In this document: one piece after another, positions 1 to 64,000 of the stretch
Layout: every line of letters starts with the position of its first letter
How positions within the stretch are numbered: the stretch's first letter is position 1
Origin: Ectocarpus siliculosus
Taxonomy: Eukaryota > Sar > Phaeophyceae > Ectocarpales > Ectocarpaceae
Length of the DNA stretch: 64,000 nucleotides
Assembly (NCBI GenBank): GCA_000310025.1
Contig: FN649750.1
Span: forward strand, 985,824 to 1,049,823
Direction: 5' to 3'
The notes under the pieces: generated by a model
Told to the model about the DNA's origin: nothing
The model's input: the letters and a program-made list of their open reading frames with translations, nothing else
The model's database searches: none
Program-made: the position numbers and the translations under genes

Positions 1-123
1 TGAGCCTTCAATGTTAACGAGATGTTGCGTGGAAGGGAAAACACCCATCTTAGGAGGGACGAGTGACGACAACACGTATATGGGAAAATCGATTTGTATG
101 GTTGGCGGTTCTCCTTCGATGTT

Positions 124-262
124 CACATGCTGCCTCCTAACGTTCGGCGTGTGTTCTGAGGTCACATGCTGCCTCTTTACGTACGGCGTGTGTTGAGGTC
201 ACGTGCCACCCGTGTTTTGAGGTCACATACTGCCTCTTGACGTACAGTGTGTTCTTGCGGTC
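124..262. repeat. Imperfect tandem repeat, unit ~37-39 bp
   Basis: Three to four degenerate copies of a unit starting CACATGCTGCCTC and containing GTACGGCGTGTGTT begin near 124, 163, 200 and 224. The third copy is internally degraded. I see no gene in 1-1987; the open frames there are short and have no recognisable domain or splice context. Confidence 0.7.
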
Positions 263-1638
263 TGCAGTGCCGGCGGTACATCCGTGTCGTGGGAGTATTT
301 CAATTTCAGAGGGCCTCTCACCGGCGAAGAGTTTCATGGTCAACTCGCTGTGGGCTGTTCTGTCCCAAAACGGTCGCTTATGTAGATACGCTGTCGTCGA
401 AAGCCTCCCTCCAACGGTTTCAGTAGCAAGATGGCAGGGGGGCGGCCGTAGGCGTATTAACAGGGTTTGAGGCGTCTGTTGCTGTGCTAGAGAGGGCGGG
501 TAGCGAAATCACTACGCCGAGGGCACCGGTATGCGCGTCAACCACAAAAATATGAGTGCTGTTCATTCCAGTGAGGTGTAACTATCCTATCCTCTCGTCA
601 AAACGGCTTCGGAAAGTACAAGCCATCACGAATCACGCACACTTGTACGGCGGGTTAGTTACGACAGATGCGAGCTGGTAACTACGTGTTTCATATTGTT
701 CCGGTTATATTTCGAAAATATGCGTGTTTTGAGCAGGTGGTGTTGTGTGTTGCATGTATGATGCGAGTCGGCGGCATCCCTTTTGGTAGTGGTTGAAGCT
801 TCACATCGACGTAAGACACAGGGAATAATAATTTCATTGTTCCTGCGCACGGTGGCGCTGAATCTCCGATTCATGTTGTTTGGTGATTGACTTTGGTTGG
901 TACGACACATGAACGCACCACATTGCTGGGTGGGGATTGCGACGTTATTAGATGCAAATCGGCAAAGTACTTGTAGCGTATCGTACATGTTTTCACGAGG
1001 CATTTTGGCCCGGGCCAAAATTCGTCCCATGATCCGGCAATCGCGTCGTCACATGATGGCGTTCAATCAATTTTAACGTCATTTTTTTCTCGTCTCTTTC
1101 ACCAGATTGCCAACAACACAAACACTCAGCACACGTCACCGCAGAGTGCGGCATACCAATCGCGGAGAATCAACCGTTCTTCGACCAGAAGTCACCGGGG
1201 CGTGACGGGTACAACACGGACAGAATTTTACTTCGCTAGGGCAAAAAACACGCCCACACTTGCTGCTTTTCAACTGAACAGCATTTGTACTTCGTTATCT
1301 CCAAGCCAGGCTTGTTTCTCATGTTAGTGCTTGTCCGAATTTTCTAGTGCCAGTGGTGACGAAAACAGGGCACACACGCCGGGAAATCGACAATGAAAAT
1401 CACACACGCAGGGTGACGATAGGCACGGGGCTCCTGGGTACGGTCCTCCCCCAACGTACTACAAAACAAAACAGCAGTAAATAGGGGACATTCATCTCGG
1501 AAAAACAGAGTAAATTTAGGAGAACCAAACCAGATACCATTGTCAGGCCAGACCAGGAGATATATGCTGGGGCCGCACGGCTTCCCCACCCGCGTAGTAT
1601 GCCCGAAGGTTCCACATCGGGTTTTCACCGACCAGGCG

Positions 1639-1706
1639 CCCCCCTCCCGCACCACACGCCTCCTAGATTAAGTACCTATTTAGTGGAGTGTGGTGCGGAG
1701 GGAGGG
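1639..1706. repeat. Inverted repeat / hairpin
   Basis: The arm at 1639-1657 (CCCCTCCCGCACCACAC core) is complementary to the arm at 1688-1706 (GTGTGGTGCGGAGGGAGGG), with a loop of about 30 nt. It lies ~280 bp downstream of the stop codon of the histidine kinase on the minus strand. It could be a small MITE remnant or a 3' structure; nothing in the sequence decides between them. Confidence 0.55.
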
Positions 1707-1987
1707 CATCGTAATGGCAAAAAGAAGAAAGAACAAAGAATAATAGCAAAAACATCTCCAACGACTAAAATGCCGACTAGGGGCCAAAGCATGCGTCTGG
1801 AGGTGGTCAGCGGCGGGCAAGCAAGGGGTCGTCTACCAACCACGACCAAATAAACCAAGGCCAAGGCCAAGGGGCCGGCACCGGCACCAGGGGCATACAG
1901 ACAAAAGTACAGAAGCTGGAGGGGGAGAAGACAACACGCACCCAGTAACAAAATATAGTAAGACAACTGTAACACGTGCAATCTTTC

Positions 1988-4309
1988 TCACTTCCCTGTT
2001 GCCGGATGTGCACCGGCGTCGTTGAGGTGCCTCCTCGCGTGTTCCTTCTCCTCGGGGGAGCAGTGCCTGGCAAATATCTCCACGATCTTGGCCTTGGTCA
2101 CTGGCTTCGTGACGAACCCGCTCCCCCCCATCTCGGAACACCTCGATATTACGTCGGACTGCACGTTTGCCGAGACGAAGATCACAGGAGTCTCCTTGTT
2201 GCGAGTGCCGGACCTGATCTTCGCGCACGCATCCACCCCGTTCATCACGGGCATGACCATGTCCATGAGAACGAGCGAGTACCTGCCGGCGTCGCACATC
2301 TGGACCGCCTGGAGGCCGTTGTCACACGTGTCGGCGTCTACACCGACGCTCTTGAGGATCCTCGACAGCACCTTCCTGTTCACGAGCACATCGTCGACCA
2401 CGAGGATCTTCGGGTGGGTCGAGTTTTCTTGGGGCTCCAAGGTTGTAATGGGATCCAGGGCGCACGCGATGGACGAGGCGGAGCTTTCGGTATTTTTTGC
2501 ATCGTCTACGGTGGCGTCCGTGTATACTTTCCTGAGCGGTGGCACGGTCCCGCCGGGTTCGGGCGGGGTTTTCGCCTCCACCGTGAAGGTGACGGTGGTC
2601 CCCACCCCTAGGGTGCTAGAGCACACGATCTCTCCCCCCATGAGCCCGCACAGCTGCCTGCAGATGCTCAACCCGAGCCCCGTCCCCCCTACGTCCGTCC
2701 TGGAGTGAACCTGCTTAAAGGCTGTAAAAGCCTCCTTCGCGCTGTCCTGCGTCATGCCGCACCCGGTGTCCTGGACACTTACGCGGATGTAGCGCTTGGC
2801 TCTGGCTCCGGACTCGACTCTGGGCTTGGAATCCCCCTCCTCCACACAAGAGATGGCTGTGGCTCTGGGCCTGGCTCTGGGCCTGGCTCTGGGCTTGACG
2901 TCCCCCTTCTTGATGCAAGAAACAACTATTTTGATGAAGCCGGCGTCGGTGAACTTCAGGGAGTTGGTCAGCAGGTTGATGAGCACCTGCTGTATCCTGA
3001 ACCCGTCCCCAACGATCTTCTCGGGTACCCCGTCCACGAACTCCAGGGCAATCTCCAACTTGATCTTGTTGGACTCGTGCTTCATCCTGTGCGCTATCAA
3101 CGCGTTTTTCACGGTGCTCTTGACAACATCCTGCACCCTGATGGTGTCCTCCCTGATGTCCAGGAGCCCGGCCTCTATCTTGGACATGTCGAGGATATCG
3201 TTGATTAGCGCCATGAGAGTCGCCCCGCACGATGATATGGTCTTCACGTAGTACTTGGACGTGGAGTCAAGGTTCTTCTCCGCCAGGAGCTCCGACATCC
3301 CCAGGATTCCGTTCATGGGCGTCCGGATCTCGTGCGAAATGTCGGCGATGAACCTCGACTTGAGGCTCGAGTACCGCTCGGCCCTAACCCTGGAACCGTT
3401 CATGAGTAGCAGAGTCACGGCCAGGCTGGCAACGATGGCCACGCCGGAGACGAACAGATAGACGAAGAAGTCGCTGTACTCCTGATTGTCGAGCTCCGAG
3501 ACAAGGATGTCCATCACGCTCGAGTTGAACCGCATCGAGTTGTCGTCGTCCAGGTCTCTCTGCGGTTCCGAGTCGAAGACCTTGTTGCCGTCCACGAAAA
3601 TCTCTACTTCGGTGCCGGGGAACGTCGACTCCAACTCCGTCACGAAACTTTCGAACAAGGCGTTGTATCTAATTACCATGGCGAGCACTCTATTGTTAGA
3701 AGGCCATGCCCAGCTGGAGATTATGGGGTAGAAGCCCACCCTCCCTAGCTCTCCTGTGTCTGCCAGGACGACATTGTCCAGGAACGTGGCCTCCCCCGAT
3801 TGCACCGCCGTGTCTATCGCGTCCGCCCTGGATTCTTCGGAATTTACCACCAAACCGAGGACGAGTTCATTCCTCGGAAATACGTACTCCACGACGTAGA
3901 GATCGCCCTCCACGTCCCGGTCGGTGATGTATCTCGGGACGATGGTCGTGTTGTACATCCCGCTCAACTCGCTGGCCACGGAGTCTAAGAGGGACGGGTC
4001 TACCCTCCTGATCAGTACCACCTGAGATATTTCTTCCTTGCTCGCCTGCTTGTCGGACAGGGTGTCAAAGTCGTCGGGGTCGGTGACATTGATGAAGCTC
4101 AGGGCGGTCACGAGCTCGGGCGTCGACGACGTCGTCGCGAAGAGAGAGAGGGCTCTCTCTGCGGAGAAACCCGACTCCTCGGAGTAAACCCACTCCTCCG
4201 CCGAGCCGCGGGAGGAGTCCACGAGCCTGGCCAGCAGGAATGAGCACGCGACACCCACCGCGAAGAAGACAAACGACCCTATCGAGCACGCGAGAGAGGC
4301 CTTGTCCAT
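1988..4309 (-). CDS. CHASE-domain hybrid sensor histidine kinase, intronless
   Basis: A 773-residue membrane sensor kinase with an attached receiver. A first membrane segment lies at ~7-29 and a second at ~279-303. They enclose an extracellular sensor region of ~250 residues with N-glycosylation sequons and a CHASE-like layout. A HisKA domain has phosphoacceptor H326 in the SHEIRTPMNG motif. The HATPase has its N box at ~N449, G1 DTGCGM at 514-519 and G2 GGTGLGLS at 541-548. A receiver has acidic residues D639/D640, phosphoacceptor D683 in LMDMVMP and K735. An Arg/Pro-rich repeat at ~473-485 interrupts the ATPase domain and is coded by a tandem DNA repeat near 2866-2900. All kinase and receiver residues needed for phosphorelay are present, so the product is probably active. 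The single uninterrupted exon contrasts with every other cellular gene here. Brown-algal phaeoviruses carry hybrid histidine kinases, so viral or retro origin is possible. The ligand is unknown. Confidence 0.93.
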   Translation of the reverse strand: MDKASLACSIGSFVFFAVGVACSFLLARLVDSSRGSAEEWVYSEESGFSAERALSLFATTSSTPELVTALSFINVTDPDDFDTLSDKQASKEEISQVVLIRRVDPSLLDSVASELSGMYNTTIVPRYITDRDVEGDLYVVEYVFPRNELVLGLVVNSEESRADAIDTAVQSGEATFLDNVVLADTGELGRVGFYPIISSWAWPSNNRVLAMVIRYNALFESFVTELESTFPGTEVEIFVDGNKVFDSEPQRDLDDDNSMRFNSSVMDILVSELDNQEYSDFFVYLFVSGVAIVASLAVTLLLMNGSRVRAERYSSLKSRFIADISHEIRTPMNGILGMSELLAEKNLDSTSKYYVKTISSCGATLMALINDILDMSKIEAGLLDIREDTIRVQDVVKSTVKNALIAHRMKHESNKIKLEIALEFVDGVPEKIVGDGFRIQQVLINLLTNSLKFTDAGFIKIVVSCIKKGDVKPRARPRARPRATAISCVEEGDSKPRVESGARAKRYIRVSVQDTGCGMTQDSAKEAFTAFKQVHSRTDVGGTGLGLSICRQLCGLMGGEIVCSSTLGVGTTVTFTVEAKTPPEPGGTVPPLRKVYTDATVDDAKNTESSASSIACALDPITTLEPQENSTHPKILVVDDVLVNRKVLSRILKSVGVDADTCDNGLQAVQMCDAGRYSLVLMDMVMPVMNGVDACAKIRSGTRNKETPVIFVSANVQSDVISRCSEMGGSGFVTKPVTKAKIVEIFARHCSPEEKEHARRHLNDAGAHPATGK

Positions 4310-4618
4310 GGCGCAGGACCTGTTACTGCAGTAGTAGTGCGTCCGTCTCTGTGAACGTCGACTGACACACAGTCGAATATGACGTCAAGGTGTACAGCAG
4401 CACATGTAGTTCGCGTCTTTGTCGGATGTCAACAAACCGGGTGAGGGAGAGAGAGTGAGAGAGGTCGGTCAAAAAACACACACATACATACGGTCTAATC
4501 CGAAGGATAGTTTAGCCTCCCCCATGCTGCCCCCTCCCTCACGGGGTCCCCAGTTCATGGCAGATAGAAGTGTTTTGTGTTTTCACCCGCACTAAGACTG
4601 GCGTCTTTTCATTGGCCA

Positions 4619-4691
4619 CCCGGTTAGCGCGGTCGATGCTGATGATATTAAAAATACATACATTCGATCAGCCGGTTTAGCGCGGTCGATG
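4619..4691. repeat. Short direct repeat pair
   Basis: The word CCGGTT(T)AGCGCGGTCGATGC occurs at 4619-4639 and again near 4671-4691, each followed by an AT-rich stretch and ACATTCGAT. The rest of 4310-5003, upstream of the kinase, holds a CT/GA-rich tract near 4447 and no gene. Confidence 0.6.
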
Positions 4692-5195
4692 CAAACAATA
4701 AAAACACATTCGATCCACAGAGAACGCACTCGGTCGGTGCGGTCAAAGTTGTCGGCACCGAAAAAACATTCTGTGTCTTTCGCCGACCTTCGCCGAGGGT
4801 TCTTTTTTGTCACTCATGCCAACTTGATTGTATGCACGCAAAAACTGAAAATGCTGCTGTAGTCGGGAACTCTACAAAATTGAGCCGTGACACAGAACCA
4901 AAACAAGCATTACATTTTTTTCGCGAACCCAAAAAATGATACTCACTCCTGGTAGTTCTGTGTAGGAACAGGAACACAGGGACCATGGGTAGGGATGAAT
5001 TTTTTAACCCTTACGTGACTACACCCCCGAATCGGGCATGTTAGCAGGCACGATAACTCTTATATGCGACAACTTTCGAACCGAATTGAGCTGTGGATAC
5101 CTGCGTCGACGACGGCTCGACGGTACGACTAGACCGCTCGAAAAGAAACAAAGTAACGACCGGGGACAGAAACAGCACGTCCCCTATACAGAAAA

Positions 5196-6278
5196 TTGAA
5201 AGCCTGGGAGTTGCAATGCTCCGCAGCACCCTGCATCCCGCGCTGCTGCTGTGCTGCTGTGGACCTCAGTCCAGCACGCAGAAACGCGATAATGATGCTG
5301 TTTTTCCTCCTGCTTGTTGCGATTTTTCGCACGAGCGCTATGGACGGGGTTCCTGTGTATCACGTTCGCAAGGAACAGGAGCTAGCTCCCCAGCCGGCTG
5401 CGTTGGGCCAACGGGTACAGCAGCACATCGATGGATCTGCGTCGCGCATCATTTGCAGCACAGAATTGACAAGAGGTGGGAGGGTTATGGTCTTGCCCGA
5501 ACCGCGCTGGTGTGTATACCGTAAAGCCGGATGGCCACTGCGGGTTTAGTGCGATGTCCGCGGGTGTGCAGGTTTGCCTCGGTAGAACAAGGGCCGCCCC
5601 CACCCCAGAGAACATGAGGAGCGTGGTCGCCCGTCGAGCCACGGAACATGTTCTTGGCGCATCCGGTGTTGAGGACTTGACAGCTGTACTCTCACCAGAC
5701 CAGCTTGGGCGGGCCCGGAGTGTGCGTATACCGGATGTTTTAGGAGCTGCCGTGGAAGAAATGACGGCGCCGGAGGATAAGACGGTCGGTTGGTTTCGCG
5801 AGAAAGCCCAGCTAAGTGCAACAACAAAATGGATTGACGTGACCTGGTTCTCTTTTCTGGCGTCGGAGTACGGGGTGAACATCATGTTGTGGGAGCCAAG
5901 CCCCACGTACGGCACAGTTCAGCCGTACTCAGCAGCCCTCACGGCAGGCATGTTCTTGTTCGAGAAAAAAGACAAAATGGACGAGGAGGGGGATCGCTGG
6001 GTGCATCTGCTCTATCGGAAACACGACGATCCGTGGGCAGCGCGCGAGGGTGTAGGTGAGGCAGGCCATAAACAGCACAACCACTTCGACCGTCTGCAGC
6101 TTGGACTCAACGTACATACTTCCTTCATCGATGTCGTCAGAGTTGCAAAGGAGAAAGCGCTAGGAATGGCGGCGCCGGTGCCGTCGGCGAGCGCCACGGC
6201 CGGGAAGAAAGCGCCAGGGTCCGCAAAGGTGGACGGAGAAGAGGAGGACGATCCCGAGTTCAGCATGAGACCAAGCGG

Positions 6279-6309
<31 letters not shown>

Positions 6310-6357
6310 CGGCAAGCGGAGGGAAAGGCTGCAGCGGGAAAGAAAAGGTCGGGGTGA
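5196..6357 (+). CDS. OTU-like cysteine peptidase carried by the piggyBac element, possible frameshift
   Basis: The frame 5476-6357 (293 codons from a GTG) carries an OTU-type signature. The nucleophile motif is PDGHCGFSA, with Asp 19 and Cys 22. A WIDVTWFSFLASEYGVNIMLW block follows the usual middle strand, and HNHFDRLQL supplies the catalytic His 203 and Asp 205. The C-terminus from ~225 is Ala/Lys/Ser-rich low complexity with an AGC run. OTU proteases remove ubiquitin-like modifiers. No ATG precedes the Cys in this frame (stop at 5467). The overlapping frame 5196-5549 ends in residues that read smoothly into the OTU start if shifted by one base near 5520, and contains a hydrophobic MMLFFLLLVAIF stretch. 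So either a short intron, a sequencing error or a real frameshift breaks the 5' end. The frame also ends 4 bp into the transposase frame, suggesting a one-base separation of a former fusion. Confidence 0.7.
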
Positions 6358-9300
6358 AGCGACCAACCGAGAGGCAGCCAGGGGACAGCAAGAGGCACAA
6401 GGCGGGGGGTGCACCGGGGAAGCAGCGCAAGGCGGTTGGTGTGCCGGGGAAGCGCAAGGCGGGGGGTGCACCAGGGGAGGGGAGGCGTGCCGCAAAGAAA
6501 TGCAAGAGTACGCCGACGGGTAGGAGGAAATCGGTGAAGAGCAACGGCCAAGTAGACGAAGCCAACTATGATTCCGACGGCAGCATCGGGGGGGGGGACC
6601 ACGAGCGAACCCAGGGCTCCTTCGCTAGCATGTCGCAGAACGAGAAGAAGGTGGTGGCCGCCATGAAGAAGATCCAGGAGCTCAAGTACAGGCGGGCGTA
6701 CTTGCTGAGCAACAAGAGGAGGGCGCGGGGTCTAAAGGTGGGTTTGTGTTCGTGTAGACTTTTCTCTTGGCATTTTCCAGGTGAACAGGCGGACCTAAGA
6801 GAAGACGACGATTTATGGTGGTGCAAAAGTTGAGTCCGATAAATAGTGCGAATCAATACTGCTGTAGCAGTTTCTTACGTTTTTTTTTTCGCTTGGAATA
6901 CCGAGTAGAGAGTGCCCTATCAACGCTGAACAAACGCGTGTCTAGGTAGGCACTTTGTTTCGCCTCGTGTGGTCGCTAGTCTCTACCAAAAATAATCTTA
7001 GAAGTGTTGGTAAAAAGCACCTGGTTGCTTGCATGATCATGTTGACGCCTCCGTGCCTGGCTCCTGTTGCTCAACACGGGTGTGGTTTCCAATGTTGGCA
7101 GGGGGGCAACGAATGTCGAGTTCACGATTCGGAGTATGTAAATGCATGTGCGTGACCTGAACACCCTACTGGCCCTGTATGGTGTTACTTTTGATCGCCG
7201 TGTAAGTTTCACGTGAATCTCTCGCTCGCTCGATTCGTAGGTGTTAGTGACACCGTCGCCTCGTACGACTTTATTTTTTTTCGGATGATTGAACACAACA
7301 CGGCAGGGTATGAATTGACACAACTGCCGCTCTGTTTCCGCTGTTTGCCGACGACGTGCTCAACCCAGCTCAAGGCCATACGCGACAGGGAGAAGGAGAG
7401 GCTCAAGAAAGCGGCAGAAAAGGAAAAAAAAAAACAGCTTCGGCCGCGGCAGGAGGTGGAGGAGGGGGAGCGACAAGAGAGAGAGGAGCTAGAGAAGCAG
7501 CAGCAGCAGGAGCAGGAGGAGTTGAACGCTGAGGCGGAGGAGGCCCCGGAGGTGGCGTGGACTGACCGCGGCATTCCTGACTTTGCGGGAACGACGGACC
7601 ACAAGAAGAGAACCCGGCGGCAAGCGGTCAGCGCTGCTTCGCTGTCGGCGTCCGCGCGATCGAAGTTGCCCTCTCTCGATACCTTCATGGGCGGCCGCGA
7701 CGAGAACGGAGAGTTCCCGCTGAGTGGTTTGATGAAGACGTGCTTCAACATGATGTTCCCCGACAAGGCAGTAGATCTTTTCGTGCAAAAGGTGAGCATT
7801 GGTGTTTTCGTGTGGTCGCATTCCTTATTAAGTTGCACTCGAACAACTCACTAGGGGGGTTGCACGCAAGTAAGAGACCGAGCCGTTATGCGTCGGACTT
7901 GAAAGTAGTTCCGCGGGAAGGGGGGGAGGGGGGGGGGCGGGATGAATTGTATGACCTTTGTTGGTGTTTACACTGCATGATGTCGTCTGCATGCCTTGGT
8001 CGCCTAATCATACTGGCCGAATGTAGATCACAGCTCATCAAGATTGTCAAACACACGGGGGTTTATGCGGTGTTCATGCATACTTCCCTCCTGACGTGCT
8101 ACGTACCAGCGTATCGTGCAGGGGGTGGTTTGCAAGGGCGGATGCAATACCGCGGAATGTACTCCCTGTAGAGAAGCACCCTCCCCCCCCCCTATCCAGC
8201 GCGCGGGATCCCTGTTATGTATGTTGTAATTTGATTACCGATATCCACCCGACCAACCCAACAATTGAAAGCGGGTACTAGGTAGATGCCTGAGAACACA
8301 GTCTGTTGTGGCCCCTTGCGGTATTGCTTACGTTCCAAGACACCCGCGGAAGGCGTATGCGGATTAATTTAATCAAACATGTCTGTGCTGCCACGGCTTG
8401 CATCAACAATCATTGTGTATATATACGACACCTCGGCGCGACCTCTAGGGCGAATATGCTAATCTTCGCTCCGTCTTGTTGTCCCTGACCTCTTCCGCGC
8501 GAAACGTGATACTTTTCCAGGACAACAAGTACGTGAACCTTTGCACCACACCACCACCCCCCGGAGCTACGGAGAAGCGCAAGGAGCATCAGATGAAGAA
8601 GACGAGAACTCTAGGCAGGGTCACCCTGCCGGAACCCGCATTCGAGCGCAAGCACATCTACGGCATGCTGGGCATCACGATCACGATGGGGCTCACCAAG
8701 AAAACGCGCATGAGGAAGCACTGGAGTAGATCGTTGCACGACGACTATCCTCTAGTGAGGGCGTGCATGCCGCGTGACTTGTTCGAGCTGTTGTACTGCC
8801 GTTTCATCCACTGCTCGGACGGCAACGCTCCTCCTCGATTGTTGGACGAGGACAACACCCCTAACCCGGACTTCGATTCGAAGTGGCACATCAGGTGAGT
8901 TTTACCCGTCGGAGACTTCGAGCGTTCTGACTGTTGGACCACGCTCCTCCATTTTTTCATGTGGTGAAATAAAACGGCCTCCAAGCCGGCGAGTACCCTA
9001 GAATCCAAACCCAAAGGGTTCATGTCGTTGTACCTGTCGTTGCCCTACACCACCCGCCCTCCCCGTGGAATACTACACGTGACCACTACAGTAGCGTACA
9101 GTTGTACACCACCCGCCCTCCCCGTGGAATACTACACGTGACCACTACAGTAGCGTACGGTTGGGATGATCATAGCTACGGACTAGCGTGGTTGGTGTGT
9201 GTAATCAATAGGCGAGCATTCGTATGTCCGTTCGTGTCCCACGAATGTTCTACAACAGATTAACCAACGCCACACCTCCGTGCTAATCTTGACGTCGCTT

Positions 9301-11486
9301 CACCGGCAGAGAGCTCGAAGACATCTTGAACACCGCGTGGACGGAAAACATGGACTTCAACCAGTGGCTGTGCTACGACGAGCAGATGGTGAAGACTGTG
9401 TCGAGGTACGCGCACTTCCTCATGAGACACCAGCCCAAGAAGCCCATCACCCACGGTACGCGGTTTGTGTTTCGTGTTGTATGGACGATTCCTGCCGAAT
9501 GTGTGTTTTCCTTGTGACGGCCTTGCGGTGTGAGGGCTCGGCGGCTGGGGACATGGGCGAAGACCTTGCATAGTATTCGGTTTTCAAGGGCCACCATGTG
9601 GTGGAGTTGTCATTTTTGCTTTGTGGAGTTGACCCCCCCCCCCTCTCCCTCTACTGGGAAAATAGGAGCAGGAACATTTGGCGTTTAGGTCACATGAAGA
9701 AATCATGCCCGTGGGCATAATCCAAAGCTCGATTGCTACACAGAGCTCGGCGGTGCCGAAAATGGCGGAGCTGGAACCGTCAATGACTGTCCACGAGTTT
9801 CAAGCGGCAAACTCGAATAGAGTGCAAACGGGCACGATTGACTGCTGCGCCGCCTTGTTAATTCGCTCCACCATTTTTCCCTATTCACGTTGTTCCAATG
9901 CAGGCGTGAAGATGCTCGCGATCTGCGACGTCGCGGGGTACTGTTTCGTCAGCAGCGTCGAGGGTGGATTTTCGGGGGATCCCAAGCTGAGGAAGTGGTC
10001 TGACTGCCCTCTGGGACGGACCACTCGGCACGTTCTACATGTCCTGCTCGACGCCTGCAAGGAGTTCGGTGACAAAATCGACGGCTCTGGCGTGCACATC
10101 GCAATGGACAACTACTTCACAAGCCCGACACTGTTCGAGTGTCTTGCGGCCCACGACATCTTCGCGGTGGGAACGTGCCGGGTTAACCGAACCGCTGGCG
10201 CGATCCCTTTCTTGCAGAGCCTCGATCGCATCCCCGTCAAGCGGGGAGACATGCACTTCGCCCGCGCCGGCAATGTCGCATTCGTGCAGTGGCTCGACTC
10301 GAAGGATATCATCCTGTGCAGCACCATCCACCTCGCGCAACCTCGCGCCGCCATCGGCCAGCCCAAGAAGGAAGACGACGACGGCGGCGACGACCATTTC
10401 GCACCTCTACCTTACAGGTGACCTTTTTTGTTGTTGTTGACCAGATTCATGTTTTTATTTCTGCGTCTTCATGTCGGATGCCTCGCTCGAGTAGCATGTC
10501 GGTCAAACTGGTTCGTGCAAAGGTTGATGGAGTTCAAAGTTTGGTGTTGCCAAAATGCAGCGGCTCGGGTTCATGCCTTTAGTATTCGGTTCGTCACACA
10601 GGCTGTTCTCACCGACCGGGAACGTGCTTGGGGCTTGAGCATTGTAGTGTTGACAGGGGCTGATGCTACGCCGGGGTAAAAATAGGTTGCTACGTCCGAC
10701 GACCTCCATCCAGTTCGTCGTCGCCGCAGCCGCAAGTGTGGTGCCTGACCCATGTGTTCCGCCTGCCCCCCGCCTGCCTGCCCCTTTTCGTGCGTGTCCA
10801 GCCTGCGCAAAGCTGGGCAGAAGGGGAAACCCATGGAGCTACAGCAGCCGTGGATGCGTAAGGATTACGTGGCCAACATGGGGGGAGTAGATACGGCCGA
10901 CCAACAGAATGGTTCCCACGCCCATGACCACAAGGCGTGCACGAACTACTGGCGGCGAGTGATGGAGGCCAAGATTGAGCAGACGTTCACCAACATTTTC
11001 GTGATGTTCAAGGCTTTGGTAGCCTTCTGGGACGGTGAAGCGAAGGAGAGGCTCGAGAGAGGAGACCTAGACCTTGAGTCGTCGATGGAGTTGGAGGGAG
11101 TGGTGAAGGAGCTCCGCAGGTTGGCCAATCTTGAGAGGTCGGACTGGGACGAACAGATGTCGACGGAGCTCATGGGGAGGTGCGGTGTTGGTAGCCTCAA
11201 CAAGGGGGGGAGACAGGTCAAAGATACGGAACCCCCGAAGGACGTTTGGGGGAGCGTTCACATTAAGACAAAACGCAAGTGCATGTACCCCGGATGCAAG
11301 AAAACGACAAGAAAAGGGTGTGCCTGCGAGGCGTTCTGCGGTGCAGGGCGGGAGGGGGGCGGGGGGGTTTTGATGTGCAAGGGATGCTTCGAGAACCCGG
11401 CGAGGCACGCTAGGGCCGCACGGGCTGAACGGCAGGCCTCGAAGTTCGGAAAAAGGACACGGAAGGATATGAACTGGTGCTCGTGA
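6354..11486 (+). CDS. piggyBac transposase, multi-exon, catalytic triad intact
   Basis: Exons read from splice sites with agreeing phases: ..-6737, 7369-7791, 8521-8894, 9310-9455, 9904-10417, 10802-11486. The N-terminus is Lys-rich and then coiled-coil-like (E/K/Q-rich). The transposase core starts near 7690. The third exon has the conserved IYGMLGITITMGLTKK and the RDLFELL block. The catalytic aspartates are in YDEQMVK (near 9380), MDNYFTS (near 10105) and MGGVDTADQ (near 10885). The C-terminus is a cysteine-rich domain (CMYPGCKK...CACEAFC...CKGCFENPARH) typical of piggyBac enzymes that bind the element ends. The first ATG in frame is at 6630. The open frame reaches back into a Gln run overlapping the OTU frame, so the true start may be in an upstream exon. 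There is no internal stop in the assembled exons. It mobilises DNA at TTAA sites by hairpin cut-and-paste. Cellular domestication is unlikely because matching element ends are present. Confidence 0.9.
9046..9163. repeat. Near-perfect 59-bp tandem duplication in a transposase intron
   Basis: Two copies beginning TACACCACCCGCCCTCCCCG start at 9046 and 9105 and differ at about one base (GTACAGTTG versus GTACGGTTG). The copy lies inside the intron 8895-9309 of the piggyBac transposase. The low divergence implies a very recent duplication or an assembly artefact. Confidence 0.85.
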
Positions 11487-12753
11487 CCGTTTTTTGTTGT
11501 TGTTGCGAGTGTTTCGGGCGGAGGAAACAGGGATCGACTCGTGTAAGGGTCCCTTGACATATTTTTTGGCAGGCAGACTGATCGTAGCGCATCATCTTCC
11601 CGTCCGTCATGAAAATGTTTTACTCCGTCGTTTACCTGTTGTGTCTTCCCGATAGCAGTGGTATTATAGTGTGGGGCGTTTGTGTTGTGTACTTGTTTAC
11701 CACCCATCTGTATCATGTAGCGGTCGAAGTACGATCGTTTTCATCCTTGCGAGATAAAGTGCAAGTTACTGAATCACAATATTGTAGGTCTTTTATTCCG
11801 CGCTATTTCTGAAAGCGTGTGTCTTTAGAGTCTGAAGCGTCCTCCGGGATATGCGGTGAAGAGTGCTTGTCGGGCAACTGTTGGTGGGCGCCGGCGGTGT
11901 CACCTGCGGTAGTGAGTTTTTAGCCCCCCCCCCTTTAGCCCCCATTCGCTTGTGACTACTGTCAGTGTTGTTGCGATTAGCCACGGCTCGTGTATCGCTC
12001 GTTGTGTGTCGTTTTTAACCCGAAACCTATGTGGCAAGAGCCTTAGGTTTGGCGTCGGTATCCCGTGCTTTGGTCGACAGACATGTTCGCACGTAGACAA
12101 GGAATGGAGTACGAAGTGTACAAGGTTTGCAGATACCAAGGTTTGCAGATAAAATCGAAAGAAGTCTTCGGCATCTAGATAAACAACGTTTTCCTGGCAC
12201 TTTAGTTTTTTCACTGCGTGCGGTGTAGTCTAGTCCTTTCGTGCGACAACGTCATACACACCACGTGCCGGTGGTGCTCACCAGTAGTTCAGAAACCGCA
12301 AACGGCATCGGAATCCAACCGTGTGCCAATGACAGACATTCCGGAAACCTTCATGCGATCAAGTCGTGAATACTTGCAAGATCATTTGTTCCATGTTTAT
12401 TCCATTTCTTCATCTCGAAACCAAGGCGCTGATCTCTGCGAAAATGCAATACACATCTCCCGGCGAGTGCGCCTGCAACATGCGACGAAACATACGGAAT
12501 TTTCAGATCACACCATTGCACCATCGGTTGTTCCACCGAGTTGTGCCTTGCAGCACTCTTTCTCCAAATAACCCCAGCGAATTGAACGACAAACCCAGCG
12601 AAACTCAAAGTCATGCGGGGGCACGACGCCCTGCAAACTAGCCGAGCGCAAACCTTGAGGGTCTGCTCGAAACTCTTGTAAGTACGAAACCCTCTCCACC
12701 CCCCCACCCCACCCCTCAGGCTCCATGATCAGCCTAAAACACGCGCTCGAGAA
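11487..12753. other. Non-coding interior of the piggyBac element
   Basis: Between the transposase stop and the last exon of the minus-strand cargo gene I see only short open frames without domain or phase-consistent splice sites. It contains a C-run at 11925-11934, a 14-bp direct repeat near 12123 and 12138, and a CCACCCC tract at 12698. It may supply the 3' regions of both converging genes. Confidence 0.5.
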
Positions 12754-13989
12754 TCACGACAATGCCTCCGCAATGGCCGCTGGTATGGCTTCGTCTCCCG
12801 GCCACACCGCGCGGCACGCCTGCGTGAAGCAGTCCCTCCTCGTGATTTGAACGCCACGACCCCTCGCGTTGAGGCGGGTGCTCACGTCGAACGAAGCCTG
12901 CACGTTGCGGGGGAAAAAACGACGACGTAGGCTTGTTTTTTTAGAGCGTGCACTCCAGTCTTTCGTGGGAAAATGGAGAGCCAACAAACGTTACGTGGCA
13001 TGCAGTATCTGTGAGAGACAGACGTTCACGCAATGGGGCGGCGCGTGCGTCTTTTTCTCCGTTCGGACTACTAACCGCCCGTTCGGATTACAAAACCTAA
13101 CTTCGGACAAGACAGAAAATTATGCTCGGCCTCCCCAGTACATCGTTACCCCTACTGCTGTCTAATGCGGGGAGTACAAAGCTGCGGGCTGCCAGCCTAT
13201 TCGTACGAAATGGGAGAGTCTCCAACCTAACTGATACGGAAGATAACACCATATCTGTCTCAAAAGGGGAGTCGACGCGCTGGGCGCCGCTTGTCTTTCC
13301 AGAGCATTTGCTGAGCATTGCGGAGGTTCATAGGGATAGGGTTGCTGTAAACGCGTCTTTCAGGTCTCTCATCCCTCTTTCCTGTCTACTTCGTGTGGTG
13401 ATATGATCTGTCTGGCAGCTGCTTGATCCGCAGGCTCGAAAAACACACGCACGTTAGTCCAGGTTGAAGTTTGTGGGCCTAGTGTACTGTTGTAGCACTC
13501 TTACAAGCCACCATGTCAAACAAAGCTGAACGTGAAGCACACCTATAATACACGAGGTGCAACGCGCACAGCAGGTGCACAACCGATCTGGGTCAGCAGC
13601 CCATCATTTGTGGGGTTGCCGAATATCAATTGTACTATACTTACTTGATTCCTCAGACGCTTCGCTGTGACCTGCCCCCCCGAGCTCCTCTCGGCTGCCT
13701 TTGCGAAATCTACATCCCCGATCCAGCGGGAGTGGTGGTACCCGCAGAGTCCGGGGTGCTGCTGAGCTGCGGTCCTCCTTATGTCTGGGAGGGGCTGGGG
13801 CTCGTTGTCCCCGTGGCAGCAGAACCGCTTCCCAACCGCCCTGGCTGCAGCAGATGTCGCCTCGGGCAGGAGCTGGGGTGTTGTGTCCGCGATGAGAACC
13901 AGCTCGTCCCACACAACTAGGGGAGCATTCACTGGGTCCCACTCAGCCGCTTTGGCCTCCCAGAACTGAGCGATGTCCTCTGGGTCCAT
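12754..13989 (-). CDS. Two-exon hypothetical cargo gene inside the piggyBac element
   Basis: Exon 1 is 13989-13645, starting at the ATG of MDPEDIAQFW and ending at RLRNQ with a strong CAA|GTAAGTA donor. Exon 2 is 12897-12754, preceded by a pyrimidine-rich TTTTTTCCCCCGCAACGTGCAG acceptor region and ending at a TGA. Both junctions are phase 0 and give a 162-residue product. Exon 1 carries Cys/His residues (RFCCHGDNE, then GLCGYHH) that could bind zinc. Exon 2 is Arg-rich (ARGRGVQITRRDC) and ends in an Ala-rich helix. I recognise no family. The gene is transcribed towards the transposase, with a (CAG)n tract in its likely 5' leader. A DNA-binding or regulatory partner of the transposase is possible but unproven. 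Earlier 5' exons cannot be excluded. Confidence 0.6.
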
Positions 13990-14945
13990 GGTGGTGATGT
14001 TGGTACTGCTGTACTGCTGTTGTTGCTGCTGTTGTGCTGGCAGGCTGTGGCGGAGTGACAAAGTGGCAAAAAGAGACACCCGCCCCCGTGCCTTCGCGTT
14101 TTTGAGAGGGTTTTCGTGACTACAGGCACGATAGGAGGCATGATAAAACCTGTCTTTATCTGGCACGATAAAGCATGCTCTCGCTGTTGACTTGTGTGCC
14201 TTCTTCCTTGCCTTCGGAATGTGGTTGCAGAACTGAAGGCCAAGCTTACGAGGCCTCTCCCCGAGTTCTCCTGCGCGAGTGTGTGTTCGAGTGTATTCCT
14301 TGTCCGTCTTCAACCAACCGCCACCACAAGGCATAGTTTATCTCTCGCGCGGCTCGTGCTTGCTGCTGCTGCTGCGGCGGGCTGCTGCTGCTGCTGCTGG
14401 TGCTTTTTCATTTCGTTTCGCATGCATGCATCCAACAAACAAACCGCGTGCGTGTGTGCTTCTTGTCTCCGCTGGATTTACCACCCAACCAAGTGGCATT
14501 AGAGGCGGTGCCATGCCTTGCGCCAGTGTGCTGCATCGGCGGCGGGGTAGAACTGCTGTGCATGCGATGTATCTCTACTGCTGCTGCTGTATCCATGTAG
14601 ACTATCACCATGTAATCGTGTTTGGGGTAAAGAAATACGGTGCCCTCTCCTCTCTCTCTCCTCCGGTTTCCGACAGCACCTACATACAGCAGTACAGCAG
14701 TCAGTGTAGTTATCGGTCACTCATCACATTCTTCACGTGAGGGTTACGCTGCTGTTGGGCACTAAACCTTTGTGGCACCATGGGGTGCGTGCGGTTGACC
14801 CATGTGGGAACCTGTTGGTGCGCAAACGTGCAAACGTTCAAGTGCGGGTGTCGTGTGTGTGTGTCTCATGACTCATCGGTCTATTCGGTCCCGGCAGAAC
14901 AAAAAAAAACGCGGAAGATCCAGAAAGAACCCAGTCACGAAAGGG
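13990..14945. other. Right-terminal region of the piggyBac element with CAG/CTG runs
   Basis: No gene was recognised. Several short CTG/CAG tracts (near 14011, 14362, 14577) and the word TACAGCAGTACAGCAG (14693) occur. The last 13 bp form the right terminal repeat. Confidence 0.5.
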
Positions 14946-14949
14946 TTAA

Positions 14950-17900
14950 AAGCGGCGCCTCTGATTGGCCCAAACCACCGCATTTGAACGAAGCTGATTG
15001 GGAGTTTAAAAGCGGGTTTTAAAAGCGGCACTTGGGATTTGTACGGGAGGAGTTGTAGAGACTGCGCACGCGTGCATTCTACTGAGAACCAGAGTAGTGT
15101 TTACACATTGATAGTATATCTTTAGGACTGACGCGTTCTGATTGGTCGGGCGTTGTTCGGCGTTGGTTCTGGCGGCCGATTCCTCTCCAGCGCCCTCTCC
15201 CCGTTCCGCATTCCGAGCGCGCGGCGCAGCCGCGTGCCGCCCAGTTCGCGGCCGCTAGGCCGTGCTTTGGCCGTGGGCGAGGGTTAGGGTAGATGTGGGG
15301 TGAGCAACCTAGCCTTGCTCGCGTGAAGAACCTAGCCTTGCTACGTTCAACATCGGTTAGTACTAAAGAGTTACTATCAATCAAGTGTAACCAAGGCTCA
15401 CCAACGTGCGCGCCGGCAGCACTGCACAGCACACAACACGTGCTTGCCGGCGTATGTATGTCGCGTGGACAGATGCCGCGACGTGGTGAGATGCCAAGCA
15501 ACGCCCCGCATGAAACCACCTGGGGCTGGGCTGCTACTGCGGCGGCGTGAACCTCCTGCTTGAAGCAAACAACCTCAACATCAACCAGAGCGCCGGTTGT
15601 GTGTTGGCGTCATCATCATGATGACCACGAAGCAACGGACATGGGATAAGGGCGTGGCGGCGACGGCTGGCTGTGTAACACAAGTTGCTGAGCACTGGCG
15701 GCGGTTAAGCTAGGAGGAGAGGCAGAGGTAGCAGCGGTCACCCCGTTTCGGCTTTTCCAGGTGAATATGTTGGTGCTACAAGCAGGTGTACAGCAACAGC
15801 AGTGAGTTGCAGCGCTTTAGCCTTCGTGGGGTGTATCGTGTGCGTTCCTCTCTGTACGCTGCTTAGCACCCCATTGATGTGACGGCTGCTGCTGTACTGC
15901 TGTAGTGTGCGTACATAACGGGCACCGAACGTTTCTTCATTGACAGATCAGCAGGTGCTATCCTGCAACGTCGTCACGCAGTCAATCGGTCTTTTCTCGC
16001 AAGCAGTTCACCACAGCGCAGCAACTTTACAGCAGTGTAGCAGATAGAGTCGATGACCGTCAGCAGTGCCGGCCCGCTCGTAAGAGCTTGGGCGAGGTTA
16101 AGCACCTTGCCGCAGCCATGTGAGCTGTTTATCAGAACAACAGATAGAGTTCTGTTGTTAGAGTTCATGCCCACCCCCTTTGAACACGAAGCTTTCATCC
16201 CAGTATGTCTAGTCTACCTCAGAAGAAGGCGTTAGAAGACCGTCTGCAAGCACCTTACAGTAGGTTACCGTTCCCAAATGAGAACTCACCCGATCTATCG
16301 TATGCATATTTATCCTCATCCTCGGTCGCTGTTTCAAACGTTGAGAATCCGCGCATGTTTCCGTGCCGGGGTGCCGCTCATCGCAGCCGTCGATCCGCTC
16401 GGTCAACGCCTATTCTCCCACGGATGATTTCGCCTCGTCTACACTGCTCGCATCTAGAGGCAACGTTACGCAAATAGTCCTTTGATGGGGCGTCAATGCC
16501 ACGCCGTATGCATACATCGTCGTACATGTGGCTGTTCAGGGCAGCCACCTGATTGATCTGCCCCAACAACCACCCCCGAACCGAGCCTCAAGAACATACA
16601 AACAACCAAATACAAAGCGCAACCTAGCTCGTGAGGGGGGGACCTCCGAAGACGAAATCCGTCCGGAAGCTGCATCGCCGCATGTATCAAGCTGTGACTA
16701 GGGGTCAAAGGCCGTTTCTTCCCACGTCCAACCTCAAATCCTTTCTTTTGTAGCAACTGTATCCACGCGGTCCCTTCCGAGGAACTGGAGATCTGTGAAG
16801 GTCTGCTTGCTGTACATCGGCAACCTGGTCGTGGTTCTTCTTTTTTGTCGTCAACGTTCAATTGCAACCTTCAGCAGTATGTAGCGGGTTGTTTGTTCTT
16901 TCCTGTACCGCAGTTTTATGTACATAGCGCGAGCGTAATTCCTACTTGGACAGCAGTAGTTTCAGGGTTTTATCATCGGTAACCCTCGTTGAGGCGGACA
17001 CAGGGTGCAGGCTTGTATCGTAGTAAATACGTGGTACATCGTTGAGGCGGGTCAATGCACTTGCTGACGTTTTCCCTCGTGTATGTTCTTCGTGCCCCTT
17101 TCCTCCTCTTGCTCCATCCGTACATCAGGTAGACTCGCTCAGCATCCTAACGGCACCGCGGCGCTGGCGGGAAGCCGGCCGCGACTCGAGCTTCACTGGA
17201 CAAGCCGGTTCATCTTTAGGTGGGTCATATGCATAGAGTAGCAACAGGGGGTTTCGTGCAGTCCAGATTGTGATACAACTGCTACGGATGAGCGTGATAT
17301 TGTGAGGGATACACTTGCGTGTGTGCTGCTGGGAGCGACATTTGTGCTACTCAAGTATTTGTAGAGTTTCTGCATTTTTGTTTACGACGCATATCGATGG
17401 CACAACGGCCGGACACACTTTTTCCAACTGCCCGCGGTCGAACCATCGCACTACAAAGGGCCGTAGAGAAGTTCGACGCTTGGGTATGTTCACTTTTGCC
17501 TTTTGGCCTCTGATGAAAATACTGAATCGCAAAGCACATGTCATGTTCTCGCTTTGGATGAAAGGTGTTTATGCAACCGAGCGCTGGACATCAAAACGGG
17601 GTCGAAGGCTGATTTGGCGGTTCCTCTCCGTCGAACAGCTACCCAGCCTATGGGGTGCCAGGGCAGTGTTTGAAGACGTGGTGTTAATCCTGCGCGATGT
17701 AACGGCGATTAAATGCGAACCTCTTGGTGATCATTGGCAGCCATCTTGCATCTTGCGGATAACTGTTGTGACGACCGGAAGATGTAAACGCTTGGTTTAC
17801 GCACAGGCACATTCGGAGATCTAGGGTTCGTTTTCCATGCTTAATCGTTGCTATTTCAGCGAGCGCCTATTCGGCGAGCAACTGCTGCTGTGTCCCGTTG

Positions 17901-19549
17901 GAATTTGGAAACGCCTTGTGTGTAGGTTACAGCGGTAGCAGCGGGTGACTGGGGTAGTGAGTAGGGGCGGTTTGGTGGGGACGGGGGCGTCCATGCCGAA
18001 TGCGAAGGTGGGGATGAGGGGATAGAAGTACCATCCGTGCTATGGAGGCTGGACATGTGTCATTTTTCGGGGGGGCGTGCAAACCTTGTGGGCACCACAA
18101 CAGCAGTAGGAGTGCCTGGCAGCAACGCAAGTACGAAGCAGTCATGGGAGAGAACTACATCATATTGGCAAACTCTGCTGTCGCTGAAGTTCCAATTTTT
18201 GTTTCCCAAACCGGTTTTGGGGGTAAACGGCAACGGCCGATGCTAGCCCTGATCGGGGTATGGTACAGGTGTTCTGTAGCAGAACCAACCTACACAGACG
18301 TGATGCTGCCGTGTTTTTCGTAGAGGTCTGAATGTAGAAGAACACATGGCTTGAATGTACACGCATCGATCCTTCTCGTAAGAGGCCCAATGTAGAGCAA
18401 AGCACTATACTTTGAAATCGAACTCGATTTGAAAGAGATATGTACACGTACAACAGACGCACGCAAGCAAAAAAAAATGGTGGTACCTTCCGCGCAATCA
18501 TAAAGCCTCTTAACACTCCCTCGGCCGCAAATCCTTGTACATTCCGATGCGCATGCATCATTCCTCCTCGCAAAGTGCCAGGGAATGCAGAGCCAAAAAC
18601 GATTTTGAAATCGAGCTCGATTTGAGCGAGATAACAGTCAAAACAACAGGGCACAAAAAGGAGAAAAAAAATAGGCTTCAGCCCAAACGCCTCTCCGTAT
18701 TTTTTTCGCGCTTCGCGCAAAATTAATATAGCTCGTTCCCGGGTTGCCCTACCCAGGTCGCTGAGCCTTCTTCTTCTTGTTGGTTCCCTCTGGTCCCCTG
18801 TCCCTACTATCCTGCTTCCTGGATTTGTGCGTTTGCGCGTTTGCCCAGAGTACACAAGCCCATAAACACGGCCCCGTGGGCAGCAGGCAGCAGCCAACAG
18901 TAAGAGCAGGACAAGCAGCAGAAGGTGGAATTTCTGTCTCTTGCTGGAATATTAAAGGAGCGCGGGGGTCTGACACGGTGGTGATGGCGCATGCAAGAAA
19001 TCCAACCGAGCCGGTGTACGCACCTCCTTACGAAGGAACAACGACGTGTACTGTAGCTACGCAGTGCTCGATCGATCGAATATAAACTCCTTGTCCTTGA
19101 AAAGGGAGCCTAAAGACGAGTGTTTCACCACCACGATTCTACATGCACTTTTCATGATGTCTACCCAGAAAGTCCGGATCAAGCATGACCTCGGGTTCTA
19201 CATTCCTGTGGGCCGTTAGACCTCGGCCTGTCGGATTGGCAGCTTTCGGTCCTAAGGGCCCAGCTAAAACATGACTTGCATAGGAAGGGTCCACCTATTT
19301 ATTTCCATCGCGGCACAAACAACAAATCAAGTGGCGCTCTGTGGCGCCCGCATGTAGAAAAAGTCAATATTTCCCTCGGGCCCCCTGACAACTATTTCCC
19401 CCCCCAAATGGCGCTGTGACCACGCATACACCGCCATGTTTATGCTTCCTCCACCCCCTGTGCCCATGCTCTCGAGCAAGTTGACACAGGTGCCCACAAG
19501 ATGCGCAGAGATGACTCCGTGAGTGATTTTTTTTTAGAAGTAAAAAGAT
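14950..19549. other. Long stretch without a recognisable gene
   Basis: Just outside the piggyBac end the word TTTAAAAGCGG occurs three times (14946-15030), and GATTGG words lie at ~14961, 14996 and 15140. A GC-rich patch spans 15170-15260 and CCTAGCCTTGCT is repeated at 15308 and 15330. Two copies of a near-palindrome, TTTGAAATCGA(A/G)CTCGATTT, lie at ~18411 and ~18604. A frame at 17400-17486 (MAQRPDTLFP..) ends in a plausible TGG|GTATGT donor but has no partner exon I could find. The minus-strand frame 16493-16867 has no known domain. I support no gene here. Confidence 0.5.
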
Positions 19550-19924
19550 TCAGCCAATCAAAAATTGCACACCGTGTTCTACTGTTATTATCATGTTATA
19601 TATACAAGGGCTCCGGACTTCGGTCGCAGAGGCGCCCTCGTCCTCAGTAGTAGGCTTAAAAGGGAAGGTGTGAAGGCTGTGCACAGCATACCAAGGGCAT
19701 GAAGCCGCAGGGTGACCGAATGAACGGTGTGAAGATGTTCGCGTTGTATTCGAGAAATGTGCCGTTCCCGGTGTAACATGAAGAAGCCAAAAGAGTCGCG
19801 TGTACGTGATTTTTTGTCTAGCTTCGCCCGGTGCGGACAAAAAGGAGATGTAAGCTACGATCGCCTCCCTTTTCTTGCGCCGGTAAGAACGTAGTAACAC
19901 TCTCAAGCAACATTCTCTAAGTGG

Positions 19925-20330
19925 CTTTGCTGTGGCCAATATCCTCCCCAAAGGGGCCAAAGAAAGAACGAACACTGCAACTGTTCGACGGTATTGCCGG
20001 TAGTTGATGGTACTGGTGTGTTGCCGCCTAACTCTCATATTCACACTTCTTCAGTGTCGCGCCTTTCTCTAATATCCCCCTCTATTGTTCTGGAGCTATT
20101 ATTCTAACTTTTTCGGTGTCGTCCCGCTCGAATGGTCATATTCTAACTTCTCCAGTCTAATGTCGCGCCCTTCTCTAATGTCCCCCTCTAATGACACCGA
20201 TATGCGGTATCCCTCACAATGTGAAAGGAGCCGAACACCTACAACATTCAGACAAAGTAAGAACAAACACCGCACGCCGTGGTTTGACGGCGTTGCCGCT
20301 AGTTGACGGTGAAAGAGTTGACGCCTCCCG
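19925..20330. repeat. Imperfect tandem duplication, period ~285 bp
   Basis: CAAAGAAAGAACGAACACTG...GACGGTATTGCCGGTAGTTGA near 19965 recurs as CAAAGTAAGAACAAACACCG...GACGGCGTTGCCGCTAGTTGA near 20253. Between them TCTAATATCCCCCTCTA and TCTAATGTCCCCCTCTAATG are further related copies. No gene is seen in 19550-20840. Confidence 0.6.
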
Positions 20331-21107
20331 CCTCGGGTCATCGTTGCCCCTTACGGCCCTGGTGGTTATTGCCGATTACGACTGCGGAAGGTATGGTTTC
20401 GTTTGCAGCCTTGTACGCAGGTAGGTCTCGAGCTTCTTAATGTGGAAGCGTGACGGTGATGGCCGTGATGATGTCGGTGATGGTGCAGGCGGTAGGGTGC
20501 CTGCGCTGGCGGCAGAATGCAATTATTGGGGAGATGGATGTAAGAGCGTGTACGTGTCATAACCGTATAATGTAAATTTAGAGCAGAAGAAAGAGGTTGT
20601 TGGGGAGGAGGTAATGTGGACGCATTAAATAAACTGGATGTTTATCTGAGCATCAAAAGTTCGTTTAGCTGCGATGATTTCTTCGACACGGAATAGTTCT
20701 CATAATGTTGTTGGAGGTCGAATATGCCGTGGTAAGCACGTTTCATGCAAGGTGAGCATTGAAGGCGCTGGCGGTTCAGTCCATGTCTCTTTTTGAATAC
20801 AGCCTGCGCCTAATGCAGTAATTCCGAAAAGCCCGTTGTATCGTGATATCACACCGTTTCATGGAATAATTGGGTGGAAGCTAGGGGTGTGGATTGTGAC
20901 GTGCAGTATGTGATCGTGTTTGGCGATTGTGAGATGCGGCTGCTGAACGAGTTACCCAATGAATTGGCGTCAGCCGACATCGATGATTGATTGTCAGACA
21001 TGGGGTGACATCTTTACTCTATTGATAGTTGGCGAAAGCCAGTTGCAGGTGGCAACAATCTACCTTGAATTTCTTGAGACGAAATGGAAACACGCGTCTT
21101 ACTTTAT

Positions 21108-22261
21108 TTAGAGGTCGGCGTGGGTAGTTCCCAGGTCGTGGTGCTCGTCGGTCTTGTTGAGGATCTCGTTGATGGTCTGGTCCCACAGGCGGCGGGCGCA
21201 CTGGTAGTGCAGCGGCGGGGAGTCTCAATCCTTGATGATCAGGTCGTCCTCGACGATCTCGCCCGTGCACCCGTCGGCCAGGTCTTCCTCGTTAGTCGCT
21301 GCGTCGGGACACCTTTGCAGTGGATATCGGATTGGTGACAGGGAAAAATATAAGGAAAAAAAATCGCAAGGTTTTACATTATAAAAAAATGATATTTTTA
21401 TTTATGACATCGACGGTTGAACTCGGTGCACTGACAGGGGAAAATATAAGGAACATATGTCACATGGTCTCCCCATACTAAAAAATGCTATTTTTTTTAT
21501 GACGTCGACCGTGTACTTTTGTGACATATGGGTAACTAATTTACAGTCGGATGCATCCGCGCACCCATATCTAGGTAACTACGCACACACACGAGTGGTC
21601 ACTACACAATCACGTTCCGATGTAAACGGGTGTGCACATGATTTACCCCGATAAGGCTGGCGGGGGCGACGGTGACGTGCATGAACTTCTTGCCGTCCGA
21701 AGACTTGGCACCAACGCAAAGACGCCACACCGCGTGGATAATATTCCACTCTGACAATAACAGCAAGCAAAAAGGGCATTGTTGTGGAGAGATTTAGCGG
21801 TTGCGGTTGCGATGCAGTTTCATGCCAGGCCTTCATGCAGCACCTGAACAACATTCAGGCACACATCAGTCGGAAACTACTTGATACAATCAAAGAGAGA
21901 ACATTCTTTTACCTTTGTAGCCGCGGCTGTTGACCTGGTCGGTTGGGATTCCGAGCGAAGGAGTACCTCCCATCGGGGCGAGGCAGAGCTGGCACGGCTT
22001 GGGGTACGTTGTCGACGGGGTGAGGATGGTGCAGGATACGCTACAACTGTCCGCGTCGCGGTTGTTGGTACGGTCGCAAGGGGCAAACTTGCCTTTGCCG
22101 TCGCGCTTGTTTATGAGCTTGAGGTGACCGCCGTCGCAGTCGGGCCCGGGGCAAGGCCAGTTGGGGTCGCCCTGTTGTACAGGGCGGCGGTACACTCCAC
22201 TACGACTCGCTGACTGGGTGGACTTACGTTTTGCTGGGGAGCTACGGGAGAGGGCGTTCAT
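21108..22261 (-). pseudogene. Decayed zinc-ribbon-like gene inside the inverted-repeat element
   Basis: Exon 1 is 22261-21913, from MNALSRSSPAKRK, with CPGPDC, FAPC, DADSC, CSVSC and KPCQLC cysteines, ending in phase 1. Exon 2 is 21750-21647 after TTATTGTCAG, completing the codon and reading WNIIHAVWRLCVGAK and FMHVTVAPASLIG, ending in phase 0. Exon 3 is ~21311-21108; it reads CPDAATNEEDLADGC, then HYQCARRLWDQ, and ends at a TAA. Exon 3 contains an in-frame TGA at 21225-21227, and its best acceptor does not fit the phase of exon 2, so I call it a pseudogene. Regularly spaced Cys/His residues in exons 1 and 3 suggest zinc-binding modules; no family is recognised. Codon choice in exon 3 (many GAC/GAG/CTC/ATC) is strongly gene-like despite the stop. 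Confidence 0.5.
21338..21515. repeat. AT-rich tandem duplication, period ~94 bp
   Basis: Two copies begin GACAGGG(G)AAAA(A)TATAAGGAA at 21338 and 21432 and end in a T-run followed by ATGAC(A/G)TCGAC(G/C)GT. They lie in the probable intron between exons 2 and 3 of the decayed gene. Confidence 0.7.
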
Positions 22262-22334
22262 GTTGTTGTGTTGCAGCTGAAGGTCGACGCGGGAATGAGA
22301 GGAGAGGATGTCGAAAGTGAGAGTGACCGGGATG

Positions 22335-22495
22335 TGCACTCTTTCATTCACTCTGCATTGACTAACTTCTGACTAACTTCCAGCAGATATTCTAACTTCT
22401 GACACACCTCCAGCAGTTATCCCATGAAATGTGCACTCTTTCATTCACTCTGCATTGACTAACTTCTGACTAAACTTCCAACAACTATTCTAACT
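22335..22495. repeat. Tandem duplication near the right end of the inverted-repeat element, period ~97 bp
   Basis: GCACTCTTTCATTCACTCTG followed by CATTGACTAACTTCTGACTA occurs at ~22336 and ~22433, with several further TCTAACTTC words. It is subterminal to the right inverted repeat. Confidence 0.75.
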
Positions 22496-22548
22496 TCCGA
22501 CTATTGTAACTTCCACCAATTATTCCATGAAACGGTGTGATATCACGA

Positions 22549-23188
22549 AAAGTTGATCTCTGTATATATACATATACGATGTAGCGCAGTCTACAGCAGC
22601 ACCTTCAATACAACAACAACAGTACAACATGTTCACAGTATTGCAGAAGACATATGCCTACAACCTTGCAGCACTTGCAGCAATTGACGATGCCGTGAGA
22701 TTTGCGTGCATGTTCAAGCTCAAAACAGAGCAAGTTACGTCTAAAGTTAGTTGTGGCGTACCACAACAACAACGATCAATCTACATTTGTCAAATCTTCC
22801 TTGCTACATACAGCTGCAGAATATTAGGAACAATAAAAACACACATACACAGAAAGATGCAGAATACGTGCAACTTGGAGGGTGTGTTTGGCATATACGT
22901 AGTACGTACGTAACCTCCGTGCGGTGACAATACACGATGCACATACTCCAGTTCGCGTTGCTTCCGCTAATAGAGAAGAAGGCGACAGGATGCATGCATG
23001 CACTACTGTACCTACCTACAACGCATACCATATAGTACGGACAGTCTGTCGATATCTATCTACAGATGAGACCACGCGGCAACAAAAAGTCTGTTCTAGG
23101 TACTGCTTGTATGCTTGTACTTCAAGTATGTGTCATGATTTATGAGTTGACGTTCTCCGAAATCTCATCCAATGAGCTGCGTGATTCT
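22549..23188. other. No supported gene; possible promoter plus short frame
   Basis: A TATATATACATATA box-like run at 22562 lies ~60 bp upstream of an ATG at 22629 that opens a 94-codon frame beginning MFTVLQKTYAYNLAAL. No domain is recognisable and no splice partner was found. The rest is AT-rich. Confidence 0.3.
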
Positions 23189-23261
23189 TTAGAGATCACA
23201 GTGGTCCCTTGATGTCCCTTGCGTAGACGCGCCCGGATGCACGATAATTAGCCGTACTTCA

Positions 23262-23562
23262 CGGTGCTGTAACTCGGCTCGCCCTTGGAGTCTAGAGCTC
23301 GCGACAGGGGCGCTGTGGTCTCGAGAGTGGCACGCCCACGTCGGCGAAGACGGCCGAAAAATTTGTTTGAACCCCATTAAAAAAAAAAATTAAAACCGAT
23401 TTACCGCACCGCAACGTCTAGCTCAACGACTGAAATAGTGGTTGCGTGCATTCACCGTGCGTGCTGTAACTCTACTCGCCTTTGGAGTTTCGAGCTCGCG
23501 ACAGGGGCGATGCGATCCAGAGACTGGCCCGCTGCAGCGGGCAACAACCGGCGAAAAAAAAA
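23262..23562. repeat. Imperfect tandem duplication, period ~198 bp
   Basis: Copies share GTGCTGTAACTC..CTCGCC and GAGCTCGCGACAGGGGCG, starting near 23263 and 23461, and each ends in a GGCGAA(A)A.. A-run. Confidence 0.75.
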
Positions 23563-23764
23563 GTATCAAGGCGACCGCGAACTGATGCACCGCAAAAAAA
23601 CGTCTTGCTTTTAGAGTGCAACAATGGTTGAACTCTTGCGTCTCAGGCCTCCGACATAATTGTAGTGAAGTCTATACTCACAGGATGGTCGTCGTGACGC
23701 GATACATTTCTTGATATTAGTATGGAAAAAAATAAAAAAAAAAGATGGCTCGATTTTTGTATTT

Positions 23765-24375
23765 CTACATACAGCAGTATGGACCAGACGCCGACTGTAT
23801 ATGGAAGTCGTACGAGTGTCGACTCAGTTGTGCTGTCACAGCATCTTCCACGCACTTCTGCCAGTGCTGGTTTGTCGATTGGAGTCTTGTAGGTCGAGAT
23901 ACAGCAGTGAGATTCTCGGGTTGTGGAGGCAAAAGTGAACCAGCGCAAAAAATTGCATGCATAGCTCGATTACTGCTGTGCTTTTGCAACAGCAGTATGG
24001 ACTAGACGCCGAACGACGTCCGCGTAATACCGCAATGACCTAACTGGATGGGATACTTCCTGCCACGGCGAACCATAGTACAGTGCGATGCAAACGTCCG
24101 TTCGTGTGTGGCGCGGCTGCCACATGTGTCGACGACAGTTACACATAGAGCTCTCGCCATGTTGTCGTTACCGCGCAGGAGGACCCCTCGGAGATCTTCC
24201 ACATGGTGCTACAACGACAGCAGTACTAATGTACATTGATGTCGTAGGAGAGTGGAGTTGTGCTGTCACGGCATCTTCCACGCACTCTCCTACCGGTGCT
24301 TGCGTCGATTGGAGTCTTATAGGCCGAAGTACAAGAGTGGGTTGGGTTCCGGGTTGTGGAAGCAAACCTGCCTGC
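23765..24375. repeat. Dispersed-in-tandem duplication, period ~440 bp
   Basis: TGTGCTGTCACAGCATCTTC followed by CACGCACT is at ~23830 and recurs with one change at ~24262. Each is followed by TCGATTGGAGTCTT and then GGGTTGTGGA(G/A)GCAAA. A third partial copy of the leading AACAGCAGTATGGAC block is at ~23988. No gene is recognised in 23563-27150. An A/T-rich microsatellite (GTT)n is at 24556-24575, and GGAAGCT/AGCTTCC words cluster at 25560-25720. Confidence 0.7.
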
Positions 24376-27156
24376 AACAACAGAGAAGGCGGTGTTCTAT
24401 TTTTACTAGAGTGTCCCGCTCGCCTTTTTTTTTTTTGCGACGTGTGGTTGCATATTTCTTTGCCACTGCCGAAAAAGACCGCTGGATCTTTACGCAGTCC
24501 ACCTTTCGCATTTATCATTTTACACCGAACGACGCAGGACGGGTCGACCTTCATCATTGTTGTTGTTGTTGTTGTCTTCACATGAAAAACCGTTCCGATC
24601 TCTCTCTACCCAGTAACTTCAGATGTCCGCTTACTTGTGGATTACCTGTTGGAAATTGTGGGAATCCCTTCATTCCGAGAGAGCCACAGGTCGGCATCAG
24701 GCCTTTTCTTTTTTTTGTATGCACTTTTCTTAGATGCACTTTTCTTCCTGTGAAGTTTTGACGTTGCGCTTGCCATCGTCGCTGAAGTGTTTGTGGCTTC
24801 AAACCTTCTCAGCCGACCTTCAAACTTCTTGCTTGTTGATGGTAACTTCTCCGCGCATGAGTCATATGCAGTTATGACCTACCTGCGCTTTGACTTTCAC
24901 GATGGGTATTTTACCTCTTTGTCTTGCATTGGTGAGTACCTGCGTTATACGGAAGGATCGTTCCACTACGCAAACGTCGACGTCTCCGGTTTTTTTTTTG
25001 TTCCCTCCGCACTCCTTCCTTGCGGCGGTTTTCACACCGACTTCGAACGTGGGGTGCAATTTCCTCTCTTCGTACCTTCCTCGTCGGCCTTCTCCATCGG
25101 TATGTACATCATGTATACCTCGATTTTTCGGATTTTCGATTCCGATTGAGACAAGACTACGGACTGACATTTCCCTTTCACCTCCGACGAGACCGCGCGC
25201 TCGTCGAGTGCCGAAATTCTTCACCACTTCCTTGCCTCTCCCAACACCGCCCCTTCTTCCCGCCCCAACAAATCTTCTCCCCTTCTTCTTCTTCTTCTTT
25301 CCTTCCTCCCGGACACTCACCACCATCCGTCCTGGATGTTGGCCCCCAGCCCCATTGGGGGGCGGGGGGCCAATCCTTAACCCTAGTACGATTTGTACGT
25401 AGCCAATAACGTAGCCAATAAGAAATAAATCGTCCACGTACATATCGGGCAGTCGTGTGATAACATTGTTAAGTGTTGTAGCACGATTCAGGACGATTGA
25501 AAAAAGTTCGGGGGACAGTAGTCACACGGCCTTCTACAGAGGGAATATATTACCATGCTTGATGAAAGCTTCCGGAAAGTGGTGGAAGCTACAGTAGTGA
25601 CTAGTGACCATTGCTTCTAGGTGGAAGCTCAGTGGAAGTACCTCCATCAGGTTCGAGCAAGCAGCGCTGGAGGGTCCGCAACGACCGTGGAAGCTTCCAT
25701 GCAAGCTTCCACCATGTCCACAAACATCTGACACCGGCTGAAAAGGGCGTTGAAGTCACTTAAGCAATCCTTTAGAACGCGACATGGGTTTAGGACAAGA
25801 GGAACAACGGCACTGTGTATATTCAAAATCAGACGAGACAAGGACCAACAAAAGTAGTCGTGTTGCGCCCACGCATGGTTATCGGGACAGCTGGCTAGGG
25901 GCAGTCGGACGCGGTGCAGGGCAGGAACTAACTATTCCCAGGAGACCGACAACTCAGCACTTCCCAAAAATCATCAACACCATCGCGCACTGTCGTAGCA
26001 GTCACGGCCAAAGGCAACGATCCATCAGCAGCGGGGCGCTCCACCTTCCCCAACATCAGGGGACACTACAGGCGGGTATCCAAGCTGGCTTCTCCGCTTG
26101 TCCTTGTCCCTCGTCCTTCGTTTCCAGCCTATCTCCAGTCAGCTCTTCGGGCGCCATCTTGTGGTTGGGTTCACACCCACCCCCGTCCCGTTCCCGCCGC
26201 CGAGTTCCTTGTTGGCTCTTCCAGTAAACCATCAATCTTTCCTTTACCATCTCATTTCCGTTGATCATTCTTGACCCTCGACCGAACAAGTGCGGGTTGT
26301 GCAAAGAGTAGGTGAGCGCAAGGGGCGCAGGTAAAAGGTCGCTGCGCAGAAACTGCAACTCCTACCAAGAGCACTAATAGAGGGTATCCAAGGGTGTATC
26401 ACGAAACTTCTTCCTTCCTCATGATGCACATCCTCTGTCCTGACAGTGCATATCGATGCAGTAACTTTAATTCCAGACAGAGCAAGCACCGCCACATCCG
26501 AGCGGATGACAAAATTTTGATCGACTTTGTTTTTCTCCAAATTTCATTGAAGTGGGCACCATAGTTGAAGATAGCCTGATTACTGGTATCTTACTCCCAA
26601 GGACTTCTCTGATCACGGCTGCCCCAGCATTTCGGCACCATTCGCGCACGAAGAGAGTTTCCAAGTCGACGCGGCATGCTGACCACAGACACGTTGAGGA
26701 GGCGAGCACAACGATGAAAAAATCGCCACCGTGTCGCAAACGGTACGGAACCGCTTTGGCTTGGGCTGCACGTCTCTTGGACTGCAATAACAGCCCGGGG
26801 GTAGCCCCGGCCTCAACTGAGGTCCCTTTCCGTTTTGCCAGCGGGCTCACGAAAGGAAGGCCCATCTCACGAGCAAAGTCTCCAAAATGTGTGCCAGAGC
26901 CATGAATACATTAACGAAGTTGGCTTGGGCTGCACTTTCCCTTTGAGTGTCACCATCTAAATCGCTCGTGTCCGAACCGTTCGTTCACTTTTCCCGCTCC
27001 ATTTTTGGTTTTGCTAGGTGTATGTGTGGAGGGAGGGAGAAGAGCAGTTTCTGCAACGGGCGATTTGTCGGTGGCGGCATAGAGCTCCTCAGACTGCGGA
27101 CGCCTCAAGGACGCCGGAAGGAGCGGGGCACGGGGGAGAATGGCCGGCAACCGAGT

Positions 27157-27208
27157 GATGCTACGGTAGGGGGGTCACCTCATCCTACACTTTCGGGTAC
27201 GGAGACGC
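27157..27208. repeat. Dispersed repeat, copy 1 (partner at 62221)
   Basis: GAGTGATGCT.ACGGTAGGGG followed by (A/G)TCACCTCATC(T/C)T.CACT(C)TTCGGGTA is shared with 62221-62277, in the same orientation. Confidence 0.7.
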
Positions 27209-27751
27209 GTTATACTTAAAACCTGTTGGTTGCAATGTTTCGATGTAGAATCGCCGCAACAGGACTACAGCACATGCTGTGTACCACAAGAGTAGTATGT
27301 CGCCCCAAACGAGCCCCCCCCCTACCTACCGTCGCATCTGCTACCCCGACGGCGAAAGGGCGAATTCGCCATTCAAAACCAAAATGGGCATGTTGTCTCC
27401 ATGATGACGGGTTTACGACGAAGCGCACAACATCGTTGTCAAGGCGTCGCCTGCACAACTCAAGGAAAGGTAGAGGTTCATGGGGTCTAACAGCCACCGC
27501 CCTGAACGCACACACACGTGGCTACATTGCGGAGTTAACACACCCGGGTGTGCAATGTGTTTTGCCGCGTTGTGCGCTGAGGACGCAAGGAAGAGAGGAC
27601 AAAGAGAGAATCTTCTTCTTCACGTCGTCGACCGATTCATGGATTATCCCACGGCGAATAAGTGCTCCATTAACATTTGCCGCATGTGCATACACATATG
27701 TGCTTAACATCGAATCCATCACGGATACCTGCATGCCCATGGGCGGCCCAT

Positions 27752-27772
27752 GAAGTGCCCACCGTGGGCACT
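27752..27772. repeat. Perfect 10-bp-arm palindrome
   Basis: AAGTGCCCAC C GTGGGCACTT, preceded by GCATGCCCATGGGC at 27731. It belongs to the CCCATGGG-rich neighbourhood that flanks the telomere-like array. Confidence 0.85.
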
Positions 27773-27853
27773 TCAACCAAGAACTTTGCCACCGGCACAT
27801 CAACCTAGAACTTAGCCTCCAGCGCCAACCTAGCACGTATCGCCTGGGCTTGG

Positions 27854-27880
27854 GGTTAGGGTTAGGGTTAGCGTTAGGGT
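27854..27880 (+). repeat. Interstitial telomere-like array (TTAGGG)n
   Basis: Four TTAGGG units, one mutated to TTAGCG. The window continues for more than 27 kb on either side, so this is not a chromosome end. Confidence 0.9.
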
Positions 27881-27968
27881 TATTAGCCGCTATAGTGCCC
27901 GTTCGAACGCGGATAATCTATCTATTGCTTAGGAGTACACTGATTCGGTTGAAGGGCTCTTATTGGCC

Positions 27969-28050
27969 GCCCATGGGCTTCCGCCCATGGGCATGCCCAT
28001 GGGTCGCCCACGGGTCACCCATGGATCACCCATGGGAATCCCATGGGTCG
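27969..28050. repeat. Cluster of CCCATGGG palindromes
   Basis: Five perfect CCCATGGG words and several one-off variants lie in ~80 bp, about 90 bp after the telomere-like array. A similar pairing recurs at 39824-40097. No gene is seen in 28051-29193. The frame 28502-28711 (LFVQVLKKHNVLENASDE) is short and unassigned. Confidence 0.85.
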
Positions 28051-29193
28051 TTTGCGAAAACTGTAGAAATTGTGGGAGACCCCCGACGCTAGACGTTGGT
28101 TACTGGATGCTGATTTGCGCAGGTTAAGTCACGTCAGGTCCCCGAAAAATGAGAGACGACGTGTCTTGGTAGGGCTCCCCATGGCCCTTGCGCTATTGGA
28201 GGTAGCTGTCCTGTCGTCCGTACCTAAGTAAGATGGGCTGTGGCACTTGTACGCGCAGTCTTTGGAGCTGTTGTTTTTCATGAAGGGAACACAACAGTAG
28301 TATCACGTCCGTATAAGTAACGACCCTAATGGGGGAATTTCGGGAATGTGTGTATGTCGACAATTTTCACCAAAACGGGCGTGCCTAACCATGAGATATC
28401 GGGGGAAGGTATGCGTACGTCCTTGACAAGAGTACCAGACCAACCGTCACGAGGTACTTGGTTGCTTGGACCCGAGATAATACCGAGATCAGTCCAGTGA
28501 AATGATGGCATTGATTGAAAACCAAACGACTAAAACCGAAAGACTGTCTCTTTTCGTCCAGGTTTTGAAGAAACACAACGTCTTGGAGAACGCGAGCGAC
28601 GAGACGACTACGGCCAAGTTCGCTGCACACGACGATGCTATGTGCTCAATAAAAAAAGAAAAACTTAGTCGCTTCAGCCCTTCAGACACTTGTGATGGCT
28701 ATATTCATTGAGAACACCCAGTCATGTGCGGTCGGTCACCTCGCCCAGTGGCTCATGTTCTTCGACCTGCGCTGCGTGGCAAGCAGTTGGCTGTTGAGAG
28801 GGATCGGTCCACCAGTGGGCTTGTTGATAATGACGAAACGTTGACATTTCAGATGACTCCCTCCTGGATCTCAAATCCCATCGCCCAGGTACAATCGTTG
28901 AGCGCATGAAAGCCAGCCCATCGCCACCGAAAACAAAGATCTGTCGGTACAGGCTGGCCCATCTACACCGACCTAAACCAACGATTAATGAATTTTCCTG
29001 GCGACTCTTTACGGACCTCTCACAACTCAACTGCCTGGGTGTTGGGGGCCCACAACACCCATGGGGTACCACAACAAATTCGTGAAAAATGTAAGACTTC
29101 CCTTCCCTGACTTTCCAAACACCAATGCCGCAGGTTGAATCCACAACATCTGTCGGCACTACAAGAACTTTACTGTAATTTCTACCGGTTCAC

Positions 29194-29319
29194 ATGGCTC
29201 TCCAACAGCAGTGCCCTGTTGTTGCGCCATGTGGCAAGATCCAAGTTGTCGAGGCTGAGATTCTTCTCCCCAATCGCAATAGCTCGAAGGTAGAGAAGGT
29301 CTGCTTCCTCGTACTCGCC
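29194..29319 (-). CDS. TPR exon A (intact, 126 nt)
   Basis: This exon is flanked by ..CCAG acceptor and |GTGAAC donor, in phase 0, and codes for exactly 42 residues starting GEYEEADLLYLRAIAIGEK and ending NNRALLLESH. It is a single kinesin-light-chain-type TPR. It is the most 3' TPR module found on the minus strand; I could not identify a terminal exon below it. Confidence 0.88.
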
Positions 29320-29562
29320 CTGGAAGGGGAGGAGAAAGCACAACACGGGTGGAACCAAGGCAACCGGGTGAAATGCCCAACAGCCACTCGGTCGTTGAGC
29401 AATGGATTCACACCAAGCCAAATATTTCCGAGCATAACCACGTTCCACACATAACAACTCTAAAAGAAAAACTGAACATTTTGACGGCTCCAAACATCTG
29501 CTTCAACCGCGTCAGGCATCCTCACGAAACCGCGAGAAATACAAAACAACCATGGCTTTCAC

Positions 29563-29688
29563 CTGTTTCTTTAACAGCAGCGCCAAGTTGTTGAGACGTG
29601 GGGCAAGATCTAGGTGATCGGGGCCAAGCGTCTTCTCGCCAATCTCAATAGCTCGACGATACAGAGAGCGTGCCTCATCGTACTCGCC
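29563..29688 (-). CDS. TPR exon B (intact, 126 nt)
   Basis: Acceptor CACAG, donor CAG|GTGAAA, phase 0, 42 codons. It reads GEYDEARSLYRRAIEIGEK, then GPDHLDLAPRLNNLALLLKKQ split across the second helix. It has the canonical TPR pattern (small residue 8, Ala 20-type positions) of the KLC subclass. Confidence 0.9.
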
Positions 29689-29800
29689 CTGTGGAGCACG
29701 CAGCGGGGTGGCGTGAGGCATCGGGACCCTCCAAAAGTTTGGAATATTCAACAAATGACGGTGAGAACACGTTCTCCTGGAAAACCCTCATGTTTCTCAC

Positions 29801-29926
29801 CTGCAGCTCCAACAAAGCCGCTCGGTTGTTTAGTCCTGTGGCCACTTGGGGGTGCTCACTCCCCAACGATTTTTCCCAAATGGCAAGCGCACGCTTGTTT
29901 AGAGGATCGGCTTGCTCACAGATGTC
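29801..29926 (-). CDS. TPR exon C (intact, 126 nt)
   Basis: Acceptor ATCAG, donor CAG|GTGAGA, phase 0, 42 codons. It reads DICEQADPLNKRALAIWEK, then SEHPQVATGLNNRAALLELQ. The first three residues differ from the usual GKY/GEY start. Confidence 0.88.
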
Positions 29927-30044
29927 CTGATACGTGATGACAGGAGAATGAGCGGGACGAAGGCTAACAATAGTGAGGCAAACGTCAGGCGGCAGGGCTC
30001 CTCAAGCTGGGACCAAATATTCAATGGTGCTCGGAGAATATATG

Positions 30045-30150
30045 CTTTACAACTCCGCTCGGAAATGTGGCAAGATCTGGATAGCCTGGGAAGCGTTTTC
30101 GTACCAATTTCAAAGCGTCGAGGGTGCAGAGGGTGTGCCTGGTCGTTATT
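30045..30150 (-). pseudogene. Decayed TPR exon D with frameshift
   Basis: DQAHPLHPRRFEIGTKTLP is followed, after a one-base shift, by GYPDLATFPSGVVK. Neither splice site matches those of the intact modules. It is a TPR fossil. Confidence 0.7.
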
Positions 30151-30263
30151 GCTCTAACAAGCAGCAAAGAAGTGGTATGAGGCAGCGATCCCACCAAGAG
30201 CTTTTCAGTGTTCTACAAATGGCGGCCGTGAGAAGCTTCCTGTCTTAGTCTGATGGTGCTCAA

Positions 30264-30305
30264 CTGGCACTCCGACAACCCCGCCCAGTTGTTGAGCAAT
30301 CCAAG
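30264..30305 (-). pseudogene. TPR fragment E (3' half only)
   Basis: LLNNWAGLSECQ matches the second helix and end of a TPR module; the donor reads TTGAG instead of GTGAG and the first half is missing. Confidence 0.6.
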
Positions 30306-30430
30306 CAAACCAGCAGCAGCTTCTAAGAACTTTGAACCTTCTACACGGAAAATTCTCACGTGCTGCTTTAACGCAACATCATTCACAGGGTAACATGAGA
30401 AACTTCCTTGGTGCTTCTGACAGATCTCGC

Positions 30431-30547
30431 CTTCTTGACCGCTGCCAGGTTGTTGAGCGCTGCGGCCAAGCTCGGGTGCTCAGGGTCGAGATTCTTCTCT
30501 TGTTCCATACACCGCTCGCAGAGTTGCTGAGCTTCAGCGAGTTTGCC
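30431..30547 (-). CDS. TPR exon F (117 nt, GC donor)
   Basis: GKLAEAQQLCERCMEQEKN, then DPEHPSLAAALNNLAAVKK, 39 codons, phase 0. The acceptor is CCAG. The site homologous to the usual donor reads AAG|GCGAGA, so splicing would need a GC donor. It is otherwise close to exon G. Confidence 0.75.
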
Positions 30548-30617
30548 CTGGAAGGGAAGTGCAAAGCACGAAACGGGTGTAGTGAACGCGTTGTACTACG
30601 CTGCGGCAAAACAAAAG

Positions 30618-30668
30618 GCCAACAACCGCGCCCTGTTGTCGAGCCTCGTGGCAAGATCTGGGTGGTTT
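30618..30668 (-). pseudogene. TPR fragment H (3' half)
   Basis: HPDLATRLDNRARLLA-like remnant. It matches the 3' half of decayed exon I, indicating that F+H and G+I are tandem copies. Confidence 0.6.
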
Positions 30669-30695
30669 CCTTGGAAAATTTAGATGCGATCCCAC

Positions 30696-30815
30696 CTGCT
30701 TGAGCTCTGCCAGGTTGTTGAGCGTTGCGGCCAAGCTCGGGTGTTCAGGGCCGAGGACCTCCTCCTCTATTGCCATGCACCGCTCGTAGAGTTGCTCAGC
30801 TTCAGTGTACTTGCC
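30696..30815 (-). CDS. TPR exon G (intact, 120 nt)
   Basis: GKYTEAEQLYERCMAIEEE, then GPEHPSLAATLNNLAELKQ, 40 codons. Acceptor TTCAG, donor CAG|GTGGGA, phase 0. Two codons are missing near the end compared with the 42-codon modules. Confidence 0.88.
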
Positions 30816-30879
30816 CTGAAGGGTAAGGGGCAAGCACGAAACGGGCGTAGCCAAGACATTGTACTGCACTGCGGGTAGA

Positions 30880-31005
30880 ACAACAGGCCAACATGGGTGC
30901 TCTGTTGGCGAGCCTCGTGGCACGATCTGGATGGTTAACGCCCAGTGTCTTCTCACCGATTTCAATCCGTCGAAGGTTTTGAATGCCTGCCTCATCGTAC
31001 TTGCC
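30880..31005 (-). pseudogene. Decayed TPR exon I
   Basis: KYDEAGIQNLRRIEIGEK, then GVNHPDRATRLANRAPML. The frame is open, but the acceptor is changed from CAG|GGC to CAAGGC and the usual donor is lost (GCCTGTTG), so correct splicing is doubtful. Confidence 0.65.
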
Positions 31006-31262
31006 TTGTGTGAGGCAACCGGACCCAAACGAACTACATTTTTTTTTTTTGTCTTCAGTTCAAATCAGCGCTCACAGCACTAGTGCTGTTTACTCGAACC
31101 CGTGGTCACACAGGAGAGCCCCTCTCTACCCTCCCCTCCTGGTACTTGGCCTTCAATTTTTTAATGCGAGAAGAGTTCAGCATCTGTGTACACACGAACT
31201 ATAATAGCGCTATCCACTAGGTAGGCCAGGAGCGGAAGCGAGAGAAAACCTCACTTTGCAAG

Positions 31263-31347
31263 AAAAGCTCGCTTACGCCGGGATTCGAACCCCTGACCTG
31301 CCCTCTAGAAGGTTTCGAGGATACCAACTAGACCACCGGGGAGACCG
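31263..31347 (-). ncRNA. tRNA-like RNA polymerase III unit (SINE head or tRNA fossil)
   Basis: On the minus strand an A box (TGGTCTAGTTGG) is followed ~30 nt later by a consensus B box (GGTTCGAATCC) and then, ~14 nt further, by TTTT. The D- and T-arm regions resemble a tRNA, but the 5' CTCCCC and 3' GTAAGCGAG cannot pair as an acceptor stem and the anticodon arm is weak. A functional tRNA is therefore unlikely. It sits in an intron of the TPR array. Confidence 0.55.
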
Positions 31348-31420
31348 GGATGCGACATGTAGTGAGTTTTGAACAATGAGCGGCTGAGATAATCCCCTTG
31401 AACAATCAAACACCTCTCAC

Positions 31421-31546
31421 CTGGCTCTCCAACAACCCTGCCCTGTTGTTGAGCCTTACGGCAAGACTTGGGTGGTTGGGACCCAGTGTCCTCTCTCCAA
31501 TCTTAATACTTTCAAGGTACATAGGGTCTGCCTCTTCGAACTTGCC
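31421..31546 (-). CDS. TPR exon J (intact, 126 nt)
   Basis: GKFEEADPMYLESIKIGER, then GPNHPSLAVRLNNRAGLLESQ, 42 codons. Acceptor CACAG, donor CAG|GTGAGA, phase 0. Confidence 0.9.
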
Positions 31547-31664
31547 CTGTGCAACAAGCAGCGGGGTGGGCGTGGTGCAAGGAAGTTTCATCAAGAGCTT
31601 TGAAATATCAATAGTCAACAATGGCCGCAGTGAGAAATTGCTGAAAATATCTGATGGCTCCCAC

Positions 31665-31790
31665 CTGGATCCCCAACAACCCCGCTCGGTTGTTGAGCAC
31701 TGAAGCATAGTTGGGATGTTCTGTGCCTGCGGTTGCACCCAGATCTCGTAGGACATGCACGAAGAGAGCGTCCGCGTCTTCGTACTTGCC
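31665..31790 (-). CDS. TPR exon K (intact, 126 nt, divergent first helix)
   Basis: GKYEDADALFVHVLRDLG, then GTEHPNYASVLNNRAGLLGIQ, 42 codons. Acceptor CCCAG, donor CAG|GTGGGA, phase 0. The A helix differs strongly from its neighbours while the LNNRAGLL part is conserved. Confidence 0.88.
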
Positions 31791-31854
31791 CTGGGAGGGA
31801 AGGAAAAAAGCACGAAGCAGGTCGAAGAAGCAACTTCAGTATATTGCGGAGGAG

Positions 31855-31977
31855 TAATTGCTCAACAACCCCGCTCGGTTGTTGAGACTCTTGGCATGTT
31901 CGGATGATCCCGCCCCAAGGATTTCTCAAAGCCTCGTGCATCGTCATGTGCAACGAGTCAGCTTCGGCGTACTTCCC
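31855..31977 (-). pseudogene. Decayed TPR exon L, two frameshifts
   Basis: GKYAEADSLHMTMHEA is followed after a shift by FEKSLGRDHPNM, and after a second shift by LNNRAGLLSN. The acceptor TCTCAG is intact. Both TPR helices remain readable only by changing frame. Confidence 0.75.
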
Positions 31978-32054
31978 CTGAGAGGGAAGACGCGAACAAC
32001 AAACGGGCAAATCCAAGGTTATTGTCCCGCACTCCGGAGGGTCACACTCAACGA

Positions 32055-32143
32055 CGCTTGCTGGTTGAGTCATTCCCTAACTCCCTTTCCCAAATACCGA
32101 TCGCACGCTTGCTATGTAGGGGCTCGACTTGTTCGTACTTGCC
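32055..32143 (-). pseudogene. Truncated TPR exon M
   Basis: GKYEQVEPLHSKRAIGIWE, then RELGND, after which the homology stops. The acceptor is CAC|GGC rather than CAG|GGC. It is the most 5' TPR module on the strand. Confidence 0.6.
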
Positions 32144-33039
32144 GTGACAGGTGGCGAGAGAAACAAAAGTGATAGAGGCTAAGATGAAGAACGTCGCGAG
32201 AACAAATAGTGCGCAAACTTCTGAAAACCAATCTGAAATTGAGAGATTTGCAATGTTGCGCTCTCGGCTAGTCTACGAAATTTTGCAACTCTGAAGCCAA
32301 CATTGGTTTGCTGATTCGCTCTCAGCGAATGAAAATGATGCGGGCTGCGTGGCATGCGGGACACGGCGAACGACACAGAGTTGGCTGTAGGCTATGAGCA
32401 CGTGCGCCTTAGGCTGTTCATTACTAGATGAAAAAGGGTATATGCAAGACGCATGTATGTGTCATTTTGCACATGTGGTGCAGGCCTGTGTGGTACTTGG
32501 CATACGCGCGCGTAAATAACGTTGCAATAAATGAGCGTAACGCGCCCAAGTAAGGCAGTAGTGGGTTGAAAAAAATCAGCCGCATTAGTCTAACGTGCGT
32601 GCGCGCCAGCAATATAGCACCTGGCGCGTCAAATCGCACGCGGGCCAATATTGTATCTGCGATAGATACTCAAGGCACAAGACCCGCGGAAACAACGTCG
32701 AGAAAAAACAAAAACAATACAATCCGTGCGTTTCCCTCACGCCTTCGCGTGACACCGACTGCACCCGTCCACCCTCAGCACAAGGTAAGTGCATACAGTC
32801 TCCTGGTACCTGTCTTTGACAAAAAAATGCAAAATCAATTCAAACTGACAACAATTTACCACACGACAACAACAACAACAACTGGCCGTCCTCCGTTGTA
32901 CAGCATCGTCAAAGGCTCTCCTCATTGCATCAAACCCCGCATGCTCGCCGAAAGAAAAAAATGTGTGGCAATCCTCCTCTATGACCCCGGCTAGCACGTC
33001 AAAGCTGAATAAAAGGTGTGAAACCGACTGTCCAGAAAC

Positions 33040-33130
33040 GCGTCACTCAACGTCGGCGGAAGCTATGATTGTTTTATTTCAACACAACCGGGGCGTCACT
33101 CAACGTATGCGGAACTAATGATTGTTTCTC
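33040..33130. repeat. Short tandem duplication, period ~54 bp
   Basis: GCGTCACTCAACGT..GCGGAA(G)CTA.TGATTGTTT occurs at ~33040 and ~33094. The rest of 32144-33265 holds a minus-strand stretch reading FDVLAGVIEEDCHTFF and FDAMRRAFDDAVQRR (32895-33005) that looks coding but has no clear splice sites. Confidence 0.6.
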
Positions 33131-33265
33131 ACAACACCATCGGACACCCTGCAAACACGCCTTGAAACGAGATATCTGCTGTTCTGGACTTGTTATTTAT
33201 TGTTTAGGTCCTTCAGGCTTGTGGACCCCAAACGGTATCCGCCTGCACGAAATGAAACAGCATAC

Positions 33266-35453
33266 CTGTTGGGCCAAAACTACACCGAGGTCGCATGCTG
33301 CCGAAGCTTCAACCAGCAATTCTTGTCTCCATTGTTGGTTCTCCTGGTCTTCAATGCCCCGTCGCGCAGCTTCCGCCCGACTAAGTCTCTGGCAAAGCAC
33401 ATGGATCCACCCATCGGCGTCAACAACATGAGGTTAGCTACGCGTGAGAAACAGGACTCCAGGGAGGAAATTGTTGGTAGCTTTAGTACGGCGTCGGGAA
33501 CGACCACGTATGTAGCGAAAACGCACCAACGGCATCGATATCTTCTACACAGAATCATACCTCCTTGTAGCCCTCTTCGGCTTGAACGTATTGCGCTGCG
33601 TCGGCCAGCAAGTCCGGTAAATAGAACCGAGTGCGACGCCAATTTTGTTGAGCAAGGCGGACCATCTCTTCTGTGATCCCGGGGGACCACATCTTGAACA
33701 GGTGGTCCGCATCCATTTCCGTGGATACCTTGAGCTCCCGCGCCCACTCGTACACCTCATGCTGGCCGTCCTTCAACTTGAAGAAGCTTCCCAATTGCAA
33801 TTGGATCTCACAAAGATGGCCGCTCACAACGGTGTTCACCTTAACGTCCCGATACCCGCTAGGCTTCCAGCCAGAGTTGAACCCATTGCGCACCCGTTTC
33901 ACATGGTGTGGCTGCACGGTAGAATATTCACAGTAGCGGAGGTAGGAGCGTGATGTTGAGGTATACCTTCGGTGAACGAGAGCATTCGCAAAGGCATCAC
34001 AACAACAACATCTTCGGTTGCAATCGTACCAACCTCTTAAACTTTCGTCTGTGTCTAGATGTTGAACCTGATAAGCTGGTGTCCACGGTGGGCTCTCCTG
34101 TCTTTCTTGCTTTCTCCTACTTCGGGATTATTATGTAGGACTAATTTTTCTCTGTCGTTGCCGTTTTGTCGCGATTGGAGACATACGGGTCTCCATGTCA
34201 TCGTGGATGCGGTGGGCTATGACCATGAAACCCATCGCTTAGGTGTGCAATCAGTGGGACTTCAGGGCGTTTTGCAAGTCAGAAGCGCATTTGCCCACCA
34301 CACCAGGGAACGAACCCATGCCGAATTTGCAACAGTTCAACTGTCGACCAAGGAAACGCTGTTCCGTTTGAGCGACCCATGCTTCAGCATCCACGGATTG
34401 TCTCGTAGTCGCAGACGCTTACGAAAAAGAGATTCACAGCCCATCACAAACATGAACTGAACGATGTTCCACGCTATCCCAACAACGTCACTCAACGAGT
34501 GGTCGATCGGGTTGCGCGGTAGATAAGAGGTGGCTCATCGCCGAATCCACCATCAAGGGAACTCCCGAGTATCATGTACTACGTTTTGTCACGACCACGT
34601 TGGCACAACTATCGCGACACCAATGCCCCAACACTTGCAACAAATTTTTGTAATTTTTGCCATCATCGTGTGCTCGTGGACGGCAAGGCGAGGTAGTCAA
34701 AAGCTCATCGTTGCAGAACAGGTTAACCTGCGAGATCCGATCACCAGCCCACGAACCGCGTCGTTGGCGAAAGGAACGGTTCCCGGATATAATTTCGTTC
34801 GGTAAAATGTTCTGCAGCAGAAACACACAGATGCTTGCCCAAAGACAACCAACTGGCAGCTTTCGGGCAGCGTTGTTGGAAAATACCACACTCTTCAAAG
34901 GCGTCCGCACCTCGACGCTCTCCATGAGGTCCTTGCACGCAAGCTCGAGATCCTCAGGTGTGTCGCAGATCACGGACACCCGAGCCATGTCTGCCAATCT
35001 TCGGACGTCCCCACCATAGGACTTTGTGGCCTTGCGCCTTGTGCTTTCGAGTGACTTGACTTCGGCATAAAGACCCGTGCGTCCCTGGTGGCCATTCACC
35101 AACTCCCGTACAAGCTTATCCAGTTGCACCTTTGCGCGGAGAGCGCCTTCACGGTAGAAGTCCAGTTGTTTCCCAAGATTCTCGTCCGCATCGCAACCCT
35201 GCGGCTCCAACCCTTCGGGCTGAAAGAGGCTGGACTTTGGATTGAGTTCTTCTATCCTGTGAAGACATTCCAACCCCCCATCCATGTTCAGTTCATAATA
35301 CAAACTGTCATACGCCCGTTCATACTTCTTCACGGTCTTGACTTGAAGGAATTTAAGCAGATTGACCTTGGCGTCTCGTTCAAGAGACAGATCACTGCCT
35401 TCCAGCTCGATCTCCATCTGGAGGAGCTCGTTAATGTCGAGTTCATCGTCCAT
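33266..35453 (-). CDS. RelA/SpoT-like nucleotidyltransferase-fold exons, probable N-terminal part of the TPR gene
   Basis: Three exons, all phase 0: 35453-34911 (181 codons), 33911-33561 (117) and 33388-33266 (41). Exon 1 has an acidic N-terminus, a helical region, and then a block aligned with the start of the (p)ppGpp synthetase fold: EVKSLESTRRKATKSYGG, then VRRLADMARVSVICDT (residues ~131-165). Exon 2 continues RVRNGFNSGWKPSGYRDV (Y201, equivalent to the GYxSlH loop) and GHLCEIQLQL (E216, equivalent to the vEiQiRT catalytic Glu), then QHEVYEW (H232). The usual His after the G loop is replaced, so synthetase activity is uncertain. Exon 3 is a Gln/Glu-rich helix (LSRAEAARRG, then WRQELLVEASAACDLG) with a strong CAG|GTATG donor. 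A CAG acceptor directly precedes the ATG at 35453, so upstream exons may exist. About 1.1 kb downstream on the same strand and phase the TPR exons begin, so I infer one RSH-TPR gene. Confidence 0.75.
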
Positions 35454-35959
35454 CTGCAGGTCAGCATTCCAGAGGGCGGGATGAAGCCCAAGATGTCAGA
35501 GCGTCAGAAAGGTGCAAGTTGCTGTTGCACGAATTGACACCAATATCAACGGAAGTACCCGTTACCGCCAGCCTCAACGAACTAACGCCATTGAGTTCTC
35601 ATCCTACAAACCTACATCGTAGCGTGCGGTGCATGAACTACACTCCGCTCAAACGCCAGCAAATGTCTTGAGCCCGTAGAAAACAACAGTGCCGCTAAGT
35701 CTTACCGGGCGGTTGCGTAACTGACTATGTTGTTCTGCACTATTTGCGCCGCCGCTAACTGTTGGATATTGATTTGGATCGATTTGACCTCTTGCAGTCA
35801 TGACGAGGCATGTGACCGGGACACAAATTTCGAGCGAATGCCAATGAAGCTCGCTGATCGTCATTGTTGTGAGGTAGGCAGAATCGGATAGCCAAGTTTC
35901 TTCTACTGACCGTTCGGTTGTTGAAATAGAAAAACACACAAGTAAATTCCATGCAAAGC

Positions 35960-36760
35960 AGAAGTTAAGCAGCGGTTGGAGAAGTTACAAAAATCTGGAA
36001 GGTATGAATCTGTGTGTGGAGGCAAAGTTTCAGTTGGAGAAGGAAGTAGACATGTGTGACGGTGAGAAGGAGAAGATGAACGTTGGTGGGTGAAAAGGAA
36101 AACACAGTCTTGGGATGGGACATGGATGGGCAGAGGATAGTACGCCAAAGGGAAGGGGAAAATGATATGACCCATAAAAAGAAGTAAATAATCAGGAACG
36201 GCAATGGGGGTGACCGAATGGGCCGAAAGTATGATGAAAACACCTAGCGCACGACGTAAGAGAGGCACAGAAGAGTGCGGAGTAGAAGGAACAACAAGTG
36301 GCAAGGACACGTGTAGATATCGGGAGTGAGGAAAACGGTTGAAGGGTGGAAAGGAGGCCACATATGCAAAGAAGGAGGAACGACGAAACAATGGATACAT
36401 GCCGCCGTGGACATAGGAGGAGGAACACGTGAGTCGAATACAACATCACGGAAGAGGAGGTGGCAACTTAGAGAGGAAGAATAGGAAAGTTGAAGGAAGA
36501 AGGCCAAGGTAGCAGAATGGAAGAGCTTTGAAGGAAGAAGGCGGATAACGAAATCACATGATGTGTGCTGGATTTGGGTAGTGAAGAGATGCAGGGTTGT
36601 TGGGGTGTCGGTAGAGTGGAGTGTGTCGTGAGGTGTAGTAGCCAAGGACGATGGATGGCCCAGCGGGGTCTACCGGAAATAGAGATAAATTGGTTGGCTG
36701 CAATCAGGCGCCACGTGGACATGAAGAAAAGGAAGGCAGGAACATAGGTGGAAGACGTAG
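35960..36760. other. Strongly purine-rich tract on the + strand
   Basis: About 800 bp with a marked G/A excess on the given strand, made of GGAG, GAAG and GGAA words, and overlapping open frames in all three minus-strand frames caused by composition. No domain was recognised. Nothing else is seen in 35454-37370. Confidence 0.55.
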
Positions 36761-37384
36761 CATCATGACAACACATCGTGAAAGGCACGGCCTACCGACA
36801 CATCGCGTGTGCTCTAATTGTTCCTCCTTGAGTGTAGTTGAAGTTTGATGCCATCTAGGGCTTGTTTACGTCCCAAACCATGGAGATTCAGACTTTGCCA
36901 AAAATTGCACCGCCACAGCAGCGGCACGAGAAACAGAGTAGCAACATTCGTCACACGAGTACTCCCCCACAACACACCTACACGGCGACAGACTTCGATG
37001 TTGACCATCAAATTGTTAATTCTCTAGCGGTTCGTCGCTTTATTTTGCCGAAACGTCCTCCAAAGCGCCAATACTTCGTGTGGTTGGGTTGGTCTCGCGC
37101 GTGTGTGCGTGCGCGGAGACCGCAAGCTGCCGACCTACACCCCCCCGTAGCTCAGCCCCGGTGTCACGACCAATGAACACGAGATTTGAGGACAGCGTGT
37201 GCTGTCATGAAAGACGGACGATGGGGTGATTATTAGCGGCCTCGTCATTCGATTCCAAAAGTGTGTGATTCGGAGCTTTCACCTGAACCCATTGTAGCAG
37301 TGCTCAAGGGCAACCACAGGAGTGGGAGCTGCAGGTACACTAGTGGCGTTGGGAATGTCCTGTTCGTGTGTTGTTTCTCAAAAG

Positions 37385-37617
37385 ACCAGTAACCAGACAC
37401 GGGTATCCCCGGTGGTGTATCACCATTTTAGGGTACCAACTTTAACGCATGCACCCCCAGGCAGCCAGCTGATTCGCCGAACACCATCGACCCGCTTTTG
37501 GAGAAACCTCCATCGGGTACACCTGCCGCTGGCACCTCGACCCTCTGGTGTAACCGATACTGGTTACTCGTGTACTCGGAATTTGTCGAATTTGAACCCA
37601 GAAATGGTCTATAACCC
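37385..37617 (+). repeat. Inverted dispersed repeat, copy 1
   Basis: Shared with 38277-38463 in reverse orientation: TATCAC(C/A)ATTTTAGGGTAC, CGCATGCACCCCC, TGTAACCGAT(A/G)CTGGTTACT and ACCCAGAA(A/G)TGGTC occur in the same order. Confidence 0.75.
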
Positions 37618-38069
37618 TTGCGCCCGACGACTCTAAAACCCGCAGAAAAAAACGTGTACCGCGCATGCCCGCACAACACACCATGTACCGCACAACAACC
37701 GCAGCAGCAAGGTAGCTACACAAATACACACCACCAACGCTCGTTGTTGGCCCCCGCCTCCCGAGGATAACAATCTCCGACAGCCTCCTCCGTAGATCGC
37801 GGCGAAACCAAACGGCCGTGTCCTGTGCCTCGTTACCGTCTACTGTGGTAGGCAGGCCGTGCCCGTTTGTCTCTCTGTATTCTCTGTGCTTACGTATCAG
37901 CACCAAAGCGAGCTAGCTCGCGCGTCTAGCGAGTTCGACCCTCTGTGGGGGCCCACGAGTCAATAAGCGTTCGTGGTTTGCTTGTGGTGCTACTGCTGTG
38001 ACTGCTGTGGGGTAGTTGTGCGGTACATGGGGTTGTTGTGTATGTCGCGCGCCGGCATTACCGTACCAT

Positions 38070-38274
38070 ATGACACAAGATAACACACACCCCGGCACAA
38101 TATTCAAAGCTCGATGACGCCATGATGAAGAGGATGCATGAATGAAACAATACATTTTCGAAAAGCTCTCGGCGAGACAGCTTCAACGCCACCGTTTTCG
38201 GCGCTGTGACTCTTCCTGTTGCTGAGAAATCGAGATTCAAAAATCGGTCCGGGGGGTATGCTATCTTGTGTCAT
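38070..38274. mobile_element. ~205-bp MITE-like hairpin element
   Basis: Left arm ATGACACAAGATAACACAC at 38070 and the reverse complement of ATGACACAAGATAGCATAC at 38250-38274 form ~24-bp inverted repeats. No target duplication is clear. It directly abuts copy 2 of the inverted dispersed repeat. Confidence 0.55.
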
Positions 38275-38276
38275 TT

Positions 38277-38463
38277 CCGGTATTTGACCACTTCTGGGTA
38301 CAAAATCGAACCCTTCCGGGTACACCAGTAACCAGCATCGGTTACATGGGAGGGTCTCGAGATGCCGCTGGCGCCCCGGGGGTGCATGCGTGTTGCTTTC
38401 TAAGTGTACCCTAAAATTGTGATAGACCACTCGGGTAACCCGTTTCTGGCTACAGTTGGCCAC
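38277..38463 (-). repeat. Inverted dispersed repeat, copy 2
   Basis: Reverse-complement partner of 37385-37617. The 650-bp spacer has no gene. The pair may be long terminal inverted repeats of an element or two independent insertions. Confidence 0.75.
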
Positions 38464-39267
38464 AGCAGTACTTTTCCTAAAATGTGTGGTCGTTCGCACG
38501 TGCCCCAAAGTAAGACCACGCGGCAGGATGTTTGAGGGCCAAACACTATTATTTTCGCTCAGCAATTGTCAACCAGATTCGGAAGATATACCTACTGCTC
38601 TGGGGTGCAATTCTTGCAACAAGCACGGCTGGCTGGGCAACGATTGCCAAGCAAATGCGGAAGAACGTTTGCTGTGCGGGCGATTGATTTCTGCAAGCAA
38701 GCAGAGGCACAACAAACGTGATGCAAAATGTAGAACGGCATCCAGTGATGTGCGCGTCTAGTGCCCGATAGTACCCGCAGGGCAGTAGCAGGAGCGCGGC
38801 AACAATAGGCACGGAGCTCGTTCCACTCACTCACCACGTCAGACTGTGTCTCCTGGTGGTGTGCACGCTCCAAATAAATACAGCAGTACTGCTGTAAACA
38901 AACAGCGCACCTCTCGACCGGATCTCGCTTCTCTCTCTAGTTTTCGTTCGAGGCTCGCGTGGCAGCAGGTAGTAGCTGTGCCAGGCCCTGCAAGCGCTTC
39001 CTTTCGTAGAAAGAATACATAACCCTTTGCTGATGTCGGTGTCTCTCACACCACAACATATGCGTGATCATGCCCTTGACCAATCAAGGGTGGCTACGAG
39101 TCGCAGAATAAAGTTGTATGGGAGTACTGCTGTAAGCAACCTACATTGTCATTTGGAAGCAATCTCTTCCGCATTTCGGCTGCCTACAGTACTACAAAAA
39201 ATGTAGTAGTTGTTGTAGTCCCTTTTCAAAAACCAGCTTTAGGTTCTTCAGCCTCCGACTCCTTCGC

Positions 39268-39825
39268 GAGAAGGGAGACCAAGGCACACTGCTGCGCGCC
39301 GTATGTCGCGCCCGTGACGCAGTGAGCGTGAGGTGGCGGCGCAACCGGCTGCTGTACACCAAAACAAGATGTCAGTTTCGGTTTCTTCGTCGGTTTCTCC
39401 GTCGGTTTTGTCGGGGAGTCGGGGAGTGCTGGTGCTGTTGCTGTTGCTGTGTGGTCTGTTTTAGAACAACCTCACGGCTACGATCCCAGTGCTTTCCTTT
39501 CGCGTAGAGGGAGACCGAGGCACAAAACGTGCTGCGCGCCATGTCTCACGCCCAGCGCGGCTGCGGCCATGGTGCGGTGACCCTGCGGAGGTGGCGGCGC
39601 AACCGGCTGCAGTACACAAAAAAAAAGTCCGGCGAAAAAAGTCAACATAGTTTGTGGGAGTGCTGCTACTGCAGGTGCTGCTGGGAGGTCTCTCATTACA
39701 TGAATGCGTAGAACAACCTCACGGCTTACCAATCCTGCGCTCTCCGTTCGCGTAGAGGGAGACCGAGGCACGCAAGGTGCTGCGCGCCGTGTCTCGCGCC
39801 CAGAGTGGCCGCAGTTGTGGCGATA
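39268..39825. repeat. Tandem repeat, three units of ~230-250 bp
   Basis: GGGAGACC(A/G)AGGCAC..GTGCTGCGCGCC begins units at ~39268, ~39499 and ~39748. The first two share GGTGGCGGCGCAACCGGCTG and AGAACAACCTCACGGCT. The third runs straight into the telomere-like array at 39824. Confidence 0.8.
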
Positions 39826-39846
39826 GGGTTAGGGTTAGGGTTAGGG
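39824..39846 (+). repeat. Second interstitial telomere-like array
   Basis: Three to four TTAGGG units followed by a G-run. Confidence 0.9.
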
Positions 39847-39970
39847 GGGGGCCGCACCACGCCTGCTGTAGACTATCGAAAAATTACACTCCGCGTATGC
39901 ATGCGTACGGTCGCACATTACTATCGCACATGACATAGCAACGAGGTCAACAGAGGGAGGCGACTCGACA

Positions 39971-40097
39971 CACCATGGACGTCTACGATACTCCATGGGC
40001 ATTGTTTCATAGAGCTCCATGGGTGTCCATGCCACATTCATTGTCCCCATGTAGTCTTTCATGGGCATTTAGTCTATTCATGGAGTTTCCATGAAAC
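39971..40097. repeat. Cluster of CCATGG/CATGGG words after the telomere-like array
   Basis: CACCATGGAC, CTCCATGGGC, CTCCATGGGTG, TTCATGGGC and TTCATGGAG lie within ~125 bp, repeating the arrangement at 27854-28050. Confidence 0.75.
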
Positions 40098-40455
40098 ATT
40101 CAATATTAAAAAAAATGACGCTTGAGTGTAGTGTCTATACAGGTGACCTTGCTGCGCCTCGTCTCTCCGGCGTTGGGCTTAGTACACAAACAATAGGAAC
40201 GTGATAAGGATGCGCGGGCTAGCATGTGCCTTGAGGTTTAGACTTGGGCAAGAAAAATAGGTGGTGTGGTGGGTGTGGGGCTCGATAATATGTGCTACCA
40301 CTAAAATACATGTAGTCCAAATATCGGCGCTGACTCTATTCATCCTTTCCGTGCCGTCTCGCGCTCCTCGTTCTCAAGATCAAATTCTTCTCGGCGGGTG
40401 TTCTGCGTTGATGTACGGAGCGGGTTGTAAAATATACTTAGCCTGATCTACATTA

Positions 40456-40459
40456 CATG

Positions 40460-40506
<47 letters not shown>
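40456..40506. repeat. (CTAT)n microsatellite
   Basis: About twelve uninterrupted CTAT units, continuing as imperfect CTAT to ~40545. No gene is seen between 40098 and 41570. Confidence 0.95.
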
Positions 40507-41570
40507 GATCTATCTACAGTATCTACATCTATCTATCTCTCTATCCTTTGATGACCTGAGAATTCTTCCGAAAGTAGCAAGAGTCGGATTGCCTAACAGA
40601 ACGAAGTACAACAGACAGTCATTGCAGCATCCTAACACCTTAGATTACTACTACCATAGTCAAGACATTTGCCTTTACACTTCCCTTAATTAACAACAAC
40701 AACAACAACTTCCCGCACCAACAAAGTAGTCTGCTGTCCTCTGACGATGTGGCTTTTTTCCAGTCCAGGGTCTTCATTGCCCATCCAAAGAAAGCTGGAA
40801 AAAGCTTGAGCGCTCCATAGTATTCTGTGGATAGACTTACTCCATATGTAGCGCTCGTATGTTTCCTTTCCGGCATGCTCTCTGCGACCACGCTTGCGCG
40901 GTGAAGGCTTCGAAGATATCAACCACCCGCATACGTCGATCGGTACCCAGACCGCCGTTTGCCAAAATCTGCAAGGAAGGGGATGTTCGAAAGATATCAA
41001 CCGCACTGATCTTGGTACGTGTAGACACGTATCTATGATAGCCACAGCGTGCCGACATTATCTTGATGGCTCCTGCTCTGGGTCCCGTAGTGTAATGAAA
41101 ATGCATAGTTTATCGTCCGGAATGCTATGTGACGCGATCAAATTAAATGTGATACATTTGTGCGTGATACGCACGTGCTATGCATGGTGGGTCGATTCTG
41201 GAAAAAGCCAATCGACGGATGGACTACCCTTCGAATCGGGTCTCCTGAACATATTCATGGCCTAGACTATAGGCTCAGAGTGTTGATACGTCGTCACCGA
41301 CGCGAAAAAGAGCCAACCATTCATATACATGCACCGCGACCACTTTTGGATTTTTTTATGTATGTTTTCACCAAGCTTTTTGTACAAGTAGGGCCTCAGA
41401 AAACCGGAACAGAATACATACATGTACAGCACAAACTTCGCACGAAGGAGGCGGAAGGTAAATCGAACGGTAAATGTAAACAAGAACGATTTCGAGCGAT
41501 TTTACAACTTTGCGCCCGCCCCACATTGCCATTCACCCTCTGGCAAATCTCCCGTCCTTGAAAACACGAC

Positions 41571-44500
41571 TTGATCATGTATCATCGCCGTTGGACCAAC
41601 CGGTCGTGCTCTTCGTTCTCAGCTTCGCGGACGGCAGCTCGCACTGGGTTTCACCGTGGTGACGATGATCTCACGCGCGCTATGGGACGAATGTCTGTCA
41701 GGGCGACATCCAACATCAGGATCCCCCCTCTTTCTGCCTTTTCGTCTGGGGCCGTAGCTGTGGCTGGCAGCGCGGTCCGGGTTGGCGAATGCGTTCCTCC
41801 AGCGGAAGACATCCCGACCAACTTCCGGACTCCCACGGCTTACCTCAAGGTACTTGATGAAACGCCCTTTCTGACGTTTCGCGTATCGATGGTGGGTGAC
41901 AGCAGAAAATATCATGAACAAAACCTAGCGTCCTGTGGTCAAGCTGCCTCTTTCTCTGGGCTAGCACCGGGTGTCACCGTTGGTAGCCACGTTGCGCCTG
42001 AGCTCGTGGATCTCCCACAGTTGTTACGATTTTTTCAATTCTGTCAACAAAGTCTCTCTTGCCCGAAGTTGGTCGAGGAATGTGCATTATTCTTCGCCGA
42101 TGTACGTACCTGTAGGCACGCTATAACAAAACACGGGTGCATGTCAATGCCCAAATTTCGAACCTGAGTCTGGCGCAGGGCCTCCGAGGGCATTGTGCGA
42201 TCGCCGGGCTACAGTACGCCTGGATGTCGAAAGAACTAGCCATTAGCCTGCTGAGAGAGGTCTTGTAGTTATCAATCGATGTCTGCTGCCGCCACGGCAA
42301 ATTTCATTATTTCCAGAATACCATTATTTCAATAGAGCCGTTCCGATTCGACCTGCTGACACGGAATGGGCGTACCCTGACCATTCAACTTGTTTTTCAC
42401 AAGAGAGGCATTCTATGAGAAGCAAATGTATGCAACTTGTTAGAGCACCGGCGGAGATGAATGGGCATTGTTATCGATCTTTCTACATAGGCCTATCTGG
42501 TACTCAACATTCGGCAACAGCAAGGAAAAGAGTTCGGCTACACATGATAGTGTATCCTGGACCCAATATCTGTCAATGTTCGTTCCTCCACCATGCCGGG
42601 GGATATTTTCGTGGGATATGTTTCCCACAACCAAGTCAACAAACCCATGCATCCACGATAAAAGTGAGTGGGCTGTCAAGAAACACGAAAGTTCTGTCAG
42701 AATGCAATCGGGAATGTTTCTACAGACTATGCAGAATACCTTGCAAAACGTTTTCACTCTTCAACAGAGGTGTAGCTTCTAGTCGCGAACCTTGTGAAAA
42801 AATGCATACCTTCTGGCGGAGTGGGTGTCCATTGTCAGGCAATACAATCCCTCGCCAAAATATGAAAACATGCTCTCCTTCCTGCCCACTGAACGATTTT
42901 ATCCATGTTCAGGCGATGCAAGCCCACACTCAGAAAGAGTTCGAAGCTTCGGCTCGTCAAGGCGTCAGCAACGCGGATCGGCAGGGGGGTGGGTGGCTAG
43001 TGCTGACCTGTAGGCCAAACCCCCGTTGGCAAGACAGCCGTCTAAGCTACTACGTGCACGGCAAGTCCGAAAACGGAGGACTCGGCACGCGAGACACCGA
43101 GGAAGACGGCCACAACTTCAAGCAAGATCCCTGGTCTCGGCACCTGGTGGAGTTCGAAGACTCAAGCATAGCCTTAGTAGTCGCCTGCGGAGAAGGTGTA
43201 ACTGACAACGAGGCGTTTCTGGCGATCACTCCCGGAACTGATGGTATTCCGGTCCGATCGGAGCACTTACACACGCGCGTCCGTTCTCTCGGATACGTCG
43301 GTTCATTTCTCCGTGAATACGGAAGCGCGGCAGAGCTTTTGCGCCGTGATGAGAGCGACAGCTTGCTCAACGCCGTGGCTGCACCCGGTCAGCAGTGCAC
43401 GTTGCCTTCATCCTCGGGAGCGGGAACATTTCTTCCGCGAGGCCAAGTGCGTACTCTCGACACCTCCTCTGTCCCCCTGAACGCTACCCAGAAGGACGCC
43501 GTCTTGAGTCTCACTGGTGGGCTGGACCTCGTCGTTGGGCCTCCTGGTGAGAAGGACTCTACCATAGGGTCTCCAGCCTGCCGAGTTCAATTTTGGTCGA
43601 ACACACAATCGTTTCTCTCTCTCTTCGCACATTCGTCTCTCATACGCCTTCTACTGTCTGACATGGTATATACTAAGCAATACCTGCGTAGAGAACGTCG
43701 ATGTATTCACTCTCTGCATCCCCACGTGCATTCGCGAAAAATTTGATTGGTCGGTTGCGCCCGCGAAAGCATCTCGTTCACAGCCACCGTGCGTGTTTGG
43801 TGTATGCCTACGTTCTTCCCAGGTACCGGCAAGAGTACGACGATTTACCACATCAATGAATCACGCATTCGAGCCGAGGGTCGTGTGTTGATCACATCGA
43901 TCAGGAACCAAGCCGTTGATGCCGTCACGGAAAAGGTTGATTCCTTCGGAGTTCTGGTGAGGGACCGTGTCAAACGCACAGAGAAACCAAAACCTATGTA
44001 GGACTCCATCGAGAAGTATACGTTGACTTGGAGCGTTGCGACACCGCCTATTCTGTGCAGCCCCACCCTTGGCTGAATGGTTTCCCTCCGACGCATTCAC
44101 ATCGGAATCCCTCCGTCTATTGTTCTCTCTGGCATAAACCAAATACATCGGGTGGGTGCCAAGCTCTGGCCATGAAATATTTCTGCCAGTCTGTGTGTGA
44201 TTTTTTGTGTTTGCATATAGACTATTCCTGTCTCTGTTTTCGTTTGTTCACACTCTTGCCCGCGATCAGTGCATCTGTCTGTCGGTTTTTGGCTAGAGGG
44301 TACTATAGTATGAAGGCTTCGAGGGGAGTTTGATCCTCGAACTTACTTTCTTATCGACCTATTATCTTGTCTTTGAGTAGGTTTCGTACCCAAGACCTCC
44401 AGTTGGTTCGGGTGTTAGTTGTGAGTCTGCTACCGCTCGTGCTTGAGCAGGTTATATATGAGGATTGATTGCCAAACCCGATGGTTCATATCACTGAAAT

Positions 44501-47500
44501 TGCTTCCCTTCAGTCAGTGAAACTTGGCGATCCTTACACCCATCAGCATGCATCGCATGCCCGGTTCGCATTTTGAGGGAAGCCCCCCCCCCCCCCCGGT
44601 TGGGTTTTAGTCGCTTGGCAACGACGGTGTCAATCAAGCCAATTCACTTAGTGAACTCGGCAACCAGGTTACCGCGTTTTTTTTCCTCTGTTTGGTTTTG
44701 GCGGTAACCGTTACGTTGGTCGCATCATGTTGTGCGGGTCGAGAATTCTCACTNNNNNNNNNNNNNNNNNNNNNNNNNNNNNNNNNNNNNNNNNNNNNNN
44801 NNNNNNNNNNNNNNNNNNNNNNNNNNNNNNNNNNNNNNNNNNNNNNNNNNNNNGTCGAATACCTCATGGGGCTTCGCGCTTGGTATTGTGCGAGCCTGGT
44901 CCGGTCAGAACCCGGCGTGCTCCGTCCCGGCTTTGTAGGGATGCGAGGTCAATGGTCTAATGACTACGGCATGCACGACTATGACACCCCCCCCCCCCCC
45001 TCGTATTCACAATGTTTTCTAGGTATTCGGAAACGAGGCTCGCCTCGGCCCGCATTCCAAGAACTTTACCATGGCCGGTCGGATGGCCAATGACGCTGAA
45101 CTCCTGTTTTGGCGAGATGCACGAGAAACGTGGACCAAGCATCTGAAGTCGGCGCAAGCGGTGTCGTGGAGTAGACTTCACCTCCCGAACTTCCCCGGCG
45201 TCGCCCGACTCTTTGCTCTCGAGCAAGAGTCATTGAAGTCGACCGGAACGGGCAAGAAACACCACCAGCTTCGGAGGAGTGGGCGGGCAGCGGGCAAGTG
45301 GGCGTTTGCTCTGAAGCGCGTTCTCAAGGCCAACTTCTACAAGCGCCTTGTAAACGGCAGCCTCGCGCAGAGGCTCATGCTCCACCAGCTGAAGGCCCTG
45401 GACAAGTGGGTTCGCCTTCTATCCGAAGGCGCTTCTCGCGTGGCTAGCCTTTTGATGAGGCTGGAGGGCCTGACGCGCTTCCGGATTTTCACCGAGACAC
45501 GTGTGCTTATCTGCACCGTTGACAGCACGGAGCGCATGGTGAGAACGATGGAAGAGGGAACACTGGAGGCCGCGATCGCGATCGGGCATGAGCTGGACGC
45601 GTCATCGTGCCGGCTCACTCTGGACACGGCTATCATGGACGAGGCGGCATGCGTTCTGGAAGCAGCTGTGCCCGTGCTACTTGCACTAGGAATCAAGAAC
45701 CTCACCCTTGTCGGTACGGTTTACGTGTTTCAGTGACCGGTGGCTCTTGGTTTGTGCGCGTGTGTGGGAATATCACGGTTTTGAGGTGGACACGTGTACA
45801 GTCATTCACAACACAGAGTCCTGCAAAAACAACGTTATCATTTGGAGAAATTCACCTGTGCACAAGATGAACTACTGTACCTTTGATCCTGAACCAGATG
45901 CTCTTTGTGATTGAATTCAGGTGACCAGCAGCAGCTGCAGCCCTTCTCCCAAGTACGCGAGAACGAAGCTGGCAAACACCACTCCAGGAGCCTGATGGAG
46001 CGCGCTCTTGACAGCGGCAGGGCAAACCAGTTCCTCGACCTGCAATACAGAATGCATCCAACACTGTGCCAGGTTTGATGCTTCCGTTGATGAGAACATA
46101 GCGCATTCACGATCCGTTCTCATCCAACAGCCCGGCTGGGGGAAGCGACGATGCTCCTTGCGGATAAACGACGATTTCGGAGCAAACGAGCACATATTTC
46201 ACGTTCTTCGATGATACATGCCCTCTACGGTATTGCTCGCGCAACAACTCATATTCCCATTATATTCCTGGCAACCGCGCGCAGGTGGTTTCCAGCACGT
46301 TCTACGACGGAAAGCTCAAGACTGCGGAGGAGCTCCGGCTTACGAGGATGTCCCACCAGCCATCCAAGTGGGTTCACGTCAGCGGTGGCGAGACCAAGCA
46401 TCAAGGACGGGTGAGTGAAGTGTTTGTGCGACCACACGCCAAATTTCTGCCAAGCTATTTTGTGGCATCTCGTGCAACGTCCTTAGACTGCATACCTCGA
46501 GTTCTTGATTTTACTGCCAGGTAAAAGACACAGAGCCCACCGTTGCTTTATGAGCGAAAAGGATGTATGAATATACTATTCGTCTTACAGCTCGCCACCA
46601 TTGTTGGTTGATTGATGTTCGCGTTCCTGATACACTGGCAGGGCTACTCCAACCACCTGGAGATTCCCAAAGTGGTGCAAGAGGTCAGGGCTTCTATGCA
46701 TCGATACGGTAGGGAGGCCGACATCCGCGTCATCACCTTCTACAACATGCAGAAGCGTGATCTCGAGCGGGAGTTCAAGGACAAGCCCGACATCAAGAAT
46801 GTTCGCATCGCATCGGTAGGACATTCATGTGTCTCTCCATTTTTAATATCTTGTGAGGGTATCACCGACAATGTATCAAAATACGAGTGCCCATCAACGA
46901 GGGTAGGTACCACTCCCGTTCTAGGGCAGGTACCACTCCCATTTGCCAGGGCTTCATAGAAGCCGAAATCAAACCGTTAGACTGTAGTCAGAGCTGTATT
47001 GCCTAACTGTAAGATTTCGGCTTCTGTATATCATAGTCGTGGGTTCGAAGCCCAGGCTGGACACCTTTGACTGACTAGTCTAATGGTTTGATTTCGGCAT
47101 CTATAGCTTGTGGACGAATATCCTGACTTCTCACTGTTTGCAGGCAAGTGATCGCTGCCTCGGGGGTGTTGGCCACCGAAGTAAGGTATTGTAGAATAAT
47201 GCTGTACCTCAATGTCGGTCACTTGTGTGTGATGGTAGTACTGTAGAAGGAGCAAGTTTCTTCGCTCATTCACACGTGAGGGGTGACGTGGTTTTCCGGT
47301 CCTCTCACAACAGTATGTATCATGCATGCCATGTAGTGCCTTTATCACAGATTTGGTGTTTGTAACGTGTTCGCGGGAATTCATTCGCCTACTGCTACCT
47401 CTACGCATGGAGAGTGGAAGTGTTTGCTCAAAATGAGACAAAGTGAAACTTGCCATTCAATTGCATCCTTGCCAAATTGTGGTCACGCCGTCTTCTGCGA

Positions 47501-47747
47501 ATCGTCATTGATCCCAAACGAAAAGGTGGACTCCTGCCAGGGATCCGACGCTGATGTGGTCGTCATTTCTACCGTCCGCAGTGGTGGAGTCGGCTACAAA
47601 CTTTCGGGGTTCATGACCGACCGCCGCCGAGTGAACGTGGCCATCTCCAGAGCCAAGGAAGAGTGCATTATCGTCGGCGATAAACACACTCTACGCTCAG
47701 GTGGCGGGGCCATGTGGCGTTCGGTTGCAGATCACTTCAAGTCGTGA
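41571..47747 (+). CDS. SF1 helicase, UPF1/DNA2 (AAA_11-AAA_12) type, multi-exon
   Basis: Phase-consistent exons are 42913-43546, 43823-43956, 45023-45713, 45921-46072, 46285-46410, 46642-46815 and 47526-47747 (stop). A possible 5' exon is 41571-42101. Motif I GPPGTGKST is split by an intron after the second Gly (43547-43822). Motif II is MDEAA near 45640. Motif III is GDQQQLQP at 45921. The QYRMHP motif is near 46048. FYDGKL follows at 46297, and RVITFYN at ~46725. VDSCQGSDADVVVIS, then VNVAISRAK, forms motifs V and VI in the last exon. This is an RNA/DNA translocase fold with every core motif present; the substrate is unknown. The 5' exon (PTAYLKVLDE) fits in phase but has no recognised domain, and its start is uncertain. 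A 100-N gap and a repeat copy lie in the intron 43957-45022, and a MITE in 46816-47525. Confidence 0.88.
44725..45000. repeat. Dispersed repeat, copy interrupted by the assembly gap
   Basis: ATCATGTTGTGCGG(G)TCGAGA before the gap, and GAATACCTCA(T/C)GG then GCATGCACGACTATGA and a C-run after it, match 61626-62000 in order and orientation. Confidence 0.85.
44754..44853. other. Assembly gap of exactly 100 N
   Basis: A run of 100 undetermined bases, i.e. a placeholder length. The homologous repeat at 61626 has ~204 bases between the same flanking words, so the true missing length is probably nearer 200. Confidence 0.97.
46908..46950. repeat. Short tandem duplication beside the MITE
   Basis: AGG(T/C)AGGTACCACTCCC(G/A)TT occurs twice, ~24 bp apart. 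Confidence 0.7.
46955..47106. mobile_element. 152-bp MITE with ~37-bp terminal inverted repeats
   Basis: Left arm 46955-46991 (CATAGAAGCCGAAATCAAAC, then CGTTAGACT) pairs with right arm 47071-47106 (CTGACTAGTCTAATGGTTTG, then ATTTCGGCATCTATAG). A further copy of the ATTTCGGCTTCT end is internal, and a tRNA B-box-like GGTTCGAAGCC lies at 47042. The flanks are GCTT on the left and CTT on the right; a 3-bp duplication is possible. It lies in an intron of the helicase gene. Confidence 0.75.
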
Positions 47748-47911
47748 TGTACACAAGTATCCCTGTGATGATGATATTTTCATAAGGAGCAAAAAACCGA
47801 ACGTTAGCCAGGGATCGATTCCGAGGTCTTGGCGGTTTTCAATTTGCCTGCACGGAGGCCTCCAACGTGGACGGGCGCGTAAAAGATTGTTCGATGTCAG
47901 TTTCTGTACCA

Positions 47912-48065
47912 TATAACGATTGATGTTCATTCTGAAGTCGTTTCGGGGGCGCGATTGCTGCCCTTTCCTACGAAGCAACATTCGATGATGATAGTGGCAT
48001 GGGTAGTGGGGTGTCTTGAGATGAACTTGCTGTAGCACGTGCAGTAGTACCGTGCATGTAGTAGA
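47912..48065 (+). repeat. Dispersed repeat, copy 1 (partner at 51283)
   Basis: GATTGATGTTC, TTTC.TACGAAGCA, ATAGTGGCATG and GTGTCTTGAGAT appear in the same order at 51283-51415. No gene is supported in 47748-52162; the frames at 48276-48530 (-) and 49462-50036 (+/-) have no recognised domain. Confidence 0.65.
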
Positions 48066-51000
48066 TATATCTTCGGTATCGTTGGGGTTGTGGTGGTTTC
48101 GCGAAGAAAATCTTTGCGAGTCGTTTCTCCAATCAACCAACATGTTCTTTGTAGCAACTGTCCCAGGAAACCCCCTCTGCGCTACCATCTGCAACGTACT
48201 ACAGCGACACCAAACCTCGCCGGCTTGGTTGGGCATGTACAAGAATATTCTAATCTCCAAGTTCCGAGGAACACCTTACAGCCCTCCTATTGGTGACCTT
48301 CCACATCCCATGATTGGACTCTGGATGGGTGAAGAGGGTTTTCGCGGGATTGTTAGAGTAATGCCAGCTTGAGAGTGAGGCACGACAATATTGGTATTTC
48401 GCGTCCGCGAGGAAACGATTCGGTCAAACACCCGCTCAAACGAAAGCTGGCGCGGAAAGTTTACTTCGATGACAAACCTGTCTCCATCGGTCGTGTCAAT
48501 CTGTATGGTGGATGGCAAGCACCGTACCAATGATGACCCTCAGGGTACAGTAGCGGGCGAAATAGCCACACGTATGCTTGCTTTTGCTCAGTCTAATTCA
48601 CAATAATTCTAGACCTGCACAGGTTCCACAGCAATCACCCTTGTTGTGTCCAATATGGTGGCAATACATGAACACGAAACCATGGGCAAACTGGTGAAAG
48701 AGTAGAAGGAGCGGCGCGGTCCTGGAATTTTCCCCGCTTTTCCCCTCGTCCACATGGCAGTAGTGTAGGTTTTGGTCGGGTGAATGGTCAACGCACGCAA
48801 TGGCAGAGGTGGTTCTTTGGATCACACGCCCAACTCGGGGCAAAAACTCACATTCGAGGACGCCTGCCAAACCACGGGAGTCCATTTCAGCCTACACCAA
48901 CGCTAAGCTGCAGAGAATTGAAGGTGTGGACTATTCGCCGCAACACTTCTGTTTCGTTAGTATCAAGTTTCCGCGTGTACACGCCATCGTCTTTCCGAGC
49001 ACCAATCCACGTTCCCATCGAAGTATCGTGAGACGTGGTAGTCCATCACGATTCAAGCCGCCGCGAGCCCTGTAATTCAAATATATGTCGCTGCTATCTT
49101 TCTGGACCTTACAATATATTTCACCCGTAGACGGTATTCCTCCCCTGGACGTACTACATGAACACCCCCGGCAAATACTTTCCGTAGAGTGAAGTTCAGC
49201 CGCCGAGTGAAATAATGTCGTCGAGGTGTAGCAAGAAGTGTCTCCAACGGCTGGGCAAGGGTACTCGAAGCCTATGATCTGGACACGGTCAAATCGAAAT
49301 GAGTAAAGACTCAGGGTCGCAGCACACCAGGAGCTGAGGCCATGTACCCAAGCTAAGCGCGGTCGCCGATGCCGGCATGCTGCCCACAATGTGTGGGCTT
49401 GCCGGAGATCAAAGGGCGGTAGCACCTGTAGCTGCATGTTCCCTTTGGTGTTCGCATCGTCATGGCAACGAGCCCAAAACGAATCCAGTGCTCACGAACG
49501 ACAGCACCGAAGGGTTTCAAACAAGTGTCAAAATGCCGTTATCATTTGTTGTACATTTCGCGGAGGAATGATGCAGGACTGCTCGCTCTATGGTATAGAC
49601 TGTGGTACATCGAAATATCAGAGCCGTTCGACGTTGACCCTGCTCTTGGTCGCCCGAAAGGATTCACCGGCATCGCAAGCGCCATGGCAGTGCGATACAC
49701 AGACGCATGTGTTGTAGAGGCCAATCACCGAAGCATGATGTGCACTCTTGCATCATGTGTACTTGCTGTTGGTTCGGTGTATGGTTGGTCGCTGACATGC
49801 CAACCGGGAGCCGCCGACGATGTGCGTTTGCCTTGGAAGTGCAGAATAACACAATCAATCGCAGGCATGCTAAGTATGTAGTACCTTGGAAAGGCCCGCG
49901 AGAGACTACCGCCAAAATGAACCTCCGTCGCGTACCCACTTCGGCCGGCCTGACCGACTGCTCTCTCATAGCAGCGGGAACAACGATCAAGCCGTCCAAG
50001 CTATCCAGTTGCTGCAACGCAAACACATTCACGTGAGATCCTCGGTTTCAGGGCTATTGTCTTGACGACAGAGAAATAGCAATGGGAACCCACTTTGTCG
50101 ACGACTCCCTAGCCTCATGAGTCACAGGTCCGTGGTTTGTGATTTTCTCGTCGCAATTTAGGTGATTGCTTTTATACCATCGGGGCCTCCCCCTGTCTCT
50201 CACACTCACTCTCTGTGCCTGTCATGTCTATAGAAAAGCTCATTCTTTCAAGTCACTCTGCTGCGGCAGGTTCCAATGTGAGGTCAGACACTTCAAAGAT
50301 CAACATGTCTGGACCTGAAATAACGTCGAGCAGGCGAGCTCCACATCAGGCTCGAAGCAATGTGTGTATTTATGAATGTGTGTCTTTGGTGACAACGTCG
50401 GTGATTCTCCGATATATAGAGATTCATCGGACGTGGTGCACGAGTGAATTTTGCTAGCCATGTCGTCCAAGTTTCAGTGTCTTCATTTGGGGACCAATCA
50501 TGTACGCTTCATGGCCGCCTCGACAACCAGGGTGGAGGATGCGATGTAAATCCGAGACTCTGATGATTTTGAATCGCTTGCATCACGCATTCGGGTTTTG
50601 ATGTGCTTGGAGCATCTGTCGAGTCAATACGATTCAAACCCCACGCTGTGGCGCACACGACAAGGATGGGTCCGGTTGTAGATAGCATTGACTCGGCAAA
50701 TTTGGTGAAACGTGCATGCCTGCTGCCTTTCGCCTCGTCCCGTGTACTCCTACCTGAACAGACCACAGCACGAGGCCGGTCACCTGCAGGTCTCGCGCGT
50801 GCTGGTATTGTATCGAACGACAACACTCGATCTGTGAAGGCTTCCCCCGGAGTACTGCTAGGATACCGCGAGCGTTGAACGGCATACAGAGACAATCGCC
50901 CCCGGGGGCTCCTCCGCGCCAAGCTCCCTGGAAAAAGATAACCCGGAGAGTGTTCTCGACGCCGTCACCGCCGGTAGGGGAGATTGCGGCTCCGACTGCA

Positions 51001-51124
51001 ATGGTTGGAACGCCGCTGCATGGACTGCCTTCATGTCCCCGTGGACCAGAGTCGCACGGGAGGAGGGTGGCGGCAGCGGTGGCGACGGCGGCTGGGATGG
51101 ATCACCGTACACGCGCCCATCCCA

Positions 51125-51165
51125 AGCCCCGGCGGCGGAGACTAGCGGCGACTAGCGGTGACTAG
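51125..51165. repeat. Short tandem array GACTAGCGGY
   Basis: Four near-identical 9-10-bp units in a GC-rich patch at 50930-51260. Overlapping frames there look composition-driven. Confidence 0.75.
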
Positions 51166-51282
51166 CGGCTTTGACTGGCGACAACCGCTGCTGGACCAGC
51201 CGCGGGGGCGTCGTCGCCGCCGATGGGAGAGATGGAGGCTCCAGCTCCGTTGGCGAAGAAAACGACAACCTCTGTAAGATGG

Positions 51283-51415
51283 TGATTGATGTTCGAACTC
51301 TGAGGTTATTTTGGGGGAATGGTTTTGCTTTTCTTTCTTACGAAGCAGAAGTCGATGCTATTAGTGGCATGTGTATGTCGGAGAGTGTCTTGAGATATTC
51401 GTGCTGAGTACAGTG
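51283..51415 (+). repeat. Dispersed repeat, copy 2 (partner at 47912)
   Basis: Same block order as copy 1. One frame reads NGFAFLSYEAEVDAISG, faintly like an RNP1 motif, but the partner copy does not preserve it, so I do not call a gene. Confidence 0.6.
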
Positions 51416-53207
51416 TACATGTAGATACAGTTCAGGAAGTAAATTATCTCTCGCAATGCTTGGCCTGGAAATCTCTACATATCAATGTTGCCCCGACAGT
51501 ACCCATTTCCTGAAAATCGAACACGTTTCCCTTTCCTCTCACGGTGCTATTGAAAGGCGTGGGGCGGGTTACCTCTATCAGCTTTGACCGCAGAGAACTT
51601 CACACTACACTACAGTATGGCACTACAATACATATCACGGTTTCAGGCACGAGAATATGCCTGCCAAGAAATCAAGTGTCGAAACCGATCTGTACCGCTG
51701 TACAATACACTGCTGTACATACGGCACTGTACATACGGCAAAAGTCACACAGGGGACCGATGGTAAGAAAATAAGCTATGTGTGTGTATGCTCTTCGTGT
51801 GTGCTCTTCGTGTCCAGCAACTAGAATATTGTACCATAGAAATAGTCTAGACACACTGGGAAAGTGTGCCACCATCGTAAAGTAAGTAACCGCGTTTTTC
51901 GTCTCTTCGCAGCAGTACACAATTTATTGGAATGGCCACGTCCATGATCACACTTCTTGGGAACAGATGTCCAGAAGACTTTGCGGTGAGTGTTCGAGTC
52001 TGTACACTGCAAGATTGGTGACCCCAACAACACCTTATTTGCGGATGCAGGACCTGCTGCACAATTGATCCGAGAGTGCATGCGGCCCGATCAGCCTGAC
52101 ACCCGAGTAGGAACTCTCGCGCGGAGAACCAACCACAACGCCTCCCGCCAATAGCGCGCGCCTAAGGGTACGGGCGCGAATATTTGCAATCCATGGATTA
52201 TAAAAGAGAACCACAGTGCCAAAACATCCGGACGGATCGAAACCCCGGGAAACCGCCCGGAGTGTCCCCGAAGAGGTTCTCCTCTCTCCCTCTCAAATTC
52301 AATATTATCTCGGAGCCTGGATCTAACGCCCGTTGTCTTCGGAAGCAGAGCTCTCGTCTGCAGCAACAGCCTCAACAGTCCATACTGCCATACTGGCACA
52401 TATTTCACGCCAAGGCCACCCTTCGCACCCGGGATGCCCAGGAGACGCTAGGCCTCAGAGGAACAGGAGGACACGACGACACACAACGCCCCGTACTTAG
52501 AGGAGTGCTCGTCTCTCTCTGTGTGTGTGTCTATCCGCGTGTGGTGCTGCTGTTGTTGTGCGTTTCTGCTGCTGCAAGCAATTGTTGCTGTAGATTTTGT
52601 GAACTACATACAGCAGTATTCTTTTTTTGGTAGATATAACCTGCTGCACGGTGCTGCCGTGATGGATGTCAGTCATCATGGGGCCGTCAAAATCTGTAGG
52701 CATCGTTTAGTTCGCACACCGCAGGCCCGCTCAACAAACTCGAGACGCGGCTCACACGGTTTTCTTCGCAGAGCACACAGGTCGACAAGCACAGATAGAC
52801 GCAGAAAAAAACAAAACAGAACAATCAATATCCAACAGCGATTTGATGATAGACTGACCCCCACCAAAAAAAGAAAGGGACCTGGATATGACCCCAACAC
52901 GGCAAAAAAGGGGGCGGAAGAAAGAAAAGAAAAGGAAATGGAACAAAAGAAATAAAAACAGGACAGGAACCAGATGGCCCCATCGAACGCTACACCGCAA
53001 CAACCAAATAGACATACAAACACAAAATCGACAACATCACAGACGGCGATCGGCGCAAAAACGCCGAAGCGAAAAATAAACAACACACCGAGCCTTGACC
53101 TGCCGCCGGGGGGGGACAAAACATCGTTCAGGCATATGCCCCGGTGACGTCGTAAACCTAGGGCCGCGTACCGCTACTCACGTACCCCAAAGTATGCAAC
53201 ACCGAAA

Positions 53208-56200
53208 CTAGAGTTGGGACCCCGAAGTCGCGGCTCTCTTGCTACCCCCTCTTGTGTATCTTTCTGCAGCGCCAGGTCGTCTTTTATTACTTGTCCTAGC
53301 GGGCAGGCGAACAGTTCCAGGGTTGGCCATGAAGAGAGCCGCCCCCCGCCCTCCCGTCGTTGTAGTTCCTACCCCGCCTGCTTGCACATTGACCATCGTC
53401 AGAAATTGGTCCACGAGGGCTACGGCGACTGTCGGTGAAAAGCGATCAGACAAAATACTCGCGGCTTGCCCGAGCTTCTTCGTTACGTCGGCGTACAACA
53501 CTTGTCTATCCTGGTCCGTGGGCCCCTTCTCCTTCAAGTCCAACAGGACCGTCTGCACCGTCTGGCTGCTCCCAACGAAAGACTTCCACCTCCCGCTGCA
53601 TCCCCCCACCCCCTCTCCCTCTCCCTCTCCCGCCGCCCCGTCCACTTCTCTCGCAGCGTGGCGGTTGGATACCACCCACCGAGGGCGGGCGACATCCGGC
53701 CAGTCCTGCTGCGGTGTTCCCCTCGCCTTTTCCGTCAGCCAGTGCTCGTGCAGGAGGCCTACGTGGAATCTGAATCGGGGGCTGTACATCATCGCCGCCC
53801 ACACATGGCGACAAAATAGCCTGAGAGTTTGGAGTGTGCGGCACTGGCAGAGATGGCTACCGTCGGAAAAGAGCAAGACGAGGTAGTCGAAGGCCTTGTC
53901 ATCACGCTGCTCGTGAATCCCGAAGACGTAAATGGCGTCGCAAAGCTTGTCCTCGATGTACTCGAACGTGCGCCCCGAAGCTGCCGCGCGTTCTGGTCCA
54001 TCCACCTCCCCACCACCCATCTGGCAAAACGTGATGGCCGCGGTCATCTCTTGCTCCATGAACCGCCGCGGCCAGCCCGCGATGGAGAACTCGCAGGACT
54101 CGAGCACACTCTTGAAAGCGGTCGCTGGTGGAGCCGCCATCCGATTAGGCGGCAGATGGTCGATTGCGTCACGCAGCATGGCGGCATCCTTCTGGGAACA
54201 GATGATGCCCGAAAAGTACTTCGCCACGTCCAAAAGCGAGGAGCGCGAGTTGCACCTATCCCTGATGAGGGCGTTTTGGCCTGTTGTGTGTGCGGCGGAC
54301 AAACACGCAAGAAGCGACACACAAACCAAACCGTAGGTTAGTGATTGGTGTCATCAGACATCGTTGAAGTCGCAGTACGCCAAACGACTGAAAGAGAAGC
54401 CTATGACTTGACGCACCCATCGCCACAGATGTATGTACACGTGAGCCGGACGATCGCAGTGCACCGACCAAGTACATCAATCCCGAACAACAGGGGCCGG
54501 ACAACAGCCACATGTTTCGAAGAGGTCGTAAACATTAGCGTCATGTAGGGAGTTGTTTACTGGTCATCCACTGACGGCGTACGATAAATTCGTCCAGAAG
54601 CACTCACCAATGGCATAGTAAATAGGGGGCAAGGAAGATAGCCGCCCCCAACCCCTACAGACGTAGAAAAACTCCCAAAAACAACGACAACGCTATATGC
54701 GCTGTCGTTCTCGAACAAAACGCTCATGATGGCAGATGACGCATACACGCACCTTCAACTCTTGATGTCGTCCACGAACCCACGGAGAACACCAGGGGCG
54801 ACACATATTCCGCCCACCGTGCACGGTCGTCATATACTACTTGCATGTACTTCTCCGCCTTCGGGTACTTTTCGATGAGGGCGTTGAACTTCCGTTCGAA
54901 CTTCGCCAATGACAGCTGCTGACGCACACACCTGAACTCGTCCATGAAAGGCTGCGGAAAACACAAACGACGTGGGCCGGGTGGGTGTTGCGTGAGTTGG
55001 GGCCTTTGCGATATGGGCTACCGGTCTGTACGATTGACTGCCACCAACAACCCCGTACACTTCGTTAGCGCTAAGGCGAGACGAGGAGAGGGTTGAAAAA
55101 ACTCAGCGACATACCATTGGTGCTTACAACCTGCTGCTGCTGCTGCTGCTTTTTCTGTGTGCACTGGACGTCGTGAGGTATGTTTCCGTCGAAGCCGAGG
55201 TCGTCTCCGCATCACGGTCTACGCAGAGACGCTGGATATCACTCTTCCAAGTAGGCGACACTGATCCATGACAACGCACCAACTCGCACAGGGGATACAA
55301 GCGGGAGTGGGGGAGGGGGGCTAGAGTGGGCAGCGTACGTCGCGCGACCAGGACAATACGAGAGGCCAGACTAACCACGCCAACACACACAGTAGAGCGC
55401 ACCTTCATGTACCCACCAAGGACTTTAGCGAGGGCCTTGATAACGTTCTGGTTGAGGTGCCATAAATTGCGCCTCGCCAGCGCGTCCGGGAACACCTCTC
55501 GCACCGCCGCCGTCATCGCCGCGTCCGCGTCCTGGATGAAGGTATCCGGCTGCTTCCCGCGAGACTCCAACGCACTCTTCAACATCCACAGGAAAGTGTC
55601 CGTTGTGGTGTCGGCCGTTATGCTTTGGCCGACGATCCGCGTCCGATACTCCGAATCGACGACAGCGAGCACACCGAGAGGCATACGGTATCTGTTCTTG
55701 ACAGCGGTGTCGTCGTAGAGCGCAACGTGACCGTACCGATTCCAAAGCGCCACCTGCGTATTCGGAGCATGACGTCGAAGGGGATCGAGAGCACTTAATT
55801 GTGGGTGTGACGTGTGTTGGACGCGTCACAACGCACCCCCACCCTTGCCTACGGCGTGCTTTCGGTCAGACGTCCTACATTTGCGGACGGCGAAGCGGTA
55901 CGTGCGAGATGCTAAAATGAAAGCAAACCTTCCGGCTGGGGAATATTCGTATGGGGCACAACGACCGGCGACCTACCTGCTCTCTCGTTTGCCACCAGAT
56001 GTGCGTCAGGCGGCCGCTGTCATCCATCTTGATCTCGCACACTCCGCCGTCGGCCGTCGCGGCCATGACCTGAAATTGCAACATGTTAAGCGCCCGGAAA
56101 CATCGAGGGCATCAGCGCAAAACCACGACGACGGCACGGCACACATTTTTTACCTCCAACATTTCTTGGTTTGGTGTCATGGGGCATATATTCTCCCGGT

Positions 56201-56462
56201 TGTCACCTGCGATCGTATGTGTCTTGTCGCCCGGATACCGCCTTGAGCAAAACCCAACATCCCACACACAAACAAGAGAGGCAACAGTCTCAACGGACAC
56301 ATGGACACACCTCTTCGTACGCATCGGCAGCATCTCTCGGCTTCTCCGCCCCGTGCACAATGGCAGCTGCGTTCTGCACCGCGCGCTTGTTGATGTCGAT
56401 GTCGCTGTCCTCGTGCAACGCCTTCATTGCTTTCGTCACCTCTTTTGGCTTCATCCCATGAC
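53208..56462 (-). CDS. MULE transposase with SWIM zinc finger, multi-exon, 5' end not found
   Basis: Phase-consistent exons are 56462-56311, 56069-55977, 55753-55403, 54951-54753 and 54280-53208 (stop), giving at least 621 residues. Exon 1 found reads HGMKPKEVTKAMKALHEDS, typical of the region before the MULE core. Exon 2 ends RLTHIWWQTREQ. Exon 3 is the MULE domain: LYDDTAVKNRYRMPLGVLAV, then FLWMLKSAL, FIQDADAAM, VFPDALARRNLWHLNQN. Exon 4 ends in SVGSWTTSRVE. The last exon begins GQNALIRDR and contains the SWIM finger CQCRTLQTLRLFCRHVW. The C-terminus is basic and low complexity (GEGEGEGVGG near residue 230 of that exon; TSNKRRPGAAERY near the end). No stops interrupt the assembled exons. 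It cuts and pastes DNA; DNA binding probably lies in the unseen N-terminus. First coding exon(s) must lie between 56463 and 58100. Confidence 0.88.
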
Positions 56463-56671
56463 CTGCGCCGTATGGGAGAGCCGGGAGCACAAAAATAAGT
56501 GGCGTGTCACAGACAAACAGGGTAACAATGTGGAGGCGACAGCAGTACCACGCTTCAAGGGCCGTTCGTCATGCGGCATCATGACTACCAACCATGACAA
56601 ACCGTGGGATACGACGGGAGCCACTGTAGACCTACTCCAACGAGTTCAATCTTCCTTGCCCCATATTTGAT

Positions 56672-57600
56672 TCACAAGACAAGACAAATGAAACGTTTCG
56701 CCGTCCACCGCTGAGTACACGAAAACAGCGAACCGAACGTGCACGCGTTGAAAGGCACGAGGTGCAGCACAGCAGGGACAATCAATTGGCGTGCTACACC
56801 CACGGAAACAATGGCAGGGCCTCTACAGGGAGCCTTGATGTGGACCGGGGGAATGCCAGATACCGGTGCTCTTTTCATGGGGCCAAGGGGAACAGCAGCA
56901 GCAACATCAAGTAAAGCACACAAAAAAACATTGAGGGTGTCACGCCGAACGGCACGTGTCAAGCACCAACCCGTCTCGCCTGCGTTTCCGGCGGGGGGCT
57001 GGTGGTCAATGTCTGCTGCTGTTGTTGCTGTACGGGGTGGGCTTGTACAGGGTAGCCCGCAAAACCTCCGGCGGCCCCAGCATCGGGAGCACCCACAGGG
57101 GCCGGAGTTCCCAACGGCAGACCAGTGCGAGGTGAAAGCATGGCCTGCAACCGCACGCGAAACCCACCACGCGGCGGAATGGAAGGACACCATGTCAACG
57201 TTTGATCACAAGACAAGACAAATGAAACGTTTCGCCGTCCACCGCTGAGTACACGAAAACAGCGAACCGTACGTGCACGCGTTGAAAGGCACGAGGTACA
57301 GCACAGCAGCGACAATCCACTGGCGTGCTACACCCACGGAACAAACATTGCCGGTGTCACGTCGAACCGCACTTGTCAAACATCAACCCGTCTCGCCTGC
57401 GTTTCCGGCGGAGGGCTGGTGGTCAATATCTGCTGCTGTTGTTGCTGTACGGGGTGGGCTTGTACAGGGTAGCCCGCAAAGGCTCCCGCAGCGCCAGCAT
57501 GACGAGCACCGTAAGAGGCCGACAGAGCAGCACTGGATGGAAGCATTCCTAGCAATGACACTACCGCACGGCAGGCCACGGGTCCCACGACGCGAACATG
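56672..57600. repeat. Segmental tandem duplication inside the MULE
   Basis: The block CACAAGACAAGACAAATGAA onward is at 56672 and again at 57208, with the same order of blocks in both. The second copy lacks ~140 bp present in the first (56810-56935). On the minus strand both copies keep an open FAGYPVQAHPVQQQQQQ frame, which could belong to a 5' transposase exon or be fortuitous. Confidence 0.85.
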
Positions 57601-58725
57601 GAGGGTAGACACATGAAGTTAAGGGGTTGGGCAAGTGCGTGCACAATGCCTGCACCTCTACCAGCCCAGCACTGCTGTAGCACCACCATACAGCCGAGCA
57701 GCCAGAAGAAAAGACTCCGGACTATACGGCAAGGACAACAGGCAGGGCCTGGCCTGGCCTGACCACACCAGTGCAGGCACATGATCACCAACGTACGTAC
57801 GACGGCAACAACAGGTACAGAGCAGCATCGACACGTGGGACAGCATGAGGGAGGCTGCAACACAGGAGACAGACCAACACACACATGGCGCTGGTGCGGG
57901 TGCGGCCGTTGCTATTTTATTTCCAAAAAAAACATCACAGAGAGGGTGAGGGTGAGGCACAGACACAGAGGATGCACGGACGCCTGTCGGGACGGGATCT
58001 CACCAGTTATCGTTGTGTGTTGTCTCCTCGTCTTCCCCCAGCGTGCGGGTGCGTGTCGCCGCCTTCAGACGGCTCTCCGCCGCCGTGATTATCGCTGCTT
58101 TTATAGGAGAGGGAGAAGAACCTCTTCGGGGACACTCCGGGCGGTTTCCCGGGGTTTCGATCCGTCTGGATGTTTGGACTGTGGTTCTCTTCTATAATCC
58201 ATGGATTGCAAATATTCGCGCCCTAAGGGTACAGCGTACAGCAGCTGTCATTCGGCATTCGTGACACGCGCGCATTCCCTCCCTCTTCGCTCCGCATCAG
58301 GTACCCTGATGAATTCCGTGTAGCTTGTAGCTGGCATGAGCCCAAACTACAGTAGTTTGTTACTCTGCCACCTTGTGTACTGCTGTCATTGCTGTCTCGC
58401 AAGCTGGTTTGTAACTTTTGAGTTTTCAAACTCCAATCCGCGGTCTCTTGTATCTACAAGCAGTAGAAGTGTACACAGCGTGTGTAGAATATTATGTCTA
58501 GTCGATAGGTATGGCTGCTAACCGTCCGTCTGAGTATCGCACACTACGGCCCGGCCGCAAACGCAGCCCTTGTGTGAACACACATCCTAACTGCGCGTTT
58601 CTATTGCTGTGTGCGCTCGCTGTCCTCGCAGGGAACCAAAAAAAAAAAAAAAACGCGGGACTGGTACACACCGCCGTAGATTGCAAGCCCAGCAAGGGCT
58701 ACTGCTGTACACCCCAGCAGAAATC

Positions 58726-61700
58726 ATGTCTCAGGAGTCTTCCGCACCAGGGGTCGATGATCCTGCACGGCACCACGGCCCTGGACAGGTACAGACCTTC
58801 ATGCGGTAGCCAAAGGGATTGGTTTTGCGGTATTGGCCCTGGCTGCTGGTGGGGTATGCTATGTGCCGCTCGCTGCGCTACCCGTAGGTACTTGCTTGTT
58901 AAAGCGTGTGCCGTCTTGGGGACCCAAGTTGTCCTTCGCGTGCTGTAATGAAGCAGCGTTCGTGGGGTTGAGCCTAAATAAAACGTTTGAGTGTGCGGAA
59001 TAGGCACTGCTGTTGTACTACGCGTACCGTCTTTGAACCAAGGTTTGAAGTGGATCTCATGCGGGCAGTGGTCTACGGTACGCTGGGTACAGAATGTTGA
59101 GCACACGCTCACGAAGTGCAAACACGACGGTGATTGTCCATTGCGATTTAGAACACATTTTGGGGTCGCATCCGCCTCTGCCAGCGTGTAGGTAGCCGTC
59201 TTTTAGAAAACAACATGACATTTCCACGGCCTCTCGTCAGGTCCAGCGGCGGGGTCAACACAACAGCATGCCCACCACCCTTTTCAACACTCATCTCGGT
59301 CCCGGTGGGTGTACCTCTTAGTGACCACCGCTTTCTTCGGCGGCGACTTTCTTGTGCCGTTACGCCGCGTGAACCTTGGCTGCAGAGGGGGGAGGAGGAG
59401 GACGAAGAAAGCGACGAAGTAATATTTTCGTGCCGGCTGGACAACGCAAAGTCGATCACCACAATCCTCTCCTGCCTTAGCCACGGAACCCGCAAGGACC
59501 AGCAGGCCCAGTGCGAAGTGAGTTTTTTTTTTTTTGCTCTAGGAGTACAGAGCATACTATACAGCAGCTCTTGCGCCTCCAGATTTCCAATTTTCCAAAT
59601 CCGCAGATCATAGAACCTTCATTTGCGGCCGACGGAAAATGTTTGGGAAGTTGGAAATTCGGAAGCAAATCAGCGGTGTTTGAAACGGCTCCAAGTGTCA
59701 TTTGTTTGTGTGCTCCGGAGGACGACTGAATTAAGACACTCCTCTTCAGCTCGGCACCCTTGTACGCATGTATGTGCCGCTGCTGTACGGGAGGTGAGAC
59801 CCTCGCTCTTCGCCGCTCGGTCTGGAGAATATCACCAAGTATTTTTTCTCTGGAGTAGCATGGAGGTGGTACGCTCACTTGCAGCATGACAGATGTCTGG
59901 GACAACGGTTCCTGACGCAAAACCATCGTGCTCCCCGTCTCAAGAGGAACAATCCTTCAGGACCAGACCAGCCATCACTTTGCGAAAACGACGTCCTCCT
60001 CGGACCTTGGGGGAGATGGTTATCACCCATTCCCAAGGTCCCCGCCAAACAGGTCAAGGGATTGAGGATGGAGTGTTTCGAAACTTGCGGACCTTTGTTG
60101 TACCATGGTTGTTCTAATGGCCGTCCCCACAGGTCAAGGAATTGAAAGATGAAGCGGTCCTTTCTCGGACTAACCGACTCGCTTCTGCACACAGCCACAA
60201 TTGGGCTACCGTGGTTTGTGGAATGGGGAGTGTGCTGGAACAAGGTCTGAACGTGTTGAGTTTTGTAGACGACGACGATGAGTACATCGACAAACATCGC
60301 GAGAGTAACCAACAGTGGAAAGAAACAACCAAGACAAGAACAAGTACCAAACAAAAAACAACAACAATAGGTGACGAAGGAGTCGATGACCCTCGTGGTT
60401 TCGGGAAGAGCCAAGTACACCCAGGCGCAGGGGTCCCTAGACAGCAGCCTGTTCCAGGAGTACGACTGCGTCGAGGGCGCCAAGTTCGGCATCAACCTCA
60501 CCACGCTGCTGGAGTGCCTGCAGATCTTCGGTCCCGGCTCTCTCGCCCAGACGAGCGTCAGCATGGCGTACCAGGAGGTAAGTTTTTTTGTAGCCTCTGC
60601 TAGGGTATTTATCTTGGTTTTAGTATGGCTGGGGTTAGGGGTAGGGATACGAACCTCCCCCCCTCTCTCTTTTTCGTAGGTTATTAGTAAGACCCTCGCG
60701 AAGACGGTCCTAGGCTTTTTGAGATATCGTTGTTGTTTTTTTTGTTGCGGGAGGGGGAGGGGTCTTGACCGCGCGTCTTCGTATTCTGCGGATCATGGGT
60801 GCTCGCGTCCCGAACGAAGGCGTTGCTAAGCTTGTCGGGTGCGTGCGGCGACCAGGCCGTCTTTTCGCGCCGATCGCTAAATGGTGGCCGCGATGTGCTC
60901 AGCGAAAGGGCCAGCTGCATGCATCCCACAATGGCGAGGTGGCGGGTTGTTGTGGCGCCGGCGGCAGGAATAGCTCTCAACCTCGTGGAAAGTAGGTATA
61001 TCCAGTTTGTGAACTTCCACAGACGCCGCCTGTCTTCCCGAGCAGCAAGGTGAACCAAGACGCACCCGTGCTGTCCGTACGTTCTCCGATGGCAGGCTAG
61101 AGCGACGTTCCGCCTTACCCTGGAAGAGGGCGGGGTGTTCACGAGCTGCGAGATAAGAACCATCCACCAGGTACGGATTGTTGTTGCTCTTGTCAGCACT
61201 TTTAGTTTGCTCTCTAGACGCGCGCTTCTTGAATCAAACGTCATGAACTCTGCAATTTTTGGGCGTCTTTCCACCTTTTTCCCGGTACCTGCAGAGCAAC
61301 GTGCACAGCATCCTCCTTGTGGGCCTTTCCTTTAGCCTGTTGTCTCGCGCCTTTTGTCCGCATACGTTTCCTGGGTTTCGCGTTGCCATGCAACTAGGCT
61401 CCGTATTTTGGTGTGATTCTTGATACACGATACGCACGCAGGACGAGGAAGCCATGGAATTCTCGACCCTAGCCAAGGCGTTCGGCAGGAGCAAAGAGGT
61501 CTGCCGCTGCATCCTCAAGTCAGAAATTCTCAAGGTGGGCCGGGCGCGACGCCGTTCACCTCGTTGTTCGTCTCATGTTATTTGTCCCCCCCCTGGCCTC
61601 CCCGCCATGAGTGGTGGTCGAGTAGATCATGTTGTGCGGGGTCGAGAACTCTCACTCCGCGCAAGGGGGATGATCGCACCACGTTGTGTTAAAATGGCCA

Positions 61701-63540
61701 AGCATCATCGAGGCAGTTACACAGTTCTTACAACTGTCTCTGGAAGTGAAAGCACCAGAGAATAAATTAAGTCGTACGCAGCTGTCATCCGTACGCAAGG
61801 AAGTAAGCCCAAGATGCCGAACACCCTTAGCAGGATGCATCGCACCCTTCATGCGACTCGCCGAATACCTCACGGCGCTTCGCGCTTGGTGATGTGATAG
61901 CCTGGTCCGGTGAGAACCCGGCGTGCTCCGTCCTGGCTTTTTTTAGGGATGCAAGGTCAATGGTCTAACGACTACGGCATGCACGACTATGAGTACACCC
62001 CCCCCCCCTTGTCTCCCCGCGTTTGTCGAGGGTTGAAAGAGAGCTGTCCATTGCGAGGAGGGAACCACTTTACTACGGCGACGCATCATGATAGCGCACG
62101 CATACTCTTTTTCCAAGTAATTGTGTGACCCTTGGCGGGTGGGTCGGAATCGAATCGTACCGAATAGGTGCACGACCGACGTCCAGAGTAAATGGGGATG
62201 GCAACAAAAAATCGACGCCCGAGTGATGCTCCACGGTAGGGGGATCACCTCATCTTGCACTCTTCGGGTAGGGCGACACCCTCAACACGTACGTAAACCC
62301 TGGTGGCCGCGTCCTATGACGCCGTAAGGTCACCGAACCAGGACTCCGCATCTTCTCCCAGAAGTTTAACATTCCACCCCAAGAGTTCATCGCTCTACCG
62401 TAAGCACCAGTCTCCCGTGTCCAGGATTGGCCGTGACTACACCGGTAGACGCCCGTCCATCAACGTGTTCCACGTGTAACAAAACGCCCCTCGTGACACC
62501 CGGCATGCCCGCCACACGGGACCCCCCCCACGGCCTTCAGGAAGCGTTTCAAGAGCTGGCCGACTTGAACGGCGCTACGAGCGTATCGGTGACCTTCGGG
62601 CAGGAGGCTCCGCATCTTCAGCTCTCCGCCAAGGGCTCCAACGGCTCCAGGTACATATGTCACGGCACCTCCCTGAAGCTACGGGCCCCCCGGAAGCCGT
62701 GACCCCGTCCTGCTTGTGGTCGTCTTCTGTCGATCGTTTTTCAGGCAGCACCGATTACCGCGGTGCACCTCTGCGACCTGTAGCGCAACCCTCTTTCCCA
62801 CCTTGACCTTGATGGCCTCCCTTCGTTCTTAGAGTGAACACGGGGCCCCGACGCGTGGAAGGACATATACACCACCTTATGTTTGGAGTGCAGCACGAAA
62901 TGATTCATAGATTCGACCGGCGCATAGAACTTCTTTCCTCGCCTCGCGCGACGCCGGTGTTGCTGTTGGATTTTCGGCGTCGTGAAACCGTGATGATCTG
63001 CGAAAGTAGACGCGTCGACGGCACGTCATCATGATCCGGCACAACAGGGGACAGGGGACAGGTTCTCGTGGTCACGTGACAACAACGATCCTTGCCGACA
63101 AATCTTGCCGCTTTCTGTCTGTCCTTCTCTCTCTCGGATCGTTTGTGTGTGCCAGGACTATGTCTCCATCCCTCTCACTCTCACTCACCAACTCTCTGTG
63201 TCTATCTCCCCCCTCTCTGTCCTACTCACTCACTCTCTCACTCTCTCTCTCTCTCTCTCCATCTCACTCTTGTATGTAATTAGAAGTATGAATATATCTG
63301 CCGGGTTTACCAGTTAGTTCTTTGTGTCGTTTTCCGGCCACGACTTCCTCCTCCTCCTCCTTCAGCGAGATCGACTTCCCGAAGAGCTCGGAGGCCTTCG
63401 TGTGCTTCGAATGCACCGCGAGGAGGGTATCGTGGACCTACCTCATGACCGGCATGGAGACCGGCATGCGTGCTCTAGGGCACGCCAACGAGACGTACTT
63501 CAGAGTCAACGAGGAGGGCATCCTCTGCATACAACATCAG
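58726..63540 (+). CDS. RAD1: RAD1, 9-1-1 DNA-damage checkpoint clamp subunit (3' end missing)
   Basis: Seven phase-consistent exons: 58726-58788 (MSQESSAPG..), 59386-59517, 60371-60577, 61096-61170, 61442-61534, 62541-62650 and 63366-63540, coding for ~285 residues. Blocks match Rad1 in order: VIFSCRLDNAKSITTIL (N-terminal strand and helix), LFQEYDCVEGAKFGINLTT, LLECLQIFG, RLTLEEGGVFTSCEI, DEEAMEFSTLAKAF, EAFQELADLNGAT, LQLSAKGSNGS, then FPKSSEAFVCFEC and YFRVNEEGILCIQHQ. Rad1 forms a PCNA-like ring with Rad9 and Hus1, loaded at damaged DNA by Rad17-RFC to activate ATR signalling in the nucleus. The family length is ~280-320 residues, so only a short final exon (the acidic tail and last strand) is missing beyond 63540. 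Introns hold dispersed repeats. The open frame 59215-59517 upstream of exon 2 is probably intronic read-through. Confidence 0.92.
61626..62000. repeat. Dispersed repeat, complete copy in a RAD1 intron
   Basis: About 375 bp from ATCATGTTGTGCGGGGTCGA to GCATGCACGACTATGA and a C-run, shared with the gap-interrupted copy at 44725-45000. It contains no coding frame of note. Confidence 0.85.
62221..62277. repeat. Dispersed repeat, copy 2 (partner at 27157)
   Basis: Same-orientation partner of 27157-27208; it lies in the RAD1 intron 61535-62540, downstream of the larger repeat. Confidence 0.7.
63170..63262. repeat. CT/CA-rich microsatellite
   Basis: TCACTCTC and (CT)n runs in the intron before the last visible RAD1 exon. 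A second (CT)n lies at 63559-63579. Confidence 0.9.
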
Positions 63541-64000
63541 GTGAGGTGACTTGGTTATTCTCTCTCTCTCTCTCTCTAGGATCAGGGGGGGGGCTACGGC
63601 ATCATTGTGGCGTGACTTGATTGCTCTCTCGCTCTACCTCGTGCAGCATGAGTGAAGGAGGGCTTACAGTACAGCATCAGGTGATACGATTAGCAAGAGC
63701 CAGGGGGTAGGACGTACGTACGGAGTGACGTCATTACTCTCTGTCTCTCTCGTTCGGCAATGATCGGGGGGGGGGGGGGGGGGGGAAGGGAAAAAAACCA
63801 GGGGAAGGGCCCTTTTTTTTTAAACCAAAAAAAAAACCGGGGGGGGTCCCCCCCCTGAGGGGGTTTATTTTCCCCAATTCGGGGAAAAAACCCAACACGT
63901 GGGGCCCCCCTTTTTCACCCAAAAAACCCCTTTTTCCGGGGGGGGAAGGGGGAAAGGCCCAAAAAAAATTTTGGGGACCCTTTTTTCCAGGGGGGGGCTC
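63541..64000. other. Repeat-rich tail grading into low-quality contig end
   Basis: Up to ~63745 there are imperfect repeats of a (CT)n + CATCAG|GTGA block. From ~63764 the sequence consists almost only of homopolymer runs of G, A, C and T (e.g. 20 G at ~63765) with no complexity, typical of poor-quality read ends. No feature should be called there. Confidence 0.8.

Follow-up and report, generated by a model that had tools for sequence, protein, structure and literature searches.

The 64,000-nt window analysed here, from Ectocarpus siliculosus contig FN649750.1, contains a minus-strand locus in which exons resembling a nucleotidyltransferase precede a run of TPR exons. This arrangement raises the question of whether an N-terminal RelA/SpoT-like domain (RelA/SpoT-fold nucleotidyltransferase domain, RSD) has been joined to a repeat array in one protein, and what such a protein would do. 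We consider the fold and its fusion to the TPR array almost certain. The locus belongs to a brown-algal family of intracellular proteins composed of an RSD, a short helical linker and C-terminal KLC-type TPRs.

The features of the locus are presented in Table 1. The lengths of exons A, B and C (543 + 351 + 123 nt) are all multiples of three; each exon has AG before and GT after, and together they provide the 339 codons given for the N-terminal part in the original prediction. The three sequence blocks named there (KPSGYRDV, CEIQLQL and QHEVYEW) were all located within exon B (33911-33561, minus strand). Identity to the protein of the P0001 gene model was observed at 166 of the 181 residues of exon A and 38 of the 41 residues of exon C. 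An AG lies immediately 5' of the exon A ATG, so a further 5' exon, perhaps untranslated, is possible.

Table 1. Features of the RSD-TPR locus, in positions of the 64,000-nt window
Feature	Position	Strand	Description
Locus, contig FN649750.1	29194..35453	-	
Exon A	34911..35453	-	543 nt (181 codons), begins with ATG; phase 0, donor GT; encodes N-terminal helices and first RSD half
Exon B	33561..33911	-	351 nt, 117 codons, phase 0, AG..GT; second RSD half, GYRD and CEIQ motifs, helices
Exon C	33266..33388	-	123 nt, 41 codons, phase 0, AG..GT; helical linker leading to TPRs
Decayed TPR exon	32069..32143	-	without AG acceptor, early stop
Decayed TPR exon	~31860..31979	-	reading frame lost
TPR exon	31665..31790	-	126 nt, AG..GT; spliced to exon C in P0001 model; 39/42 identical to P0001 residues 324-365
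TPR exon	31421..31546	-	126 nt, AG..GT; 33/42 identical to P0001 residues 366-407
Decayed TPR exon	30889..31005	-	acceptor AA not AG; donor lost
TPR exon	30696..30815	-	120 nt, AG..GT
TPR exon relic, second half only	30620..30667	-	
TPR exon	30431..30547	-	117 nt, AG..GC; 37/39 identical to P0001 residues 447-485
TPR exon	29801..29926	-	126 nt, AG..GT
TPR exon	29563..29688	-	126 nt, AG..GT
TPR exon	29194..29319	-	126 nt, AG..GT

A TPR-exon profile built from 28 units of relatives matched the whole 64 kb at this locus only, and all 12 hits (E<0.1) were minus-strand and lay downstream of exon C, which confirms the run of same-strand TPR exons after the RSD exons. Seven exons appear usable, six with AG..GT borders and one with AG..GC. 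P0001 reads past the end of the latter (30431..30547) into a stop, so this exon may be the last of one form; the frame of exon 29194..29319 continues for three codons to TAG, and this exon may likewise be terminal. The best structural matches of the TPR part were KLC1/KLC2. At least four TPR exons or relics are decayed, and a SINE lies inside the array. The description of the TPR exons as shuffled stands as regards tandem duplication and decay, both of which are visible; exon exchange between genes was not demonstrated.

Exon A was identified at 15 further places in the genome (16 in all). Copies of exon B were observed at 14 of these 15, plus one fragment elsewhere, and exon C at 14 of the 15, one of them weakly. 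Downstream of exon A, TPR exons on the same strand were present at 16/16 places, with a total of 103 intact 126-nt exons (AG..GT/GC, phase 0, one TPR each) in arrays whose length varies among the places. Among 170 retrieved proteins, 38 displayed the RSD-then-TPR order as one annotated chain and none was TPR-first. Given the same exon order at other genome places and in these proteins, the order at the locus exceeds chance. Purifying selection acts on the RSD exons, with a median omega of 0.19 for exon B among 11 copies. The window copy compared with its nearest relatives gave 0.37 for exon A (vs L004) and 0.14 for exon B (vs L046).

The original prediction left the link between the two parts across 32144-33265 unproven. 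The intron from exon C to the first intact TPR exon is about 1.5 kb long and contains two dead exons, as might be expected if an RSD gene adjoined a separate, unrelated TPR gene or a reservoir of exons. The P0001 gene model supports the link, although that model is itself a prediction, and with the downstream TPR exons at every exon A place and the 38 single-chain proteins arguing against two unrelated neighbours, we regard such an arrangement as highly improbable. The decayed exons, the GC donor and the SINE could alternatively mark the window locus as a decaying copy, expressed partly or not at all, of a family that is itself real. This appears unlikely, as exons A, B and C all have open frames between AG..GT borders, six TPR exons are intact, the low omega values are kept in this copy, and sister loci whose intact arrays are long contain decayed TPR exons too.

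Regarding the fold, a structure model of the relative P0021 (not the window protein) showed a RelA/SpoT-type nucleotidyltransferase fold, and the proposed assignment of the N-terminal part holds at the structural level. At the level of Pfam it does not, since none of eight proteins reached the PF04607 cut-off: five gave matches below the curated threshold, and the remaining three gave no match at E<=1. No PF04607 match was found in the window exons, and the genome-wide search matched only two other genes. Canonical RSHs are present at two places in the genome, and hhalign of the RSD profile against the genome's own canonical RSH was not significant (probability 5.4). PF13328, the HD hydrolase domain that precedes the synthetase domain in long RSHs (Rel, RelA, SpoT, plastid Rsh), was detected at two genome places, and neither place has an exon A. 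The closest sequence and structure relatives of the RSD are toxic synthetases (toxSAS / Tas1-like). A XopAD match covered only the end of the 2,133-position model, far below the whole-protein cut-off. Searches for NB-ARC/NACHT gave no match in eight proteins, the ten window ORFs scanned or the listed precomputed domains, and the PADLOC defence library gave none in five proteins.

The RSD is probably an active pyrophosphotransferase. The catalytic Asp, the acceptor Tyr, a Glu and the donor-site Lys pair, assigned to the metal, acceptor and donor sites by motif spacing and a partial Tas1 alignment rather than by residue-level structural alignment, are invariant (12/12). An RSD that has lost catalysis and mediates binding or oligomerisation beneath a TPR adaptor would agree with the domain not being accepted by Pfam and with the replacement of the equivalents of FaRel2 R64, G93 and R95 at the donor site. 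The equivalent of the classical RSH His that follows the GY motif is replaced as well. This reading is nevertheless rather improbable in view of the invariant residues, the strong constraint on exon B, and Tas1, which functions as a (p)ppApp synthetase (PMC11782079) and shows the same changes at these three donor-site places as far as the printed alignment covers them. An active alarmone-type synthetase could also act in stress or developmental signalling, with the TPRs anchoring it to endogenous partners (e.g. cargo or organelle proteins) and no recognition of non-self. KLC-type TPRs usually bind endogenous peptides, and KLC1/KLC2 head the structural matches. Canonical RSHs, of which this genome has its own, function in plant stress (PMC3153485). 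A 16-place family with varying array length, decayed exons and groove-biased variability would be unusual for a housekeeping enzyme, however, and we judge the signalling role doubtful.

That variability is high at those TPR residues that should line the ligand groove. At these positions, which we presume to be the groove and which were mapped after the per-position entropies had been seen, pN/pS was 0.74 vs 0.42 elsewhere; as the value is only 0.74, positive selection is not shown. For the preferred reading, an RSD effector governed by a TPR sensor, we propose that the array would bind a pathogen-derived or altered host protein, and that binding would free the RSD from inhibition. The enzyme may then move pyrophosphate from ATP to a nucleotide ((p)ppApp/(p)ppGpp synthesis) or to tRNA, and this would slow or kill the infected cell or signal to others. 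Since the exons share one phase, the sensor can change through duplication or loss of TPR exons, and possibly through their alternative splicing, with the enzyme untouched. We give the putative sensor-effector role in immunity roughly even chances, and the proposed ligand-released mechanism as a whole is equally balanced. The original pairing of a nucleotide-signalling effector with an evolvable TPR sensor is thus supported in part: the fold, the exon anatomy and the recurrence were shown, while exchange of exons, as noted above, was not.

Several known systems resemble parts of this architecture. CapRel joins a RelA-fold toxin to an antitoxin domain that senses phage (PMC9712102); its sensor is a C-terminal pseudo-zinc-finger with a YXXY motif, whereas the algal family is eukaryotic and carries a many-exon TPR array. 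Tas1/Apk1, other exported or effector-type alarmone synthetases and XopAD-linked Rel-like domains (PMC12691689, PMC11782079) differ, as far as these accounts describe them, from the algal RSD, which is fused to TPRs and showed no export module in the proteins scanned. Fungal NLRs with an N-terminal RelA_SpoT domain (PMC4986451, PMC10197012, PMC12258605) share the placement of this effector in a repeat-bearing candidate receptor of a eukaryote, but contain a NACHT in between and WD40 repeats among the rows listed, in contrast to the short linker without NB-ARC/NACHT match of the algal family. The divRel proteins, small alarmone synthetases found in eukaryotes, two diatoms among them, likewise place synthetase-only RelA-type domains in heterokont algae; compared by description rather than sequence, they are presented as synthetase-only with no TPR link in the relevant text of PMC3153485. 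Brown-algal NB-ARC-TPR and LRR-ROCO genes have single-repeat exons (PMC11378527). The same 126-nt phase-0 TPR exon, one repeat per exon, was found at two of the three NB-ARC loci of this genome examined; the N-terminal part there is a nucleotide switch, whereas here it is a RelA-fold enzyme. Full-text literature searches returned no description of an RSD-TPR fusion; Zambounis 2012 and Teng 2023, the papers most relevant here and cited for brown-algal NB-ARC-TPR/LRR-ROCO single-repeat-exon genes, lay outside their scope, and a prior mention is possible.

The brown-algal RSD-TPR family has the appearance of a novel type of candidate immune receptor. Tentatively, and at somewhat less than even chances, it may constitute a second brown-algal class of repeat-based immune receptors, one lacking a nucleotide switch, in which a toxSAS-like enzyme is coupled directly to a TPR sensor that is encoded exon by exon and varies in the germline or by splicing; it would then be a eukaryotic counterpart of CapRel made with the TPR cassette of NB-ARC receptors, and an alarmone-producing or tRNA-pyrophosphorylating immune effector of a multicellular eukaryote. 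Should the array prove to sense infection and the enzyme to be active, alarmone-type chemistry would serve as an immune output in an independently multicellular alga; hitherto it has been linked with bacteria, plastids and a minor class of fungal NLRs. One exon cassette would also serve two receptor architectures, so that the diversification of recognition in brown algae would become directly testable.

The original prediction placed phase-0 exons with RelA/SpoT motifs ahead of a run of TPR exons on the minus strand at 29194-35453 and proposed that they pair a nucleotide-signalling effector with an evolvable sensor. The arrangement was borne out: exons A to C are open with AG..GT ends, and TPR profile matches lie downstream. 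Exons A and B encode a RelA/SpoT-like domain (RSD), while exon C encodes a helical linker to the TPRs. Together they comprise 339 codons and are followed on the same strand by single-TPR exons.

Exons of the RelA/SpoT-like domain and linker at the window locus
Feature	Window coordinates	Length	Strand	Frame and ends
Exon A	35453-34911	543 nt	minus	open, AG..GT
Exon B	33911-33561	351 nt	minus	open, AG..GT
Exon C	33388-33266	123 nt	minus	open, AG..GT

Searching the 64 kb window with a profile made from 28 TPR units of relatives yielded 12 matches at E<0.1. Every one of them falls within the RSD-TPR locus, on its minus strand. Seven TPR exons looked usable, six of them bordered by AG..GT and one (30547-30431) by AG..GC; five are exactly 126 nt long and the other two 120 and 117 nt. 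At least four additional copies were decayed or relic. Since the lengths of all three RSD exons and all seven TPR exons are divisible by three, TPR exons could be gained or lost without damage to the frame. Additionally, an AG immediately 5' of the exon A ATG (window 35454-35455) suggests that a further exon may lie upstream. Just upstream of the 5' end of the gene, at about 35960-36700, the plus strand appeared by eye to be strongly purine-rich.

The join between the RSD exons and the TPR array, across 32144-33265, had been left unproven. The public protein P0001 (Ectocarpus sp. CCAP 1310/34, 500 aa) aligns with the locus at 166/181 identical residues for exon A, 92/102 for exon B and 38/41 for exon C; for the TPR exons 31790-31665, 31546-31421 and 30547-30431 the figures are 39/42, 33/42 and 37/39, respectively. 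In P0001, exon C leads directly to the TPR exon at 31790 and the dead copies between them are bypassed; the exon at 30815-30696 has no counterpart. P0001 is a gene model and has errors of its own (the first exon B residues are missing and the intron before the last TPR is read through), so it supports the join and falls short of proof.

Within the intron that separates TPR exon 31546-31421 from 31005-30889, a minus-strand repeat with a tRNA-like head was observed at 31165-31346. At least 40 genome copies at 87-92% identity, from 1,214 candidates, mark it as a SINE-like element; ARAGORN and Rfam reported no match on the window. Also noted by eye were a brief tract of TTAGGG-like repeats at about 27853-27885 and, at about 27970-28045, a CCCATGGG-rich stretch.

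The window locus belongs to a family and does not stand alone. Of the 16 places in the genome that carry exon A, the window locus among them, 15 also have exon B. A lone exon B fragment (G000:C15:5245647-5245790) matched the family query with 75% identity across 48 residues, and no exon A match was found on its contig. With the flanking sequence extended, exon C was detected at 15 of the 16 places (weakly at the locus L018) and same-strand downstream TPR exons at all 16. The exception is L015 (G000:C24:1951702-1955229), a broken or rearranged member that lacks B and C: its exon A carries an in-frame TAG, and TPR exons follow directly. In total, the 16 places, several of them incomplete stretches, hold at least 103 TPR exons of exactly 126 nt that have an uninterrupted frame and are bordered by AG..GT or AG..GC. 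GC donors appear at several loci of the family, in 6 of the 120 TPR exons that are intact. The public models P0002 and P0003 stop exactly at a GC donor (GC after 4474 in the family locus L046); truncation at such sites may therefore affect public models of the family.

Among 170 retrieved proteins, 136 contained exon A sequence and 54 contained A and B. The order A, B, then 1 to 12 TPRs was seen in 38 of the 170 and TPRs came first in none, using profiles built from part of those same proteins. The organisms named among the matches listed were the brown algae Ectocarpus, Hapterophycus, Laminaria, Ascophyllum and Sphacelaria, the last with an RSD-type protein only; names cover part of these matches, one search gave 120 of 149 matches, and three lineages were checked. 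No relative was confirmed when prokaryote genomes were scanned. Accordingly, the window's genome is that of a brown alga close to Ectocarpus. Canonical RSH genes with HD domains occupy two places, apart from the RSD-TPR family.

The genome contains 27 matches to PF00931 (NB-ARC). Three NB-ARC loci were retrieved with flanks; two had arrays of the 126-nt phase-0 TPR exon type seen in the RSD-TPR family, while TPR exons at the third were weak. One TPR exon cassette is thus combined with two N-terminal modules, RSD and NB-ARC. At the NB-ARC locus L054 (G000:C27:3071000-3078500), two kinds of TPR exon alternate, at least six of each, and their near-identity within each kind is indicative of recent duplication of a two-exon unit.

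Residues K109, S113, K117, D131, Y176, E191 and Q193 were invariant in all 12 aligned RSDs, the window's included. For FaRel2, PMC11782079 gives R64, K66, S70, K74, D90, R95, E145 and Q147 as ATP contacts and Y128 as the acceptor contact. With equivalence based on motif spacing and a partial printed Tas1 alignment, the distances Lys+4 Ser, Lys+8 Lys and Glu+2 Gln are common to RSD and FaRel2; in RSD the Lys-Asp and Tyr-Glu intervals are 2 residues shorter, and the R64, G93 and R95 places are not conserved. Tas1, a working (p)ppApp synthetase, shows the same departures at these three places in the printed alignment. Exons A and B are under constraint, with a median omega of 0.37 for A (16 copies; 106 finite of 120 pairs) and 0.19 for B (11 copies; 44 finite of 55 pairs), many synonymous distances in these pairs being large or saturated.

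The most variable TPR unit positions were 41, 40, 17, 27, 30, 31 and 37. Five unit positions were taken by us to correspond to the canonical TPR groove positions 2, 5, 9, 12 and 13. Assigned after the per-position entropies had been viewed, these five had a mean entropy of 2.92 bits versus 1.62 for the rest; of 100,000 random sets, 164 attained this value. In 34 near pairs, the rate ratio was 0.74 at groove-equated positions versus 0.42 elsewhere; the former is higher yet still below 1, so these positions are relaxed or mildly diversifying, and positive selection is not proven. Furthermore, 35 of 81 TPR exons had their nearest neighbour within their own locus (shuffle mean 7.9), which shows local duplication.

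PMC11378527 already describes brown-algal candidate receptors with single-repeat exon arrays, and PMC4986451, PMC10197012 and PMC12258605 describe fungal NLRs with a RelA_SpoT effector domain. Full-text literature searches, with Zambounis 2012 and Teng 2023 outside their coverage, returned no description of a RelA-fold enzyme joined straight to a TPR exon array without a switch domain. In CapRel, according to PMC9712102, the enzyme is blocked by its C-terminal domain until a phage protein binds that domain. By analogy, we infer that the RSD is most likely a putative TPR-inhibited, ligand-released enzyme: the TPR array would keep it inactive, ligand binding by the array would free it, and the freed RSD would produce an adenine- or guanine-based alarmone or pyrophosphorylate tRNA.
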